This document shows, piece after piece, positions 1 to 64,000 of a DNA stretch of 64,000 nt (position 1 is its first letter; each line of letters opens with the position of its first letter). Origin of the DNA: Pseudomonadota bacterium (GTDB lineage: Bacteria; Desulfobacterota; Desulfovibrionia; Desulfovibrionales; Desulfovibrionaceae). The position numbers and the translations under genes were made by a program. The notes under the pieces are model-generated. The model was given only the letters and a program-made list of their open reading frames with translations. It had not been told where the DNA came from and did no database searches. Where the stretch lies: NCBI GenBank assembly GCA_018822105.1, contig JAHJLB010000001.1, positions 1 to 64,000 of the forward strand, read 5' to 3'.

Positions 1-688
1 AGGCCGGGCCGGGGCGCAGGCGCAGGGCCAGGGCCCCGGCCTTGCGGTACAGCTCGTAGACCCCGCCGAGCTCCAGCCGGTTGAAGGCGCTGGCCAGGCG
101 CTGCGCAGCGGGAGACGGGGGCAACGGCGAAGCGGGGACAAGGGCGGGCTCCGGCAGGGAGCGGAAGTTCGCGCGGTCGAGGCGCTGGATGTCCGGGAGG
201 ACATCGGTGAGCTTGCCGAGGAAGAAGACATGGAGCGCCACGGGCCCCAGGGCCGGGGCATAGTCCGGCAGCTTGAACAGGCTGTCGATGAGGCTGTCGC
301 CGCCGGTGCCGATGCCCACCCCGCAAAGCCCCTGGCCCGCAAGGGTCAGTCCGGCGTCCGCGGCAAGGCGGGTGAAGGCCTGGGGTATGCGCTCGGCATC
401 GTTGACCTGGACGCCCTCCACATACGAATCGCCCCAGAAGACGACCTTGGCCCCCTCGGGGAGCTTCCCCCCCGGCAGGCCACGGATGCCGTGAACTCCG
501 GCCAGAGCCGTTGCCCAGCCCTCGGTGTGCGTGCGCTGCGCCGTGCCCGGCTCGGGCACCCAGCGCCGCACCTGCGGGTCGAACACCAGGGGCTGCACGG
601 TGTTCAGGAAGATCGCCCCGGCGGCCCAGGCCGCGCAGATGGACAGCGCCAGGCCCAGCAGCCAGTGGCGCAGCGGGGGCGCGCTCAT
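1..688 (-). CDS. SGNH-hydrolase-like membrane protein (partial, C-terminus beyond window)
   Basis: The reading frame opens with ATG at 688 and runs without a stop off the left edge, so only the first 229 codons are visible. Residues about 7-30 form one hydrophobic segment (signal anchor). A GDSY motif at residues 86-89 inside VVFWGDSYVEG resembles block I of SGNH-fold proteins such as AlgJ/AlgX/DltD, which act on surface polymers in the periplasm. Its start overlaps the stop of the upstream glycosyltransferase as ATGA, so it is the distal gene of the glycan operon. By family knowledge an O-acetyl-transfer or esterase role is plausible. The catalytic His/Asp block lies outside the window, so activity cannot be judged. 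Confidence 0.6.
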   Translation of the reverse strand, partial: MSAPPLRHWLLGLALSICAAWAAGAIFLNTVQPLVFDPQVRRWVPEPGTAQRTHTEGWATALAGVHGIRGLPGGKLPEGAKVVFWGDSYVEGVQVNDAERIPQAFTRLAADAGLTLAGQGLCGVGIGTGGDSLIDSLFKLPDYAPALGPVALHVFFLGKLTDVLPDIQRLDRANFRSLPEPALVPASPLPPSPAAQRLASAFNRLELGGVYELYRKAGALALRLRPGPA

Positions 689-1818
689 GGCCGGGCCTCC
701 CGGGCCAGCCGCACGAGCAGCGCCTCGGTGTCGGCCACCATGCGCTCCACGCTGAAGGAGTCCAGGATGTGCTGGCGGCAGGCCCTGCGCAGGCCCTCGC
801 CCTCGCGCCCCAGGCGCTCCAGCTGGCGCAGGGCGGCCTCGGCCAGGGCGCCGGCATCGCCCGGGGGCGCGGTTTCGCCGCAGGCCCCGACCACCAGGGC
901 AGCGTCGCCCACACAGGTGGTGACGCAGGGGATCCCGCAGCTCATGGCCTCGCCCAGGACGTTGGGGAAGCCTTCGCCGTAGGCCGAGGCCAGGCAGAGC
1001 AGGTCCAGGGCGTTGTACACCGCGGGCATGTCCGTGCGCGTCCCGGTCCAGACCAGCCGCCCGGCCAGGCCCAGGGCTTCCGCCTGGGCCCGCAGGGTCG
1101 AGGCATAGCCGTCAGGTCCGCCACCCACGCAGACAAAGCGCAGGTCCGGGCGCCGGGCGGCCAGCAGGGCTGCGGCGCGCAGGAAGGTCGCATGGTCCTT
1201 CATGGGGTCCAGCCGGGCCACCAGGCCCAGAAGCACCTCGTCCGGGCCCACGCCCCAGGCCTGCCGCAGGCCCAGGGCCCTGTCCGGCCGGCAGCGGTCG
1301 GTGTCGATGCCGTTGGGCACAACAATGGTGCGGGCCTTAGGGAAGCCGCGGGCCAGGCAGTCGCGCCGCCCGGCCTGGGAATTGGCGATGATGCCGTCTG
1401 CCAGGTGCGAGAGCCGGGACTCCAGGCCGCGCAGGAGCCGCCCGGCCCGGCCATAGGCGTAGGCCGCGTGGTCCACTTCCGTGGCGCGCAGGCCCATGAC
1501 CAGCCGGGTGGAGGGGAAGAAGGGCCGCAAGAGCCCGCCCAGGACGCAGGCCGTGGCCAGGAAGGCGTAGTGGACCTGGGGCCGGAAGCCTCGCAGCTGT
1601 CCGGCCAGGCGCCAGGCCACGCGCAGGTTGCCCAGGCGGCTGGCCTTGCCCAGCACCACAAGCCGCGCCCCGCCCAGGGCCTCCTCCAGGGGGCCGCCCT
1701 GGTCCAGTGCCACGGCCAGCACCTCGTGCCCGCGCGCGCAGAGCCCGGCGGCCAGTTCGGCGAACTGGCGCTCGGCCCCGCCGGGCAGGAGGCTGGGGAT
1801 GCTCAGGAGGATGCGCAT
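685..1818 (-). CDS. GT4-family glycosyltransferase
   Basis: This 377-residue protein has the GT-B layout of family 4 retaining glycosyltransferases. The N-terminus carries the PGGAERQ acceptor-side loop (about residues 12-18). The C-terminal nucleotide-sugar domain has the EX7E motif at E282 and E290 (EGFPNVLGEA) followed by the usual GIPCV segment. It should transfer a sugar from a nucleotide donor to a growing glycan at the cytoplasmic face of the membrane. It starts 16 bases inside the preceding methyltransferase and its TGA overlaps the next start, so translation is probably coupled. Donor and acceptor cannot be read from the sequence. Confidence 0.88.
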   Translation of the reverse strand: MRILLSIPSLLPGGAERQFAELAAGLCARGHEVLAVALDQGGPLEEALGGARLVVLGKASRLGNLRVAWRLAGQLRGFRPQVHYAFLATACVLGGLLRPFFPSTRLVMGLRATEVDHAAYAYGRAGRLLRGLESRLSHLADGIIANSQAGRRDCLARGFPKARTIVVPNGIDTDRCRPDRALGLRQAWGVGPDEVLLGLVARLDPMKDHATFLRAAALLAARRPDLRFVCVGGGPDGYASTLRAQAEALGLAGRLVWTGTRTDMPAVYNALDLLCLASAYGEGFPNVLGEAMSCGIPCVTTCVGDAALVVGACGETAPPGDAGALAEAALRQLERLGREGEGLRRACRQHILDSFSVERMVADTEALLVRLAREARP

Positions 1819-2690
1819 GGGCCGGAGTCCCGGCCCTGGTCCTGACGGAGGTCAGGCGCGGCCTGGCGCAGAAAGATGAATTCGTTGCAGCCGGACTTGC
1901 CGCCAACGGTGCGCAGGAGGCGCAGCTCGAAGCCCCGCGCCCGGCAGAAGTCGAAGACCTGCTGCGGGGTGCTGGTTTCAAAGGGGTAGCCGCCCACCCA
2001 GTCCACGACGTCGTGCCAGAAGCGCATGCCCCGCGGCAGGCCCGAGGCCTGGTGCCGGGCCAGGGGATTGCGGCCGCGCAGGAGGTCGGCGACGGCCAGG
2101 GCCGCGCCCGCGCCCAGGGCATAGGCCAGGGCGATGGCCAGGCGCCCTGGCTTGGGGCTGCGGCAGTACAGGCGCTTCAGGGCCGTGTGCAGGGGCGTGA
2201 AGAAGGGCTGGTGGTTGTAGAGGGCGATGGCCAGGCGCCCGCCGGGGGCCACGCGTTGCGCCGCGTTGTCCAGGGCCGCCCACAGCTGCCCGGTGTGGTG
2301 CAGCACTCCCCAGGAATAGACCACGTCGAAGAGCCCGAGGCCGTCCAGGAAGGTGCTGTCCAGCACCGAGCCGCGCAGGGCGGTCCAGGCCGCGTCACCG
2401 GGGAAGTGGGCCTGGCGCAGGCCTGCGGTGCAGGCCACGGAGTCCGGGTCGAAGTCGAAGGACACCACCGCGGCCCCCAGGCGGCGCGCGGCCAGGGAGA
2501 ACAGCCCGGAGCCCGAGCCGATGTCCAGCAGGCGCAGCCCGCCCAGGTCGCGCGCGCCCAGCAGCGCCGCCACCGAGTCCTCGGCCTGGCGGATGCGGCC
2601 CTGGTCCAGGCGCGCCAGGAATTCGCGCCAGTTGGCGCCGAAGCCGAAGCGCTGCCCGGCGCTGGTCTCGTCTTCCCAGGTCTGCGTCAT
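1803..2690 (-). CDS. class I SAM-dependent methyltransferase
   Basis: The 295-residue protein has SAM-binding motif I (LLDIGSGSG, residues 54-62), an acidic ribose-binding turn (FDFD, about 79-82), and the motif IV/post-I region YSWGVLHHTG typical of Methyltransf_11/23 proteins. I chose ATG at 2690 because it overlaps the asparagine-synthetase stop as ATGA; the frame extends upstream but only through the antisense of that gene. The C-terminus ends in an Asp/Arg/Gly-rich tail. The position between an amidotransferase and a GT4 suggests sugar O- or N-methylation during glycan assembly. That role is inferred from context. Confidence 0.82.
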   Translation of the reverse strand: MTQTWEDETSAGQRFGFGANWREFLARLDQGRIRQAEDSVAALLGARDLGGLRLLDIGSGSGLFSLAARRLGAAVVSFDFDPDSVACTAGLRQAHFPGDAAWTALRGSVLDSTFLDGLGLFDVVYSWGVLHHTGQLWAALDNAAQRVAPGGRLAIALYNHQPFFTPLHTALKRLYCRSPKPGRLAIALAYALGAGAALAVADLLRGRNPLARHQASGLPRGMRFWHDVVDWVGGYPFETSTPQQVFDFCRARGFELRLLRTVGGKSGCNEFIFLRQAAPDLRQDQGRDSGPCASS

Positions 2691-4630
2691 GGGGCCTGTG
2701 TAACCGAGGGGTCCGGCCCGGTCAAACCTTGGGCCGGGGCCGCCGGGAGGTCCATGCGCCAGGCCAGGAACATGAGCACGTCCCAGAGGATGTACGTCCA
2801 ATGCGTGGAGCCGCCCAGCATCTCGCGCCAGTAGCGGTCCACCAGGGCGAAGTCGAGGACGTCCCCGGACTGCCGCCGCCCGGTGGCCAGCACGTCTTCG
2901 GCCCAGGGCCGGAGCCTGCCCGGCAGCCACTGGGCCAGCGGGATGCCGAAGCCCATCTTGGGCCGGTCCACGATGTCCCGGGGCACATGGCGGTACAGGA
3001 GCTGGCGCAGCAGGTGCTTGCCGCCGCCGCCCTGCACCTTGAAGCGGGTCGGCAGGCTGGCCGCGAACTCCACCACGCGGTGGTCCAGCAGCGGCACCCG
3101 GGCCTCCAGGCTCACGGCCATGCTGGCCCGGTCCACCTTGGTCAGGATGTCGTCGGGCAGGTACATGAGGATGTCCCACAGGCTCATGGCGCGGTAGGCG
3201 TCGGCCTCGGGCGGCACCAGGTCGAGGGCGGTCCGGGGCTCCGGGCCGGACCCGCGCACCAGCTCCCAGGGGCGAGGATGGTGCGAGAGCAGGCGCTTGT
3301 AGAACTCCTGGAAGTTCGGCTTGCCCAGGGCGTCCAGCCGCCAGAGCACCCGCTGGCCTGCGCGGCCGAACAGTTGGGCGAAGCGCTCTGGCCGTAGCCA
3401 CGCTGTCTTGGCCACGGCCAACCGCAGGGGCAGGGGGACCAGGGCCAGCCGCTTCCACCATTTGGCGGCGTGGGGGTAGCGTTCGTAACCGAAGAACAGT
3501 TCATCCCCGCCGTCGCCGGACAGGGCCACGGTGACGTGCTCCCGGGCCAGCCGGCACACGGCGTAGGTGGGGATCTGCGAGGAGTCGGCAAAGGGCTCAT
3601 CCCAGAACCGGGGCACCAGGGGCACGATGTCCAGGAGGTCCTGCTGGGTGAGCATGAGCTCGGTGTGCTCGCAGCCCAGGTGCTCGGCCACGGCTCGGGC
3701 GTGGGGCGCCTCGTTGAAGGCGGCCTCGGCGAAGCCGATGGAGAAGGTCTTCACCGGGCGCGGGCTCTGGGCCTGCATGAGCGCCACCACCAGGGAGGAG
3801 TCGATGCCGCCGGACAGGAACGCGCCCAGGGGCACGTCGGCCAGCATGCGCAGGCCCACGGCGTCCTTGAGCAGGGCCTCCAGGCGGTCCAGGGCCTCGG
3901 CCTCGGTGTCGGCGGAGGGGTTCTGCGCCCCTCTGGCGTAGACCTCCTGGGCCGACCAGTAGGGGGCCAGGGCCGGCCCGCGGCCGGGGGCGAGGGTCAG
4001 TATCTGGCCGGGCGGGAGCTTCTTCGCGCCCCGGTGGATGGAGAAGGGCGCGGGGATGTAGTCGTGCCGGAAATAGAGGGTCAAGGCCTCGCGGTCGATA
4101 TCCGCGTCAAAGGCCGGGTGCTCGCGCAGGGCTTTGAGCTCCGAGCCGAAGACGAAGTCGCGGCCCGCAAGGCCGTAGTACAGGGGCTTGATGCCCAGCC
4201 TGTCGCGCACCAGGGACAGCGTGCGCTCCTGCCTGTCCCACAGGGCAAAGGCGAACATGCCCACGAAGCGCTTCACCGCCTCGAAAAGCCCCCACTGCTC
4301 GATGGCCGCCAGCATGACCTCGGTGTCCGAGCCGCCCCGGAAGGCGTGGCCCAGGGGCGCGAGCTCGGCGCGCAGCCGGGCGAAGTTGAAGACCTCGCCG
4401 TTGAAGCAGAGGACATAGCGGCCCGAGGCCGAGCGCATGGGCTGGCGGCCCAGGGGCGAGAGGTCGATGATGGACAGGCGCCTGTGCCCCAGGCCCAGGC
4501 CCGTCGCCTCGTCCAGCCAGAGGTCCGAGTCGTCCGGCCCGCGGTGGTGCAGGGTGTCGGTCATGCGCCGCAGGAGGCCCTGCTGGCCGGGACCGGCGTC
4601 GGGGGAGAGGATGCCTGCTATACCGCACAT
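2687..4630 (-). CDS. asnB: asparagine synthetase (glutamine-hydrolysing) / amidotransferase
   Basis: A 647-residue class II glutamine amidotransferase fused to an ATP-pyrophosphatase domain. Cys2 (MCGIAG) is the N-terminal nucleophile, RGPDD (30-34) and the FNGE segment bind glutamine, and the ATP PP-loop is SGGIDSS at 273-279. Length and domain order match AsnB. It could make asparagine, but AsnB paralogs inside polysaccharide loci often amidate sugar carboxylates, as WbpS-type proteins are believed to do. The operon here (methyltransferase and GT4 immediately downstream by overlap) favours the second role. A second AsnB-like gene lies at 18963. Confidence 0.85.
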   Translation of the reverse strand: MCGIAGILSPDAGPGQQGLLRRMTDTLHHRGPDDSDLWLDEATGLGLGHRRLSIIDLSPLGRQPMRSASGRYVLCFNGEVFNFARLRAELAPLGHAFRGGSDTEVMLAAIEQWGLFEAVKRFVGMFAFALWDRQERTLSLVRDRLGIKPLYYGLAGRDFVFGSELKALREHPAFDADIDREALTLYFRHDYIPAPFSIHRGAKKLPPGQILTLAPGRGPALAPYWSAQEVYARGAQNPSADTEAEALDRLEALLKDAVGLRMLADVPLGAFLSGGIDSSLVVALMQAQSPRPVKTFSIGFAEAAFNEAPHARAVAEHLGCEHTELMLTQQDLLDIVPLVPRFWDEPFADSSQIPTYAVCRLAREHVTVALSGDGGDELFFGYERYPHAAKWWKRLALVPLPLRLAVAKTAWLRPERFAQLFGRAGQRVLWRLDALGKPNFQEFYKRLLSHHPRPWELVRGSGPEPRTALDLVPPEADAYRAMSLWDILMYLPDDILTKVDRASMAVSLEARVPLLDHRVVEFAASLPTRFKVQGGGGKHLLRQLLYRHVPRDIVDRPKMGFGIPLAQWLPGRLRPWAEDVLATGRRQSGDVLDFALVDRYWREMLGGSTHWTYILWDVLMFLAWRMDLPAAPAQGLTGPDPSVTQAP

Positions 4631-4699
4631 GCTCAGAGTACCGGTAGGTGCCGGAAACGTTTTGCCTGGTGCCCCATGACCATGTCCCCCTCGGAACGA

Positions 4700-5569
4700 C
4701 TACTGAAACAGTTCTTCGACGTCATGGTGGTTGATGCCCTCAAGCATCTTCATGGCCCCGTCCTCTTTGCGCAAGGCAAAATAGGCCTCTCCGCCGGAGT
4801 AGCAGGCATTGTTCTGGGAGACGATGAGCACCCCCCCCTCGCTCAGGCTCCGAGCCAGGTTCAGAACGGCCAAACGGATGGTCTCGGGCGGGAAGTAACT
4901 GGTGTTGAGGATGTTTGCGCACCTGATGATCTGCGCGGGGACGGGCAAAACGTCCGTGAACATGTCGAAGCGCTCGATGCGCTCCACCGAGTGCCGCTGA
5001 CGCAGCAGCGGATTGACGGTCTCGATGCGCTGCAGGCCAGCGCCGCCCATGCGGCCCAGTGAGCTGAGGTCAATGGACAGGCAGAGGAACTTGACAAGAA
5101 CGAGCCTGCCGTCAGCATCATAGAAGAGCCGACCCAGGAGGGAGAGTTTATAAAAAAAAACGTTGTAGCGGTCGGTCAGGACGATCTCGGAGAAGCGCTG
5201 ACGCTGGTCCAAGAGCCCGGCGGCGGAACTGCCGTCGGAAACGCCGACCTCCACGAGCCTGGGCCCTGGGTACTCCAGAGCCAGCCGCAGCGCCACACTG
5301 TCGGCGATGTTTGTCCTGGCCCTGTGGGTGAGCTTGAAGATGGCTCCGAAGCGGAAGTAGGACACGGCCTGGCTGAAGCGGTCCGCGGTCTCCAGCAGGT
5401 CGCCGGCGCTGCGCCGGGCGTTGTCCAGCAGGGCTGGGCTGAAGCGCAGGAAGCGGTATATCCAGTCCTGCACGTTGAGGGAGCGGCGGTTGATGGCCTG
5501 GAGCAGCCCGACGCTGTCTATGCAAATCTTGGCGCTTGCTGCAATGCGCAGAAGGTTTCGTATCGCCAT
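4700..5569 (-). CDS. putative SAM-dependent methyltransferase, divergent
   Basis: I place the start at ATG 5569 (MAIRNLLRIAAS), because the frame upstream of it lacks protein-like composition. The 289-residue product has a motif I-like stretch LVEVGVSDGSS (105-115). A C-terminal segment reading QIIRCANILNTSYF followed by a GGVLIVSQN strand resembles the NxxxYF-type region of CheR-like and other Rossmann methyltransferases. No substrate motif is recognisable. It lies 69 bases upstream of asnB on the same strand and probably belongs to the same transcript. The fold assignment is moderate and the function unknown. Confidence 0.6.
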   Translation of the reverse strand: MAIRNLLRIAASAKICIDSVGLLQAINRRSLNVQDWIYRFLRFSPALLDNARRSAGDLLETADRFSQAVSYFRFGAIFKLTHRARTNIADSVALRLALEYPGPRLVEVGVSDGSSAAGLLDQRQRFSEIVLTDRYNVFFYKLSLLGRLFYDADGRLVLVKFLCLSIDLSSLGRMGGAGLQRIETVNPLLRQRHSVERIERFDMFTDVLPVPAQIIRCANILNTSYFPPETIRLAVLNLARSLSEGGVLIVSQNNACYSGGEAYFALRKEDGAMKMLEGINHHDVEELFQ

Positions 5570-5735
5570 GCTTGGGGGTCTGTCCTGTCCGCGACCAGCG
5601 GTTTTTAGGGCCGTGCGCAGATGCGCGCGCCCGGAATTTCCAGCGTTCTTGTCGGGGCAAACCGTGCAAGCCATTCCGGAGCGCCGGTGAACAAACAGGC
5701 TGTGCCGCACATGGCCTTGCGTACCCTCCTGCGTC

Positions 5736-6557
5736 TTACCCGAGGAGGCCGGGGGAGGCTGGAGCAGTGGCGCCCTGGCCATTGGTCCGGGAGCCGTCTG
5801 GTTCGCGGCGCGCCACCACCAGGAGGTTGTGGTAGAACATCATTGTGGTGTCAAGCCGGTCCAGGGCGAGGGCCGCCATGTTTACCACGAGGGAAAACAG
5901 GATCCACAGCGGCAGGCACAGGGCCTTCATGCTCCAGAGCAGGGACCCCAGGCCCATGCGGCACTCCACGAAGTTGAGCAGGAGGATGCCCAGGGCGCTG
6001 CCTGCGCCGCCGTGGCGGCTCAGGGTTTCCAGGGAATAACCTTGCAGGGCGGCAGCCAGCCCGTACTCGGTGAGGCGGCGGTAGTCGTGCGGGGCCCCGT
6101 GCACCTGGTAGATGAAGGGCACCGAGACCACGAGCACCCCGCCCGGGCGGAGCACCCGGCGCATCTCCGCCAACACCGGCTCCAGGTCGGCCACGTGCTC
6201 CAGCACCTGGGTGCAGAGGATGGCGTCGAAGCTCGCGTCGGCAAAGGGCAGGGGCTGGCCCGGGACCAGCTGGACATCCACGCCGGGCCTCTGCTCCACA
6301 TCCGCCCCGGTGTAGCCTTGGGCCTGGGAAAGCAGGCTGCGGTAAGGCTGCAGGCCGCAGCCCAGGTCCAGCACCTGTCCGCCGAGGCCTGGCAGCAGCC
6401 GGCGCAGCTCCCGGTTCAGGCTGCGCGTGGAGAGCCACTGGAAATGCCAGGGCCGCAGCGCCGGCGGCCGTCCGCACAGGGCGGCGTAGACGCGGCTGTG
6501 CCCGCGGGCGAAGCTCTTGAGCGCGTCGCGCAGGAGGTCGTGAAGGGTCTTGTTCAC
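5736..6557 (-). CDS. class I SAM methyltransferase with C-terminal membrane segment
   Basis: The start is GTG at 6557: GGGAGG sits five bases upstream and the GTG overlaps the preceding glycosyltransferase stop as GTGA. The 273-residue protein has motif I VLDLGCG (62-68), the TQVLEHV motif (116-122) and PGGVLVVSVPF (138-148), a standard Methyltransf_11 core. Residues about 208-232 are strongly hydrophobic and could anchor the enzyme to the inner membrane, which would suit a lipid-linked glycan substrate. It ends 166 bases before the next minus-strand gene, a gap with no recognisable feature. Confidence 0.8.
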   Translation of the reverse strand: MNKTLHDLLRDALKSFARGHSRVYAALCGRPPALRPWHFQWLSTRSLNRELRRLLPGLGGQVLDLGCGLQPYRSLLSQAQGYTGADVEQRPGVDVQLVPGQPLPFADASFDAILCTQVLEHVADLEPVLAEMRRVLRPGGVLVVSVPFIYQVHGAPHDYRRLTEYGLAAALQGYSLETLSRHGGAGSALGILLLNFVECRMGLGSLLWSMKALCLPLWILFSLVVNMAALALDRLDTTMMFYHNLLVVARREPDGSRTNGQGATAPASPGLLG

Positions 6558-7717
6558 AGGGGCCTCCCGGTCCTTGAGGTGTCGTTCAGGGAACGTCTGG
6601 GCACCGCGCCGTCCTCTTTCCGGAGGATTGTGGCGAAGAGCGCGTCCCAAAGCTCCAGGGTCTTGCTCATGGGGAAGCGCTCCAGCACCTCCACCGCGCG
6701 GCGGCCCATGGCCTGGCGCAGGGCGTCGTCGCCCATGAGCCGGTCCAGGCAGTCCGCCAGGTCCTGGGGGTCCAGGGGCTTCGCCAGCAGGCCGTCCACC
6801 CCGTGGCGCAGGATGTCGGCCGGGCCGCTGGGGCAGTCGAAGGAGACCACGGGCAGCCCCACGGCCAAGGCCTCGGCGATGACGTTGCCGAAGCCTTCGT
6901 AGGCCGAGGACAGGACAAAGAGGTCGGAGCGGGCCATCTCCTCGGACAGCTGCGGAGTCCAGCCGGGCATGGACACGCGCCCGCACAGGCCCTTGTCCGC
7001 CACCTGCCGCTCCAGTTCGGGCCGCAGGGGCCCGTCGCCGAAGATCACCAGGCTCCACTGGGGGTGCCGGTCCGCGATGCGCGCAAAGGCCTCCACGAGC
7101 AGGTCCAGGCGCTTCTGCTCCACCATGCGCGCCCCGGTGATGACCCGGAAGGGGCCGGCATGCTGCAGCCTGGCGCGCAGGTCCACGGGGTACACGGGGT
7201 TGTAGATCACCGGCAGGAGCCTGGCGCCGAAGCGCTTGGCGCACCAGTCGCCGGCGGCCTGGGTCAGGTTCACGATGGCCGCGGCGCGGGGGAAGAGCCG
7301 GTCGCGCCAGCGTTCCCAGAACACGCCGAAATGGTACTGGCCGGGATGGGCCTGCTCCATGACCACCACCGGGACGCGCAGGCCCAGGCAGGCCATGAGG
7401 GTGCGGGTGTTCACCGGCCCGTCGAAGGCGATGACCGCTTCGGGCCTGGTGCGGGCCACGGCCCGGCGCAGGGAGGCCAGCCCCCGCAGTATCCGCCAGG
7501 CGACGGCCAGGCGGCTGGTGGACGGGCGGTCGTCCAGGTCCATGCGCAGCAGGGCCACGTCCTTGTGCAGGGCGAAGTCCTCCCCCACGCCCTCGCTGGG
7601 AAAGATGGCGAGGATGGCGACCTCGTCGCCGCGCGCGCTCCAGGCGTTGGCCCACTGCACGGCGGCCCAGACCGAGCCCCCGCCGCGCACGTTGCTGACC
7701 ACGACGGTCAGGCGCAT
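6554..7717 (-). CDS. GT4-family glycosyltransferase
   Basis: A 387-residue GT-B glycosyltransferase starting at ATG 7717. A glycine-rich N-terminal loop (NVRGGG) and the C-terminal EX7E motif at E274/E282 (EGFGNVIAEA) identify family 4. The segment FDGPVNTRTL, then a short hydrophobic run and VVVMEQAHP, parallels the gene at 8322-9434. The two look like paralogs that probably act on related acceptors. It overlaps the upstream acyltransferase by ten bases and the downstream methyltransferase by four, so the operon is translationally coupled. Sugar specificity is not readable. Confidence 0.87.
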   Translation of the reverse strand: MRLTVVVSNVRGGGSVWAAVQWANAWSARGDEVAILAIFPSEGVGEDFALHKDVALLRMDLDDRPSTSRLAVAWRILRGLASLRRAVARTRPEAVIAFDGPVNTRTLMACLGLRVPVVVMEQAHPGQYHFGVFWERWRDRLFPRAAAIVNLTQAAGDWCAKRFGARLLPVIYNPVYPVDLRARLQHAGPFRVITGARMVEQKRLDLLVEAFARIADRHPQWSLVIFGDGPLRPELERQVADKGLCGRVSMPGWTPQLSEEMARSDLFVLSSAYEGFGNVIAEALAVGLPVVSFDCPSGPADILRHGVDGLLAKPLDPQDLADCLDRLMGDDALRQAMGRRAVEVLERFPMSKTLELWDALFATILRKEDGAVPRRSLNDTSRTGRPL

Positions 7718-8325
7718 GGCTCGCCCCCCGGCCCTGGGGAGGGCTCCCCGCGCAGGCGGAGGATCCGCGCGGGCACGCCGCCCGCCACGGCGAGGTCGGG
7801 CACATCCCTGGTCACCACGGCCCCGGCCCCGATGATGCACCCGCGCCCGATGGAGACCCCGCAGGCGATGACGGCGTTGGCGCCGATCCAGACGTCGTCG
7901 CCCACGCTGATGGGGGCGTAGGAGAGCCCCTGGTCCTTCATGGGCAGGTCCAGGCGCGCGTCGTTGTGCCGCGAGGTGTCCATGACCACGTTGGGCCCCA
8001 CCATCACGTCATCGCCCAGGGTCAGCGGCGCCGTGCCGTGCGACCCCAGCCGGACGTTCTTGTTCAGGAAGCAGCGCCGGCCAAGGGAGAGCCCGGCGTT
8101 GGGGCAGAGGAGCGTGCAGCCCGGAGAGACGCTCGCGCCGTCGCCCAGGCTCAGGTTGCCCAGGCCCTGGATCTCCACCCCTTCGGCCAGGTCGAAGAGG
8201 CGGCCCGAGGCCAGGAAAGGCCGGTAGGCGGCCCTGCGCAGAAAGACCCCCAGCCGCGTGGGGACCGCGGCCAGCAGCCAGCGGGCCAGGTCCAGGGGCA
8301 GGGCCAGTAGGGTCCCAAGCTTCAT
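7708..8325 (-). CDS. left-handed beta-helix (hexapeptide) acyltransferase
   Basis: The 205-residue protein begins at ATG 8325, which overlaps the preceding GT4 stop as ATGA. A hydrophobic N-terminus is followed from about residue 45 by hexapeptide repeats of the [LIV]-G-x-x type (GLGNLSLGDGASVSPG, ISVGDDVWIGANAVI, GCIIGAGAVVTRDVP). The ending VPAR is the typical end of a WcaF/NodL/LacA-like O-acetyltransferase. The expected reaction is acetyl transfer from acetyl-CoA to a sugar hydroxyl or amine. The active-site His is probably within TSRHNDAR. The neighbours on both sides are GT4s, which fits decoration of the same glycan. Confidence 0.85.
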   Translation of the reverse strand: MKLGTLLALPLDLARWLLAAVPTRLGVFLRRAAYRPFLASGRLFDLAEGVEIQGLGNLSLGDGASVSPGCTLLCPNAGLSLGRRCFLNKNVRLGSHGTAPLTLGDDVMVGPNVVMDTSRHNDARLDLPMKDQGLSYAPISVGDDVWIGANAVIACGVSIGRGCIIGAGAVVTRDVPDLAVAGGVPARILRLRGEPSPGPGGEPCA

Positions 8326-9434
8326 CGGTGGCCTCCTGTTCTCTTGCCGGCGCACTGCGCCACCACGTCCTCCCACTGGGCCATGATCCGCCCCAGGGAG
8401 AAGCGCTGGCAGACTTCGGCCGCCCGCGCTCCCAGGCGCTCCCGCAGGGCGGCGTCCCCCATGACGCGGGACAGCGCCCCGGCCAGGGCTTCGGCGTCGC
8501 CCGCCGGCACCAGCAGCCCGTTTTCGTTGTGGCGCACGATCTCGGACGGCCCGCCGGGGCAATCCGTGCTGACGCAGGGCAGGCCTGCGGCCATGGCCTC
8601 GCACAGGGCGTTGGGAAAGCCTTCATAGGTTGAGGTCAGCGCATAGGCGTCGGCCTGGTCAAGCAGCCCGCCCATGTCCGCCACCTGGCCCAGCAGCCGC
8701 ACCCGCCCCGCGAGGCCGGGCCCGGCGGCGGCCGCCTCCAGCTGCGGGCGCAGGGGGCCTTCGCCCGCGATGCACAGGCTCCAGCCGGGGTGCTGCCCTG
8801 CGGTGGCGGCAAAGGCCCGCAGCAGCAGGCCGTAGTCCTTTTGCGGATAGAGGCGGCCCACGGCCAGCAGGCAGGGGCGCGGCAAAAGCGGCGCGCCGCC
8901 GCGCACGGGCATGGGCAGCACCGGATTGGGGATGACCGCCACACGCCCGAGGCTCCAGGCCTTGCAGTGCGCCGCGATCTCGGCGGTCTGCACCACCAGG
9001 CGGCTGGCCAGGGGATAGGTCAGCCGCCGCAGCAGGGCCCACAGCCAGCCGATGTCCTCAAAGCGCGGGTGCACCCGCTCGGACACGAGGACCGGAATCC
9101 CGGTGCCCAGCAGGGCGATGAGGGTGCGCACGTTGGCCGTGTCGATGAAGCTGATGACGGCCTCGGGCCGGGCCGCCCGGACGGCCCTGCGGATGCTTGC
9201 GAAGCGGCGCCAGTTGTTGGCCAGGCTGGCGAAGATATGCGGGGAATAGCGGTTGAGCGCGAGGTAGCGCACGCGCACGCGCTCGTCCAGCGGGTAGAAG
9301 GAGGGCCTGGAGCCGTCCTCGAAGCTCAGCAGGGTCACCTTGCCGCCCGCCGCCGCCCAGAAATTGGCCATGTGCGCCAGGACCCGCGCGGCGCCGCCGC
9401 CTTCAAGGGTGGTGGTGAGCAGGGCGATGTTCAT
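8322..9434 (-). CDS. GT4-family glycosyltransferase, first gene of the minus-strand operon
   Basis: A 370-residue family 4 glycosyltransferase. The N-terminus MNIALLTTTLEGGGAARV is a classic GT-B start, and EX7E is at E271/E279 (EGFPNALCEA). ATG 9434 is chosen because everything upstream in frame is compositionally unlike protein. It shares the FIDTANVRTL...VSERVHP signature with the GT4 at 6554-7717, indicating paralogy. It is the promoter-proximal gene of the operon that runs down to position 1 and is divergent from the fusion gene at 9950. Predicted location is the cytoplasmic membrane surface. Confidence 0.87.
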   Translation of the reverse strand: MNIALLTTTLEGGGAARVLAHMANFWAAAGGKVTLLSFEDGSRPSFYPLDERVRVRYLALNRYSPHIFASLANNWRRFASIRRAVRAARPEAVISFIDTANVRTLIALLGTGIPVLVSERVHPRFEDIGWLWALLRRLTYPLASRLVVQTAEIAAHCKAWSLGRVAVIPNPVLPMPVRGGAPLLPRPCLLAVGRLYPQKDYGLLLRAFAATAGQHPGWSLCIAGEGPLRPQLEAAAAGPGLAGRVRLLGQVADMGGLLDQADAYALTSTYEGFPNALCEAMAAGLPCVSTDCPGGPSEIVRHNENGLLVPAGDAEALAGALSRVMGDAALRERLGARAAEVCQRFSLGRIMAQWEDVVAQCAGKRTGGHR

Positions 9435-9949
9435 GGCAGAGCATGCGGCGCAAGGGCGCCCTCTGTGGCGAGGTGGGCGGGAAATGCCCGTGGCGGTGTG
9501 TTTTTCATCTCCCGGACCATTACCAGCACCGCGTAGCCAACGCAACTCGGCAGGGCGCGCGGCGCCAGGAAGATGCGTTGACACAGGGGTATGGGCGCCC
9601 GTGTGTGTCGCCGTCGCAGTACGCTGTGGCACGCCAGGCGACCAGACAGTCCCATGGGGCCTGCCGCAAAAGTGAGGCCATGTGCGCTTTCGAGACAACG
9701 ACGGCTACAACACAAAATCATTCTGCGTTCTCTGGCGGCCAATCGCGCGTGTGCTGTCAGTCTGCATTGAATGGGGCGTCCTCCTCGTCGGGCGGCCCTT
9801 TGTCTTTGGCCCTGGCGTTGACAATTTGCGGAGACACGAGGTACATTTTTCGACTTACGGAATATGCTTCTTCGTCTTGCGGGCTCTTGTCCGACAAAGG
9901 GGACGGCTTGCCGACTTCTTGGGCAGCAGTCGCAGGCGGGGTTGCCATC
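9435..9949. other. divergent intergenic region, no gene seen
   Basis: About 515 bases lie between two divergent glycan genes. Short open frames exist on both strands, but none has protein-like composition, a ribosome site or a recognisable motif. The left part (9440-9670) is GC-rich. The right part contains AT-richer segments and one sigma70-like promoter pointing right (9818-9847). Promoters for both flanking transcripts should lie here. Confidence 0.5.
9818..9847 (+). promoter_or_regulatory. sigma70-like promoter for the 9950 gene
   Basis: A perfect TTGACA (9818-9823) is followed 18 bases later by TACATT (9842-9847), which matches four of six positions of the -10 consensus. It points towards the fusion gene at 9950 and would give a 5' untranslated region of about 95 bases. 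This rests on sequence match only. Confidence 0.4.
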
Positions 9950-11440
9950 ATGAATTATGTTGATAGCAGGGACAGTATGGGTATGGATAAGGTCATTTCA
10001 AATTTCGCCACCGAAGATTCCGCACGGGAGCAATTCCACGCCCAGCGGCGGCGGCACTGGGACAAGGTTGCCCGGACGGGCGAACTCGGAGCGCTCAGCG
10101 CGAACTATCGGACGTGGCTGCGCAAGACCTATGGCTACCTTGTGCCGCCAGGCATGCGCGTGTGCGAGGTGGGCTGCGGCGCCGGAGATCTCCTGGCCGC
10201 GCTCAAGCCCTCTTTCGGCCTGGGCGTGGATTTCTCGTCCGCCCAGCTGGACAGGGCGCGGGCGAGTCATCCGGAACTCGCCTGGGCCGAGTGCGACGCC
10301 CATGACCTCGGCGCAGTCGCGGACCTGGGCCCTTTTGACGTGATCATCCTTTCTGATCTGGTGAACGAGCTCTGGGATGTCCAGCGCGTGTTGCATGAGG
10401 TGGGGCGGTTGTGCGCCCCGCACACGCGGGTGATCATCAATTTCTACAGCCACCTGTGGGAGTGGCCCCTGCGCCTGGCCCAGAGGCTTGGGCTGGCCAG
10501 CCGACGTCTCGAGCAGAACTGGCTGACCCCGAGCGACCTGACGGGCATGCTTGACCTCGCCGACCTTGAACCGCTGCGCCTCACCGACGGGTTCTTCTGG
10601 CCCCTGCGCACCCCCCTGCTGGAGCCCCTGTGCAACCGTTTCCTGGCGCACCTCTGGCCCTTCAAGGCCCTGACCCTCAGCCACGTGCTGACCTGCCGGC
10701 CCAGGGCCTGCGGGCAGCAGCCCCTGAAAGTCTCCGTCATCATCCCCGCGCGCAACGAAGCCGGGAACATCGCGGCCGCAATCGCCCGCACCCCGCAGAT
10801 GGGGGCTGGCACGGAGCTCGTCTTTGTGGAGGGAAACTCCACGGACAACACCTGGGAGACGATCCAGCGCCTTGTGGCCAGCCACCCCGAACTGGAGTGC
10901 CGTGCCTATCAGCAGCCGGGCAAGGGCAAGGGCGACGCTGTGCGGCTGGGCTTCGCCAAGGCCACGGGCGATGTGCTCATGATCCTGGATGCCGACCTTA
11001 CCGTGCCCCCGGAGGTGCTCCCGGTCTTCTACGAGGCCATCCGCTCCGGCAAGGCCGAGTTCGCCAACGGCGTCCGCCTGGTCTATCCCCAGGACAAGAA
11101 GGCCATGCGCTTCTGCAACCTGCTGGCCAACAAGTTTTTCAGCCTGGCCTTCACCTGGCTGCTGGGCGTGTCCATCAAGGACACGCTTTGCGGCACCAAG
11201 GTCTTGTCGCGCGAGAGCTATGCGCGCATCGCGGCGAACAGGCACTACTTCGGCGAGTTTGATCCCTTTGGGGACTACGATCTGATATTCGGCGCGGCCA
11301 AGCTGAATTTGAAGATCATGGACATCCCGGTTCGCTACCGGGAGCGGACCTATGGGGATACGAACATTTCGCGGTGGCGCGACGGCTGGCTGCTGTTGCG
11401 GATGGTGGCCTTTGCCGCGCGCAGGATCAAGTTTTTGTAG
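9950..11440 (+). CDS. methyltransferase-GT2 glycosyltransferase fusion protein
   Basis: A 496-residue two-domain protein. Residues about 35-240 are a class I SAM methyltransferase with motif I VCEVGCGAGD at 71-80. Residues 258-496 are a GT-A fold family 2 glycosyltransferase: VSVIIPARNE at 261-270, the metal-binding DAD at 347-349, and a conserved KDTLCGTKV segment. The second domain resembles DPM1-like enzymes that load polyprenyl phosphate. The start could be ATG 9950, 9977 or 9983; none has a strong ribosome site, and 9950 is the longest credible choice. The single frame through both domains shows a real fusion, so glycosyl transfer and methylation may act on one lipid-linked substrate (inference). 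Confidence 0.82.
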   Translation: MNYVDSRDSMGMDKVISNFATEDSAREQFHAQRRRHWDKVARTGELGALSANYRTWLRKTYGYLVPPGMRVCEVGCGAGDLLAALKPSFGLGVDFSSAQLDRARASHPELAWAECDAHDLGAVADLGPFDVIILSDLVNELWDVQRVLHEVGRLCAPHTRVIINFYSHLWEWPLRLAQRLGLASRRLEQNWLTPSDLTGMLDLADLEPLRLTDGFFWPLRTPLLEPLCNRFLAHLWPFKALTLSHVLTCRPRACGQQPLKVSVIIPARNEAGNIAAAIARTPQMGAGTELVFVEGNSTDNTWETIQRLVASHPELECRAYQQPGKGKGDAVRLGFAKATGDVLMILDADLTVPPEVLPVFYEAIRSGKAEFANGVRLVYPQDKKAMRFCNLLANKFFSLAFTWLLGVSIKDTLCGTKVLSRESYARIAANRHYFGEFDPFGDYDLIFGAAKLNLKIMDIPVRYRERTYGDTNISRWRDGWLLLRMVAFAARRIKFL

Positions 11441-11451
11441 CGGTGCCAGGC

Positions 11452-11535
11452 ATGCTCAAGCGCCTGCTCGCACACCCGCTGACCAGGGATCTCGCGGCCG
11501 ACGATCCCGCCACCACGGCCCTGCGTCGGCTGTTC
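11452..11535 (+). pseudogene. 5' remnant of a class I SAM methyltransferase
   Basis: Twelve bases after the fusion gene an ATG opens a frame reading MLKRLLAHPLTRDLAADD and then PATTALRR. In my knowledge of the family this is a typical N-terminus of a class of SAM methyltransferases, which normally continue with a KPFLRRIY segment. Here similarity stops after about 26 codons, exactly where the oppositely oriented membrane-protein gene ends (stop at 11534). The rest of the methyltransferase is not found in the window. This looks like a gene cut by recombination that brought in the convergent block 11534-14438. Confidence 0.5.
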
Positions 11536-13492
11536 ACCTGTCTGAAACCATCCGCAGTGGCGTGGACTGGAGGGGCTCAGCTCCCCCCGTCACGATCCCG
11601 CTCTGGTCCATGCGTCTGAGGAGAGGGGGGAAGGCGGTGGCGGAAGCGCCAGTGGCCTTCAGGGAGAACAGCCCCTGCGGCGGGATAAATTCCGGGCCGC
11701 TCGCCAAGTAAAGAATCCCTTCCCTGTCCTGGTCGATGGTCAGCCAGAGCGTGGTCCCGGCGGGGCAGGCGGCAAGGTCCGCCGCAAAAGCGGGGACAAA
11801 GGACCGCAGGTGGCCGTCACGGCCATCCCGCTGGGTCGCCTGGTACGTCTGCAGCGCCACGCTCGTCGGGTCAAAGAGTTGTGCCTCCTGCCCGAGGTGG
11901 ACGCTGACGGAGTGGCGCAGGTTCAACCTGGTCCTGTCGGTCGCGCTGGATGCCGCATTGCGGAGCGCATCGGCCGGATCTCCTCTGGCAATGCCGAGCG
12001 CAGGCGCCAGGCACAGCAACGTAATGGCCACTCCAAGCATCCAGGCATGTCCGGGCTTAGCCGGAGCGTCGGGCTCCGTGCCCCGCGTCCCCCCGGCGAG
12101 CGCGCTCAAACCGACCAGAGGGACCATCACCTGGAAGGGGATGGTGGCGGCGTAGACGCGCATCACGTTCGCATCCCAGGGGGGCGCGAAGGGGACGGAA
12201 AGGAAGACCCCGGCAAACGAGGCCAGGATCAGTGGCCCTGCCGTCACCCTGTTGCGGAATTTCCGGAGGCTCAGCAGGGCGAGGCAGGCGAACGTGGCCG
12301 CATTGAGCAGCCCCGCGAGGACGACGATGCTGGCCCTGCGGAGAAGGTCAGGCGTCATGTCGACACTGTTGACCCAAACGAAGGAATAGGAGCCGGACAC
12401 GCCGAAGTACATCTCGCGCCAGGCCCGGAAGATGCCACGGACAAGGCTGCCGGGGTCAGTGGCCATGAGCCTGAAGCAGGCCGCGTAGACGGCCTTGACG
12501 GTTTCGGCATCAGCAAGGTTCGCAAACGAGGGGTAGTGCTTGTAGAAGGTGGTCCAGTCGCCGCCCGTGAGCAGCCCATAGAGAACGAAGGAGAAATTGG
12601 AGAACCCCGCAGCGGGAGTGCCGAGGCGGAACAGCAGAAGGTAGTTGAAGGCGAAGGCTGCGGCGATCACCGCAAGGCTTGTGACCAGCGCGTTTGCAGC
12701 ATACTTCGTGTGGCCGCGGAATGCCCTTCCGCTCCAGAGGGCCAGGGCAGGCAGGATAAAAAAGGCTCCGGCCCGGGAGTTCAGCCCCAGGGCAAGGAAA
12801 AACAGACCCCAGAAATATAGCCGCCGCGCGGAGCTTGCGTTGGCCTCCCAGATGCACGAGAAGCCGAGGGCTCCGAGGGCCAGGCCAATATTCTCTGTGA
12901 GGGCTGTGCCCACAAAGGAGCGGAAAAAGAGGAGCAGGACGAAGGCCATCCCTAGCTCTGCCCATCCACCGCAGGTTTTCCCAACACTCCTGGATGCGAA
13001 GAATATGGATAGCCCGGCCACGAGCGTCATCATCAGGAGGGTCAGCCGATAGCTCTGGCCAGTCAGCAGATAGAGGGACGTCATGTATGCGGTGAGGATG
13101 GGCCTCCGGGAGGAAGCGAAGGAAATATGGCCCTTGGCGATGTAATTGAGGGTGTCGTGGAAATATGTGCCCCCATCCAGAAAGGGCAGCACCCCTCCCA
13201 GTACTTGTCCGTTGGACAGCCCGCTGCGCCAGAGGCCGAACAGGGCAAGCCCGCAAGTGCCCATGATGAGGCTGAAAAGGATCAAGGCCCGATGCGAGCT
13301 GAAGCGGTATTGCAGCCCTGCTGCCAGGCACAGGCTGGCCAGGGGCCAGAGGAACCCGTGGCGGAAGTCGAGGGCGGACAGCGGGGAAAGGTAGGCGAGG
13401 AGATAGGCTGCGGCAAAGGCGCAGGCCGCAGCCCCGACATACGCGGGCAGGCGGCCCCGCGCCTCTGCTTGATGCTGTCCCGCGTTATTCAA
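11534..13492 (-). CDS. large multi-pass membrane protein, possible GT-C-type
   Basis: About 652 residues with roughly ten hydrophobic helices in the first 480 residues and a soluble C-terminal domain after about residue 490. I chose a TTG start at 13492: GAGGAG lies six bases upstream, while the longer upstream frame looks non-coding. The layout (membrane helices, then an extracytoplasmic domain) fits GT-C sugar transferases or polymer-processing proteins, and loops such as FLDGGTYFHDTLNY after an early helix are reminiscent of that group. No decisive catalytic motif is seen. It is convergent with 9950-11440 and downstream of the methyltransferase at 13686-14438. Confidence 0.7.
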   Translation of the reverse strand: MNNAGQHQAEARGRLPAYVGAAACAFAAAYLLAYLSPLSALDFRHGFLWPLASLCLAAGLQYRFSSHRALILFSLIMGTCGLALFGLWRSGLSNGQVLGGVLPFLDGGTYFHDTLNYIAKGHISFASSRRPILTAYMTSLYLLTGQSYRLTLLMMTLVAGLSIFFASRSVGKTCGGWAELGMAFVLLLFFRSFVGTALTENIGLALGALGFSCIWEANASSARRLYFWGLFFLALGLNSRAGAFFILPALALWSGRAFRGHTKYAANALVTSLAVIAAAFAFNYLLLFRLGTPAAGFSNFSFVLYGLLTGGDWTTFYKHYPSFANLADAETVKAVYAACFRLMATDPGSLVRGIFRAWREMYFGVSGSYSFVWVNSVDMTPDLLRRASIVVLAGLLNAATFACLALLSLRKFRNRVTAGPLILASFAGVFLSVPFAPPWDANVMRVYAATIPFQVMVPLVGLSALAGGTRGTEPDAPAKPGHAWMLGVAITLLCLAPALGIARGDPADALRNAASSATDRTRLNLRHSVSVHLGQEAQLFDPTSVALQTYQATQRDGRDGHLRSFVPAFAADLAACPAGTTLWLTIDQDREGILYLASGPEFIPPQGLFSLKATGASATAFPPLLRRMDQSGIVTGGAEPLQSTPLRMVSDR

Positions 13493-13685
13493 CCGGGGCT
13501 CCTCGTCATGTCTGCGCCAGCCACATCGGTGGGCGTCCAGCCGCAGATCGGTTCCGGCTACACAGAAGGGCCAGAATGCTTTCGAAGTCAAGGGAAGAGG
13601 GCGAGGCCAAGGGAGAGGGATTCCAGAGCTTGGGTGCCGCAGGCGTTGTCCACCGTCGTTTGGCGGAAATGGGCTGGCGCCATGC

Positions 13686-14438
13686 TCATGGCCGCCGTTC
13701 CCCATGAATCCAAAGGGATCCGGACCAACGCTGAATGAGGGGGAGTTGCTCGGCCACGCTCTGCATGCACTTGACCAACGGGATGAGAGGCCTGGGGGTC
13801 GAGGGGTGCAGGAAATCCTTGTAGGCGACTTCCGCCACATGGAAGCCGTGGCGGCGGAAGATCTCCGCCAGCTCACTGCGCAGGAAGGCCTGCTCGGTGG
13901 GGCTTATGCCGTGGCGCCGGCGCTTTTCCTCATCGTCCACGAAAAGGAGGTGCTTGTTGATCGGGTTCGCCAGATTGGGTTCGGAGAAGGCGAAGCGTCC
14001 CCCTGGCCGCAGCTTGCTGGCAAGCACGGGCAGCGCCTTCTCCAGGTTGAGATGGTGCAGCACGGAGACGCCCAGCAGAGCGTCGAACATCTGGTCTGGA
14101 ACAGCGCCGGGCGACTCGAGATTTGCATTCACGAAGCGGACGTTGGGGACGGCAAGGCGCTGCCTGGCGATCGCCAGCAGATCCTCGGAAATGTCGGCGG
14201 CGGTAATCGACGCGCCGGTTTTGGCAAGCTCGCGGGTGAATATCCCAGTGCCACAGCCGCACTCCAAAGCCTCGACCCCAGCACCAAGGCGGCAGACCTT
14301 CGTCAACCATTCAATGCGCGCGCGCACTCGGCATTGACCAGCAGGCGAGGCCCAGCCCCAGACCTGCTCGGTCTCGGTGGAAGCCAACATACTCCCATGC
14401 GCCATTTCGAGTTCTGGATGTCCGCCCCGGAGTTTCAT
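13686..14438 (-). CDS. class I SAM methyltransferase
   Basis: This 250-residue protein has motif I EALECGCGTGIF (about 57-68), the acidic AADIS turn, the SVLHHLN motif and PGGRFAFSEPN, together a clear Methyltransf_11 core. ATG 14438 has AGAGGA seven bases upstream. A strong promoter-like sequence on the same strand lies at 14674-14702, leaving a leader of about 230 bases. The gene ends 193 bases before the TTG start of the membrane protein, so the two probably share a transcript. The substrate is unknown; glycan methylation is inferred from the locus. Confidence 0.82.
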   Translation of the reverse strand: MKLRGGHPELEMAHGSMLASTETEQVWGWASPAGQCRVRARIEWLTKVCRLGAGVEALECGCGTGIFTRELAKTGASITAADISEDLLAIARQRLAVPNVRFVNANLESPGAVPDQMFDALLGVSVLHHLNLEKALPVLASKLRPGGRFAFSEPNLANPINKHLLFVDDEEKRRRHGISPTEQAFLRSELAEIFRRHGFHVAEVAYKDFLHPSTPRPLIPLVKCMQSVAEQLPLIQRWSGSLWIHGERRP

Positions 14439-14673
14439 TGTGCAGTCCTCTCGGCCAGGGTCCAGCCTGGCGAAATTTTATTAGCGAAAAACAACCCGAA
14501 AGAGCAGACAGGTGCACACCGGCGCCCTCGCCAGGAAGCCGGAGCAAGGGCGATAACGCTCACGAGGCCATAGGCATCCTTCACCACGTGGCCCCCAGCC
14601 CGGTCTCTCCCCAGTGCGTCCCACAACCCGAGACGGCCTGGGCAGGACGCGGCCTAACCCCTTAATGGAATAG

Positions 14674-14702
14674 AATATATAACAATTCGAGGTTGTTGTC
14701 AA
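14674..14702 (-). promoter_or_regulatory. strong sigma70-like promoter (minus strand)
   Basis: On the minus strand, TTGACA (14702-14697) is separated by 17 bases from TATATT (14679-14674), matching 6/6 and 5/6 of consensus. It sits in a short AT-rich island within GC-rich DNA. Transcription would start near 14667 and reach the methyltransferase at 14438 after about 230 untranslated bases. Confidence 0.5.
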
Positions 14703-14888
14703 CGATTCTCTGGAGGCCAGGGACTGGGCTTGCGCAGGGGGCAACACGCGACAGTCCCTGGAGTGACGGTTCTTCGAACCAGCCCCGGCAGTGACTGTAA
14801 GCGTCAGTTCGTTGCGGCAGGGCTGGCCCACTCGTCTCTGGCAATACCTCGGCCCTCTGGAACCTATTCGCTGAGGGGGGGCTGTCAG

Positions 14889-14976
14889 GGCAGTCCGCGG
14901 GCCCCTTCCCCCTGGAAGTGCAGCCGCGGACTGCCGTGGCGGCTTGTCTCTGTTCCCAACATCAAGTAAGCTGAAA
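14889..14976 (+). repeat. inverted repeat plus conserved flank, copy A
   Basis: A perfect 12-base inverted repeat (GGCAGTCCGCGG at 14889-14900, its complement at 14924-14935) is followed at 14938 by GGCGGCTTGTCTCTGTTCCC and further matching bases. The same flank, again directly after a GC-rich hairpin, recurs at 16409. The conserved part spans about 38 bases with about 30 identities. It does not lie directly in front of a gene. Confidence 0.5.
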
Positions 14977-15471
14977 TACCAGTGGGGCAGGGGTCCCTTG
15001 TCCTGCCCGCGCCCGACCGCCGTACCAAGGAGTCCCCCGCGAGAGCCCAACGGGCAAGACGACCTCAAGCGCCTTGGAGGCGGCCCACTGTCGTGCGACG
15101 CTACCCTTGGCTTGCTCAGGGGCGGGCAGCATCTGACGCTGCCTCCGGGGCAGGCACCGCCTCTTCCCTTTGCGGGCATGGTCGAACCCAAGGAGGCCGG
15201 ACATGAGCCTCTCCCGAGGTTCGGAGTGCTGAGATGGGGCCTGGGAAATGCCGCGGACAAGCCTGTTCTGCTCTGGCTGAGGCAATAGGCGCTGGGCCGT
15301 AAAGGCATTTGGCGCACGGGGTCCTCATCATGCCCAAGGGCGGTGCGTCAGCTGGCCTGCTTCCCAATCTTGCCCCTGACAGGCAGGCCAATCATTTCTC
15401 TACTCTAGAAGTAGGAAGCCACAGCCTAGCCCTTCAATTCAGTCCAAACCAACTAACAATGGGGAGTGGTG

Positions 15472-16275
15472 ATGACTTCAGATTCCACCGAACTGCAGTC
15501 GACACGAGCATTTTGGAACGCAAATCCATGCGGAGTACATGCTGCGTTTGCACTGCAGAAATCTCAGCGCTATGCGATGGAGCCTTGGTTGCCAGAGCAG
15601 CTATTGCGAATTGCTAAGCTGCACACATCAATTTTAGAAGTCGGATGCGGGCAGGGCGTTGATTCCATCGTCTTGTGCTCAAACATGAAGAGTGGGTCGC
15701 GTTACTTCGGGATTGACTATTCAGAACAAAGTGTTGAGGTTGCAAAAGCAAACGCGAAATCTCAGTCAAGCTCCATGAATGTGACGCCAATGTACGCCAC
15801 GGGGAATGCAGAGAGTCTCGATTTTGGCGACGCGTCATTCCAAGCCGTGTATTCGATGGGTGTTCTCCATCATACGGCGCGTCCGCCTGTGGCTGTTTCT
15901 GAAGTGTTGAGAGTCCTGGAGGTGGGGGGCAAGGCATACGTAGTGCTTTACCGGCGTCCTTCACTGAAGGTCGGGGTTGCAAAGCTGCTGCGGTGTTTCC
16001 AGGGGGCACTTGATTATATATTCCGAACAGACAGATGTATTTATCATGTTCTCAGATCCAAGTCGTCACACTCGAAATATTTTGGGACGATGTTTCTGGA
16101 ATGTTTTGGTGTTCCCTATATGGAGTGGTACAGCAGAGATGAAGTTAGCCGGTTGTTCTCAGGTTTCTCGAAGGTGGAGTTGAAAACCTACGGACCCAAC
16201 CTGGGGCGGCTGAATCCCTTTGGGAAGTCGGAGACGAAGTGTGGGTATTTTTGGTGGGTAGAAGCAACGAAGTGA
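15472..16275 (+). CDS. class I SAM methyltransferase, atypical base composition
   Basis: A 267-residue methyltransferase with motif I ILEVGCGQGVD (54-64), the IDYS acidic turn, SMGVLHHT and a YVVLYRR strand. The start is ATG 15472 with GGGGAG five bases upstream. The C-terminus contains aromatic-rich loops (EWYSRDEVSRLF, CGYFWWVEA). Base composition is visibly AT-richer than the flanking genes, pointing to recent acquisition. It stands alone on the plus strand between the 1-kb gap and the repeat-bearing intergenic region before 16452. Modification of a surface sugar or lipid is inferred from the neighbourhood. Confidence 0.82.
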   Translation: MTSDSTELQSTRAFWNANPCGVHAAFALQKSQRYAMEPWLPEQLLRIAKLHTSILEVGCGQGVDSIVLCSNMKSGSRYFGIDYSEQSVEVAKANAKSQSSSMNVTPMYATGNAESLDFGDASFQAVYSMGVLHHTARPPVAVSEVLRVLEVGGKAYVVLYRRPSLKVGVAKLLRCFQGALDYIFRTDRCIYHVLRSKSSHSKYFGTMFLECFGVPYMEWYSRDEVSRLFSGFSKVELKTYGPNLGRLNPFGKSETKCGYFWWVEATK

Positions 16276-16387
16276 CCGGCCTCTGGCGCACTTTGCGGGA
16301 TGCGCCCTGGGGGATGCAGAATGCTCATGAGTGAAGAGGGCCTGGCATGCCAGGCCTCGGGTTTGCGGGCCGTTGCTTCCCCTGTGC

Positions 16388-16446
16388 GGGCCGGCCTCAG
16401 GCCGGCCCGGCGGCTTGTTTCTGTTGCCAACTTCGGGTAGGCTCAA
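16388..16446 (+). repeat. inverted repeat plus conserved flank, copy B
   Basis: GGGCCGGCC (16388-16396), a TCA loop and GGCCGGCCC (16400-16408) form a nine-base-pair hairpin. It is followed by GGCGGCTTGTTTCTGTTGCC and more bases that match copy A at 14938. The T-rich flank would suit a terminator for the methyltransferase that ends at 16275. The flank also contains TTGTTT, 17 bases, TAGGCT just before the ATG at 16452, a weak promoter match. Confidence 0.5.
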
Positions 16447-16451
16447 GCGCA

Positions 16452-17921
16452 ATGGCCCAGATACTTCTCCTCATGCCCGCTGCGAACCGCTTCGACAAGG
16501 TTTCCACGCGAGTGCCCAACGGCCTGCTGGCCATTGCAGCACCACTTGTCCGGGCAGGGTACAGCGTCCAAATCATCGATTTGAAGACGGTCGACAATTG
16601 GCTGGCCGCTCTTAAAAAGGGGATTGACCACCACACGGTCTGCGTCGGCATCACCTGCTCAACAGGCAAGATGATCACGAGTGCCTTGCGGATTGCGCAG
16701 GCGGTGCGGGAGATCAAGCCGGACCTGCCCCTGGTCTGGGGCGGACCGCACCCGACGCTGTTGCCGGAGCAGACATTGGCCCACCCTCTGGTGGACCTGA
16801 TCGTCGTGAACGAGGGCGACCTGAGCTTTCCGGAGCTGGTGGACTGTCTGGCCCAGGGCAAGGCTTTCACCGGAGTTCAAGGCATAGGCTACAAGGTCGC
16901 CGGGCGCCCGGTGCTCAGCCCTGCGCGGCCTCTGGTGGAGGACCTCGACACCCTGGCCCCCCTGCCCTACGAGCTGCTGGACCTGTCCCGCTACTCCGCG
17001 CTCAACGTGGATGGCAGCCCCTCCCTCGATGTCCTGACCAGTCGCGGCTGCCCGTTCAACTGCGGCTTCTGCTCCACCCCCTTCACGTCGCAACGCCGCT
17101 GGAGGCCGGCCACGGTGGAGAACGTCGTGGGCCAGGTGCGGCGCCTCTACAACGAGCACGGCGTCCGGACGTTCTACTTCGTTGACGACAATTTCATGGT
17201 TGACCTGAACCGCGTGGAGCGCATCCTGGAGCGCCTCAAAGGGGAGGGGCTCCGCATCCATTGGGGCACTCAGGGCGTGCGGGTGGACACCGTCAACAGG
17301 ATGTCCGACCAGTTCCTGGACCTGCTTGAGAACAGCGGGTGCAAGGAGCTTAGCATCGGCGTGGAGACCGGCAACCCAGACATCATGCGCCTTATCGACA
17401 AGCGCATCCGCGTGGAGGATGTTCTGGCGGCCAACGAGAAGCTGAGGGGTCGGGACATCGCCATCAAGTACAACATGATCATCGGGTTTCCTGGGGAGAC
17501 CCTGGCCCAGGTGCAGAACACTGTGGGACTGGCCCTGAAGCTGGCCGAACGCAACCCCAAGGCCTGGTTCCCGTTCAATATATACACGCCATTTCCGGCC
17601 ACTCCCATGTTCCATAAGGCAGTGGAGCACGGCTTCACCCCGCCAGAGAGTCTGCCGGACTGGGCCCAGCTTGAGTCCGTCGGCTGGGAGCGTCGCCTCA
17701 ACCACTGGCTTTCGCCGCAGGAGAACACCCTGTTGCGCAGCATCAACTTGACGAGCTACTTGGCTTTTCCCTCGGCCCGCCAGAAATTCAACAACCCTTT
17801 GCTCCGTCTGCTCTTCGATCTCTACAGGCCTCTCGCGCACCTGCGGTTCAAGCACAGGGCCTATGGCCTGCACCTTGAGCGCTGGATCGTCGAAGCTTTG
17901 GAATCCAGGAAGCTTTCGTGA
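16452..17921 (+). CDS. B12-binding domain radical SAM protein
   Basis: The 489-residue protein starts at ATG 16452 (MAQILLLMPAANRF). Residues about 2-150 form a cobalamin-binding Rossmann domain (note GITCSTGK and WGGPHPTLLPE), although I see no DxHxxG ligand motif, as is common in this class. The radical SAM 4Fe-4S motif is CPFNCGFC at C200/C204/C207. ETGNPDIM and FNIYTPFPATPM mark the later barrel. Members perform methylations or rearrangements on sugars, lipids or tetrapyrrole-like substrates. It is followed after 51 bases by a polyprenyl-phosphate-type GT2. No Shine-Dalgarno is evident. Confidence 0.85.
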   Translation: MAQILLLMPAANRFDKVSTRVPNGLLAIAAPLVRAGYSVQIIDLKTVDNWLAALKKGIDHHTVCVGITCSTGKMITSALRIAQAVREIKPDLPLVWGGPHPTLLPEQTLAHPLVDLIVVNEGDLSFPELVDCLAQGKAFTGVQGIGYKVAGRPVLSPARPLVEDLDTLAPLPYELLDLSRYSALNVDGSPSLDVLTSRGCPFNCGFCSTPFTSQRRWRPATVENVVGQVRRLYNEHGVRTFYFVDDNFMVDLNRVERILERLKGEGLRIHWGTQGVRVDTVNRMSDQFLDLLENSGCKELSIGVETGNPDIMRLIDKRIRVEDVLAANEKLRGRDIAIKYNMIIGFPGETLAQVQNTVGLALKLAERNPKAWFPFNIYTPFPATPMFHKAVEHGFTPPESLPDWAQLESVGWERRLNHWLSPQENTLLRSINLTSYLAFPSARQKFNNPLLRLLFDLYRPLAHLRFKHRAYGLHLERWIVEALESRKLS

Positions 17922-17972
17922 CGGCACTGGTGGACGGACGGACATTGAGAGCGGCAGCCTGCAGGAGACCCA

Positions 17973-18950
17973 ATGAGTGAGCCCGAAGCCAAAGTTTGCC
18001 AGTACAGCGTCGTTGTGCCGGCCTACTGCGAGGAGCAAAGCCTGGCGGAACTGGCCGCCAGGATTGCAGCGGTTTTCGAAGGCCTGGACCACCAGGGGGA
18101 TTTCGAGATCCTCTTCGTGGATGACGGATCCACGGACGGCACACGCCAGGTTCTCCGCACACTGGCGGCGGAGCGGCCGTATGTCCGGTACTGCGGATTC
18201 CGGCGCAACCAGGGGAAGGCCTTGGCGCTCATGGCGGGATTCCTCGCAACGCGCGGGGCGCTGGTGTTCACCATGGACGCGGACCTCCAGGACCGGCCCG
18301 AGGACATGCCCAGGCTTATGGCCGCCATGGTCGAGGGTATTGATGTCGTCTCTGGCTGGCGCGAGCGCCGCAACGACGGACTGTTGCGGGGGCTATATTC
18401 GAAGCTCTTCAACGCGACGGTTTCCGGGTTGACCGGGCTCAAGCTGCATGACTTCAACTGCGGCTTCAAGCTCTACCGCCGCGAGGTGCTTGAAAGGATA
18501 CAAGTCTACGGGCAACTGCACCGCTTTGTGCCCTACCTGGCCCATGTGCAGGGCTTTACAGTCGTCGAGGCCGCCGTGGGCAATGCGGAGCGCAAATACG
18601 GGGATTCGCGTTTCCCGGCGATGCGTTTGGGCGGGATTTTCGATCTGCTGTCGCTTCTCTTCCTCTCGCGCTATAGCTTCAGCCCCCTGCATTTTTTTGC
18701 CAAGATTGGTCTATTGCTGGGAATCCCCTGCGCGGGCATTTTCACCTATCTTCTGGGGGAACACGTCCTATCCTGGTTCGGGTCTGTCCAGCCCCTCGTC
18801 GCCCGACCGCTGTTACTCGTGTCACTGGTGGGCATGTTGCTTGCCGCGAACATATTCTTGAGCGGCTTCGTCTGCGACTTCATGCTGCACCATCGTGTCC
18901 GCGACACCCTGAGCGACACCATCAAAACCCTCATCGACGAATCGCGATAG
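17973..18950 (+). CDS. GT2 glycosyltransferase, ArnC/GtrB/DPM1-like
   Basis: A 325-residue family 2 glycosyltransferase with the GT-A signatures YSVVVPAYCEE, FVDDGSTDGT and MDADLQDRPEDM, and the basic YKLYRR-like segment (NCGFKLYRR). Two C-terminal transmembrane helices (about 235-260 and 270-300) are the hallmark of enzymes that move a sugar from a nucleotide donor to undecaprenyl phosphate. AGGAG lies eight bases before the ATG. It sits between a B12-radical SAM gene and an AsnB-like gene, closely spaced, and is probably co-transcribed with both. The sugar is not identifiable. Confidence 0.87.
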   Translation: MSEPEAKVCQYSVVVPAYCEEQSLAELAARIAAVFEGLDHQGDFEILFVDDGSTDGTRQVLRTLAAERPYVRYCGFRRNQGKALALMAGFLATRGALVFTMDADLQDRPEDMPRLMAAMVEGIDVVSGWRERRNDGLLRGLYSKLFNATVSGLTGLKLHDFNCGFKLYRREVLERIQVYGQLHRFVPYLAHVQGFTVVEAAVGNAERKYGDSRFPAMRLGGIFDLLSLLFLSRYSFSPLHFFAKIGLLLGIPCAGIFTYLLGEHVLSWFGSVQPLVARPLLLVSLVGMLLAANIFLSGFVCDFMLHHRVRDTLSDTIKTLIDESR

Positions 18951-18962
18951 GCCGGAAGGGTT

Positions 18963-20882
18963 ATGTGCGGGGTATTTGGCTGGCTTCAGGCCTCTGGGAC
19001 CTTGGACGGGCAGAAGCTTGACCGGGCGCGGGCAGCCATTCTCTCGTTGCAGCACAGGGGACCGGACGGGAGCGGGGAGTGGCGCAGCCCGCATGCCTTT
19101 ATGGCGCACCGGCGGCTGAAGATCATCGACCTGTCTGAGCAGGCCTCCCAGCCCTTTGTCAGCCAAGATGGCCGCCATGTGCTCACCTTCAACGGGGAAA
19201 TCTTCAATTATATCGAATTGCGCGAGGAGTTGGAACTCCTTGGGGAGCGCTTCCGCACCAGTTCGGACACGGAAGTGCTCTTAACCATGCTCCGGCGCTA
19301 TGGCACGGCTGCTTTCTCGCGCTTGGAGGGCATGTTCGCCGGCGCCCTGCACGACACGCACACTGGGGAGCACCTGCTTTTTCGCGACCCGCTGGGGCAG
19401 AAGCCCCTGTATTGGCACTTGGGCTCAGACGGAAGTCTGGTGTACGGCTCTGAACTGGGCAGCCTTGTCGGTGTGCTTGAGGACGCCACTCTGGACCGTG
19501 AGAGTTTTGTCTCCTACCTTATGCATTCCTACTATCTGCTGCAGAGCACCCCGCTGGTAGGCGTACGCAAATTGCTGCCGGGGCATTATCTGCGTTGGAC
19601 TCAGGGAAGGGTGGAGCTTTCACAATATTTTCTCTCTCGGCCAGGAGACGACCCCGTCGGACTCGGGCCTGAGGAGGCGGTGGACGAGGCTCAACGCATC
19701 ATTGAACATTCGTGCCGCGTATCTCTGCGGGCGGATGTTTCCTATGGGGTGTTCCTCTCTGGCGGCGTGGACAGCACGGTCATCTTGGATGCTTGCCGTC
19801 GGTTTGCTCCGGATGTGGCGGCCTTCAGCGTTCGTTCCGAGGAGCCGGACTTTGATGAGAGCCCCAATGCCTTGGCCGTCGCGCAGCACCTCGGCGTGAA
19901 GAATCACAGGATCTACAGTTTGACCGAGCAGGCCCTGGGGGAATGCTTCGAGGAATACCTCACGACCATGGACGAACCGCATGGGGATCCGGGCTACGTG
20001 AACGCGCTGTTTCTTTCCAAAACCTGCCGGGGCGAGATCACCGTGGCCCTGGCAGGGGACGGCGGGGACGAGGTATTCGCCGGATACCTGCCGTTTCGTG
20101 GTCTGGCGGGGGATCGCTTCCTGGGCAGCCTTCCCGCCTCCCTTCTGCATCTGCTGCACTGGTCGGCCAAAACCTTTGTCCCTTCCTCCGATGCCTATCT
20201 GGGGCTGCAGTTCAAGGCCCTGTGCTACCTACAGGGCTTTCCAGCACCCCGGCGCACGCGCTTTCCCCTGTGGCTGGCGACAACGCCGCCCGAGGGCCTG
20301 CTTCGGCTGTGCCCCTGGAAGCGTCGCGAATATTTCAGCCGCAACGGGGATACGGGGACCGTCTTTGCCTATGCTGCCGACCTCTTCGATGAGTTGCCGG
20401 GAAGAAGCCTGCAGCAGAGGTTGTTGTATTACTATCAGAAAGTGTTTTTGCCCGAATTCGTCTGCCTGCACACGGACCGGGCAGCCATGCGCCATAGCCT
20501 GGAGGTGCGCAGCCCGCTGATCAACCCGTCGGTGGTGCGCTTCGCCAACGGGCTGGCGGACAATGTGCGCATGCACAAGGGCCAGCCCAAATGGGTGCTG
20601 CGGCGCATTCTGCAGCGGCAAGGATTCCCGAAGTCCATTTGGGGGCAGGGCAAGCGGGGGTTCACCTTCCCCATCGCCAGATGGTTCAAGTCAACATTGC
20701 GGCCACTGCTGGAGGCCCTTCCTGCGGACCCGGCCCTGGAGGGGCTGGTGGACCGGCAGGAGTTGGGTCGGCTTGTGCGCGGGCATCTTTCGGGGCGCCA
20801 CAATGCCTATCGCATCCTCCTCAACCTTCTGGCGTTTTGCGCTTGGCGGAAGAATTTCCCTGAGGTGAAGGTCGGCGAGTGA
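18963..20882 (+). CDS. asnB: AsnB-like glutamine-dependent amidotransferase
   Basis: 639 residues with Cys2 nucleophile (MCGVFG), HRGPDGSGEW in the glutaminase domain, FNGEIFNY, and the PP-loop SGGVDST in the synthetase half. A GDGGDEVFAGY segment and a C-terminal HSLEVRSP stretch are also typical of the family. GGAAGGG lies directly upstream of the ATG, 12 bases after the GT2 stop. It is the second AsnB-type gene in this island (the first is 2687-4630). Amidation of a sugar acid or another carboxylate in the glycan is more likely than housekeeping asparagine synthesis, by context. The sequence alone cannot decide. Confidence 0.83.
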   Translation: MCGVFGWLQASGTLDGQKLDRARAAILSLQHRGPDGSGEWRSPHAFMAHRRLKIIDLSEQASQPFVSQDGRHVLTFNGEIFNYIELREELELLGERFRTSSDTEVLLTMLRRYGTAAFSRLEGMFAGALHDTHTGEHLLFRDPLGQKPLYWHLGSDGSLVYGSELGSLVGVLEDATLDRESFVSYLMHSYYLLQSTPLVGVRKLLPGHYLRWTQGRVELSQYFLSRPGDDPVGLGPEEAVDEAQRIIEHSCRVSLRADVSYGVFLSGGVDSTVILDACRRFAPDVAAFSVRSEEPDFDESPNALAVAQHLGVKNHRIYSLTEQALGECFEEYLTTMDEPHGDPGYVNALFLSKTCRGEITVALAGDGGDEVFAGYLPFRGLAGDRFLGSLPASLLHLLHWSAKTFVPSSDAYLGLQFKALCYLQGFPAPRRTRFPLWLATTPPEGLLRLCPWKRREYFSRNGDTGTVFAYAADLFDELPGRSLQQRLLYYYQKVFLPEFVCLHTDRAAMRHSLEVRSPLINPSVVRFANGLADNVRMHKGQPKWVLRRILQRQGFPKSIWGQGKRGFTFPIARWFKSTLRPLLEALPADPALEGLVDRQELGRLVRGHLSGRHNAYRILLNLLAFCAWRKNFPEVKVGE

Positions 20883-21446
20883 CCGTATTCCGGGTGATGC
20901 CCAAAAGACCGAACTGTGGCGTCAGAACTGTGCACGCCCGGGCCTTCGACCAACGCATTGCAGCGGAAGCTTGCGCCTTGCGATGGCTCCCAAGGCCAAG
21001 CTATGACGCAGCCTCCTGCCGCAGGCGGGGATTTTGCGGAAGGATTAGATCGTACAGAAGAGGGGCTTGAGCCACGACCCTGTCGGTGGCGGTGACTGCG
21101 GCAATTGCGCTGGAGGGGCGGCCTGATGTCGGCTGGATCCGGGAGACGAAGCCATGCACAATGTCCTGCGCCCCCACGCTCTTGACGGCGCAGGTTTTGT
21201 CCCTGAAGATGCTTACGGCCCTCGGAACCACGACGTCGGGCAGGCTTTTGCAATGGCCGCGTCCGGATGCGTCCGGGTGTTTGTGCCGCCGATTTTGAAC
21301 GACTCCGTGATGGCATGACGCAGCGCTCTTTGCTGCCCAGGCTGACGGAGAGTCCGGGGAGCTTCAGTGCCTCGCGGGCTTGTGCCGTGCCTCCTCAAGG
21401 GTCATGAGGGCTGTTTTGGTCTGCCAGAAAATTCAAGGATGCAGCT
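20883..21446. pseudogene. probable decayed coding sequence, family unknown
   Basis: About 560 bases without an intact gene. On the plus strand several frames contain stretches that read like protein but switch frame: one from about 21086 (LEGRPDVGWIRETKP), then one opening at ATG 21154 (HNVLRPHALDGAGFVPEDAY, stop at 21316), then another from 21314 (HDAALFAAQADGES). An antisense frame at 21001-21231 is also open. I cannot name a family. This pattern suggests a gene with several frameshifts, or simply non-coding DNA at the edge of the AT-rich insert that begins near 21400. Confidence 0.3.
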
Positions 21447-23414
21447 ATGTTGAGCAGGAATTCGATTGTTGTCGCCGCCGCGATAATGCTCTTTGTGGTC
21501 ATTCGTGTAGGTGGCGTATTATGGATGATGCACGACAGGGCAGAACCCATAGAGATAGATGACAACTACATCAACTTCGTACAGGCAGGTCTGAAGAATA
21601 GCAGCAACGGGGGCAAGATTATCGCGTCCCTAAATCAGCAACTGAACCAGGCAGACGAAAAGTTGTTATCCGAGTATAGAACAAGCGTCTATATGGCAAT
21701 AAATTACGACTACCATGTCGTTCATACTGCCATCTACCGCTTGCTGAGCAAGGCTGGCATGGAGTGGCGAAACATATACTGGGCCGCCGCTATCTTTACA
21801 CAGCTGTTTTTTGGACTATGCATTTTTATATTGTTCTATGTCGTCCTAGGGCCAAAGTGGGCCAGTTTCGCACTGCTGTTGGCTGTTTTTTTTGACCAAA
21901 GAGGTACCGTGTATTGGTATCCGTTGGCGCATGTGTATTGCGTGGCTGTTGGCTATCTCATGTTCGCTTGCCTCTATTCACTACAGAAGAAATATTTATA
22001 TTTTGTCCCTATCTGCGCGCTTGTTTCTTCTGTTATCTATCCTGGCGCCCTCATTCCTGTCTCAATGGGGTTGGCGACGTATGTTTTATTGACGTGGAAA
22101 AGCGAGAAGTGGGATGTTAAAATATTTGCCAGCACTTTGTTGGTTTTGTTTGCATGTTTGGCCTCATACGTTTTCTCTAGAATCCCAGATGTGTCACAGC
22201 AATCGTATTGGAGTAACGTAAGAGGTTCTGTTTTTCACGAATTCAATTTTTTCGCACAATATAATATTTATTATGTCATGGCTGGTGATCTTGTGGAAAC
22301 TCATTACGCTTACGTGCATGGAGGCCACATCGCTTTGCTGATGCTGCATATTGTTGCGTTGCTATCCATTATTTGGCATATTGTTGTTTTATTTAAAAGC
22401 AACAGATTTACCGTAAGTGAAAAGAGAATCGTTCTTTCAATAGGAGTGACGACAGGCATAGCGATGTTTGCCGCTCCGCTTTGCGCGTTCCCAGGATATG
22501 CGGCGGTGATTTTTGTCAGGTCTATTGATGTTTGTGTTCCGTTGTGGTTCGTTGTCCTTGGATTGGTTTGCAAAGCAAGTTATCTGCATTGGAAGGAAAT
22601 AAGGACCAGTGGGCATTTCGCTGCATGCCTAAGGGTGGCATTTCTTTCCATTTTTTGCGTTCTATATTTTTCACAGCGAGTTGGTCAGGCATCAACGAAT
22701 TTCTTCATGAAAAAAGGTGAGAATAACGTATATTTTTCCGAAAAAGCACTCAAGTTGCTCAACGAGCTTTCAGGGGAAAGGGGCACGGTATATTTTGACG
22801 GTCTGTCTACTCTTTACTTTGCTTTAACTCGCGGCCTTGCCAGTAATCATCCGGTTGCGGCATTTATGTTTACGCCTGAGCAGGTGCAAAAGTATTACCC
22901 CCGCGGCGATTTTGCCGTGTTCCAACTCAGCAACGTGTCTCAGAACGACCTTACAGGGACATCTTTCTCTTCTTGGCGACAAGGGTTCATCTCTTTGCAA
23001 AAGGGAGATACTCTTGAAATGTCCTGGCCACCCGGCCTGGGGCAAGAAGTGTCGATAAGGGCAAACTGCGCCGCCTCAACGTTAACGCAAAGCCTAGCCG
23101 GCGCGCACAATCTTAGTGATACAGGGTCCGGATGGCAAGCCATCCGTTCTTCGGGCAACTCTTTGCTGATCCATGCCGTGGGCCCCATATATATATCGGG
23201 CATTCGCGTTCCCACTGGCCAAGTCACCAACTGGCCCTGGGCGAAAGGTGTGAGCTTGACATATCGATCAAGGAATGGCTCTACAAATGCATTCTGTTTC
23301 AGCTTTGAAAAAGCACTACCGTTCAGTTTGGGGCAAAGGTTTATCGTTTTGGATGATTCCAGTGACTTGGTAGTTATAAGAAACTTGCCACCACTTGACA
23401 TTAGTGACGAGTGA
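21447..23414 (+). CDS. large multi-pass membrane protein, AT-rich
   Basis: A 655-residue protein with an N-terminal signal-anchor helix (about 7-28), a conserved-looking EPIEIDDNYINFV stretch just outside it, and about nine more helices up to residue 420. A soluble, probably periplasmic domain occupies roughly residues 430-655. AAGGA lies seven bases before ATG 21447. The acidic residues after the first helix (EIDD) resemble the catalytic loop of GT-C glycosyltransferases, but this is only suggestive. The gene is visibly AT-richer than the genome average here and marks the left edge of an acquired-looking block. Confidence 0.72.
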   Translation: MLSRNSIVVAAAIMLFVVIRVGGVLWMMHDRAEPIEIDDNYINFVQAGLKNSSNGGKIIASLNQQLNQADEKLLSEYRTSVYMAINYDYHVVHTAIYRLLSKAGMEWRNIYWAAAIFTQLFFGLCIFILFYVVLGPKWASFALLLAVFFDQRGTVYWYPLAHVYCVAVGYLMFACLYSLQKKYLYFVPICALVSSVIYPGALIPVSMGLATYVLLTWKSEKWDVKIFASTLLVLFACLASYVFSRIPDVSQQSYWSNVRGSVFHEFNFFAQYNIYYVMAGDLVETHYAYVHGGHIALLMLHIVALLSIIWHIVVLFKSNRFTVSEKRIVLSIGVTTGIAMFAAPLCAFPGYAAVIFVRSIDVCVPLWFVVLGLVCKASYLHWKEIRTSGHFAACLRVAFLSIFCVLYFSQRVGQASTNFFMKKGENNVYFSEKALKLLNELSGERGTVYFDGLSTLYFALTRGLASNHPVAAFMFTPEQVQKYYPRGDFAVFQLSNVSQNDLTGTSFSSWRQGFISLQKGDTLEMSWPPGLGQEVSIRANCAASTLTQSLAGAHNLSDTGSGWQAIRSSGNSLLIHAVGPIYISGIRVPTGQVTNWPWAKGVSLTYRSRNGSTNAFCFSFEKALPFSLGQRFIVLDDSSDLVVIRNLPPLDISDE

Positions 23415-23495
23415 TTGGCTTGGTGCTAAGTTTATTTTTTCGGGGTGTTCTTACGCAGTGTTGCCGGCAACGTGTTCGACGCTATAGGTGGCTTT

Positions 23496-24197
23496 ATGGG
23501 TCATGATGTTGATGACTTAGAATTTTCGAAATGGCAAGACAACTTTCACGCTCTTTATGAAACGGTACTTTATAAGGGTAACAGTTTGTTATGTCGAATA
23601 CAAAATGATGGGCACAGACTTTTGGAGCGGCCATACAATTCCTCAGCGCATTTTGATAATGTGCTTGAGGTCGGCTGCGGATCTGGAATACACATGGAGT
23701 ACATCCGCCATGGGTACAATGAATATCATTTTTCAGACTCCAACGCAGGGATATTGGACGTTGCTCGGGAAAAGTATCAGAATGTCGGGAAAAGCCACTA
23801 TTTTCATCTTCAAGATACGCGCGCCATGGATTTCCCAGACAACTACTTTGACAGGGTCATTTCGGTCTACATGCTGGAACACATTTCCGATCCGCACAAA
23901 GCTCTTCTGGAATGGATACGAGTGATAAAGCCAGGTGGTGTGTTAAGTATCATCATACCTACGGAAGGGGGCATAGCCTGGAATCTTGGGCGCTATCTTA
24001 CCACTCGGCGTACCTATCGACGCATGGGCATCGACTACGATTACATTATTGCGCGTGAGCACGTGAATACCTGCTATCGTCTGGTGTCCTTTGTGCGCCA
24101 TTATTTCCAGAGCAGGAGGGAAAGCTGGTATCCGTTTGGTATCCCAACGCCACATTTGAACCTGTTGTACGCCGTGCAGGCGATTGTTCACAAATGA
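23496..24197 (+). CDS. class I SAM methyltransferase, AT-rich
   Basis: The 233-residue product from ATG 23496 (AGGTGG four bases upstream) has motif I VLEVGCGSGIHMEY, the SDSN acidic turn, the SVYMLEHISDPHK motif and PGGVLSIIIP, a Methyltransf_11-type core. An upstream GTG at 23445 would add 17 residues but has no ribosome site. It is 81 bases downstream of the membrane protein and 49 bases before the next radical SAM gene, so these form one transcript. Base composition matches the AT-rich block. The target molecule is unknown. Confidence 0.8.
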   Translation: MGHDVDDLEFSKWQDNFHALYETVLYKGNSLLCRIQNDGHRLLERPYNSSAHFDNVLEVGCGSGIHMEYIRHGYNEYHFSDSNAGILDVAREKYQNVGKSHYFHLQDTRAMDFPDNYFDRVISVYMLEHISDPHKALLEWIRVIKPGGVLSIIIPTEGGIAWNLGRYLTTRRTYRRMGIDYDYIIAREHVNTCYRLVSFVRHYFQSRRESWYPFGIPTPHLNLLYAVQAIVHK

Positions 24198-24246
24198 TAC
24201 GGATTGAAAGCAGCACGTGGAACCAAATGCCAATTCATCGAGCAGT

Positions 24247-25689
24247 ATGAAAAAATTAAGAATTCTTCTTGTGCAGCCTTCCTATAAGGACTGTGTCCAG
24301 ACCCTATTCAGTATCTACAACACTGAGGAGGGCATAGGGTTCAAGCCGCCCCTGGGCTTGCTCAGCATCGCGACGACGATCCGCTCGCGCACTCCGCATG
24401 ATGTCGTAATCCTGGATTGCCAATTGGATGACGTCCACGTCGGCAACATCCATGAACACCTCTCAGACGAGTATGATGTTGTCGGCATCAGTGCGTGGAC
24501 GGATTTCTGGTATCAGGCGGCGGCCACTGCAGCCAGGGTCAAGGAGCTTCTCCCGCGCAGTTGCGTGGTGCTGGGCGGGCCGCATATCTCTTGCTATCCG
24601 GCGGAATCCCTTGATCACCCAGCGGTGGACGCGATCATCATGGGCGATGGAGAGATGCCTATGCTGCGTCTTCTGGAAGTCCTTGCCGGGCATGGGGCAA
24701 GTGGGGCAGGCCTCCCTGCACACGGCTTGTATTTCGACTCTGAGCCAAGGCGATCCTTTGTCCCCTATATCCACAAGAGTCTGGATGAATTGCCGATTCC
24801 CGACAGGACCCTGCTCCCACTCAATCGCTATACGTCGGTGATTGGGGTAGAGAAATTCAGCACCACGATGGTCACCAGCCGAGGCTGCCCCTTTGCCTGT
24901 GTTTATTGCAAGATGGAGCATCAGCCTTTCAACATGCGTAGCGCTGGCAGTGTGCTGGACGAATTCCGGCAGATCAAGGCCCTAGGGATCAGTGAAGTTG
25001 AGATATACGACGATACGTTCAATTTCAGCCATGAACGGACATTGGCTATATGCAAAGGGCTGCAGGAACTCGACCTTGGAATCAAGTGGGCGATGCGTGA
25101 CCGTGTGGACCGAGTCGACCCTCATGTACTTCAGGCATTGAAGAAGGCCGGCTGTGTGCGCATCCATTTGGGCATAGAAAGCGGCAGCGACGCGGTTTTG
25201 AAGGCCATTGGCAAGAAGATAAATGTCGAGCAGGCCAGGAAGGCCGTAGCGAAGGCCAAGGCGGCAGGCTTCGAGGTGTTGACCTATTACATGTTCGGGT
25301 TGCCAGGTGAAAGCCTGGCGGAAGCTCAAAAGACCATCGAGCTGTCGCTTGAGCTGGATTCTGATTACGCGGAGTTTTCCATTACCATACCATACCCTGG
25401 GACCAAGGCATATGCGGGTGCGCTGGAGCAAGGTGTCATCTCCTCAGACTACTGGCTGGCCTTCGCGAAGACGCCAACGCCCCAGTTTGTCATTCCCCAG
25501 GTTATCGAGAATATGATGGACCGTAAGACGCTGCTCAGTCTGCGGGACCAGGCCATCCGGCGATTCTACTTCAGGCCTTCCTACATGCTGCGCGAGTTGC
25601 TCAAGGTGAAAAGCTGGCACGAGTTCAAAAAGAAGTTCCAGATGGCCCTGGGACTGGCCAATGTTCTGAGGGGCATCTTCATCCGGTAA
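24247..25689 (+). CDS. B12-binding domain radical SAM protein
   Basis: A 480-residue enzyme from ATG 24247 (MKKLRILLVQPSY); a GTG at 24217 could add ten residues. Residues 3-160 are a cobalamin-binding-like domain (GGPHISCYPAE, GDGEMPM). The 4Fe-4S motif CPFACVYC is at C214/C218/C221, and LGIESGSD and YYMFGLPGES are the usual later barrel signatures. It resembles the MiaB/HpnR/BchE-like superfamily used for unusual methylations and cyclisations. It follows a SAM methyltransferase and precedes a second, SPASM-type radical SAM gene after 30 bases, suggesting a modification pathway. Confidence 0.85.
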   Translation: MKKLRILLVQPSYKDCVQTLFSIYNTEEGIGFKPPLGLLSIATTIRSRTPHDVVILDCQLDDVHVGNIHEHLSDEYDVVGISAWTDFWYQAAATAARVKELLPRSCVVLGGPHISCYPAESLDHPAVDAIIMGDGEMPMLRLLEVLAGHGASGAGLPAHGLYFDSEPRRSFVPYIHKSLDELPIPDRTLLPLNRYTSVIGVEKFSTTMVTSRGCPFACVYCKMEHQPFNMRSAGSVLDEFRQIKALGISEVEIYDDTFNFSHERTLAICKGLQELDLGIKWAMRDRVDRVDPHVLQALKKAGCVRIHLGIESGSDAVLKAIGKKINVEQARKAVAKAKAAGFEVLTYYMFGLPGESLAEAQKTIELSLELDSDYAEFSITIPYPGTKAYAGALEQGVISSDYWLAFAKTPTPQFVIPQVIENMMDRKTLLSLRDQAIRRFYFRPSYMLRELLKVKSWHEFKKKFQMALGLANVLRGIFIR

Positions 25690-25719
25690 ATGGTCCAATG
25701 GACCACAAGGCGAAATGTA

Positions 25720-26793
25720 ATGCTGAATAAGATAGCCCTGTTGCGCAGCGCCCTCTCCCCCAGCCGCATAGGATTCCTGATATATTTTGTGACCAGCCGG
25801 TGCAACTTTCATTGCCCGTTCTGCTTTTACAGGGAAGAAATCGACAACGGCGTGAAGGGGCAAGAACTGACCTTGGGCGAGGTGGAGCAGTTCGCGCGCA
25901 AGACCGGACCGCTGGCTCAATTGTCGCTCACGGGCGGAGAGCCCTTTCTCCGGCATGATTTCGCCGAGTTGGCCAAGATCATGGCGACGCACTGCCGTCC
26001 AACCTATCTGACGGTTCCGACCAATGGCTCAATGACGAAGGTTACAGCCCAATTCCTGGAGGGGTTTTTGCCATATTTCCCAGAAACAAACGTCCGCCTC
26101 GTGCTTTCCATCGATGGGATTGGGGAGGACCACGACAGGATCCGTGCGACACCAGGGGCTTTTCAGAAGCTCCAGAAGACGTATGAGGCGGTCAGCCCTT
26201 TACGGAAAAGATTCAAGAACCTGATTGTTGATGCGAACTCCTGTTACAGCGCTTCGAATCAAGACAGTCTCAGAGGGACACTTGAAACGCTGCATGGCGA
26301 CTATGAGTTTGATAATCTCTCCGTCACGTATGCTCGAGGCGAGTTGGCTGATCCAACTCTCAAGAAAGTGTCTGTGCAAATGTACATGGAACTGAATGAC
26401 TATCTCGGTTCATTGCCCAGGAAGAAAGAGTCGCGGTTTTTGTATCCCGTCTGGAGAGGGGTAAGGGATGTGTCCAGGGACCATTTGATCCGAACAATTT
26501 TTCATGATGAGTTTGTAACGCAATGCGTTGCCGGAAGGAAAATGGTCGTCGTTAGGGAGAACGGGGATGTTGCTCCGTGCGAAATCCTGGATAAGACATT
26601 TGGCAATCTGCGCGACAGTCATTATGATATATATGCTCTTCTTCGGTCCAAACGCGGCATAGGGATCCGCAAGTACATAAAAGAAACAAGGTGCAGGTGT
26701 TCACACGAATGTGCCCTGGCTTCCAACGTAATCTGGAGCCCTAGTATCTACCCTGCACTCGCAAAGGCAGCCTTGAAAAATGTCGGAAAGTGA
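25720..26793 (+). CDS. radical SAM protein with SPASM-like C-terminus
   Basis: I use ATG 25720 (MLNKIALLRSAL); ATG 25690, directly after the upstream stop, is an alternative. The 4Fe-4S motif CNFHCPFC is at C28/C32/C35 and the GGEPFLR motif follows. The C-terminal region contains CVAG, APCEIL and CRCSHEC, a cysteine set that fits a SPASM or twitch auxiliary cluster. SPASM proteins modify peptides, sugars or other small molecules by radical chemistry. Its stop lies inside the next gene (14-base overlap with the GT2 at 26780). No substrate peptide is visible nearby. Confidence 0.82.
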   Translation: MLNKIALLRSALSPSRIGFLIYFVTSRCNFHCPFCFYREEIDNGVKGQELTLGEVEQFARKTGPLAQLSLTGGEPFLRHDFAELAKIMATHCRPTYLTVPTNGSMTKVTAQFLEGFLPYFPETNVRLVLSIDGIGEDHDRIRATPGAFQKLQKTYEAVSPLRKRFKNLIVDANSCYSASNQDSLRGTLETLHGDYEFDNLSVTYARGELADPTLKKVSVQMYMELNDYLGSLPRKKESRFLYPVWRGVRDVSRDHLIRTIFHDEFVTQCVAGRKMVVVRENGDVAPCEILDKTFGNLRDSHYDIYALLRSKRGIGIRKYIKETRCRCSHECALASNVIWSPSIYPALAKAALKNVGK

Positions 26794-27790
26794 GAAGTCG
26801 TATATGTGTGCATATCCTCGCATTAGTGTGATAATACCGTGTTTCAATGCGTTCGAGACTATTCTCGCATGTATTGAAAGTGTTTTTGCTACTGCCTATT
26901 ATGACTTTGAGGTCATCGTTGTTGATGACAAGTCAACAGATAGTTCAAGAGAGATCGTTGCAGGATTGGCTAAGGAGCATGCCGCACTCCGGCTGATCAC
27001 CATGGGAGAGAACGGCGGGCCAGCAAAAGCACGCAATGAAGGTGCACGGAAAGCGACCGGGGACATCCTGTTTTTTCTAGATAGCGATACCGAGATGCTT
27101 TCTGATACGCTTGAGAAGACAGCATTCAGGATGCAGACAGCTGACGTCGTTGTGGGTATTTATGCAGCAGAATCCCTGAATAGATCTTTATGCCCTCGCT
27201 ACAAGGGGTTGTTGAACTATTACTTTTTCAGCAGGAAAGGTGTCATCCCCTATGAAGTCTTTGACGCTTCTAGGGCGGCTATCAAAGCAGAAATATTCCA
27301 TCGAGAGGGTGGGTTCAACGAGTCCCTTGCCTGGGGTATGGATTACGAGAATGAGGAATTTGGCTATAGGCTCTGCGGGAAGTATGCTATGGTGCTTGAT
27401 CCAGAGATTCAAGTTCGCCATCACTTTCCCGAATTCAACAAAATGACTCGTGACTATTTTTGTCGGGTTGCACTCTGGATGGCTATTTTTCTTAAAAGAA
27501 AACGTTTTGAATCTGGAGGAGTGACAACTGGCGGTGTCGGGGCGAGTTCCGCAGCTCTGTTGGGCGCACTCGGATCTCTCGTCCTTATTCCAGCACATTT
27601 CGCCTTCGGGTGGCTGTCTTTGCTGTCCTTTGGGTGTTATCTGGCCGGGTACGTTTCCTTTTTCAGCTTTGTTTGGCGACAGGATGCCCAATTCCTTCCA
27701 GCAGCAATCGTCCTGAATATGTATTTTACTATGGTAATAGCTTGCGGTGCAGCTTGGGGGCTTTGCAAAGCTCTGCGTTCGGCAGCATAG
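26780..27790 (+). CDS. GT2 glycosyltransferase with C-terminal membrane segment
   Basis: A 336-residue family 2 glycosyltransferase. ISVIIPCFNAFETI, VVDDKSTDSS, GPAKARNEGARKA and the metal-binding DSDTEM are all present, and the GGFNESLAWGMDYENEEFGYRL region is the ED-type acceptor loop. Two or three hydrophobic helices (about 255-330) anchor it in the membrane. It overlaps the radical SAM gene by 14 bases and ends the AT-rich block, only 19 bases from the end of the convergent minus-strand gene. It likely adds a sugar to the product of the preceding modification genes (inference). Confidence 0.85.
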   Translation: MSESEKSYMCAYPRISVIIPCFNAFETILACIESVFATAYYDFEVIVVDDKSTDSSREIVAGLAKEHAALRLITMGENGGPAKARNEGARKATGDILFFLDSDTEMLSDTLEKTAFRMQTADVVVGIYAAESLNRSLCPRYKGLLNYYFFSRKGVIPYEVFDASRAAIKAEIFHREGGFNESLAWGMDYENEEFGYRLCGKYAMVLDPEIQVRHHFPEFNKMTRDYFCRVALWMAIFLKRKRFESGGVTTGGVGASSAALLGALGSLVLIPAHFAFGWLSLLSFGCYLAGYVSFFSFVWRQDAQFLPAAIVLNMYFTMVIACGAAWGLCKALRSAA

Positions 27791-27809
27791 GACTATCGCC
27801 CCGCCTCGC

Positions 27810-28928
27810 TCAGCTGCACACCTCCGACTGAATCTGCACCCTGTTGCCCCAGCACACCGCGCAGAGCGAGAACTTGCCACCAGCTCGGCGGTAGGCCCGG
27901 CGCATGGCGTTGGCGCGCGGCCCGTTGAAGACGCTGGAAAGCCCTTCCTCGTACACGTTGCCCATGTAGAGCTCCTTGGTCTTGAACCCCGTGGCGAAGC
28001 AGCAGGCATAGGCCTCGCCGTCGGGCATGATGCTTAGACCTTGGAACGGGTTCCGGCAGATGTCCAACAGCGGCATGGTCATGCACTTGTGCCGGCAACG
28101 GCCGGTGGTTTCGTCAAAATAGTAGAGGTTATAGCACTCCTTGCTGGCCTTCCAGTGCTGGAACAACTCCGGTGTGGTTTCAAAAGGATGGGCCTGGCAG
28201 AATTCCAGGGAGGGAGCAGGCGGGAAGAAGACCTCGACGAAGAAGGAGACGTTGGAGAATTGCGAAAAATACTTTCGCGCCTGCTCCACCTCGCCCTCGG
28301 TGAAGGCGTGGACGAGGTATTTGACCCGAATGTCAAGGGTGGAGCCCTTACGCAGGGTCGCTTCGCTCAGGCGCTCCACATTAGCGACCACAGTGGCCAG
28401 CTTGCCACCCCGGCGATAGGTCTCGTAGCTTGTCTGCGAGAACCCATCCACGGCAAAGGTGATCTGCGACAAGCCGCTGTCGACCACAGCCTCCGCGTCC
28501 ATGACGTGGCCGTTTGTGTCGAGTTTGACATAGATGCCGCAGTCCTGGGCAACGAGGGAGATCATGTCGTAGAGTTGCGGGTTGAGAAAGGCCTCGCCCG
28601 GAGAGGTCAGGTCCAGGGTGTGCGCGAGCTTGGCGCCCTGGTCCAAGATGCGGGAGAACTGCTCGAGCCTCATGAACTTGTTGGGATCCCGCGCGGCCAA
28701 AACGCGGGCTTCGGGGTAGCCGTGAGCCATGCAGGCCACGCAGTGGAGGTTGCAGGCGTTGACCACGCCCACGATCAGGTTAGTGGGGAAGAAAGGCAGG
28801 AAATGCTCCTGGCGGCCCAGTGCGGCATGGGCCTTGGCCGCGAGGGAGTTGAGCAATGTGCCCAGGCCCCTGGAGAGGCCCTTGCGGTGCATGATGCCCA
28901 TCCACGCGTGCAGTCGATTCCGAATCAT
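27810..28928 (-). CDS. radical SAM/SPASM protein
   Basis: The start is ATG 28928: the preceding ATG at 28940 carries a GGAGG that sits exactly five bases before 28928, so it is the ribosome site and not the start. The 372-residue protein has CNLHCVAC at C59/C63/C66 and the TSPGEAFLN substitute for the GGEP motif. Its C-terminal SPASM cysteine set includes CRHKC, ICRNP, YACCFA and CAVCW. It is the last gene of the minus-strand operon led by 34237. Its GC-rich codon use differs from the adjacent AT-rich block. The substrate is unknown. Confidence 0.83.
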   Translation of the reverse strand: MIRNRLHAWMGIMHRKGLSRGLGTLLNSLAAKAHAALGRQEHFLPFFPTNLIVGVVNACNLHCVACMAHGYPEARVLAARDPNKFMRLEQFSRILDQGAKLAHTLDLTSPGEAFLNPQLYDMISLVAQDCGIYVKLDTNGHVMDAEAVVDSGLSQITFAVDGFSQTSYETYRRGGKLATVVANVERLSEATLRKGSTLDIRVKYLVHAFTEGEVEQARKYFSQFSNVSFFVEVFFPPAPSLEFCQAHPFETTPELFQHWKASKECYNLYYFDETTGRCRHKCMTMPLLDICRNPFQGLSIMPDGEAYACCFATGFKTKELYMGNVYEEGLSSVFNGPRANAMRRAYRRAGGKFSLCAVCWGNRVQIQSEVCS

Positions 28929-28947
28929 ATGGACCTCCATGAAAAGG

Positions 28948-29874
28948 CTAGCCCCTGTTGACCAGGCGGGCAGCCCAGCGCAGCGGCGCCGTCACCCGCC
29001 ACGAGGTCGAGTTGTGCAGGTCTTGAAGGAACTTCTCGCGCCGCTTGTTTTCCAGCGCCATGCAGGTCGGGCTCAGGCGCATGCTGAAGCGCAGGCGTCT
29101 TCCGAGCCGGTGGCGCAAGCTGCTTCCGTAGTGTTTGTCCGCGAGCGCCAGCAACCGCTCGACGAAGGCCTCGGGCACGGGGACCGCCGGGGCGTCCTCG
29201 GTGTCATAGTCCCAGGGAAGCGAGAAGGAGTTCAACAGAGACTCCAGCACCCGCTCGCGGTCCCCATCGTATATGCAGAATCCAGCCCCGAAGGCGTCCT
29301 CTCCCACGCTCTCGAATTTCTCCAGCTCCAGGCTGTGGTAGGCGTAGATTCCGGACCGCGCCTGGGTGTGGCTGATGGCGGTGTCGTGGAATCCGATGAC
29401 AGCTCCGCGCTTCAGGTGTGGCAGCAGGCACAGGCAATCAATGCTGGCCCAGGGGTGGCAGTGGTTGGCGTCGATATAGAGGAAGTCCAGCGGGTGCTTG
29501 ATGATGTCATCGGCGTCCAGCGCGGTGGCCTGGGTGTGCAGCCGGTGCAAAGGCAGCAATTCCGGCAAGACGGTCTCCAGAATCTCTCCGATGCGGCGCT
29601 GCCCGTTGAAGTAGGTGGTTTGCCCGAAATCGATGCCGTAGAGCAGCGGGCTGTCGGTGTACTGGAGGGCCTTCAGCAGCAGCGCGCAGGAAAGGGCGCC
29701 GGCGGAAACTCCGACCTCGGCCATGACCTCCGGCCGAAAGCGCTCCAGCACCCCCATGTGGAAGGCGAAGCGCTCCACGCTTGTGGAGACCTCGCGGACC
29801 GCCCATTGCGGCAGCCGGCTGCAGTATTCCTTGGCCGCGGCCAGTTCCTGTCCCAGTGAAATTCCATGCGTCAT
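28948..29874 (-). CDS. SAM methyltransferase (Methyltransf_24-like)
   Basis: The 308-residue protein, from ATG 29874, has a motif I-like AEVGVSAGALSC (about 52-63), YGIDFG, LDFLYIDANH and GAVIGFHDT, a pattern of cephalosporin-hydroxylase or Methyltransf_24-type enzymes. The C-terminal tail STSWRVTAPLRW is a motif I associate with glycan-locus proteins. A run of three His/Cys-rich positions (ANHCHPW) may bind metal. It lies 43 bases after the radical SAM/zinc-ribbon gene and 19 bases before the SPASM gene, so all three are probably one transcript. Confidence 0.75.
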   Translation of the reverse strand: MTHGISLGQELAAAKEYCSRLPQWAVREVSTSVERFAFHMGVLERFRPEVMAEVGVSAGALSCALLLKALQYTDSPLLYGIDFGQTTYFNGQRRIGEILETVLPELLPLHRLHTQATALDADDIIKHPLDFLYIDANHCHPWASIDCLCLLPHLKRGAVIGFHDTAISHTQARSGIYAYHSLELEKFESVGEDAFGAGFCIYDGDRERVLESLLNSFSLPWDYDTEDAPAVPVPEAFVERLLALADKHYGSSLRHRLGRRLRFSMRLSPTCMALENKRREKFLQDLHNSTSWRVTAPLRWAARLVNRG

Positions 29875-29917
29875 AGGGCACCAACCTCTTTGGGCCGCGG
29901 CGGTCTTGTTCCCGTGT

Positions 29918-31927
29918 TCATGCCTGGCCCCTGCCTCGGATGAAGCGCAAGAGGTCCAGCGCGCCATCTCCCAGGCAGCGGCGGAGCACCCGGAACACCC
30001 GGGCGGCCAGGCTGGCCTCGCGCCAGAGTTGCTTGACGAACTCCGGGCTGGGCAGGGCCAGGACGGCGGGTGCAGGCGCACCGTGACTGCGCATGCCACG
30101 CAGGAGTCCCGCCATGTTCTGGAACGGGTCCAGGTTGAGGAGGCAGTCCGGACGCAAGGCCGCTATCTGCTCCACATCGACCACAGGATAGTTCAGGTAC
30201 AAGGAATGGGGCGAAGGCTCGTAGGGGTGGATGCCGACGATCCTGGAGTAGTCCAGCCCCAGCAGGTCGATGCGCAGCAGGAAGTCCAGGTCGTTGTTGG
30301 TGCCGCAGACAACGATGCGCTCGTGCCGGTTCAGCGCCTCACCGAGACTGCGCACATGGGCCTGCTGATCTTCCATTCCGGCGGCGGGCAACACATCCCA
30401 GCCGATGGGCCGGCGGCACTTCGGGCACATCTGCGTCCGGTTGACGCCGATGCCCAGAAAGCCCAAGTAGGAGCGGCCAAACAGGGTGAACCTTTTGCGC
30501 AGGGCGGCGCCGCAATGCAGGCACTGGCCCGAGAGTTCGCAGTGCGTCCAGCGGGTTCCCCGTTCGATGCTGCGGGTGATGTTGCGCACCCTGTTGGTGT
30601 TGAAAAGGTGCGTGTTGAAGCGGCGCACCTCGCGTGCGGCCACCTCGAAGAACTGCGGGGTGGGCATGTCCGTCATGTTGATGAAGCGCTTCCTGGAGTC
30701 TGGCGCGAACAGTTCGCCGCACATGCTGTCCAGGTGGGCCTGCTCGTCCTTGATGAGCCCCCGGGCAACGGCGTGGCTGTAGACCTCCGTGCCCTGGTAG
30801 ACGAAGAGCAGCGCCTCGCCGGAGTTGATGTCCTCCTGGATCATCAGGTCGATGGTCTTGCGCAGGTCCTCTTCGGTCTCCCCCTCGTAGCCCACGATGA
30901 AGGTGCCGCCGGCGGGCAGCTTGGCTTCCAGGCAGTTGCGGAAGAATTCCGTGATGTCCGCTGCGTTGGTCTTCTTGTTCATCCGGGTCAGAACAACGTC
31001 CGAGCCGGACTCGATGCCTGAGGAGATGGCCATGCAGCCGGCCTCGCGCATCATGACCAGGGTCTCCACGTCGAGCTTGGCGTCGATGCGCATCTGCACG
31101 AACCAGGGCTTGCGCACGGGCAATTGCACATAGGCTTGGCAGAATTCGCGCACCTCGCGCGCCGTGGGGTAGAACATCTCGTTCATGAAGCAGAGGCAGT
31201 CGAAGTCATAGGTGTCCACGAGGTAGCGTATCTCGTCCAGCACGTGGGGGATGGGCCGCTTGCGGAAGCCGCCGATGGTGGGTGAACAGAACCCGCATTT
31301 GCCGATGCAGCCGCGGCCCGAAAGGACGGGCATGAAGCGCAGGTGTTGGCCCACATGGCCAAAACTGGAGTGGGCGATGTAGAAGTCCGTGTCGAAGTGG
31401 TGCCAGGCGGGGATGGTGTTCACGGCGCCCACGTCCAGGCGCTTGCACGGGTTGCGCACCACCTGGCCGTCCGCCCCGCGGAAGAAGATGCCGTCATAGC
31501 CGGTGAAGTCCCGCTCGCCGCGCTTCAAGGCCTCCAGGAATCTCGGGAGGCTGGTTTCGGCCTCGCCGAAGACCCCGTAGTCAATTTCCAGCTGGTTGAA
31601 AAGCAGGTCGTCGTTGGCGTCCTTGATGATGTTGCCGCCGAGGATGAAGGGGCTCTCTGGCGCATGCAGCCGCGCGAGTTCGCGCAGGCGGCGGAAGAAG
31701 CGGTGGAAACAGATGAGGCCGCCAGCGGCCACGGCCATATATTTGGTGCTGCGTAGCCGCTGCACGACGACCCGCTCCCAGTCCTTGGTGGTGGTCAGGT
31801 CGATGAAGTCGAAGGGCACCCCGAGCTGTTCCAGGCAGGCCAGCACGTAGGCCATGCCCAGCGGCCATTCCGGCCAGCCGACGCAAGTGGGGCAAAGGAC
31901 GAGTATTTTCTCCTGGGCGTTCGGCAT
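29918..31927 (-). CDS. B12-radical SAM protein with zinc ribbon and extra C-terminal domain
   Basis: A 669-residue protein. Residues about 6-165 are a cobalamin-binding-like domain, and the radical SAM motif CIGKCGFC is at C207/C211/C214. SSGIESGSD and IVGYEGETEEDL mark the barrel. After the usual end of the family come a CxxC pair at 469-472 and another at 501-504, which look like a zinc ribbon. A final domain (about 520-669) has IVVCGTNNDLDFLL and NYPVVDVEQI, reminiscent of the nucleoside- or sugar-binding tail of C-methyltransferases. The combination is unusual. It is flanked by the ABC exporter and a methyltransferase on the same strand. Confidence 0.8.
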   Translation of the reverse strand: MPNAQEKILVLCPTCVGWPEWPLGMAYVLACLEQLGVPFDFIDLTTTKDWERVVVQRLRSTKYMAVAAGGLICFHRFFRRLRELARLHAPESPFILGGNIIKDANDDLLFNQLEIDYGVFGEAETSLPRFLEALKRGERDFTGYDGIFFRGADGQVVRNPCKRLDVGAVNTIPAWHHFDTDFYIAHSSFGHVGQHLRFMPVLSGRGCIGKCGFCSPTIGGFRKRPIPHVLDEIRYLVDTYDFDCLCFMNEMFYPTAREVREFCQAYVQLPVRKPWFVQMRIDAKLDVETLVMMREAGCMAISSGIESGSDVVLTRMNKKTNAADITEFFRNCLEAKLPAGGTFIVGYEGETEEDLRKTIDLMIQEDINSGEALLFVYQGTEVYSHAVARGLIKDEQAHLDSMCGELFAPDSRKRFINMTDMPTPQFFEVAAREVRRFNTHLFNTNRVRNITRSIERGTRWTHCELSGQCLHCGAALRKRFTLFGRSYLGFLGIGVNRTQMCPKCRRPIGWDVLPAAGMEDQQAHVRSLGEALNRHERIVVCGTNNDLDFLLRIDLLGLDYSRIVGIHPYEPSPHSLYLNYPVVDVEQIAALRPDCLLNLDPFQNMAGLLRGMRSHGAPAPAVLALPSPEFVKQLWREASLAARVFRVLRRCLGDGALDLLRFIRGRGQA

Positions 31928-31960
31928 GTGTTTTCCCTTTGTTTCGCCGGGCGCGGAAGG

Positions 31961-33664
31961 CTAGGCTTCCGCCGCTTCCGTTGCGGCCTGGGGCGCGACG
32001 GTCTCGTAGACCCTGTCCGCCACCTTGCGGACGCTGCCCTGGTGCGACACGACCAGAACGGCCATGTTCTGCTTCAGCCGGGCCACAGTGGCCATTATCT
32101 CATCTGCTGTGGCCGGGTCCAGCCCGGTGGTGGCCTCGTCAAGGATCAGGAGCCTGGGGCCGGCGATGACGGCCCGCGCGATCATGAGCCTCTGGCGCTG
32201 TCCGCCGGACAGGCCGCGGCCGTGCTCACCCACCATGGCGTCCAGGCCCTGGGGGGTGGCCTCCACAAAGGAGCGGGCTCCCGCCTTGTCCAGGGCGGCC
32301 CAGATCTCGGCGTCGGAGAATTCGCGGCCGATGGCCACGTTGCTGCGCACGGTGTCGTTGAAGAGGAAAACCTCCTGGGGGACGTAGCCGATCTGCTCAC
32401 GCCAGGTGCGGATGTCGACGTCCTCCAGGGGCACGTTGTCTATCAGCACCTTTCCGCCTGTGGGGCGCACAAGCCCGGTGACCAGGTCGGTGACGGTGGT
32501 CTTGCCCGAGCCCGAAGGCCCCGAAAGCGCCGTGATGGCCCCGAAGGGGATGCTCAGGGTCAGGCCGCGGAGCACCGGGCGCTCACCGTAGGAGAAATCA
32601 ACCTGCTCCAAATCCACCGCATGGCGCAGGATGATGGGGGAGCCAGAGTCTGCGGGCTGCTCATGCTCGCTCACCTCCTTGATCTTCGACAGCAGCGACA
32701 CAAACTGGGCCTCTTGCAAGGCGTACTGCTGATAATTCTGCTGCGCGGCAGAGAACCTGCTCACCAGGCGGTGGAAGAAAAAGGCCATGGTGAAGAGCAT
32801 GGCCTCGTCCATGTTCAGGGTCTGCTTGCTGGCATAAATGCCTCCGGCGAGCAGGATGGTCAGCAGCGGCTCCTGGATCGTGGTCAGGAGCCCCACTCCC
32901 AGCACGTGTTGCCGGGCAGCGACCTTGAAGCGCTCAGCCAAGGCACGGATGCAGAGCAGAAATTTTTCTTCCGCAGCCATGACCTTGAGCGGTTTGGCGC
33001 CGATGAGGGCATCTGTGAAGAAGGAAGTCATGGAGTTCAGCGCCTCCGCCTGCCGCACGCCGGCCCTGCGGACATAGCTGATGAGTCCGCGGAAAAGGGT
33101 AAAAAATACCCCGCCGACCACCAGGGCCGCGACCATTACCTCCCAGGAGATGTACAGGCCGGCCACCAGATAGCTCAACGCCTGAAATAATTGCGACAGC
33201 ACTTGGCAGATGCAGCGCAGGGCCACGCCCGCCTGCGAAGACTCCGAAGAGAGGGCGAAGGTGAGACGGCCTGCAGGCTGGGAAACAAAATACGACCATT
33301 TGGCGCGCAGGAGGCAGTCCAGCATTTCGCTGCGCAGCCGTGTCGTTATCTCGGCTTCGACGTAGCCCGTTTGCTGGTAGGCCATGAGGGTGAGGACAGC
33401 CTTGAGGATCATGGCCGCGCAGATGGTCAGCAGGATATTGCCCAGGCTCGGCACCACTCCCGCCGAGAGGAAAAACTGGTTGATCTTGACCAGGAGGGCG
33501 TTGTTGGTGGGATCCTTCCCGAACAGCCCCCCCAGGAGCGGCAGCACGCTCACCGCTCCGACGGACTCCACCACGCCGGCCAGCGTGAGGAAAAAGAGCA
33601 TGGAGATGGTGTGGCGTGGGAACTGCCGGATGAAGTAGAACCAGGAAGGCGTGGCGAAACGCAT
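31961..33664 (-). CDS. ABC exporter, fused membrane and ATPase domains (MsbA/PglK-like)
   Basis: 567 residues with an N-terminal six-helix ABC membrane domain (about 15-320) and a C-terminal ATPase. Walker A GPSGSGKT is at 382-389, LSGGQ at 485-489 and Walker B LLILDE at 505-510. This architecture suits flippases of lipid-linked glycans (PglK, MsbA) or peptide exporters. As the only transporter in the island it is the best candidate for moving the finished lipid-linked product across the inner membrane. It follows the regulator gene by 48 bases, a gap that contains a seven-base-pair hairpin (33691-33712) without a T-run, so not a terminator. Confidence 0.85.
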   Translation of the reverse strand: MRFATPSWFYFIRQFPRHTISMLFFLTLAGVVESVGAVSVLPLLGGLFGKDPTNNALLVKINQFFLSAGVVPSLGNILLTICAAMILKAVLTLMAYQQTGYVEAEITTRLRSEMLDCLLRAKWSYFVSQPAGRLTFALSSESSQAGVALRCICQVLSQLFQALSYLVAGLYISWEVMVAALVVGGVFFTLFRGLISYVRRAGVRQAEALNSMTSFFTDALIGAKPLKVMAAEEKFLLCIRALAERFKVAARQHVLGVGLLTTIQEPLLTILLAGGIYASKQTLNMDEAMLFTMAFFFHRLVSRFSAAQQNYQQYALQEAQFVSLLSKIKEVSEHEQPADSGSPIILRHAVDLEQVDFSYGERPVLRGLTLSIPFGAITALSGPSGSGKTTVTDLVTGLVRPTGGKVLIDNVPLEDVDIRTWREQIGYVPQEVFLFNDTVRSNVAIGREFSDAEIWAALDKAGARSFVEATPQGLDAMVGEHGRGLSGGQRQRLMIARAVIAGPRLLILDEATTGLDPATADEIMATVARLKQNMAVLVVSHQGSVRKVADRVYETVAPQAATEAAEA

Positions 33665-33712
33665 GGTGTTTCTCGGTTTCCGGTGCTGGGCGGCGGCCTG
33701 GGCCAGCCGCCG

Positions 33713-34237
33713 TTAAAGGATTTTCCAGTTGGGGCGTTTGACGAAGATGTCCCGGCAGCGGGAGAATTCCGCGGTGTCCACGGCCAGAACCCGGACCTTG
33801 CGGTTGATCTTGCTCTCGGCGATGCTCGCCAGCTCGTCCAGGCGGGTCCGGTCCACCTCGCCCACCACCAGCAGGTCAATGAGGCCGGTATCCTTGCCCA
33901 GGGCGTAGTCGTCCAGGATGTACACCGCCTCCACCTTGCCGAGGCTGGCGAGGACCTCGTCCAGCAGCTGGTCGATGCCGATGGTCTTGCGCACGATGGA
34001 GCTGATCTCCGGATAGAACGGATGCCCGGTGTTGGCGCGGAAATAGGAGCTGCGCCCGTTCTGCTCCCGCTCCAGATACCCGGCGCTGCTCAGGCTGTCC
34101 AATTCCTCCTTGAGGGCGTTGGGCGAAAGCGCGAACTCCTTGGCCAGCTCCCTCAGGTAGCAGGAGACCCCGGGGTTCAGGAACAGCTTCAGCAAGAGCT
34201 TGATGCGGGTCTTGGAGGTGAACAACTGCGTGAGCAT
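33713..34237 (-). CDS. winged-helix regulator with nucleotidyltransferase-like domain
   Basis: A 174-residue protein beginning MLTQLFTSKTRIKLL, a typical start of an ArsR-like winged helix (residues about 1-72; LRELAKEFALSPNALKEELDSL is recognition-helix-like). Residues about 85-174 resemble a degenerate nucleotidyltransferase fold (ILDDYALGKDTGLIDLLVVG). Proteins of this build head polysaccharide operons in deltaproteobacteria. It is the first gene of the minus-strand operon 34237-27810. No ribosome site precedes ATG 34237, and a promoter-like pair at 34244-34272 would place transcription start at the ATG. A role as local transcription regulator is inferred. Confidence 0.78.
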   Translation of the reverse strand: MLTQLFTSKTRIKLLLKLFLNPGVSCYLRELAKEFALSPNALKEELDSLSSAGYLEREQNGRSSYFRANTGHPFYPEISSIVRKTIGIDQLLDEVLASLGKVEAVYILDDYALGKDTGLIDLLVVGEVDRTRLDELASIAESKINRKVRVLAVDTAEFSRCRDIFVKRPNWKIL

Positions 34238-34243
34238 GGCAAG

Positions 34244-34272
34244 TTCGTACAGAAAAAGAGGACAACCGTCAA
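34244..34272 (-). promoter_or_regulatory. sigma70-like promoter for the 34237 operon
   Basis: On the minus strand TTGACG (34272-34267), 17 bases and TACGAA (34249-34244) are followed six bases later by ATG 34237. Initiation 7 bases after the -10 would make this transcript leaderless, consistent with the missing Shine-Dalgarno. Confidence 0.42.
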
Positions 34273-34310
34273 CGGGCTATCGTGCGGCGGCTGTCCCGCC
34301 GCCCCAGCCC

Positions 34311-34339
34311 TTGCCTCTTGCCCGGCTCCAGCGTATACA
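34311..34339 (+). promoter_or_regulatory. sigma70-like promoter for lutA
   Basis: TTGCCT (34311-34316), 17 bases and TATACA (34334-34339) precede ATG 34347 by only seven bases. Each box matches four of six consensus positions. As with the divergent gene, no ribosome site is visible, so a leaderless lutA transcript is predicted. Confidence 0.42.
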
Positions 34340-34346
34340 CTTGACA

Positions 34347-35075
34347 ATGCGCATACAGCTGATGATCCCCTGCCTGGTGGAGGACTGCCTGCCCGAGATC
34401 GGCCTGGCCGTGGTGTCGGTGCTGGAGCGCCTGGGCCTGGCCGTGGACCACCCCGGCGGCCAGACCTGCTGCGGCCAGATGGCCTGGAAGGCCGGCGACC
34501 TCGGCAACGCCCGCGCCCTGGCCCTGCGCTCCCTCGACCTCTTCGCCGGGCCGGGGGCGGTGGTCTGCCCGTCCGGCTCCTGCGCCAAGATGCTGCGCAC
34601 CTACCCTGAGCTGTTTCCGCCGGGCACGGCGGCGCACGCCCGCGCCGTGGCCCTGGCCGGGCGCGTCTTCGAGTTCTGCGAGTTCCTGGCCGGGCTCCCC
34701 GGCGCGCCGGACTTCGGCGCGGGGCTCCCGGCCCGCGCAGCCCTGCACCGCTCCTGCCAGCTGGACGGCTCCGAAGCGCCCGCCCGGCTCCTGGGCGCGG
34801 TGCGTGGGCTGACCCTGCTGGAGCCCGAACGCCCGGACCGCTGCTGCGGCTTCGGCGGCCAGTTCAGCCTGCAGTTCCCCGGCGTGTCGGCGTCCCTGCT
34901 GGAGGACAAGGTCCGGGAGCTCCTGGCCCTGGACCCGGACCTTTTGGTGAGCGCCGAGCCCAGCTGCCTCATGAACATCGGCGGCGGCCTGGCCCGCCTG
35001 GGCCGGCCCGTGCGCGCCCTGCACGTGGCCCAGGTGCTGGATCTCGGCCTCACCGGAGGCGCCGCATGGACCTGA
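34347..35075 (+). CDS. lutA: LutA, lactate-oxidation iron-sulfur subunit
   Basis: A 242-residue LutA/LldE-type protein with two CCG-type cysteine sets: CCGQMAWKAGD at C41-C42 with C74 and C79 (CPSGSCA), and a second HRSCQ...CCGFGGQFS group. These bind the iron-sulfur cluster used in heterodisulfide-reductase-like electron transfer. With LutB and LutC it oxidises lactate to pyruvate in the cytoplasm, central to sulfate-reducer metabolism. ATG 34347 is supported by family alignment from memory (MRIQLMIPCL start). The stop overlaps the lutB start by ten bases. Confidence 0.88.
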   Translation: MRIQLMIPCLVEDCLPEIGLAVVSVLERLGLAVDHPGGQTCCGQMAWKAGDLGNARALALRSLDLFAGPGAVVCPSGSCAKMLRTYPELFPPGTAAHARAVALAGRVFEFCEFLAGLPGAPDFGAGLPARAALHRSCQLDGSEAPARLLGAVRGLTLLEPERPDRCCGFGGQFSLQFPGVSASLLEDKVRELLALDPDLLVSAEPSCLMNIGGGLARLGRPVRALHVAQVLDLGLTGGAAWT

Positions 35076-36501
35076 CCAAGGGGCAGAGCCCCCGCCGTTT
35101 CCGCGCGCAGAGCGAAGAGGCCTGCCTCGACGCGCCGCTGCGCGCCGTGCTGGACCACGCCACCCGGCATTTCCGGGCCAAGCGCGGGGCCGCCCTGGAG
35201 GCCTTTGCCGATTGCGAGGCGCATTTCGCCCGCGCCCGGAGCGCGCGCCTGAGGTCGCTGTCGCGCCTGCCGGAACTCCTCGAGGAGCTGGAGCACAACG
35301 CCGCCGCCGCCGGCACGCAGGTGCACTGGGCCGCGGACGCCGCCGAGGCGCGGGCCCTTGTGGCGGGCATCGCCCAAGGCTGTGGCGCGCGCGTGGTGGT
35401 CAAGGGCAAGAGCATGGTCACCGAGGAGATCGAGCTGAACCCCGCCCTGGAAGCCGCCGGCATCGAGGTCTGGGAGACGGACCTGGGCGAGTTCATCGTG
35501 CAGTTGGCCGGGGAGCCGCCCTCGCACATCATCGCGCCGGCCATCCACAAGTCCCGCGCCGAGGTGGCCCGGCTGTTCCGCGAGAAGCTGGGCCTGGTCT
35601 GCCAAGACGGCGGGGAGAGCATCCCGGAGCTGACGCTTCTGGCGCGCCGGGCCCTGCGCGAGAAGTTTTTGCAGGCCGAAATGGGCGTCACCGGCGTGAA
35701 CATCGCCGTGGCCGCCACCGGAAGCCTCGTTCTGGTGGAGAACGAGGGCAACATCCGCATGTCCACCACCTGCCCGCCCGTGCATGTGGCCGTCATGAGC
35801 CTGGAGAAGGTGGCGGCCAGCCTGGAGGACGCGGCGGACCTGCTGCGTGTGCTGCCCCAGAGCGCCACGGGCCAGCGCATGTCCTCCTACGTCTCCGTGC
35901 TTACCGGCCCGCGCCGCCGGGACGAGGCCGACGGCCCGCGCGAGGCGCACCTGGTCCTCCTGGACAACGGCCGCTCCCGGGTCCTGGCCGACCCCGTGCT
36001 GCGCGAGATCCTGCTCTGCTTCCGCTGCGGGGCCTGCCTGAACGTCTGCCCGGTGTACCAGACCGGGGCGGCCATGCCTACGGCTCCGTGTACCCCGGGC
36101 CCATGGGCGCGCTGCTGTCCTCCCTGCTGCTGCCGCCGGAGGACACCCGCGACCTGCCCTTCGGCTGCACCCTGTGCGGGGCCTGCAAGCGCGCCTGCCC
36201 CCTGGGCATAGACCACCCGAAGCTCATGCTGGCCCTGCGCCAGGGCATCTGCGCGGGCGGCCCGCATCTCCTTGGCGCGGCGCATTCCTTCCTGGCCCTG
36301 CACCCCCTGGCCTACCGCCTGGCCGTCGGCGCGGTGCGCGCCGTGGATCCGCGTCTGGAGCTCCTGCCGCGTCTGCCGGGCCTGCCTGGGCTGACGCAAT
36401 TTGCGGACTCGCGCCAGATGCCGGAGCTGAAGCGGCCCTTTTCCGAGCAGCTGCGCAGCCGCCGCGCGAAGGGGAAATCCAAGAAGCAGGGGGGCGCATG
36501 A
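35066..36501 (+). pseudogene. lutB: LutB, lactate-oxidation iron-sulfur protein, interrupted by a one-base frameshift
   Basis: The first frame (ATG 35066 to a stop at 36211) carries the LUD domain and the first ferredoxin motif CFRCGACLNVCPVY. It then loses sense at about 36065 in a GGGG run. The correct continuation (GGHAYGSVYPGPMGALL, then the second ferredoxin motif CTLCGACKRACP and the C-terminal tail to the stop at 36501) is in another frame, and one base appears to be missing. The remainder is intact and lutC overlaps its stop. This is either a real inactivating mutation, a programmed shift, or a sequencing error in a G-run. If functional, it would transfer electrons in lactate oxidation with LutA and LutC. 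Confidence 0.85.
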
Positions 36502-37154
36502 GCCGCCAGGGCATCCTCGCCACCCTGCGCGCCGGGCTCAGGCAGGCGCCCCTGGACGTGCCGGAGGCCCCGACCCGGCCGGTCTCCGCGCCTGTCGGCC
36601 CCGGGGCCTGGGGGCTTCTGGCCGCCGCGCTGGAGCCGCTGGACGTGCGCCTGCGCCTGGCCGCCAGCCCTGCCGAGGCCGCGGGCCATGTGGCGGACAT
36701 CGCCCGCGAGCGCCAGGCCGCAACCTACGCCCGCTGGCAGGAGCTGCCCCTCGGCCCGGAGGTGGACGCGGCCCTGGCCGGGCTCGGGCGCGTGACCAAT
36801 ATCGGGCCGGACTGCTGCCAGGCCCTGGCCCAGGTGGACCTGGGCCTGACCTTTGCCCAGGCCGCCCTGCTTGATTCCGGCAGCCTGGCCCTGGTGTCCG
36901 GCCCGGGCCGCGCGCGCGCGGTGTCGCTGCTGCCGCCCGTGCATCTCTGCCTCGTGCCGCGCTCGGCCCTGGCCCCGGACGTCTCGGCCCTGCCGGAGCT
37001 GCTGCGCCGCCACGCCGACGCCCAAGGCCGGCCGCCGTCCTGCCTGAACCTCGTCACCGGCCCCTCCAGCACCGCGGACATCGAACTGGTGCTCGTGCGC
37101 GGGGTGCACGGGCCCCGGGCCCTGGAGGTCGTCGGGCTGGATTGGGGCATCTAG
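36498..37154 (+). CDS. lutC: LutC, lactate-utilisation LUD-domain protein
   Basis: The 218-residue LutC starts at ATG 36498, overlapping the lutB stop as ATGA. The conserved LUD-fold segments are [32 protein letters not shown] and a closing [19 protein letters not shown], all diagnostic of YkgG/LutC. It works with LutA and LutB in oxidising L-lactate. The stop at 37154 is followed by 125 bases without a clear terminator before the dipeptidase gene. Confidence 0.88.
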
Positions 37155-37279
37155 GGCGCACAGGCCTTCCCGCATTGCCCACGGGCCGCGGGCGGGGAGT
37201 TTTTCCTCGAATGCGAAGGGCCCGTGGTGCTAAGCTGAAGCGTTCATCCCCGCCCGCATCTGTATCCAAGGAGGTTCGC

Positions 37280-39016
37280 ATGAAACGCGCAACCGGGCTC
37301 CTGGCCCTGCTGCTGTGCCTCGCCCTGGCCGCCCCGGCCCTGGCCTGCACCACCATTGTGGTCGGCAAGAAGGCCTCGGCGGACGGCTCGGTCATGGTCT
37401 CCCATTCCGACGACGGCCTGAGCGACGCCCGGCTGGTCTACGTGCCCGCGAAATACCACCGGCGCGGCTCCCTGCGGCCGGTCTACTATTCCCACTGCTC
37501 GCTGGACTTCAAGCCGCAGTGGGGCGGCACCGTGAGCCATCGCATCGTGGACGGCCAGCGCGCCCCGTTCTACAACACCAGGGGCGACCCCAAAAGCGTG
37601 CCCCTGGGCTTCATCCCGCAGGTGGCGCACACCTATGCGTACTTCGACGCCAACTACGGCATCATGAACGAGCACCAGCTGTCCATCGGCGAGTGCACGG
37701 ACAAGGCCATGGTCGACCCCGAGCCCGAGCCGGGCAAGCGCATCTTCTACTCCGCCGAGCTCTCCCGCGTGGCCCTGGAGCGCTGCAAGACCGCCCGCGA
37801 GGCCATCAAGCTCATGGGCGCGCTCATCGAGAAGTACGGCTACTACGGCACGGGCGAGACCCTCACCGTGGCCGACCCGGACGAGGCCTGGGTCATGGAG
37901 ATGTGCGGCTACGACAAGGACGGCACCAGCGGCGTCTGGGTGGCCCGGCGCGTGCCCGACGACGGTTTCTTCGTGGCCTCCAACCAGTTCCGCATCCGCG
38001 AGATCAAGCCTGGCGACCCGGACATGATGTTCTCGGCCAACATCTTCGAGGCCGCGCAGAGCAAGGGCTGGTGGCATCCCAGCAACGGGGCCCTCGACTG
38101 GGCCGCCGTCTACGGGGCCGGCGAGTTCCACCACCCGTACTACTCGCTTCGGCGCGTCTGGCGCGCGCAGTCCCTGGCCGCGCCCTCCCTGGGCCTCCCG
38201 GCCTGGGCCGAGGGGCCCTTCACCCGCGTCTATCCCTTCATCGTCAAGCCGGACCAGAAGCTGAGCGTACAGGACATCTTCGCCATCCACCGCGACAACT
38301 ACGAGGGCACGGAGTTCGACCTGACCAAGGGCCTGGCCGCCGGCCCCTTCGGCGACCCCAACCGCTTCGAGGGCGGGGCCGAGTCCCTGGCCGGCAAGGA
38401 GGGCGACCTCTCCTCGGTCAAGGGCGAGTTCGAGCGGCCGCTGAACATCTACCGCTGCGTGTACGCCTATGTGAACCAGTCGCGCTCCTGGCTGCCCGCG
38501 GCCATCGGCGGGGTGACCTGGTTCGGCCCGGACCGCCCGGCCACGGCGGTCTTGATGCCCTTCTACGCCGGGGCCACGGACCTGCCCCGGCCCATCCAGA
38601 CCAGCAACATCCTGAAGCTGGACCGGGGCAGCATGTGGAGCGCCTTCAGCTTCGTGGCCAACCAGGCCCAGCTCAAGTATTCGTTCATGATCAAGGACAT
38701 CCACGCCGTGCGCGACCGCCACGAGAACAGCTTCTTCGGCAGGCGGAAGCTGCTGGAGGCCAAGGCCCTGGCCCTGTGGAAGAGGGGCGACAGGCCGGGC
38801 GCGCGCGCCCTGCTGGCCAAGCAGTCCGCCGCCAACGCCGCCGCCGTGCTCAAGGACTGGTGGGCGCTGTCCGAGCAGCTCTACGTGAAGTACGAGGACG
38901 GCTACCTGAACACCAAGGCGGGCATCGCCCAGGCGGTGTTCTATCCCGCCTGGTGGCTCAGGCAGGTGGGCTATGAGCAGGGCCCGACAAGCTACCGGAA
39001 GCCCGCGGACAGGTAG
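37280..39016 (+). CDS. secreted C69/U34-family dipeptidase
   Basis: A 578-residue N-terminal-nucleophile hydrolase. Residues 1-22 are a signal peptide, and cleavage before C23 (ALA|CTTIVVGK) would expose the catalytic cysteine. The following DGSVMVSHSDDG, NEHQLSIGECT and EAWVMEMCGYDKDGTSGVWVA-type segments are characteristic of peptidase C69. AAGGAGG lies six bases before ATG 37280. The protein should act in the periplasm on dipeptides or related amides. It stands alone between lutABC and ftsEX; the following hairpin at 39033-39063 may end its transcript. Confidence 0.85.
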   Translation: MKRATGLLALLLCLALAAPALACTTIVVGKKASADGSVMVSHSDDGLSDARLVYVPAKYHRRGSLRPVYYSHCSLDFKPQWGGTVSHRIVDGQRAPFYNTRGDPKSVPLGFIPQVAHTYAYFDANYGIMNEHQLSIGECTDKAMVDPEPEPGKRIFYSAELSRVALERCKTAREAIKLMGALIEKYGYYGTGETLTVADPDEAWVMEMCGYDKDGTSGVWVARRVPDDGFFVASNQFRIREIKPGDPDMMFSANIFEAAQSKGWWHPSNGALDWAAVYGAGEFHHPYYSLRRVWRAQSLAAPSLGLPAWAEGPFTRVYPFIVKPDQKLSVQDIFAIHRDNYEGTEFDLTKGLAAGPFGDPNRFEGGAESLAGKEGDLSSVKGEFERPLNIYRCVYAYVNQSRSWLPAAIGGVTWFGPDRPATAVLMPFYAGATDLPRPIQTSNILKLDRGSMWSAFSFVANQAQLKYSFMIKDIHAVRDRHENSFFGRRKLLEAKALALWKRGDRPGARALLAKQSAANAAAVLKDWWALSEQLYVKYEDGYLNTKAGIAQAVFYPAWWLRQVGYEQGPTSYRKPADR

Positions 39017-39032
39017 GGCAGAACGCGCCGCG

Positions 39033-39063
39033 CCGCCTGGGGGGCTTCAGACCCTCCAGGCGG
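39033..39063 (+). terminator. hairpin after the dipeptidase gene
   Basis: CCGCCTGG (39033-39040) pairs perfectly with CCAGGCGG (39056-39063) around a 15-base loop. There is no T-run after it, so intrinsic termination is doubtful; a transcript-end stabiliser is equally possible. Confidence 0.3.
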
Positions 39064-39108
39064 AGCGGCCCTCCCTTCCCCCCCTCTCCCGCCCCCTTCC
39101 AAAGCGCG

Positions 39109-39131
39109 CCGGATTGGCGTAAGCAATCCGG
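39109..39131 (+). promoter_or_regulatory. inverted repeat directly before ftsE
   Basis: CCGGATTG (39109-39116) and CAATCCGG (39124-39131) form a perfect eight-base-pair inverted repeat ending four bases before the ftsE ATG. It occupies the place of the ribosome site, which is otherwise not visible. It could be a repressor operator or an RNA hairpin that limits ftsE translation. Confidence 0.45.
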
Positions 39132-39135
39132 ACGT

Positions 39136-39849
39136 ATGGTGCATCTTGAGCATGTGAACTGCATACTGGGCGGAGCGCAGGCCCTGAAGGACGTGACGCT
39201 GCATGTGGAGCGCGGGGAATTCGTGTTTCTGACCGGGCCTTCGGGCGCGGGCAAGACCACGCTCCTGCGTGTGCTCTACGGCGACCTGAAGCCCAAGACC
39301 GGTGCCGCCGACGTGGCCGGCGTGGACCTCATGCGGCTTCGGGGCGCACAGTTGCCGGAGCTGCGGCGCAAGGTGGCCGTGGTCTTCCAGGACTTCAAGG
39401 TCCTGCCGGAGCGCACGGTGTTCGAGAACATCGCCATCGCCCTTGAGGTGCGCGGGGTCTCCGCCGTCAGCATCGACCGCCGCGTGCGCGCCGTGATCCG
39501 CGCCCTGGACATGGAGGAGCGCTCCTACGCGCGCTGTTCCGAGCTCTCCGGCGGCGAGCAGCAGCGCGTGGCCATCGCCCGCAGCATGGTGGTCAACCCG
39601 GAGCTCATCCTGGCCGACGAGCCCACGGGCAACCTGGACTCGGACCTTTCGCGCCACCTCATCGAGCTGTTCAAGCAGTTCAACACCTACGGCACGACCA
39701 TCATCATGGCCACGCACAACCGCGAGGTGCTGGCCTGGGCGCCGGAGGCCCGGCAGGTCCACCTGGTGCGCGGGCAGATCATCCCTCCGGCTCCCGGCTC
39801 GCCCGGCTCCGTGCTGGAGGCCAGGCCCATCATCGGGGGACACCTGTGA
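39136..39849 (+). CDS. ftsE: FtsE, cell-division ABC ATPase
   Basis: A 237-residue ATPase: Walker [10 protein letters not shown], the Q-loop [16 protein letters not shown], Walker [13 protein letters not shown] and MATHNREV, the set that distinguishes FtsE. FtsEX sits at the division septum and activates peptidoglycan hydrolases through FtsX. The stop overlaps the ftsX GTG as GTGA. The C-terminal tail beyond the ATPase (about 215-237) is Pro/Gly-rich. Translation start ATG 39136 agrees with the family, although a strong ribosome site is missing. Confidence 0.92.
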
Positions 39850-40772
39850 GCACCACACGACTTTTTCTGCGCGGCGTGGCCGACATGCGCCGCTTTCCCC
39901 TGCCGCAGTTCTGCACGCTTCTGACCGTGTGCATGGTGGCGCTTCTGGCCGGAACGGGCCTGCTCATCCTGCACAACGTGCAGCATGAGGTGCTCAAGAC
40001 CCAGGGCCAGGCGCGCTTCCAGATCTATTGGAAGGTCGGGGCCGACGTGAACGCCGTGGAGGCGCAGTGGGCGGACCTCAAGCGCGCCCCGGGCGTGGCC
40101 GAGGTGAGCACCTTCACCCCGCGGGCGGCCCTGTCCGAGCTCATGCGCGGGCTGGCGCCCAAGGTCTCGGGCGGGGGCTTCGCCGGCGCCGACGCCGGAA
40201 GCAACGCGTCCTCGGGCGAGGACTTCGCCTGGCTGGAGGGCGAGAATCCGCTGCCCGCCACGGCGCTGGTGAGCTTCGACATCCCGCCCGCAGAGGCCCC
40301 GGAGCCCTGGATGGGCCGCATGTACGCGCGCCTGCGCGGGCTCGACGGAGTGGAGCAGGTGACCTACAACCCCACGCAGCTGACCCTGGCCACGGGCTGG
40401 ATCGCCCTGATCCAGAATGCGGCCTGGCCCGCCCTGGGCTTCTTCGCCCTGGTGGTGGGCCTGGTGGTGGGCAACACGCTGAAGCTCATGATGCTGGCCC
40501 GCAAGGACGAGGTGGAGATCCTCTCCCTGGTTGGCGCGCGCCCCTGGTTCATCCGCGCGCCGCTCTTCGCCAACGGCGTGGTGCAGGGCCTGGCCGGCGG
40601 CGTGCTGTCGCTCTTCTGCCTCAAATTTCTGCAGTCCTGGCTGCGCGCCGTGCTCGACGTGCCGCCGCTGTTCCTCAAGGTCGAGTTCCTGCCCCTGTGG
40701 CAGTCCGTCGCCCTCGTCCTGGCCACCACCTGCGTGGCCGGCCTGGCCAGCCTCATCGCCGCCCGCAGATAA
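39846..40772 (+). CDS. ftsX: FtsX, cell-division membrane protein
   Basis: 308 residues with a GTG start overlapping the ftsE stop. Topology matches FtsX: one helix at about 20-42, a periplasmic domain of about 130 residues, then helices near 183-208, 230-250 and 280-305. The cytoplasmic [15 protein letters not shown] segment between helices is the usual ATPase-coupling region. FtsX transmits ATP hydrolysis to periplasmic amidase activators. The next gene (ilvD) begins 56 bases later. Confidence 0.9.
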
Positions 40773-40828
40773 GGGCCCGCAAACAGCCGCTCCGCGTCTC
40801 GAGAGCCGCATCCCCCAGGAGGAATCCC

Positions 40829-42526
40829 ATGCCCGCCAGCAAGATCAGCAAGAAGATGACCGCCCGCAGCTCCAAGATGACCGGCGGCCTGGAAAAGGCC
40901 CCGCACCGTTCGCTGCTCTCGGCCCTGGGCCTGACGCGCGAGGAGATGCGCCGCCCGCTCATCGGCATCGCCAACGCCGCCAACGAGATCATTCCCGGCC
41001 ACATCCACCTGGACCGCATCGCCCAGGCCGTGAAGGACGGGGTGCGCATGGCCGGGGGCACGCCGCTGGAATTCCCGGTCATCGGCGTGTGCGACGGCCT
41101 GGCCATGAACCACGAGGGCATGCGCATGTCCCTGCCCAGCCGCGAGCTCATCGCCGATTCGGTGGAGATCATGGCCACGGCCCATCCCTTCGACGCCCTG
41201 GTGCTGGTGCCCAACTGCGACAAGGTGGTGCCGGGCATGCTCATGGCCGCGCTCAGGCTGAACATCCCGACCATCGTCGTGTCCGGCGGGCCCATGCTGG
41301 CGGGCGAGGTGCGCGGCAAGCGCGTGGACCTCATCAACGTCTTCGAGGCCGTGGGCCGTGTGAAGCTGGGCACCATGGAGCAGGCCGAGCTGGACGAGCT
41401 GGAGGAATGCGCCTGCCCCGGCTGCGGCTCCTGCGCGGGCATGTTCACGGCCAACTCCATGAACTGCCTGTCCGAAACCATCGGCCTGGCCCTGCCGGGC
41501 AACGGGACCATCCCGGCGGTGCACGCCGCGCGCACCCGCCTGGCCAAGCAGGCCGGGATGCAGATCATGGGGCTTCTGAAGCGCAACATCCGCCCGCGCG
41601 ACATCGTGACCGCCAAGAGCGTGAAGAACGCCGTGACCCTGGACATGGCCCTGGGCTGCTCCACCAACACCGTGCTGCACCTGCCGGCCATCTTCCGCGA
41701 GGCCGGCCTCGACCTGACCCTGACCATCTTCGACGAGATCAGCCGCAACACGCCGAACCTCTGCCGCCTGTCCCCCGCGGGCGAGCACTACATCCAGGAC
41801 CTGCACGCCGCGGGCGGCATCCAGGCCGTCATGGCCGAGCTGGCGAGCGCCGGGCGCATCGAGACCGGGGCCCTGACCTGTACCGGCAAGACCGTGGGCC
41901 AGAACCTGGCCGAGAACAAGTCCCGCGTGCGCGACTACGAGATCATCCGCCCCGTGGGCGAGCCCTACGCCCACGAGGGCGGCATCGCCGTGCTCATGGG
42001 CAACCTCGCGCCCCAGGGCGCGGTGGTCAAGCAGTCCGCCGTGGCGCCTTCGATGATGCGCCGCAAGGCCAAGGCCCGGCCCTTCGACTCCGAGGAGGAG
42101 GCCTGCGCGGCCATCCTGGCCGGGGACATCAAGCCCGGCGACGCGGTGGTCATCCGCTACGAGGGCCCCAAGGGCGGCCCCGGCATGCGCGAGATGCTCA
42201 CCCCCACCAGCACCATCATGGGCATGGGCCTGGGCGACTCCGTGGCCCTCATCACCGACGGCCGCTTCTCCGGCGGCTCGCGCGGGGCGGCCATCGGGCA
42301 CGTCTCGCCCGAGGCGGCCTCCGGCGGGCCCATAGGCCTGGTGCAGGAGGGCGACCTCATCGAGATCGACATCCCGGCGCGCAGGCTGAACCTGCTGGTG
42401 GACGAGGCCGAGCTGGCCAGGCGCAAGGCCGCCTTCAAGCCCCGGCGCAGGAAGATCAGCTCGCCCTTCCTCAAGCGCTACGCCGCCCGCGTCAGCAGCG
42501 CGGCCCAGGGCGCAGTGCTGGAGTAG
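40829..42526 (+). CDS. ilvD: dihydroxy-acid dehydratase
   Basis: 565 residues from ATG 40829 with AGGAGG seven bases upstream. The protein has the iron-sulfur ligands in [11 protein letters not shown] and [22 protein letters not shown], plus the [15 protein letters not shown] and TDGRFSGG segments, all of which identify IlvD. It converts dihydroxyisovalerate and dihydroxymethylvalerate to the keto acids of valine and isoleucine biosynthesis, using an oxygen-sensitive cluster. It is followed by three palindromes, the last a strong terminator at 42632. Confidence 0.95.
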
Positions 42527-42569
42527 GGGGGCGTGGCCTCCGGCGGCCGGGGGGCTGGGCACGGCTTTC

Positions 42570-42619
42570 CCAGGGGCTGCAGCCCCTGGACCCCGCCGGA
42601 GGGCCTTAAGGCCCTCCGG
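42570..42619. repeat. two adjacent perfect palindromes
   Basis: A 20-base palindrome (42570-42589, arm CCAGGGGCTG) is followed by a 24-base palindrome (42596-42619, arm CCGGAGGGCCTT). Both are perfectly self-complementary and lie between ilvD and its terminator. A comparable palindrome-rich cluster surrounds the terminator after trpA (60047-60217), so these look like REP-type intergenic elements. Confidence 0.55.
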
Positions 42620-42631
42620 GCTTCCCATTGC

Positions 42632-42680
42632 GCTGAACGGGCTGGCCCAGGAGGAACCTGGGCCAGCCCGTTCAGCTTTT
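42632..42680 (+). terminator. intrinsic terminator after ilvD
   Basis: A perfect 20-base-pair stem (42632-42651 with 42657-42676), a five-base AGGAA loop and TTTT. Its central GGGCTGGCCCAGG arm is shared exactly with the terminator at 60101 after trpA. It separates ilvD from the convergent chemoreceptor gene. Confidence 0.75.
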
Positions 42681-42739
42681 GATGGGCGTATGGGTGCCGG
42701 CGCTTTGCGGAGCCCGCTGGGGAATAATCCGGCGGGCTC

Positions 42740-44449
42740 CTAGAACTTTTCGAAGCCGTCGTCGGTGGTGTCGGCCTCCAGGTGCAGGTCGACGCCGCGC
42801 TTCTTCTGGGCCGGAGCGCGTGGCGCCTGGCCCTTGGCCGCGGCGGGCAGGGCCCTTTGCTTCTTGCCGGGCCGCGCTGCTGCGGCCTTGGCCTCATCGC
42901 CCATGCGGAAGAAGCCCATGGTCTCCTGCAGATGCTGGGCCTGGCCGGACAGCTCCTCGCTGGTGGAGGCCATCTCTTCCGAGGAGGCGGCGTTCTCCTG
43001 GCTCACATGGTCCAGCTGCTGAATGGCCTTGTTGATCTGCTCCACGCCGATGTTCTGCTCGCCCGTGGCCGCGGCCATCTCCTGCACCAGGTCCGCGGTG
43101 CGCTGGATGTCCGGCACGAGCTTGGTCAGCATCTGGCCCGCCTTCTCGGAGATGCCCACCGTGGAGCTGGACAGCTCGCTGATCTCCCCGGCGGCATGGC
43201 CGCTTCGCTCGGCCAGCTTGCGCACCTCGGCGGCCACCACGGCGAAGCCCTTGCCGTGCTCGCCGGCTCTGGCGGCCTCGATGGCGGCGTTCAGGGCCAG
43301 CAGGTTGGTCTGCCGGGCGATCTCCTCGATGATGACGATCTTTTCGGCGATGCTCTTCATGGCGACCACGGCCTTGGCCACGGCCATGCCGCCCTCCTGG
43401 GCGTCGGTGGCCGCCTGGCGGGCGATCTGCTCCGTCTGCTGGGCGTTGTCGGCGTTCTGCTTGATGTTGGAGGACATCTCCTCCATGCTGGAGGAGACTT
43501 CCTCCAGGGCCGAGGCCTGCTCTGTGGCGCCCTGGGACAGGGCTTCGGAGGAGGCCGACAGCTCCTCGGCCCCGGCGGCCACGGTGTCGGTCACGCCGCG
43601 CACCTCGCCCACCACCCGGCGCAGCCGGACCACCATGTCGTTCAGGGCGGCCGTCAGCACGCCGATCTCGTCCTTCTGGGTGCTGTCCAACTGCGCGGTG
43701 AAGTCGCCCTCGGCCACGATCTGCACAGCCTTGGCCGCGGCGTTCAGCGGGTTCACTATGCTGCGGAAGATGGCCAGGGACAGCGGCAGCACGCCCAGGA
43801 GCAACATGCCGAGCACCACCAGGGCGATGGTCGTGCTGGCGCTGCGGACCATGCCGGAGATGTCGGCGTCCACCTTGGCCTTTTCGGCCTCGATGTTGTC
43901 GATGTAGACCCCGGTGCCTATCCACATGGTGGTGCCCGGGATCATGGTGCTGTAGCTGAGCTTGGGCTGCAGGCCCTTGCCGGGCTTCTCAAAGACGTAT
44001 TCCACGAAGCCGCCGCCCTTCTCGGCCACGTCGCGCAGGGCCTTGATCATGTACACGCCGTTCTTGTCCACCAGGTGCCCCAGGTCCTTGCCCTGGTTCT
44101 CCAGCTTGACCGGAAAGGACACGTTGGTCGTGCCCTCGTAGACGAAGATGTAGCCGGACTTGTCGGCCTCGTACAGGATCGGCTTGGTGGCGGTGCGGAT
44201 GTACTCGACCCAGGCGTTCTTGTCCGGCGGCAGCCCCTTCAGGGATTCGCCGACGGAGAGCGCCAGGGAGTCCACCGCCAGCTTGAGCCGTCCCTTCTCG
44301 CCCTGGAGCATCACGGCCTGGGTCTGGCCGAGGGAGTAGCCCTTGAGGTTCACCAACTGGTAGTAGAAGCCCCCGCCCACAAAGGCGGCAAAGGCCACGG
44401 CTATGCAGATGAGCAGTATGATGCGTGCGCGGATGGTCAGGTGTCTCAT
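42740..44449 (-). CDS. methyl-accepting chemotaxis protein with Cache sensor (copy 1)
   Basis: 569 residues from ATG 44449. A transmembrane helix (about 8-30), a single-Cache periplasmic sensor ([43 protein letters not shown]), a second helix near 190-212, a HAMP linker, and the signalling tip [20 protein letters not shown] are all clear. The very C-terminus GFEKF resembles the xWxxF-type CheR/CheB tether. It reports periplasmic small-molecule levels to CheA. The N-terminal half is nearly the same as the gene at 44688-46502, so they are tandem duplicates that diverged in the C-terminal half. A matching promoter lies upstream. Confidence 0.9.
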
Positions 44450-44525
44450 GGCGTTGCTCCGTCGTTGTAGTGTTCTCAAACTACTCGGAGGCCGCGGTGT
44501 GCGCTGAGGACACACCTACAATGGT

Positions 44526-44553
44526 ATCCTAGCACATCCGTAGGCAATGTAAA
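44526..44553 (-). promoter_or_regulatory. promoter of chemoreceptor copy 1
   Basis: Minus-strand TTTACA (44553-44548), 16 bases and TAGGAT (44531-44526) preceded by TGC, giving an extended -10. The same arrangement, with the surrounding TGTGCTA conserved, precedes copy 2 at 46577-46604. The predicted leader is about 70 bases in both. Confidence 0.5.
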
Positions 44554-44636
44554 GCGGGATGGTGCGCGGGGGCGAAATCTTTTGCCGTCTTGCATGGGCG
44601 CTACGTATATTCGTTGGCGGCCCTCTGTTGTAGAGA

Positions 44637-44664
44637 CAAAAAAGGCCGGGTTTCCCCGGCCTTT
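44637..44664 (-). terminator. intrinsic terminator of chemoreceptor copy 2
   Basis: On the minus strand GGCCGGG, a GAAA-type loop and CCCGGCC (44661-44644) are followed by a seven-base T-run. It lies just after the stop of the gene at 44688 and upstream of the copy 1 promoter, so the two receptors are separate transcripts. Confidence 0.75.
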
Positions 44665-44687
44665 GCGTTCCTCTTGGATCTACGTAC

Positions 44688-46502
44688 CTATGAGGAGCCT
44701 TCCCGCTTCAGGTCGGCCACCAGGGTGCGCAGGTTTTCGGCCTGTTCGGCCAGCTCATGGATGGCCACGGTGGTCTGGTGCATGCTGTTGGCCGTCTCCG
44801 AGGCGATGGCGTTGATCTGGTCCACGGCCTGGTTGATCTCCTCGCTGGCGGCGGACTGCTCCTCGGCCGCGGTGGCGATGCTCGTCACCTGCGAGGAGGT
44901 GTTCTCGCTCATGCGCACGATCTCGTCCAGGGCCTGCCCGGACTGGCGCACCAGATCCGTGGACTGCTCGATGGCGTGCCCGGCCTCCTCCATGCCCTGT
45001 ATGTTCTGGTTGGCGACCTCCTGGATGCCCCGGATGGTTTCGCCCACCTCCTTGGTGGCGGTCATGGTCTTTTCGGCCAGCTTGCGCACCTCGTCGGCCA
45101 CCACGGCAAAGCCGCGCCCGGCGTCGCCGGCTCTGGCGGCCTCGATGGCGGCGTTCAGGGCCAGCAGGTTGGTCTGGTCGGCGATGTCGTTGATGACGTT
45201 CATGACCTGGCTGATGTCCTGGGCGCGCTTGCCCAGCACGTCCATGTTCTCCTTGAGCCGCTTGGACAAGAGCAGCAGGTCGTCCATGGACTTGATGGAG
45301 CGCCCCACCACCTCGTTGCCCGTGGTGGCGCGGATCTTGGCCGTGGTCGCCCCCTCTGCGGCCTGCCCGGCGTTCTTGGCCACCTCAAGCACCGTGGCGT
45401 TCATCTCCTCCATGGCCGTGGCCGTCTCGGTGATGCGGCCCTTCTGGACCTCGGTGGAGCGGCCGATGTTCTCGGCCTGTCCGGCGATCTCCTCGGAGGC
45501 GGACGACAGGCGCTCCACCACGGTCTCCAGGCGGCTGGCGGCCTGGAGCAGGCCGTCGCGCCGGGCGTGGATGGCCTCGGCCTTGGCCTCGTTGGCCGCG
45601 ATGGTGGCCTCCTCGGCGGCCTGGGCCTTGGCCTCGGTCTCCCTGGTCTTGGCGGTGATCTCCTCCATGTTCTCGAACAGGGTGGCCATCATGGTGCAGA
45701 GGGCCTTCTCCAGGCGGGTGATCTCGTCGTTGCCGCGGGCGTGCAGGTCCACGCAGAGGTTGCCCTCGGCCACGTCGCTGGCGGCGGCGGCGGCGGCGTT
45801 CAGGGGGTCCACGATGCTGCGGAAGATGAGCAGGGACAGCGGCAGCACCACGATGATCAGCAGGCCGAGGACCACCAGCAGGATGGTCATGCTGGCGCGC
45901 TTGACCAGGCCGGAGATGTCCGCCTCGATCTTGGCCTTCTCGGCCTCGATGTTGTCGATGTAGGTGCCGGTGCCGATCCACATGTTGGTGCCCGGGATGA
46001 GCTCGGCATAGCTGATCTTGGGCTGCAGGCCCTTGCCGGGCTTTTCAAAGACGTATTCCACGAACCCGCCGCCCTTTTCGGAGACGTCGCGCAGGGCCTT
46101 GATCATGTATACGCCGTTCTTGTCCACCAGGTGCCCCAGGTCCTTGCCCTGGTTCTCCAGCTTGACCGGGAAGGACACGTTGGTCGTGCCTTCATAGACG
46201 AAGATGTAGCCGGAGTTGTCGGACTCGTAGCGGATGGGGCCGGTGAGCTTGCGGATGCTTTCGACGATGGCGGCCTTGTCCTGCAGGCCCTTGATCTCCT
46301 CGCCGGTTTCCACGGCCAGGGCGTGCACCACGAGGCGCAGCTTGTCCTTCACCCCCTCAAGCATGACCTCCTGGGTCTGCCTGATGGAGTATTGCTTGAG
46401 GTTCTGCAGGGCGTAGTAGAACCCGCCACCCACAATGGCCGCAAAGGCGACGGCGATGCAGATGAGCAGGATGATCCGCGCCTTGATGGTCAGTCTTCGC
46501 AT
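44688..46502 (-). CDS. methyl-accepting chemotaxis protein with Cache sensor (copy 2)
   Basis: 604 residues from ATG 46502 with GAGGTG seven bases upstream. The first 200 residues almost repeat copy 1 (transmembrane helix, single Cache domain with the same [15 protein letters not shown] stretch, second helix). The cytoplasmic part has a longer HAMP-to-tip linker, an Ala/Glu-rich coiled coil and the tip [20 protein letters not shown]. It lacks the GFEKF tail of copy 1, so adaptation enzymes may handle the two receptors differently. It probably senses the same ligand class, since the Cache domain is so alike. Confidence 0.9.
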
Positions 46503-46576
46503 GGGGCACCTCGGGAGTTGTCCGTTGGGGGGCTGCGCCTGGGGCGCAAGCCGGCGAGCATGGGCTCACAGGCATA

Positions 46577-46604
46577 CTCATAGCACAGCCCCAGGAAACG
46601 TAAA
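46577..46604 (-). promoter_or_regulatory. promoter of chemoreceptor copy 2
   Basis: Minus-strand TTTACG (46604-46599), 16 bases and TATGAG (46582-46577) preceded by TGC. It aligns with the copy 1 promoter over about 30 bases, showing that the duplication included the control region or that both are under the same regulator. Confidence 0.5.
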
Positions 46605-46668
46605 GAGAAACCACAGCACTGTTCGGCAGATTCTTGCAAAGATATAGGGAGACAGGAAGGAAACGAAC

Positions 46669-47895
46669 TCAGTCGCGGTGGTCGAGGTCCGCGCAGAGGA
46701 TGATGGGCCGGCCGTCGCGGTCCCTGCACCTGGCCGAAAGGGTGATGCAGCGGTTGCCGGAGGCCAGGGAGATGTAGGGCTGGGTGGTGAATTTCGGCAG
46801 GCCCGCGCGCAGGGGCAGGTAGTATTCCTTCAGCGAATGGTCCGCGCCCTTGCGCGCGGGCTCGTAGATGAAGCGCTTGCGCTTGCGCAGTTTGGCCGGG
46901 TTGCAGACGGTGTCGGTGGTCTGCACGCCGCGCGCGTTGAGCACGTAGAGGCACTCGATGCACTCGCTTTCGTCGATGAAGGAGGTGAGCAGCATGTCCA
47001 GGCCCGCCGCCCCCACGGCCCCCAGGCGCTGGCACAGGCCCAGCACCAGGGCGTCGTGCCGGGCGTAGAGCTCCTTCTGCGCGGCGAAGCGCTCCGTGGC
47101 GCTGGCCTGGAACCTGGCCGCCAGGTAGTCGATGCGCTCGGTGACGATTTCCGGCCTGGGCATGCGCATGGCCGGCCGGCCGAAATAATAGCCCTGGAAC
47201 ACATCCACGCCGATCTCCAGCAGGCGCAGGATGTCCTCCTGGCGCTCCACGCCCTCGGCCAGGGCCAGGGCGCCCAGGCGCGAGGCCATCTGCACGAAGC
47301 TCTTGACCACCTCAAGCTTGGTCATGTGCCCGTCCACCCCGGAGACCAGGGAGCGGTCCAGCTTGAGCACATCGGGCTTGAGCAGGGGGATGCGGTCCAG
47401 GTTGGAGTGCCCGGCACCCAGGTCGTCCAGGGCGATGAGAAAGCCGTTCTTGCGGTGAATGCCCACGAACTCCTCCAGGGCCTTGGAGTCCTTGGCCCTG
47501 GACTCCACGATCTCGATGAGCACGTTGTTGGGGCTGATGCCCAGGGACTTGACCAGGCCGATGAGGGTGCCGGAGCGCGCCGCCTCGGCGTCGATGGCGT
47601 GGCCGTCCACGTTGAGGGACACGATGAGGCCCCGGTCCAGGGCATGGATGGGCGCAAAGGCCTCCAGGGCCTTTTTGCGGCACAGCCGGTCGAATTCCAG
47701 CAGGCGCCCGGCCTCCCCGGCCATGCGGAACATCTCCAGGGGCGGGATGTTCTCGCCGGGCGCGCTGCAGCGGGCCAGGGCCTCCACGCCCAGCAGGGCC
47801 TTGCGCTTGATGGACACCAGGGGCTGGAAGGCGGCGCTCACCCAGCCGTTTTCCAGGATGTCGTCTATGGTTATGGCTTCGGCTGTCTCAAACAT
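46669..47895 (-). CDS. EAL-domain c-di-GMP phosphodiesterase with C-terminal sensor region
   Basis: 408 residues from ATG 47895 with AGAGGGA upstream. The EAL domain (about 10-255) retains E38-A39-L40 (GVEALAR), the SLNVDG Asn, IEIVES, the metal-binding DDLGAG, LKLDRSL and the LAEGVERQ and FQGYYFGRP motifs, so hydrolysis of c-di-GMP is expected. Residues about 285-408 look like a PAS/Cache-type sensory domain (ECLYVLNARGVQTTDTV, PYISLASGNRCITLS) at the C-terminus. It follows the chemoreceptors on the same strand but is 166 bases upstream and probably has its own promoter. Confidence 0.85.
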   Translation of the reverse strand: MFETAEAITIDDILENGWVSAAFQPLVSIKRKALLGVEALARCSAPGENIPPLEMFRMAGEAGRLLEFDRLCRKKALEAFAPIHALDRGLIVSLNVDGHAIDAEAARSGTLIGLVKSLGISPNNVLIEIVESRAKDSKALEEFVGIHRKNGFLIALDDLGAGHSNLDRIPLLKPDVLKLDRSLVSGVDGHMTKLEVVKSFVQMASRLGALALAEGVERQEDILRLLEIGVDVFQGYYFGRPAMRMPRPEIVTERIDYLAARFQASATERFAAQKELYARHDALVLGLCQRLGAVGAAGLDMLLTSFIDESECIECLYVLNARGVQTTDTVCNPAKLRKRKRFIYEPARKGADHSLKEYYLPLRAGLPKFTTQPYISLASGNRCITLSARCRDRDGRPIILCADLDHRD

Positions 47896-48119
47896 GGTCC
47901 CTCTTGCAGGCCAATGACGGCCCGGTTGCCGTCCTGGACCAGAGGGCGAAGCAAAACACGGACCATCGGCGCCAGCCCAGGCATGCATATGAAATCATTT
48001 GCCTTTATGTTTACCGGGCCGAGCCGCCGCGCGGCGCCTTTCGACAGGATTGTCCACAACCCCGGGCGCCGCTGTACAGAAATGGAGAACCGGGCCGGCG
48101 GATATTCTGGAAATAACCG

Positions 48120-48148
48120 TTGACAGCCCCCGGAGAGGCGGGTAGACA
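48120..48148 (+). promoter_or_regulatory. promoter of the aro-trp operon
   Basis: A perfect TTGACA (48120-48125), 17 bases and TAGACA (48143-48148), the latter only three of six. It ends eight bases before the ATG of the leader peptide at 48157. Initiation at or just before this ATG would make the leader peptide message nearly leaderless, which fits the poor ribosome site. Confidence 0.45.
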
Positions 48149-48156
48149 CTCACCCC

Positions 48157-48246
48157 ATGAGCCTCTTCACCGCCAGCAGCACCTCCTTCAGCCAGTATTG
48201 GTATTATTGGTTTAGCTGCGCCTGCGGCCGGGGAGAGGTTTGTTGA
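48157..48246 (+). CDS. aromatic leader peptide of the aro-trp operon
   Basis: A 29-codon open frame from ATG 48157 to TGA 48244. Residues 13-19 read Gln-Tyr-Trp-Tyr-Tyr-Trp-Phe, so six of seven consecutive codons call for an aromatic amino acid, all three of which are end products of the operon downstream. A rho-independent terminator lies 33 bases after the stop, then the first biosynthetic gene. This is the classic layout of an attenuation leader peptide, and a run of Tyr, Trp and Phe codons here is very unlikely by chance. Confidence 0.8.
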   Translation: MSLFTASSTSFSQYWYYWFSCACGRGEVC

Positions 48247-48319
48247 CGGAGTCGAGACGTTAACCAAGGCCTCTTCAGGAAGGGCCGCAGGCGAAAGCCG
48301 GCGGCCCTTCTTTACTTTT
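48221..48319 (+). promoter_or_regulatory. attenuator at the head of the aro-trp operon
   Basis: The terminator has a ten-base perfect stem (48279-48288 with 48301-48310), a small inner stem and a T-rich tail (48311-48319, TTTACTTTT). Its 5' arm overlaps GGCCGCAGG (48283-48291), which is an exact complement of CCTGCGGCC (48221-48229) inside the leader coding sequence. That alternative pair would prevent the terminator. Stalling at the aromatic codons (48196-48213) should favour the alternative pair. The spacing is less textbook than in the second attenuator, so the exact competing structures need probing. Confidence 0.72.
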
Positions 48320-48381
48320 CGCCGCCGGGGAGAGCTCAGGTCCGCCTTGTGGGGCGCAACCGACGCAAGCAGGAGAACGCC

Positions 48382-49185
48382 ATGCATCTTGGAAAAGCCA
48401 TCCGGCTCGAACGCATCTTCAACCGCAACACCAAACGCACCGTCATCGTGCCCATGGACCACGGCACCACGGTGGGCCCCATCGCCGGCATCGTGGACAT
48501 GCGCGAGGCCGTGGGGGCCATCGTGGAGGGCGGGGCCAACGCCGTGCTCATGCACAAGGGGCTTGTGCGCTGCGGCCACCGCACCCAGGGCAAGGACATC
48601 GGCCTCATCGTCCACCTCTCCGCCAGCACCACCCTTTCCCCCTTTCCCAACGCCAAGACCCTGGTGGGCACGGTTGAGGACGCCATCCGCCTCGGCGCCG
48701 ACGCCGTGAGCGTGCACGTGAACCTGGGCGACGAGAGCGAGGCCAAGATGCTCACGGACTTCGGCCAGGTGACCTCCATCGCCCAGAGCTGGGGCATCCC
48801 GGTGCTGGCCATGGTCTACGCCCGCGGCCCCAAGGTGCGCAGCGAGTTTGACGTGGACATCGTGGCGCACTGCGCCCGCGTGGGCGTGGAGCTGGGCGCG
48901 GACGTGGTCAAGGTGCCCTACACCGGGGATGTGGACAGCTTCGGCCGCGTGGTCGACGCCTGCTGTGTGCCCGTGGTCATCGCCGGCGGCCCCAAGCTCG
49001 ACAGCACCAAGGCCTTCCTGCAGATGGTGCACGACTCCATCGTCGCCGGCGGTTCGGGCCTGTCCGTGGGCCGCAACATCTTCCAGCACAAGAACCCCGC
49101 CCTGCTCACCCAGGCCCTGTCCAAGGTCGTGCACGAGGACGTGGATGTGGACGTGGCCATGGAAATGCTCGCGGGCAAGGAATAG
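48382..49185 (+). CDS. 2-amino-3,7-dideoxy-D-threo-hept-6-ulosonate synthase (DhnA-type aldolase)
   Basis: 267 residues from ATG 48382 with AGGAG upstream. An FBP-aldolase class I/DhnA fold is shown by VPMDHGTT (Asp26, His27), HKGL, MVYARGP (Tyr146) and the Schiff-base Lys177 in VKVPYTGD. In archaea and Desulfovibrio-type bacteria this enzyme condenses aspartate semialdehyde with a deoxyketofructose phosphate, the first step of the alternative route to dehydroquinate. The neighbouring DHQ synthase II and the rest of the aromatic operon confirm the role. It is the first structural gene after the attenuator. Confidence 0.9.
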
Positions 49186-49190
49186 GCATC

Positions 49191-50177
49191 ATGAAGAAGA
49201 TCATCTTCAAGGCCATCCCCTTCCAGAAGAAGCTGGTGACCCTGGCCCTGGAATCCGGGGTGGACGCCATCCTGACCGAGGCGGCCAAGGCCGACGCCGT
49301 GCGCGCCCTGGGCCGCGTGGAGGTCCTGACGCCCGAGGATCTGCCCACCCTGCCGCTGGCCTCCAAGGCCGACGAGGAGGCCGCCGTGGCCCTGCTCAGG
49401 ACCGGTCAGGCCGTGGCCCTGGAAAAGGGCTGGGAGATCATCCCCGTGGAGAACATCCTGGCCCAGGCCGAGAACCTGGCCCTGGAATGCGAGTCCCTGG
49501 ACCGCGCGGTGCTGGCCGCGGGCATCCTGGAGCGCGGGGCCGATGCCATCGTGGTCCTGCCCGAGGCCGCGGGCGACCTGAAGGCCATCGTGGCCGAGCT
49601 GAAGCTCTCCCAGGGCAGCATCGAACTGCAGCGCGCCGTGGTCACGGCCATCGAGCCCGCCGGCCTGGGCCACCGCGTCTGCGTGGACACCATCTCCATG
49701 CTCCGGCGCGGGCAGGGCATGCTGGTGGGCAATTCCAGCGCCTTCACCTTCCTGGTGCACGCCGAAACCGAAAGCAACCCCTACGTGGCCGCGCGGCCCT
49801 TCCGGGTCAACGCGGGCGCGGTGCACGCCTACGCCGCGCTGCCCGGCGACAAGACCTGCTACCTGGAGGAGCTCTCCGCCGGGCGCGAGGTGCTCATCGT
49901 GGGCGCGGACGGGCAGACCAGCCTGGCCACCGTGGGCCGCGTCAAGGTCGAGGTCCGGCCCATGCTCAAGATCACGGCCAAGGTGCTCGCCGCGGACGGC
50001 GCAGAGGTCTCGGGCCAGGTGTTTTTGCAGAACGCCGAGACCATCCGCGTCACCGGCATTGACGGCACGCCCATCAGCGTGGTCAACCTGAAGCCCGGCG
50101 ACGAGATACTCTGCCGCACGGACGTGGCGGGCCGGCACTTCGGCATGCGCATCCGCGAGGACATCAAGGAGGGCTGA
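49191..50177 (+). CDS. 3-dehydroquinate synthase II
   Basis: 328 residues, five bases after the previous stop. The sequence matches the AroB-II family, with HRVCVDTISMLRRGQGMLVGNSS and VNAGAVHAYAALP as the most conserved stretches. It oxidatively deaminates the ADH product to 3-dehydroquinate, replacing AroB. Together with the upstream aldolase this makes the DAHP synthase/AroB route unnecessary in this organism. The stop TGA is three bases before the pheA GTG. Confidence 0.92.
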   Translation: MKKIIFKAIPFQKKLVTLALESGVDAILTEAAKADAVRALGRVEVLTPEDLPTLPLASKADEEAAVALLRTGQAVALEKGWEIIPVENILAQAENLALECESLDRAVLAAGILERGADAIVVLPEAAGDLKAIVAELKLSQGSIELQRAVVTAIEPAGLGHRVCVDTISMLRRGQGMLVGNSSAFTFLVHAETESNPYVAARPFRVNAGAVHAYAALPGDKTCYLEELSAGREVLIVGADGQTSLATVGRVKVEVRPMLKITAKVLAADGAEVSGQVFLQNAETIRVTGIDGTPISVVNLKPGDEILCRTDVAGRHFGMRIREDIKEG

Positions 50178-50180
50178 AGC

Positions 50181-51305
50181 GTGAGCACCAAGAAGAAAGA
50201 TCCGGCGCCCGCGCTGGACCTGACCAGGCTGCGCGCCGAGATCGACGCCCTGGACGACGGCATCATGGACCTCCTGAACCGCCGCGCGGCCATCAGCATC
50301 GGCGTGGGCCGCACCAAGGAGGGCTCCCCGGACACGGTGTTCAAGCCCTTCCGCGAGAAGGAGATCATGGAGCGTCTGGCCAGGAAGAACCCCGGGCCCT
50401 TGCCGGAGAGCCACCTGCACGCCATCTACCGCGAGATCATGAGCTCCTCGCGCCGGTTGCAGCGCCCGGAGCGCGTGGTCTACCTGGGGCCCGAGGGCAC
50501 CTTCTCCTACTTCGCGGGCCTGGAGTTCATGGGCCGCAGCGCGGAGCTGACGCCCAAGGCGGGCTTCGAGGACATCTTCCGCGCCGTGGCCGACGGCGAG
50601 GCCGAACTGGGCGTCATCCCGCTGGAGAATTCGCTCCAGGGCACCGTGGGCCAGGTGGTGGACCTGTTCATGCTCTTCCCGGTGCACATCCACGCCGAGC
50701 TTTACTGCCGCATCACCCACTGCCTCATGGGCAAGGCCCAGTCCATGGCCGAGGTCAAGGAGATCCACTCCCACCCGCAGCCCCTGGACCAGTGCGGCGG
50801 GTGGCTCAGGAACAACATGCCCGGCCGCACCCTGGTGCCCGAGAGCAGCACCGCCGCCGCGGCGGAGATCGCGGCCGCGCGCGGGCCGGAGGTGGCCACC
50901 GTGGGGCACATCCGCCTGGCCGACCGCTACGGCCTGAACGTCATGGCCGCGCACATCGAGGACCTGCCGGACAACTGGACGCGCTTTCTGGTCATCGGCC
51001 CCCGGCCGGGCACGGAGGCCGCGCGCGACAAGACCTCCATCCTCTTCACCGTGCCGGACAAGCCCGGCGCCCTGGCCGAGGTGCTGGACTCCTTCGCCGG
51101 CCGGGCCATCAACCTGACCAAGCTCGAATCGCGCCCCCTGCGCGGCGAAAAATGGAAGTACGTGTTCTTCGCCGACCTGGAGTGCGACCTCTCGCGCATG
51201 GAGTACGACAGCTTCCTGGCTTCCTTGCGCGAGCGCTGCCACACCCTGCGCATCCTGGGCTCCTATCCCGCGGGCCCGCACCTGGACGCCGGAGGAAGAC
51301 AATGA
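50181..51305 (+). CDS. pheA: bifunctional chorismate mutase / prephenate dehydratase
   Basis: 374 residues with a GTG start. Residues about 12-92 are an AroQ chorismate mutase (LRAEIDALDDGIMDLLNRRA). From about 97 the prephenate dehydratase follows (YLGPEGTFSYFA, GVIPLENSLQGTV). The C-terminal ACT domain keeps PDKPGALAEVL and KLESRPLRG, the two Phe-binding motifs, so feedback inhibition by phenylalanine is expected. It supplies phenylpyruvate for phenylalanine. Overlap with aroA is ATGA. Confidence 0.94.
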   Translation: MSTKKKDPAPALDLTRLRAEIDALDDGIMDLLNRRAAISIGVGRTKEGSPDTVFKPFREKEIMERLARKNPGPLPESHLHAIYREIMSSSRRLQRPERVVYLGPEGTFSYFAGLEFMGRSAELTPKAGFEDIFRAVADGEAELGVIPLENSLQGTVGQVVDLFMLFPVHIHAELYCRITHCLMGKAQSMAEVKEIHSHPQPLDQCGGWLRNNMPGRTLVPESSTAAAAEIAAARGPEVATVGHIRLADRYGLNVMAAHIEDLPDNWTRFLVIGPRPGTEAARDKTSILFTVPDKPGALAEVLDSFAGRAINLTKLESRPLRGEKWKYVFFADLECDLSRMEYDSFLASLRERCHTLRILGSYPAGPHLDAGGRQ

Positions 51306-52675
51306 TGACCCAGCCGGCCAAGGCCGCCATCCTGATATCCGCCCCGGCCTCCAAGTCCATGTCGCACCGCGCCCTCATCGGCGCGGCCCTGGCCCCGGGC
51401 GAGTCCCGCCTGGCAGGCGTGCTGGAGAGCGTGGACACCACCCATACCATGGGCTGCCTCACGGCCTGCGGCGCGGGCTTCGCCCGCCTCGGCGCGGGGG
51501 AATACCTGGTCCGGGGCATGCGCCACGGCCCGGAGAGCGGCGACGGCGTGGCCGACCTGGACGTCTGCGAGTCCGGCACCACCTGCCGCCTGCTGGCCGG
51601 GGTCGTGGCGGCCGGGCGCGGGCGTTTCCGCATCCACGGCGCGCCCCGCATGCACGAGCGGCCCCTGGGCGAGCCCGCCCGCGCGCTGGCGGCCCAGGGC
51701 GTGCGCTTCCTCTGGGAGGGCAAGCCCGGCTACCCGCCCGTGACCATAGAGACCTCGGGCCTGCCCGGCGGCGACATCGACGTGCGCCTGGAGGAGAGCA
51801 GCCAGTACCTCTCCGGCATCCTGCTCACCGCGCCCCTGGCCAAAAGCCCGCTGACCATCGGCATCTCCGGCACCAAGGCCGTGAGCTGGCCCTATGTGTC
51901 GCTGACCCTGCAGACCCTGCGCGACTTCGGCGTGCCCGCGGTGGTGGAGGCGCTTGCAGACGGCCGCTTCGAGCCGGTGGAGCAGGACAGCGTCACCCGC
52001 GCCGAGCCCGGCCGGCTGCGCTTCCTGGTCCAGCCCGGGACCTACCAGCCCCGCACCCTGCGCGTGGAGGGCGACTGGAGCAACGCCTCGTACTTCCTGG
52101 CCGCCGGTGCCGTGGGCAGGCGCCCGGTGACCCTGCGCGGCCTCCTGCGCGAGTCCTTCCAGGGCGACCGCGCCATCCTGGACATCCTGGCGGCCATGGG
52201 CGCGCGCATCGCCTGGACCATGGGCTCTTCCGGCGGCATGGGGGGCGACGAGGTGACCATCGCCCCGCCCGCCAGCGGCTCGCTGCGCGGCGTGGACGTG
52301 GACATGGGCGCCTGCCCGGACCTGGTGCCCACCGTGGCCGTGGCGGCCTGCTTCGCCCAGGGCCAAACGGTCATCCGCAACGTGGCCCACCTGCGCATCA
52401 AGGAATGCGACCGCCTGGAGACCCTGGCCGGCGAGATCGCCAAGACCGGCTGCGCCGCGGCCATGACCCAGGACACCCTGACCATCACGCCCGCGCCCCT
52501 GCCTGCGGGCAGGCGCATCGAATTCTGCTCGCGCGGGGACCACCGCATGGTCATGGGCCCGGCCCTCTTCGGTCTTTCCGGCATCGACGCGGCCTTCGAC
52601 AATCCGGCCTGCGTGGCCAAGAGCTTCCCGGCCTTCTGGGACCTGTGGGCGGCCGTGCTCGCGGGACAGGCATAG
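51302..52675 (+). CDS. aroA: EPSP synthase (3-phosphoshikimate 1-carboxyvinyltransferase)
   Basis: 457 residues; the ATG at 51302 overlaps the pheA stop, and a second ATG follows at once. PASKSMSHRALIGAAL is the N-terminal shikimate-phosphate loop, CESGTTCRLLAG replaces the usual GNAGTAMR-type motif, and RIKECDRL and the C-terminal CSRGDHRMVM are present. It joins shikimate-3-phosphate and PEP on the way to chorismate. Length is slightly above average. No separate aroC, aroE, aroD or aroK is in this window. Confidence 0.92.
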   Translation: MMTQPAKAAILISAPASKSMSHRALIGAALAPGESRLAGVLESVDTTHTMGCLTACGAGFARLGAGEYLVRGMRHGPESGDGVADLDVCESGTTCRLLAGVVAAGRGRFRIHGAPRMHERPLGEPARALAAQGVRFLWEGKPGYPPVTIETSGLPGGDIDVRLEESSQYLSGILLTAPLAKSPLTIGISGTKAVSWPYVSLTLQTLRDFGVPAVVEALADGRFEPVEQDSVTRAEPGRLRFLVQPGTYQPRTLRVEGDWSNASYFLAAGAVGRRPVTLRGLLRESFQGDRAILDILAAMGARIAWTMGSSGGMGGDEVTIAPPASGSLRGVDVDMGACPDLVPTVAVAACFAQGQTVIRNVAHLRIKECDRLETLAGEIAKTGCAAAMTQDTLTITPAPLPAGRRIEFCSRGDHRMVMGPALFGLSGIDAAFDNPACVAKSFPAFWDLWAAVLAGQA

Positions 52676-52683
52676 GAGCCGCA

Positions 52684-53448
52684 ATGCTGCCGCACCGGGA
52701 CATTGGGCGGGTCGCCGTCGTGGGCGCGCGGGGCCAGATGGGGGCGCTCTTCGCGCGCGCCCTGCACAAGGCAGGGGCCGAGGTGTCCACCCTGGACCGG
52801 CCCTACGCCGACGAGGCCATCGCCGCCGCCCTGGCCGGGGCCGAACTGGTCATCCTCTCCGTGCCGGTGACGGCCATGCGCGAGGTGGCACGGCGGCTGG
52901 CCCCGCATCTGGCGCAGGGGGCCATTTTGTCCGACCTGTGCTCGGTGAAGGTGCACCCCCTGGACCAGATGCTCGCCGCCTACCACGGCCCCGTGGTGGG
53001 CACACACCCGCTCTTCGGGCCGGTGATCCCCGAGGGCTTCCTCCCGCGCGTGGCCGTCGCCCCGGGCCGCGGCGAGGGCGCGGCCGAGGCCGTGTCGCGG
53101 CTTTTGGCCCGGGCCGGGTTCGAGCCCTTCGACAGCACGGCGGAGGAGCACGACAAGGCCATGTCCGTGGTGCAGGGGCTCAACTTCATCACCACCGTGG
53201 CCTACCTGGCCACCGCGCGGCAGACGCCCGGCATCGAGAAGTTCCGCACCCCGTCCTTTGAGCGCCGGCTGGACGCGGCGCGCAAGATGCTCACCCAGGA
53301 CCGCGAGCTCTTCCAGCTCATAGCCGAGGACAACCCCTTCATGCAGGAGACCGTGCGCCAGTTCACGGCCTACCTGGACATCGCCGCCGGAGGCGATCTG
53401 GATCTCCTCTCCGCCAGGGCCTCCTGGTGGTGGCGCGACTCGGCATAG
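52684..53448 (+). CDS. tyrA: prephenate dehydrogenase whose last codons also form the trp attenuator leader
   Basis: 254 residues from ATG 52684. The Rossmann NAD site is VAVVGARGQMGALFA, LSDLCSVKVHPL and GTHPLFGP are the usual prephenate-binding segments, and DKAMSVVQGLNFI is the later helix. It makes hydroxyphenylpyruvate for tyrosine. The ending is unusual: residues 248-250 are Trp-Trp-Trp, encoded by three TGG codons at 53425-53433, then Arg-Asp-Ser-Ala and TAG at 53446. This tail lies precisely where a trp leader peptide would be relative to the downstream terminator, so the C-terminus probably doubles as a sensor of charged tRNA-Trp. Confidence 0.93.
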   Translation: MLPHRDIGRVAVVGARGQMGALFARALHKAGAEVSTLDRPYADEAIAAALAGAELVILSVPVTAMREVARRLAPHLAQGAILSDLCSVKVHPLDQMLAAYHGPVVGTHPLFGPVIPEGFLPRVAVAPGRGEGAAEAVSRLLARAGFEPFDSTAEEHDKAMSVVQGLNFITTVAYLATARQTPGIEKFRTPSFERRLDAARKMLTQDRELFQLIAEDNPFMQETVRQFTAYLDIAAGGDLDLLSARASWWWRDSA

Positions 53449-53521
53449 GGACGCGGCTTTCGCCCTGGGGCGAGGTTTGAGCAAATGTTTGCCGCGTCCC
53501 GTACAGGGTCGCGGCTTTTTT
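53414..53521 (+). promoter_or_regulatory. trp attenuator between tyrA and trpE
   Basis: Segment 2 (GGGACGCGGC, 53448-53457) begins at the last base of the tyrA stop codon and is a perfect ten-base complement of segment 3 (GCCGCGTCCC, 53491-53500). Segment 3 also pairs, with one mismatch, with segment 4 (GGGTCGCGGC, 53506-53515), which is followed by six T. A possible segment 1:2 pair is CCAGGGC (53414-53420) with GCCCTGG (53462-53468). A ribosome that reaches the tyrA stop would cover segment 2 and allow termination. One held at the TGG codons would leave segment 2 free to form the antiterminator. All pairings are read directly from the sequence; the mechanism is inferred. Confidence 0.85.
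53491..53521 (+). terminator. intrinsic terminator arm of the trpE attenuator
   Basis: GCCGCGTCCC, loop GTACA, GGGTCGCGGC and TTTTTT, a GC-rich stem with nine of ten pairs. It lies inside a single operon 18 bases before the trpE start, so it must be regulated rather than a simple end of transcription. Confidence 0.8.
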
Positions 53522-53538
53522 ACGAAACGGAGGACGCA

Positions 53539-54951
53539 ATGGACATTCGCCTGAGGCATTACGGAAAATGGCTCCCTGCCGACGTGCAGACGCCCATCAG
53601 CCTGTACCTGGGCCTGGTGGGCACGGCCCCCGGCATCCTGCTGGAGAGCGCCGAGGTGGACGGGCGCCTGGGCCGTTACAGCCTCATCGCCTGGGACTTC
53701 CGCCTCCTGGCCGAGCAGAGGGAAGGCAAGCTGGCCCTGGACATACGCGACGAGCGCCTGAAGGGGCTTGAGGCCCTGGACGGCCAGGACTACATGCAGG
53801 GCGTGCGCCAGCTCCTGCGCGCCATCGAGATCGAGCAGCCCGCGGAGCGCGAGCCGCTGCCCGCCCTCACCCGCGCCCTCTACGGCTACCTGGGCTACGG
53901 CATCGGCGGCATGCTGGAGCCCAAGCTGCAGGAGGCCCTGCCGCCGCACAAGGCCCAGACGCGCCTGGTGCTGCCGGGCCAGGTGGTGCTCTACGACCAT
54001 CTGCGCCACCGCTGCTGCTACCTGTCCCTGGACGACAACGGCGGGCCCAAGCCGGCCAAGCTGGGCGACGCCGGCTCCTTCGCCCTGGAGGCCAGCGAGC
54101 CCACGGCCAGCCCGGGCCGCGAGGAGTTCATGGCCGGGGTGGTCAAGGCCAAGGAGCTCATCACCGACGGCGAGGGCATCCAGCTGGTGCTCTCGGTGCG
54201 CTTCGCCACGCCCTTTGCGGGCCAGCCCTTTGGCGTGTACCGCCGGCTGCGCCAGGCCAATCCCTCGCCCTTCATGTTCTTCATGCGCTTCGAGGAGGAG
54301 ACCCTGCTGGGCAGCTCACCGGAGATGCTGGTGAAATGCGAGGCCGGCAGGCTTGAGGTCCGGCCCATCGCCGGAACCCGTCCGCGCGGCGACACCGAGG
54401 TCCTGGACATGGCCCTGGAGCGCGAGCTTCTGGCCGACCCCAAGGAGCGCGCCGAGCACGTCATGCTGGTGGACCTGGGCCGCAACGACCTGGGCCGCAT
54501 CGCCCGGCCGGGCAGCGTGGAGGTGGCCAAGTTCATGTGCGTGGAGCGCTTCTCCCACGTCATGCACCTGACCAGCTACGTGGAGGCCGACCTCAGGGAC
54601 GGCCTGGACGCCATCGACGTGCTCCAGGCCACCTTCCCCGCGGGCACCGTGGCCGGGGCGCCCAAGATCTGGGCCATGGAGACCATCGCCAAGATGGAGA
54701 AGATCGACCGCGGGCCGTATGCCGGGGCCATGGGCTGGCTGGGCCTGGGCAAGGGGCCGGTGCACCTGGGCACGGGCATCACCATCCGCAGCATGTGGAT
54801 GCGCGACGGCGTGTGCAGCTGGCAGGCCGGGGCCGGGCTGGTGTACGACTCCGAGCCGGAAAAGGAATGGCAGGAATGCCACAACAAGGCCCGCATCATC
54901 CGCGAGATTCTGTCCTCCAAGGGGGTTGGCGATGTTTTTACTGATCGATAA
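53539..54951 (+). CDS. trpE: anthranilate synthase component I
   Basis: 470 residues from ATG 53539 with GGAGG five bases upstream. LLESAEV at the N-terminus is the tryptophan-binding feedback motif. GSSPEMLVK, PIAGTRPRG, LVDLGRNDLGR and GTVAGAPKIWAME are catalytic chorismate-binding segments. With TrpG it makes anthranilate from chorismate and glutamine. Expression should be set by the attenuator just upstream, and activity by Trp inhibition. It overlaps trpG by 20 bases. Confidence 0.95.
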   Translation: MDIRLRHYGKWLPADVQTPISLYLGLVGTAPGILLESAEVDGRLGRYSLIAWDFRLLAEQREGKLALDIRDERLKGLEALDGQDYMQGVRQLLRAIEIEQPAEREPLPALTRALYGYLGYGIGGMLEPKLQEALPPHKAQTRLVLPGQVVLYDHLRHRCCYLSLDDNGGPKPAKLGDAGSFALEASEPTASPGREEFMAGVVKAKELITDGEGIQLVLSVRFATPFAGQPFGVYRRLRQANPSPFMFFMRFEEETLLGSSPEMLVKCEAGRLEVRPIAGTRPRGDTEVLDMALERELLADPKERAEHVMLVDLGRNDLGRIARPGSVEVAKFMCVERFSHVMHLTSYVEADLRDGLDAIDVLQATFPAGTVAGAPKIWAMETIAKMEKIDRGPYAGAMGWLGLGKGPVHLGTGITIRSMWMRDGVCSWQAGAGLVYDSEPEKEWQECHNKARIIREILSSKGVGDVFTDR

Positions 54952-55522
54952 CTTCGACTCCTTCACCTTCAACCTGGTGCAGGCCTTCCAGCAGCTCGGG
55001 GCCGACCCCGTGGTGCTCAGGAACGACCGTCCGGAGCTCCTGGACCCGGCCTTCGTGGCCGGGCTCTCCCGCGTCTGCCTCTCGCCCGGGCCCAGCCGCC
55101 CGGAGAACGCGGGCAACTGCCTGAAGTTCCTGGCCCTGCTGGAGGCCACCGGCATGGCCGTGCCCACCCTGGGCGTGTGCCTGGGCCACCAGACCCTGGG
55201 GCATTTCGCCGGGGCCTCCGTGGTCCGGGCCGCGCGCATCATGCACGGCAAGACGAGCCTGGTGGAGCACGACGGCACGGACGTCTTCGCCGGGCTGGAC
55301 AATCCGTTTGAGGTCTGCCGCTACCACTCGCTGCTGGTCCTGGCCCACGAGGCGCCGCAGAGGCTGCGCGTCACGGCCCGCACCGCCGAGGGCGAGGTCA
55401 TGGGCATGTGCTTCACCGACCGGCCCTGGAGCGGGGTGCAGTTCCACCCGGAGTCCATCCTGACCCCGGACGGGCCCAGGCTTCTGGCCAATTTCCTCAA
55501 ACGCACCGAGCAGGCCGCCTGA
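54932..55522 (+). CDS. trpG: anthranilate synthase component II (glutamine amidotransferase)
   Basis: 196 residues, ATG at 54932 within the trpE end. The class I amidotransferase triad is C83 (GVCLGHQ), H172 and E174 (QFHPESI). It supplies ammonia to TrpE. It is a separate gene, not fused to trpD. No second pabA-like copy is seen in this window, so it might also serve folate synthesis (inference). It is followed by trpD after 10 bases. Confidence 0.94.
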   Translation: MFLLIDNFDSFTFNLVQAFQQLGADPVVLRNDRPELLDPAFVAGLSRVCLSPGPSRPENAGNCLKFLALLEATGMAVPTLGVCLGHQTLGHFAGASVVRAARIMHGKTSLVEHDGTDVFAGLDNPFEVCRYHSLLVLAHEAPQRLRVTARTAEGEVMGMCFTDRPWSGVQFHPESILTPDGPRLLANFLKRTEQAA

Positions 55523-55532
55523 GGCCGGGGGG

Positions 55533-56567
55533 ATGATCATGGACCTGAACATGCGCGACATTCTGGACACCCTGGGCGAAGGCGCCGACCTCACGCCCGA
55601 GCAGGCGGCCTTCGCCTTCCGCGAGCTCTTCGAGGGCGACCTGAGCCCGGCCCAGGCCGGGGCCCTGCTCATGGGCCTGCGGGCCAAGGGCGAGACCGCC
55701 CTGGAGCTGGCCTCGGCCGCGCGCGCCGGCCTGGAGCGCGCCCGGCTCGTCAGCGGGCTGCCCACGGACCGGCCCATCGTGGAGATCGTGGGCACCGGCG
55801 GCGACCTCATGAACAGCTTCAACTGCTCCACGGCCGGGTCTCTGTATCTGGCGGCCCTGGGCCACCGGGTGGTCAAGCACGGCAACCGCGCCGTGTCCTC
55901 GTCCTCGGGCAGCGCCGACGCCCTCGAAGGCCTGGGCATCCGCCTGGACACCGGCCCGGACGAGGTGGCCGGGGCGCTGGCCAAGACCGGCTTCGTGTAC
56001 CTCTTCGCGCCGGGCTACCACCCGGCCTTCGCCCACATCGCGCCGGTGCGCCGGGAGCTCGGCGTGCGCACCCTGTTCAACCTCATGGGCCCGCTCCTGA
56101 ACCCGGCCCGGCCCTCGCGGCAGCTCATGGGCGTGGGCAGCGCGCGCGCCCTCAAGCTCATGGCCGAGACCCTGGCCCTCACCGCGCCGGACGTGCTGGC
56201 CCTGGTCATCCACGGGACCGTGGAGGGCCGGAAGGGCGGCTTCGACGAGCTGACGCCCTTTGGCCCGGCCCTGGGCTTTGTGGTGGACCGCGGCAAGGTC
56301 AGCCCCTTCCGCCTGGACCCGAGCGAGTTCGGCATTCCGGCCCACGACCCGGACCAGGTGCGCGTGGCCGACAAGCAGAGCGCCCTTGCGGCCATCCGCG
56401 ACGTGCTCACCGGCCGGGCCAACGCGGCCATGCAGGACATGACCGCCCTGAACCTGGGCGCGGCCCTGCACCTGGTGACCGGCAGGGAGCTGGCCGAATG
56501 CATGCGCGAGGCGCGCACCGCCGTGGCCGACGGCGCGGCAAGGAGCTTCGCCAATGGCAACGGATAG
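55533..56567 (+). CDS. trpD: anthranilate phosphoribosyltransferase
   Basis: 344 residues from ATG 55533 (GGGGGG-type site just upstream). GTGGD at 87-91 binds PRPP, and KHGNRAVSSSSGSADALEGLG and FAPGYHPAF are family signatures, as is HGTVEGRKGGFDELTPFG. It joins anthranilate to phosphoribosyl pyrophosphate. The 3' end overlaps trpC by 14 bases. Confidence 0.95.
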   Translation: MIMDLNMRDILDTLGEGADLTPEQAAFAFRELFEGDLSPAQAGALLMGLRAKGETALELASAARAGLERARLVSGLPTDRPIVEIVGTGGDLMNSFNCSTAGSLYLAALGHRVVKHGNRAVSSSSGSADALEGLGIRLDTGPDEVAGALAKTGFVYLFAPGYHPAFAHIAPVRRELGVRTLFNLMGPLLNPARPSRQLMGVGSARALKLMAETLALTAPDVLALVIHGTVEGRKGGFDELTPFGPALGFVVDRGKVSPFRLDPSEFGIPAHDPDQVRVADKQSALAAIRDVLTGRANAAMQDMTALNLGAALHLVTGRELAECMREARTAVADGAARSFANGNG

Positions 56568-57372
56568 GGCGGGGAGCATGCTCGACCGCTTCCGGGCCGC
56601 GCAGCAAGGCCCCATCGCGCTGCTGCGCAGGCTGGCCGGCGAGGGCCGCCTGCCCGCCCCCTGGCAGGGGCGGCGCCCCGGGTTTTCGGCCGCCCTCAGG
56701 GCCGCCGGGGCCCCGGCGGTCATCGCCGAGTACAAGCGCGCCTCGCCCTCGCGCGGGGTCATCAACCTGGACCTGACGCCAGCGGACGTGGCACGCATGT
56801 ATGCCGAAGGCGGGGCCGCCTGCCTCTCCGTGCTCACCGAGAAGGCCCATTTCCAGGGCGACCTGCGCTTCCTGGAGGACATGGCCTTTGCCGGCCTGCC
56901 CCTGCTGCGCAAGGACTTCCTGCTGGACCCCCTGCAGGTGGCGGAGACCGCGGCCACGCCGGCCTCGGCGCTCTTGCTCATCATGCGCATGTTTCCCGGC
57001 GCGGCCCAGGTGCGCGGGATGCTCGACGCCTGCCGCGGCTTTGGCCTGGAGGCCGTGTGCGAGGTCTTCGACGAGGCCGACCTGGTCGTCGCCCGCCAGG
57101 CCGGGGCCGGGATCATCCAGGTCAACAACCGCGACCTGGACCGCCTGGAGACGGACCTCTCCATCTCGCGCCGCCTGGCGCCCCTCAAGGGCCAGGGCGT
57201 CGGCGAGCTGTGGATCAGCGCCTCGGGCCTGGACGCGCCGGAGCAGCTGGAAGAAATGGCCGGCCTGGGCTTCGACGCCGTGCTCATCGGCACCTCGCTC
57301 ATGAGCACCCCCGACCCCGGAGCGGCCCTCGGGAGGCTGACCGCCGTGGCCAGGACAAGGAGCGCGCCATGA
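56554..57372 (+). CDS. trpC: indole-3-glycerol-phosphate synthase
   Basis: 272 residues from ATG 56554. A TIM barrel with VIAEYKRASPSRG (catalytic Lys), LSVLTEKAHFQGDL, LRKDFLLDPLQV and IQVNNRDLDRLETDL. It closes the pyrrole ring, converting the carboxyphenylamino deoxyribulose phosphate to indole-3-glycerol phosphate. Its stop overlaps the trpF start as ATGA. Confidence 0.95.
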   Translation: MATDRAGSMLDRFRAAQQGPIALLRRLAGEGRLPAPWQGRRPGFSAALRAAGAPAVIAEYKRASPSRGVINLDLTPADVARMYAEGGAACLSVLTEKAHFQGDLRFLEDMAFAGLPLLRKDFLLDPLQVAETAATPASALLLIMRMFPGAAQVRGMLDACRGFGLEAVCEVFDEADLVVARQAGAGIIQVNNRDLDRLETDLSISRRLAPLKGQGVGELWISASGLDAPEQLEEMAGLGFDAVLIGTSLMSTPDPGAALGRLTAVARTRSAP

Positions 57373-58070
57373 CCAACGGACTGCTGGTCAAGGTCTGCGG
57401 CCTGACCCGCGAGGAGGACGTCGGGCTCTGCGCCGAGCTCGGCGCGGACCTGCTGGGCTTCATCTTCCACCCGGGCAGCCCGCGCAACACCACGCCGGAG
57501 TTCCCGGCGCGCCTGAGGACCCCCGGCGCGCGCAAGGTGGGCGTGTTCGTGGGCCAGAAGCCCATGGAGGCGCTGGGCATCATGGCCGCCGGGCGGCTGG
57601 ACCTGGCGCAGCTCCACGGCGGCCAGACCGAATCCTTCTGCGCCGCCCTGGCCGAGCGCATGGGGCCGCAGCGCATCATCAAGGTCTTCTGGCCGGAAAA
57701 GGCCGCCAGCCTGGAGGCCTTCCAGGCCGAGCTGGACCGCTACGCGCCCTACTGCGGGCACATGCTCGTGGACGCGGGCCTGGGCGGCGGCGGGCATGGC
57801 CAGGTGATAAGCGGCAAGGCCCCGGAGCTCCTGGCGCAGGCGAGGTTCCCGCGTCCGTGGCTCCTGGCCGGGGGCCTGAATCCGGAGAACCTCCCCGGCC
57901 TGATTTCCCGGCACCGGTCTCTCGGCCCACTGGGCAAGGGGCCGGACGGCGTGGACCTCAATTCGGGCGTGGAAAGCGCGCCCGGCCACAAGGACGAAAA
58001 ACTGCTGCGCGCGGCCTTCGCCGCAATCAAGGCGGCCCGCGCGGCCCAAACGCAAGGGGTGACCCCGTGA
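57369..58070 (+). CDS. trpF: phosphoribosylanthranilate isomerase
   Basis: 233 residues. VKVCGLTREED (catalytic Cys), LGFIFHPGSPR, QLHGGQTE and DAGLGGGGHGQ are clear TrpF signatures; LLAGGLNPEN and the VDLNSGVE segment end the barrel. It is somewhat longer than typical TrpF because of the C-terminal helix region (LLRAAFAAIKAARAAQ). It overlaps trpC by four bases and trpB (GTGA) by four. Confidence 0.94.
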   Translation: MTNGLLVKVCGLTREEDVGLCAELGADLLGFIFHPGSPRNTTPEFPARLRTPGARKVGVFVGQKPMEALGIMAAGRLDLAQLHGGQTESFCAALAERMGPQRIIKVFWPEKAASLEAFQAELDRYAPYCGHMLVDAGLGGGGHGQVISGKAPELLAQARFPRPWLLAGGLNPENLPGLISRHRSLGPLGKGPDGVDLNSGVESAPGHKDEKLLRAAFAAIKAARAAQTQGVTP

Positions 58071-59245
58071 AGAAAGGCTATTTCGGAATCTTCGGCGGGC
58101 AGTTCGTGCCCGAGCTGCTCATGCCGCCGCTGCTCGAGTTGGAGGAGGCCATGGCGCGCATCCTGCCCTCCAGGGAGTTCCAGGACGAGCTCGCAAGCGA
58201 GCTGGCCCATTTCGTGGGCCGGCCCACGGCGCTCACCTTCTGCCCCAACCTCTCGGCGAAGCTGGGCGTCAGGCTCTGGCTCAAGCGCGAGGACCTGGCC
58301 CACGGCGGCGCGCACAAGGTCAACAACACCATCGGCCAGGCCCTGCTGGCCAAGAAGCTCGGCAAGAAGCGCCTCCTGGCCGAGACCGGCGCGGGCCAGC
58401 ACGGCGTGGCCTCGGCCCTGGCCGCCGCGCGCCTGGGCCTTTCCTGCACCATCTACATGGGCGCCACCGACGTGGAGCGCCAGAGCCTCAACGTGCGCCG
58501 CATGAAGCTCTTCGGGGCCGAAGTGGTGACCGTGGACTCCGGCACCAAGACCCTGAAGGACGCCATCAACGCCGCCATGCGCGCCTGGATCGCCGAGCAG
58601 GAGACCACCCACTACTGCTTCGGCACCGCCGCCGGGCCGCACCCCTTCCCGCTTTTGGTGCGCGAGCTGCAGGCCTGCATCAGCCGCGAGGCGCGCGCGC
58701 AGATGCTCGCCCAGGCGGGGGCGCTGCCCGACTATGTGGTGGCCTGCGTGGGCGGCGGCTCAAACGCCATCGGGGCCTTCCACGAATTCGTGCCCGACGC
58801 GCAGGTCGCACTCGTCGGGGTGGAGGCCGCGGGCTCGGGCAAGCCCGGAGACTGGCATTCCGCGCCCCTGTCAAAGGAGGGCTCGCCCGGCGTGCTGCAC
58901 GGCATGCACACCCAGCTCATCCAGACGCCCGAGGGCCAGATCCTGCCCTCGCACTCCATCGCCCCGGGCCTGGACTACCCCGGCGTGGGCCCGGAGCACG
59001 CGGCCTACCAGGCCTCGGGCCGGGCGCGCTACGTGTCCGTCACCGACGACGTGGCCCTGGACGCCTTTGTGACCCTCTCGCGCTTCGAGGGCATCATGCC
59101 CGCCCTGGAATCCTCCCACGCCCTCGGCTGGGCCCTGGCCAACGCCAAGGACATGAAGCCGGGCAGCAACGTGGTGGTCTGCCTTTCCGGCCGGGGCGAC
59201 AAGGACCTGGACATCGTCAACGACTACCTGGCCAAGAAGGCCTAG
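58067..59245 (+). CDS. trpB: tryptophan synthase beta chain
   Basis: 392 residues with a GTG start that overlaps the trpF stop and has AAGGGG upstream. The PLP lysine is K84 in GGAHKVNN, and GGGSNAIG is the phosphate loop. ETGAGQHGVA and GRGDKDLD are also diagnostic. It condenses indole with serine. A DLAHGGAHK sequence stands where many TrpB have DLNHTGAHK, a conservative family variation. It is followed by trpA after 11 bases. Confidence 0.95.
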   Translation: MKKGYFGIFGGQFVPELLMPPLLELEEAMARILPSREFQDELASELAHFVGRPTALTFCPNLSAKLGVRLWLKREDLAHGGAHKVNNTIGQALLAKKLGKKRLLAETGAGQHGVASALAAARLGLSCTIYMGATDVERQSLNVRRMKLFGAEVVTVDSGTKTLKDAINAAMRAWIAEQETTHYCFGTAAGPHPFPLLVRELQACISREARAQMLAQAGALPDYVVACVGGGSNAIGAFHEFVPDAQVALVGVEAAGSGKPGDWHSAPLSKEGSPGVLHGMHTQLIQTPEGQILPSHSIAPGLDYPGVGPEHAAYQASGRARYVSVTDDVALDAFVTLSRFEGIMPALESSHALGWALANAKDMKPGSNVVVCLSGRGDKDLDIVNDYLAKKA

Positions 59246-59256
59246 GAACGAAAGCC

Positions 59257-60036
59257 ATGAGCACCAACATCCTGACCCAACGCATCCGCGAGGCCCGCGC
59301 CAAGGGCCGCCTCGGCCTCATCCCCTTCCTGCCCGCCGGCTATCCGGACAAGAACCGCTTCTGGACCGAAATCGACCAGCTGGACGAGGCCGGGGCCGAC
59401 ATCATCGAGATCGGCATGCCCTTCTCCGACCCCGTGGCCGACGGCCCCGTGGTGGAGCACGCCTCGCTGAAGTGCCTGGAATCCGGCGTCAACCTCTCGT
59501 GGATATTGAAGGAACTGGCGGCGCGCAAGGGCCGCTACAAGGCCGGGCTGGTGCTCATGGGCTACCTGAACCCGGTGCTGCAGTACGGCCTGGAGCGCTT
59601 TGGCCGCGACGCCAGCTCCGCCGGGGTCCACGGGGTCATCCTGGCCGACGTGCCCTTCGAGGAGTCCGCGCCCGTCCGTGCGGCCTTCGACCCCTTCGGC
59701 CTGGCGCTCATCCCCCTGGTGGGCCTGAACACCCTGCCGGAGCGCATGGCCCTCTACGCCAAGGACGGCCAGGGCTTCGCCTATTTCGTGTCCGTGCTGG
59801 GCACCACGGGCGTGCGCTCGGCCTTTGACACGGGCCTGCCGGAAAGCATCCGCGCTGGGCTCACCGCGGCCAAGGCCGCCTTCGACATCCCCGTGGCCCT
59901 GGGCTTCGGCCTCAAGCACCCGGACCAGCTCAAGGCCCTGGACGGCCTGGTGGACGCCGCCGTGTTCGGCAGCGCGCTCATCCGGCACATCGACGCGGGC
60001 GGAGACAGCACGGGCTTCATGCAGGTCTGGAAGTAA
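59257..60036 (+). CDS. trpA: tryptophan synthase alpha chain
   Basis: 259 residues. IEIGMPFSDPVADGPVVEHAS holds the catalytic Glu, with the usual Asp later (ILADVPFEES). LGTTGVRSAFD and GFGLKHPDQ are conserved. It splits indole-glycerol phosphate and channels indole to TrpB. It is the last gene of the operon and is followed by the terminator at 60101. Confidence 0.94.
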   Translation: MSTNILTQRIREARAKGRLGLIPFLPAGYPDKNRFWTEIDQLDEAGADIIEIGMPFSDPVADGPVVEHASLKCLESGVNLSWILKELAARKGRYKAGLVLMGYLNPVLQYGLERFGRDASSAGVHGVILADVPFEESAPVRAAFDPFGLALIPLVGLNTLPERMALYAKDGQGFAYFVSVLGTTGVRSAFDTGLPESIRAGLTAAKAAFDIPVALGFGLKHPDQLKALDGLVDAAVFGSALIRHIDAGGDSTGFMQVWK

Positions 60037-60046
60037 GGACGGCAAA

Positions 60047-60083
60047 GGCCGGAGCCCCCGGCCAGAGGCGGGGGGCTCCGGCC
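60047..60083. repeat. 13-base inverted repeat after trpA
   Basis: GGCCGGAGCCCCC (60047-60059) and its exact complement (60071-60083). With the terminator at 60101 and another GGGGCC-TTGA-GGCCCC hairpin at 60198-60213, it forms a palindrome cluster like that after ilvD. Confidence 0.5.
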
Positions 60084-60100
60084 CCCGCACCCCCGCACCA

Positions 60101-60148
60101 GCAGCAAGGGCTGGCCCAGGTGGAACCTGGGCCAGCCCTTGCTGCTTT
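60101..60148 (+). terminator. intrinsic terminator after the aro-trp operon
   Basis: A perfect 20-base-pair stem (60101-60120 with 60126-60145), loop TGGAA, then TTTGATGG. The inner GGGCTGGCCCAGG and the loop bases GGAA are shared with the terminator after ilvD (42632). It could also serve the convergent gene ending at 60230. Confidence 0.7.
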
Positions 60149-60229
60149 GATGGGCCAGGGAAAGCGCCGCGCGGGCTTTTCGGACTGGGGGTTCCAGGGG
60201 GCCTTGAGGCCCCTTGGCCGCCGGAGGCC

Positions 60230-60931
60230 CTATTCTCCTTCCGCCTCTTCCAGGTCCAGGCCCTGGCGCTTGTAGGCGCGGTACACGGACACCCCGAGCC
60301 AGGCCGAGGCGGCAAGCAGGGCCACGCTGACGCCGATGGACAGCATGCGGCCCGGCCCGGACTCCGCGCCCACGCCCCCGCCGAAGATGGCGAAGACGAG
60401 GTTCTGCGGCATATAGCCCACGGCCGAGCCCAGGATGAAGGGCAAGGCGGGGATGCTGGTCACGCCGGCGGCCACGCTGGTGAGCAGGTTGTGGCCCACG
60501 GGCAGCAGCCGGATGGCCAGGGAGGTGCGGAAGGGCCCGGTGCGCAGGAAGGCGTCGAGCTTGGCGGCGCGCCTGGCGAAGCGCGCCAGCACGAAGTCGC
60601 GGCCCAGGTACCGGGCCACTGTGAAGTCCGTGGCGCAGCCGAGGGCCGTGCCCAGGGTGGCCAGCAGGGTGCCCCAGAACCAGCCGAAGGCGTAGCCGCC
60701 CAGCAGGGCCGTGAGCTGCCGGGGCACGCCCAGGGCCGTGGACAGGGCCGTGACGCCAAGGAAGAACAGCACCCCGGCGGCCCCGTGGCCCTGCACCTGG
60801 CCCAGCAGCCACTGCCGGTCCGTGAGGTGCCCCTCCAGGCCCAGGCTGCGCGCCAGGAAAATGAGCCCCCCGAACAGGGCCAGCATGGTCAGGCCCTTGA
60901 GCAGGGGCTTGAATTCGCTTGGGTTAGCCAT
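60230..60931 (-). CDS. VTT/DedA-like (TVP38/TMEM64 family) membrane protein
   Basis: 233 residues from ATG 60931 with about five hydrophobic segments. GVPRQLTALLGGYAFG, LGCATDFTVARYLGRDFV and LLPVGHNLLTSVAAGVT, then GYMPQNLVFAIFGG, are the re-entrant-loop motifs of the SNARE-associated VTT family. These proteins are believed to help move lipids or maintain membrane potential. It overlaps the preceding small gene by eight bases, suggesting one transcript. Confidence 0.85.
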   Translation of the reverse strand: MANPSEFKPLLKGLTMLALFGGLIFLARSLGLEGHLTDRQWLLGQVQGHGAAGVLFFLGVTALSTALGVPRQLTALLGGYAFGWFWGTLLATLGTALGCATDFTVARYLGRDFVLARFARRAAKLDAFLRTGPFRTSLAIRLLPVGHNLLTSVAAGVTSIPALPFILGSAVGYMPQNLVFAIFGGGVGAESGPGRMLSIGVSVALLAASAWLGVSVYRAYKRQGLDLEEAEGE

Positions 60932-61298
60932 TGGCGGCGTCGTTTCCTTTGGCCTTGCGCCTGGCTTCGCGCCCGGCCTCGCGCCGCTCGCGCCTGCTCG
61001 TGCCCGCTTCCGGCGCCTCGGGCTGCTGGCCGCGGGAGCTGTTGATGAGGCAGAAGCCCAGGAACAGGGCCAGGCCCTGGGCCGCGCCAAAGACCAGGTC
61101 CATCTGCAGGATGGCGTACCAGACGCCCGCCCCGCAGCCCAAGACCAGCGGGATGAAGGGCCAGCGCGGGCGGCGCGTGCTGAGCTGCGGCAGGCCCAGG
61201 AGGCCGCGCCAGAGCACGGCCATGATGGCCACGAACTGCAGGAGCACGGCGAGGGCCAGAAGCTGCGTGGGCAACGGCACGGACACGACATCGGGCAT
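60924..61298 (-). CDS. small membrane protein of unknown function
   Basis: 124 residues from ATG 61298 (AAGGAG eight bases upstream). Three hydrophobic segments lie at about 10-32, 43-60 and 65-85, followed by a strongly basic, charged tail (SRRERREAGREARRKAKG). It overlaps the VTT gene and lies 28 bases after the GGDEF/TPR gene stop. I do not recognise the family; co-expression with the VTT protein suggests a shared membrane function. Confidence 0.65.
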   Translation of the reverse strand: MPDVVSVPLPTQLLALAVLLQFVAIMAVLWRGLLGLPQLSTRRPRWPFIPLVLGCGAGVWYAILQMDLVFGAAQGLALFLGFCLINSSRGQQPEAPEAGTSRRERREAGREARRKAKGNDAANG

Positions 61299-61326
61299 GG
61301 GGGGCTCCTTGCTTGGGCGGGGGGAT

Positions 61327-63837
61327 TTAGGGGCGGCCTCTGGCCTCGGCCCTGCGGGCGTCGTCATGGCGGCCCTGCAGGTTCAGGGCGAGCACCAGGG
61401 TGTCCCAGAACTCCTGGCGCTCGGGCCTGAGCGCGGCCGCCTGGCGGGCCAGCACTTCGGCGATCTGCGGGTCCTCGCCGGAGTCCAGGTACAGGCGGGC
61501 CAGCATGTGCAGGGCCTGGGCGTCGTTGTGGTCGGCAGACAGGGCCAGGTGCAGGCATTCGCGCGCGCGCGCGCGATCTCCCTGGGCCAGGGCCACGCGG
61601 GCCAGGGGCCGCAGGGCCGCGGCCTCGGTGCCTGGCGTGTCCAGGGCCTTCTGGTACAGGTCCTCGGCCGAGGACAGGTCGCCGGCGGCCTCGGCCAGGG
61701 AGCCCAGGCGCACCAGGCTGAAGCCGTGGCCGGGGTCCAGGCTCAGGCAGCGTTCATAGGCCGTGCGGGCGCTGGCCGTCTCGCCCAGGCGCTGGCAGGC
61801 CCAGCCCAGGTTGTAGTGGGCCATGACGTTGTCCTCTTCCGCAGCCACCACCAGCTCGAATTCGCGCCGGGCCAGGTCGGCCTTGCCCATCTGGGCGTAG
61901 CAGATGCCGAGGGAGTTGCGCGCCAGCATGTTGGCCGGGTCGGCCAGAAGGGCCAGCTTGAACTCCTCCACCGCGGCGTAGAGGTCGCCCTCCACGAACA
62001 GGCGGTCGGCGGAGACGTTGAGGGACAGGCTGCCGAACACGGCCACGCGCGGTGCCGGCAAAAGCTGTGCGTGATCCAGGCCCTTGCGCGCGTTGTCCAG
62101 GGCGTCGGCCTTGGGCAGGTGCAGGAAGGGATGCCCGGCCAGGCCCACGGCCAGGTCCAGGCCGTGCTCCTCGGCGGCCAGGCGGCACAGCTCAAGGACG
62201 CGCGCCTCCACCTCCGCCGGGTCCGCGCCGGGCAGGAAATGCACCAGCCCGCCAAGGCCGAAGCGGCCCCCGGCGGCCCGTGCGGGCTTTTCGCCGGGCC
62301 GGGCGGGCGAACAGCCCGCATCCTGCAGGAGCACGCGCTCGGCCAGGGCCGCCACCTGGGCCACCGCAGCGTCCAGGCGCTGCTGGAGCCCGCCGGTCCT
62401 GCCGCCCGGGGCGTCCGCGGGCAGGCTGGCCAGGGGCTGGTCGGCGCGGGAGTCCTGGATGCGCGTCAGCACCACGCAGAAGCGCTCCGAGCGCGGGCGC
62501 GCGCGGGCGAAGAAGGCCAGAAAGTCGCGGTAGCCGTAAAGCCCGGTGAGCATGTCGCGGCGGGGCTGGGCGTTGTCCTGGGCGTTGTCCTGGGAGGCGA
62601 AGAGGCTGTCGCGCTCCTGGATGAGGGTCAGCTGGTCGCCGGGCTCCGGGACCCAGGCCGGGTCGCCGGCGTGGAGCACCTCGGCGAAGGACATGTCCTC
62701 CTGCACCTCGGAGAGCACGATCTCGCTCTTGTACAGGGTGGGCGAGCGGCCCAGGAGCCGCTCATCCCCGGAAAGCCGGGCCTCCAGGGTGCGCTGCTGG
62801 AACCGGGGCGACCAGACGAGGTAGCGCAGGCCCTCCTGCGCGCCCACGCTGCGGCCCAGGCTCACGGCCAGGCGCTGCATGGGCAGCACGTCCAGGATGC
62901 GCCCGCCGGTCTTGAGGATCTCGCCGAAGCCGAAGACCCGGTTGCGGCCGTGGTCCTTGGAGGCGCCCACGGCCTTGCCCGCTGCGCGCATGAGGATGCG
63001 CGCCTGCTCGCGCGGGGTGCGCTGGAACTGCCGCCCGCGCAGGCTCTGGGGGTAATTGGCGTAGCCCAGGCTGGCCGTGACCCCGATGTTGTCGCCCGTG
63101 ACCTCGTCCTGGAAGCTGAGGCGGCTGATGGCCTGGCGCACCAGTTCGGCCAGTTCGAAGCAGGTCTTGGGGCTGGCGTCCGGGGCCAGCAGGGCGAAGG
63201 TGTCGTTGTGGATGCGCGCGGCGGTGACGTGGCGCGGGCAGGCCCCGGCGATGGCCTGGCCCACCTGGGCGTTGATGCTGTCGCCCACCTGGTAGCCGTA
63301 GCGCTCGTTGATCCACTGGAAGGAGTCCAGGTCGAGCAGGATGACGCCCAGGGATGCGCTGAAGCCCTGGAGCTCCGGGTCGGAGCGGCCGCCGGTGGTG
63401 GCCTCCAGGCTGTGCTGGATCAGGTCGATCTCCTGGGTCAGGCTCTGCAGGAAATGTTCGCGGTTGGCCAGGCCCGTGAGGGCGTCGGTGACGCTGCGCT
63501 TGTAGAGCAGGAGCTTCTCCAGCACGGCCGTGGCCAGAAGCTGGAGCACGGGCGGCAGGGCCCTGGGCGCGGCCAGGCGCACCCCGCGCGCCACGAAGAC
63601 CCCCAGGGTCTCGCCGCGCAGCACCAAAGGCAGCGCCAGCTCCCTGGCCTTGTGGTCATAGCGCAGCGCCGGGCAGGGGTCGCCCTGGCGCGGGAAGAAC
63701 AGGCTGTAGGAGGCGAAGGGCAGGAACGCCTGCACCCCGTGCTGCAGGGCGTGCTCGAAGTCGATGAGGTCCTGCCTGGTCAGGCTGACGGTCCTGTCAA
63801 CGATGGTGGCGGCGAGGATATCGGCTGGGGAGCGCAT
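61327..63837 (-). CDS. degenerate GGDEF-like and TPR repeat protein
   Basis: 836 residues from ATG 63837. A GAF-like N-terminus (about 1-110) is followed by a diguanylate-cyclase-type domain beginning VTDALTGLANREHF, in which the catalytic GGDEF position reads IHNDTF. A second GGDEF-like domain starts at RRDMLTGLYGYRDF and also lacks the motif. From about residue 600 come five or more TPR repeats (YAAVEEFKLALLADP, ARREFELVVAAEEDN, ARTAYERCLSLDPGH). It is unlikely to make c-di-GMP; a scaffold or sensor role is more plausible. Confidence 0.82.
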   Translation of the reverse strand: MRSPADILAATIVDRTVSLTRQDLIDFEHALQHGVQAFLPFASYSLFFPRQGDPCPALRYDHKARELALPLVLRGETLGVFVARGVRLAAPRALPPVLQLLATAVLEKLLLYKRSVTDALTGLANREHFLQSLTQEIDLIQHSLEATTGGRSDPELQGFSASLGVILLDLDSFQWINERYGYQVGDSINAQVGQAIAGACPRHVTAARIHNDTFALLAPDASPKTCFELAELVRQAISRLSFQDEVTGDNIGVTASLGYANYPQSLRGRQFQRTPREQARILMRAAGKAVGASKDHGRNRVFGFGEILKTGGRILDVLPMQRLAVSLGRSVGAQEGLRYLVWSPRFQQRTLEARLSGDERLLGRSPTLYKSEIVLSEVQEDMSFAEVLHAGDPAWVPEPGDQLTLIQERDSLFASQDNAQDNAQPRRDMLTGLYGYRDFLAFFARARPRSERFCVVLTRIQDSRADQPLASLPADAPGGRTGGLQQRLDAAVAQVAALAERVLLQDAGCSPARPGEKPARAAGGRFGLGGLVHFLPGADPAEVEARVLELCRLAAEEHGLDLAVGLAGHPFLHLPKADALDNARKGLDHAQLLPAPRVAVFGSLSLNVSADRLFVEGDLYAAVEEFKLALLADPANMLARNSLGICYAQMGKADLARREFELVVAAEEDNVMAHYNLGWACQRLGETASARTAYERCLSLDPGHGFSLVRLGSLAEAAGDLSSAEDLYQKALDTPGTEAAALRPLARVALAQGDRARARECLHLALSADHNDAQALHMLARLYLDSGEDPQIAEVLARQAAALRPERQEFWDTLVLALNLQGRHDDARRAEARGRP

Positions 63838-63934
63838 GTGCGTCTCCCTACCTTGAGCCGGGGCGCAGCACAAGAGCCTGCCCGCCGCGGCCCGGAAATA
63901 TCTGTGGACAGCGCGGCGGCTTCATGCCAAGGCT

Positions 63935-63948
63935 GCCTTTCGAAAGGC
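63935..63948. promoter_or_regulatory. 14-base perfect palindrome
   Basis: GCCTTTCGAAAGGC is perfectly self-complementary and lies between the divergent GGDEF/TPR gene and the short frame at 63961. It could be an operator; nothing else supports this. Confidence 0.28.
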
Positions 63949-63960
63949 TTACCCCCTGAG

Positions 63961-64000
63961 ATGAACATGGACCTCCTCGTCGACCCCGCACCCCTCCGCC
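63961..64000 (+). CDS. possible start of a gene cut by the right edge
   Basis: An ATG at 63961 (or 63967) opens a frame MNMDLLVDPAPLR that runs off the window. There is no clear ribosome site, and only 13 codons can be seen, so coding status is uncertain. Confidence 0.25.
   Translation, partial: MNMDLLVDPAPLR

Follow-up and report, generated by a model that had tools for sequence, protein, structure and literature searches.

The junction between tyrA and trpE is, judging from its sequence and from comparison with relatives, very probably a ribosome-mediated, Trp-sensing transcription attenuator whose leader is the 3′ end of tyrA, itself a complete enzyme gene. Many relatives across the bacterial order appear to share this tyrA-tail design. 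An earlier note on this DNA had proposed such an attenuator, and its reading of the tyrA tail as the leader is supported by conservation and by a spacing anchored on the Trp codons. According to the proposed mechanism, when tryptophan is replete and charged tRNA-Trp plentiful, the ribosome behind RNA polymerase would pass the three Trp codons (WWW) and reach the tyrA stop; in many relatives it would translate through segment 2, the 5′ arm of the antiterminator. With segment 2 covered, segments 3 and 4 would form the terminator and transcription would end before trpE, with aroA′ to tyrA still expressed. When tryptophan is short, the ribosome would stall on WWW and leave segment 2, just ahead of it, free to pair with segment 3, which would block the terminator and allow transcription of trpE to trpA. 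Stalling, termination and read-through in the cell are inferences; the codons, the exclusive helices, the covariation and the fixed spacing are read directly from the DNA and its relatives.

The tyrA–trpE junction in the window

The window (the whole 64,000-nucleotide stretch of DNA analyzed) carries these genes in one cluster, in the order aldolase-type aroA′, DHQ synthase II, pheA, aroA, tyrA, trpE and the other trp genes (Table 1). Among the last, the names trpG (∼54932), trpD (55533), trpC (56554) and trpA (59257) are our assumption, made by recognizing the translations. TyrA has 254 residues and a tail that reads ...RASWWWRDSA before the stop, and GGAGG at 53529–53533 precedes the ATG of trpE. 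Segment 2 starts 14 nt after the last Trp codon, its first base being the G of the tyrA TAG. It is complementary to segment 3 at 10 of 10 positions, and segment 3 pairs with segment 4 at 9 of 10 positions across a 5-nt loop (dG –18.7). The earlier note had described these ten perfect antiterminator pairs, nine of ten terminator pairs and six T exactly, and it had placed them, like the three TGG codons that end tyrA, at the correct coordinates throughout. A small hairpin comparable to the one in the loop between segments 2 and 3 was seen by eye in other members of the genus.

Table 1. Features of the tyrA–trpE junction and its surroundings, in positions of the window
Feature	Position	Strand	Basis or remark
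Aldolase-type aroA′, DHQ synthase II, chorismate mutase-prephenate dehydratase pheA, EPSP synthase aroA	48349..52675	+	upstream, same cluster
tyrA (prephenate dehydrogenase), complete enzyme gene, 3′ end as putative leader frame	52684..53448	+	Pfam PDH_N, E 2.7e-14
Three consecutive Trp codons (TGG TGG TGG), in frame in tyrA	53425..53433	+	sequence
tyrA stop codon (TAG)	53446..53448	+	sequence
Segment 2, antiterminator 5′ arm, GGGACGCGGC	53448..53457	+	sequence, pairing energies
Small hairpin within the segment 2–segment 3 loop (53460–53464 with 53469–53473)	53460..53473	+	by eye
Segment 3, common to antiterminator and terminator, GCCGCGTCCC	53491..53500	+	sequence, pairing energies
Segment 4, terminator 3′ arm, GGGTCGCGGC	53506..53515	+	sequence, pairing energies
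Terminator T-run, 6 T	53516..53521	+	sequence
trpE, first gene 3′ of the attenuator	53539..54951	+	ATG 53539; Pfam Anth_synt_I_N and Chorismate_bind
Remaining trp operon genes, trpG to trpA	54932..60036	+	ORF list; translations recognized, no family search

Taken alone, the RNA pairing of the attenuator is unexceptional in this GC-rich window and not compelling. With the window sequence as the only material, the upstream stretch paired equally well in 3 of 200 dinucleotide shuffles. A scan for loosely defined hairpin-plus-T sites returned 77, the attenuator site among them, and 8 of the 76 others have a stronger (lower-energy) upstream partner than the attenuator's. Because the RNA structure by itself goes little beyond chance, the case rests on relatives: what exceeds chance is the conjunction of this structure with in-frame Trp codons, the right distance and conservation over 22 labelled genera. 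Pairing by chance only was rejected as an explanation by the fixed spacing, the own-partner preference and the double changes in helix 2:3 described below.

Recurrence, spacing and covariation in relatives

TyrA was present in all 15 genomes of the window's genus (in one as a fragment only), in 260 of 288 genomes of the family and, at E 1e-60, in 209 of the 223 order genomes that were at least 95% complete. For comparison of junctions, 100 regions were hand-picked for genus spread, and many genomes with a TyrA match were left out. The 211 tyrA loci (L001–L211) gave 163 distinct junctions once 48 named records with a duplicate junction were dropped. A junction was scored as linked when a TrpE match (E < 1e-20) lay downstream on the same strand within the stretch analyzed; contig ends were scored as unlinked. 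A terminator was called in 107 of the 163. Three unlinked ones (L107, L188 and L190) were dropped for too short an upstream sequence, which left 104: 98 linked junctions with WWW or WWWW, one linked junction with WW (L148) and five unlinked. The 98 span six family labels; 92 come from 22 labelled genera, and six unlabelled named loci were kept as one more group, making 23. Loci that share a genus are related to one another, not independent, and the genus names attached to the group labels of relatives are inferred.

Conservation in relatives was one of the checks that the earlier note had proposed, its absence being a ground for refutation; the proposal withstands it, as Trp codons, terminator and antiterminator recur under all six family labels sampled. 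Where the gap between tyrA and trpE is at least 60 nt, 94 of 101 WWW junctions and all four WWWW junctions have a called terminator (98/105 together; the seven without are L018, L028, L053, L057, L064, L085 and L103). Of eight junctions with WW only, one has a called terminator, and that site, in L148, consists of an irregular, GC-rich hairpin followed by a poor T-run. Conversely, 98 of the 99 such linked junctions with a called terminator carry WWW or WWWW. All 19 junctions in which the gap is shorter than 60 nt, five of them with WWW, lack a called terminator. Among the 31 junctions with no trpE in view, eight have a called terminator, and one of these (L041) is a truncated contig of an attenuator-bearing Pseudodesulfovibrio. 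In families f2–f6, trpE, WWW or WWWW and a terminator occur together at 18 of 20 loci; the other two (L201 and L202), which have no trpE in view, show LWW and no terminator, and three loci of the same genus label have trpE.

Of the 31 TyrA tails that have no trpE in view, 22 carry WWW as well. Since many tails thus carry it without an attenuator, the Trp run must also have a protein-level or historical cause. An AlphaFold model of TyrA (8-row alignment), aimed at a structural need for the WWW tail, gave block mean pLDDT values of 41–72 from residue 161 on, and 14 PDB sequences from a profile search align only to profile position 210 of 250, short of the tail. These retained WWW or WW runs would be at home with an ordinary partial intrinsic terminator that fixes the relative expression of the two gene sets without sensing tryptophan, WWW being a feature of the TyrA protein and the 2:3 pairing a by-product of GC repeats; the strong upstream partners common in the GC-rich window point the same way. 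Yet we think this explanation improbable, given that the distance from Trp codons to segment 2 is fixed while the stop codon moves, that segment 2 prefers its own partner, that helix 2:3 has changed on both sides, and that the same module stands behind Trp-rich short ORFs where trpE lies away from tyrA.

The attenuator is anchored on the Trp codons and not on the tyrA stop. Across the 98 linked junctions, the median distance from the last Trp codon to the start of segment 2 is 16 nt (interquartile range 15–18, SD 2.5). It is 12–23 nt in 96 of them and 10 and 11 nt in the other two; in shuffles, the mean fraction within 12–23 nt is 0.25. The end of the stop codon, by comparison, can be as little as 9 or as much as 45 nt from the Trp run (SD 8.8), and the position of segment 2 relative to the stop varies with an SD of 8.9 nt. 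Such spacing is not expected of a simple terminator or of a device that reads the stop codon. The earlier note had a ribosome at the tyrA stop mask segment 2; this does not hold as a general layout, as segment 2 begins within the tyrA frame, ahead of the stop, in 46 of the 98. Judged against the size of a ribosome's footprint, this spacing is what a ribosome stalled on the Trp codons would need to leave segment 2 free.

Antiterminator pairing exceeded that of shuffled sequences at p ≤ 0.05 in 75 of the 98 junctions and at p ≤ 0.01 in 53. With one representative for each of the 23 groups, segment 2 preferred its own segment 3 over permuted ones (permutation p 1e-4). The own segment 3 was the best partner in 8 of 23 groups, with a mean rank of 5.8; it ranked low in g13 (19 of 23), g53 (15), g15 and the unlabelled group (14 each). 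As a control, four terminators behind unlinked tyrA outside Pseudodesulfovibrio were examined, and their antiterminator pairing did not exceed that of shuffles (p 0.2 to 1.0). For L041, the remaining unlinked terminator, it did (p 0.007).

Compensatory changes were found in both exclusive helices in Pseudodesulfovibrio, where 28 distinct sequences were compared with shuffles that ignore relatedness. In helix 2:3, four pairs have changed on both sides, in 5 cells, a result reached in none of 500 shuffles. In helix 3:4, four pairs have changed on both sides, in 23 cells; 6 of 500 shuffles reach the number of pairs and none the number of cells. Helix 2:3 is paired in 94.6% of cells versus 41–48% in slid versions, and helix 3:4 in 96.4% versus 31–50%. 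The covarying stems that the earlier note had suggested looking for therefore exist in that genus, in both helices, but there is no 2:3 covariation in the window's own genus, where segments 2 and 3 are nearly invariant.

A protector hairpin between a segment 1 and segment 2 was not found: the 1:2 duplex had a median z of 0.18 against shuffles and was stronger than 2:3 in 4 of 98 junctions. Nor is a hairpin that sequesters segment 2 a general feature, with group median z values of –1.7 to 1.1 against mononucleotide shuffles. In Pseudodesulfovibrio, a hairpin 3′ of segment 2, noted by eye, could act as a pause or protector. The 1:2 hairpin belongs to the E. coli trp leader, and we did not take it as defining for all attenuators. 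Because no segment-1 partner of segment 2 came to light, the synchrony of ribosome and polymerase would have to come from ordinary transcription–translation coupling along the long gene tyrA. If tyrA were left untranslated, the expected result would be read-through rather than shut-off, provided that Rho does not intervene. This counters the earlier note's implication that expression of the Trp branch would be coupled to actual translation of tyrA.

That no pause or protector hairpin was found, together with an intercistronic site behind a complete gene, resembles rph-pyrE (as that system is set out in the available part of PMC2784333). It would suit translation-coupled polarity control, in which ribosome position or translation rate matters and tryptophan as such does not. 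We give this idea very little weight: three or four Trp codons stand in 98 of the 99 linked terminator junctions, segment 2 is at stalling distance in 96 of 98, and the downstream genes are trp genes.

TRAP-like, T-box and TrpR-type regulators serve trp operons elsewhere, TRAP by binding repeated GAG/UAG triplets. That precedent is all that speaks for a Trp-responsive protein or riboswitch at the junction, where nothing was found in favor of one in an analysis that included no dedicated scan for TRAP sites. We regard it as the least credible explanation of all. Rfam covariance models gave no family at gathering score in 53200–53700 (best of four sub-threshold matches E 0.93), on which ground a T-box or other Rfam element was rejected, and the available part of PMC5343134 reports TrpR regulons for gammaproteobacterial lineages but for none of the other classes in that study.

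trpE loci without tyrA

The attenuator reading can also be examined where trpE stands apart from tyrA. We used 37 trpE loci from 44 genomes searched (10 of 14 and 27 of 30 used), setting aside the weak matches L223–L225. None of the 37 had a TyrA match in the 0.67–1.5 kb upstream of trpE. At 34 of them, an ORF in which two or three Trp codons stand in a row, followed by a terminator, lies ahead of trpE, a count for which there is no chance control. Segment 2 lies a median of 15 nt after the Trp codons (range 4–17). The remaining three loci (L263, L269 and L274) have, by eye, a short ORF with a single Trp. Some short-ORF loci fit poorly, namely L213, with segment 2 at 4 nt, and L262 and L267, which are weak. 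The short leaders occur in Desulfovibrio, Bilophila and relatives; MNSFSNTISNSFKGWWWRIQLRGGDVRA and MLNAFSLTFSAYRWWWRVVDVKGGVRPA are examples of their peptides. The TyrA tail of Nitratidesulfovibrio, WWWRSHTERGGVRPS, resembles the short-ORF peptides.

In a nucleotide comparison of short leaders with TyrA tails, most were near the shuffled level. A few lay above it, among them L215 (11 versus 5.5), L213 (10 versus 4.6) and L219 (9 versus 4.8). This comparison does not establish that the short leaders derive from the tyrA tail. The tyrA-tail form is likely ancestral, an inference from its presence in families f2–f6 and not from a tree. A bolder proposal is that the TyrA C-terminus has been a Trp sensor since the ancestor of the Desulfovibrionales, with coupling in place of a pause hairpin, and that after trp and tyrA were split (in strict Desulfovibrio, Bilophila and relatives) the tail was either reduced to a classical short leader peptide or exchanged for one. 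We offer it tentatively, as possible and a little short of an even bet. If true, it would describe a leader peptide born from an enzyme's tail.

Known systems and what the design implies

The closest likeness is to E. coli trpL, which shares consecutive Trp codons, exclusive 2:3 and 3:4 helices, a T-run and a similar spacing (the procedure used here puts its segment 2 at 13 nt, versus our median of 16 nt). The two differ in their leader and in segment 1. By the portion of PMC1183508 at hand, trpL encodes a dedicated 14-residue leader peptide, and its 1:2 hairpin pauses polymerase and provides shut-off without translation; at the tyrA–trpE junction, a dedicated short leader peptide, the hallmark of the trpL subtype, is absent, the 254-residue TyrA stands in its place, and no 1:2 pairing was found. 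The short Trp-rich ORFs before trpE in Desulfovibrio, Bilophila and relatives represent the same module, with a short ORF replacing the tyrA tail.

Bonekamp 1984 is reportedly the source for the link between the rph-pyrE attenuator of E. coli and translation of its upstream gene. As far as the accessible text of PMC2784333 goes, that intergenic attenuator is likewise tied to translation of a complete upstream gene, but it is modulated by UTP and involves no amino-acid codons. Chlamydial YtgCR, in what could be consulted of PMC7755916, is alike in that a WWW within a full-length protein senses tryptophan for trp genes. It differs in acting in trans, through a repressor. Stalling there reduces transcription of the part of the same ORF that lies beyond WWW; stalling in tyrA, by contrast, is expected to allow transcription of the next genes. 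Finally, Table 7 of a 2005 database screen (PMC1173090) includes the D. vulgaris aro-tyrA-[trp operon] cluster among putative attenuators. This is the same gene cluster, listed without leader peptide, position, Trp codons or structure in those parts of the paper that were available.

A literature search that covered few subscription papers found, in the partly accessible sources, no description of a tyrA tail as a trp leader. The words 'tryptophan', 'trp' and 'aromatic' are all missing from the main text of PMC545781, a paper about regulation in delta-proteobacteria. The earlier note knew of no described example, and within the limits of these sources this remains so for an enzyme's tail as a cis-acting Trp leader; as a broader statement it needs qualifying by rph-pyrE, YtgCR and the D. 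vulgaris listing. Ribosome-mediated attenuation itself is known, and what appears new here, so far as those partial sources allow, is the use of a complete enzyme's tail as a cis-acting Trp-codon leader.

These data suggest that amino-acid attenuation may need no dedicated leader peptide, and that the end of a translated gene can do the sensing. Searches for attenuators that start from short ORFs would miss such gene-end leaders. The system lets one ask whether plain coupling can replace a pause hairpin, and it offers, within one bacterial order, a switch between an enzyme's tail and a short peptide as leader. For the organism, the design would place the Trp branch under its own control within a single aro-phe-tyr-trp cluster.

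A conserved reading frame interrupted by TGA

In Pseudodesulfovibrio, a conserved ORF of 25 codons, with an in-frame TGA as codon 5, lies between the predicted Trp-sensing attenuator of tyrA and trpE. When the Desulfovibrionaceae genomes were searched with a protein query carrying Cys at the TGA position, the ORF was matched in 22 of 206, each time with a single TGA (22/22).

The TGA-containing ORF of Pseudodesulfovibrio
Feature	Description	Taxon
25-codon ORF, consensus	M-x-x-T-TGA-K-x-x-E-N-R-K-K-x-K-G-W-x-V-I-P-R-P-Y-H	Pseudodesulfovibrio
25-codon ORF, example loci	L022, L029, L034, L048, L226-L247	Pseudodesulfovibrio

Across the codons 3' of the TGA, 124 of 179 differences from the consensus were synonymous, versus 20% expected (22 distinct sequences). 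A match to tRNA-Sec above the Rfam cut-off was found in all 22 genomes bearing the ORF. Possible identities include a tiny selenopeptide, a read-through peptide or a second leader.

Five other Pseudodesulfovibrio loci (L017, L024, L027, L041 and L044) had the TGA start motif without the conserved frame 3' of it; the TGA in these motifs was demanded by the search pattern. At these loci, trpE was 220 to 864 nt away, or the contig end was reached.

Variation at the tyrA-trpE junction

Search listings gave one in-frame TGA inside the TyrA match itself at locus L016 (genome G167).

No terminator with a T-run was called at six loci, L053, L057 and L064 (genus g36), L085 and L103 (g35) and L028 (g27), where three consecutive Trp codons occur in the tyrA tail and trpE follows 95-253 nt downstream. 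The GC-rich repeats separating the two genes there may be another type of switch.

Elsewhere, trpE begins before tyrA has ended, with an overlap of 17 or 1 nt: L065, L071 and L072 (g2), L090, L094 and L106 (g39), and L080 and L095 (g17). Three or two consecutive Trp codons were present at these overlapping loci, and the attenuator call was negative at all eight; therefore, their trp genes are probably under different control.
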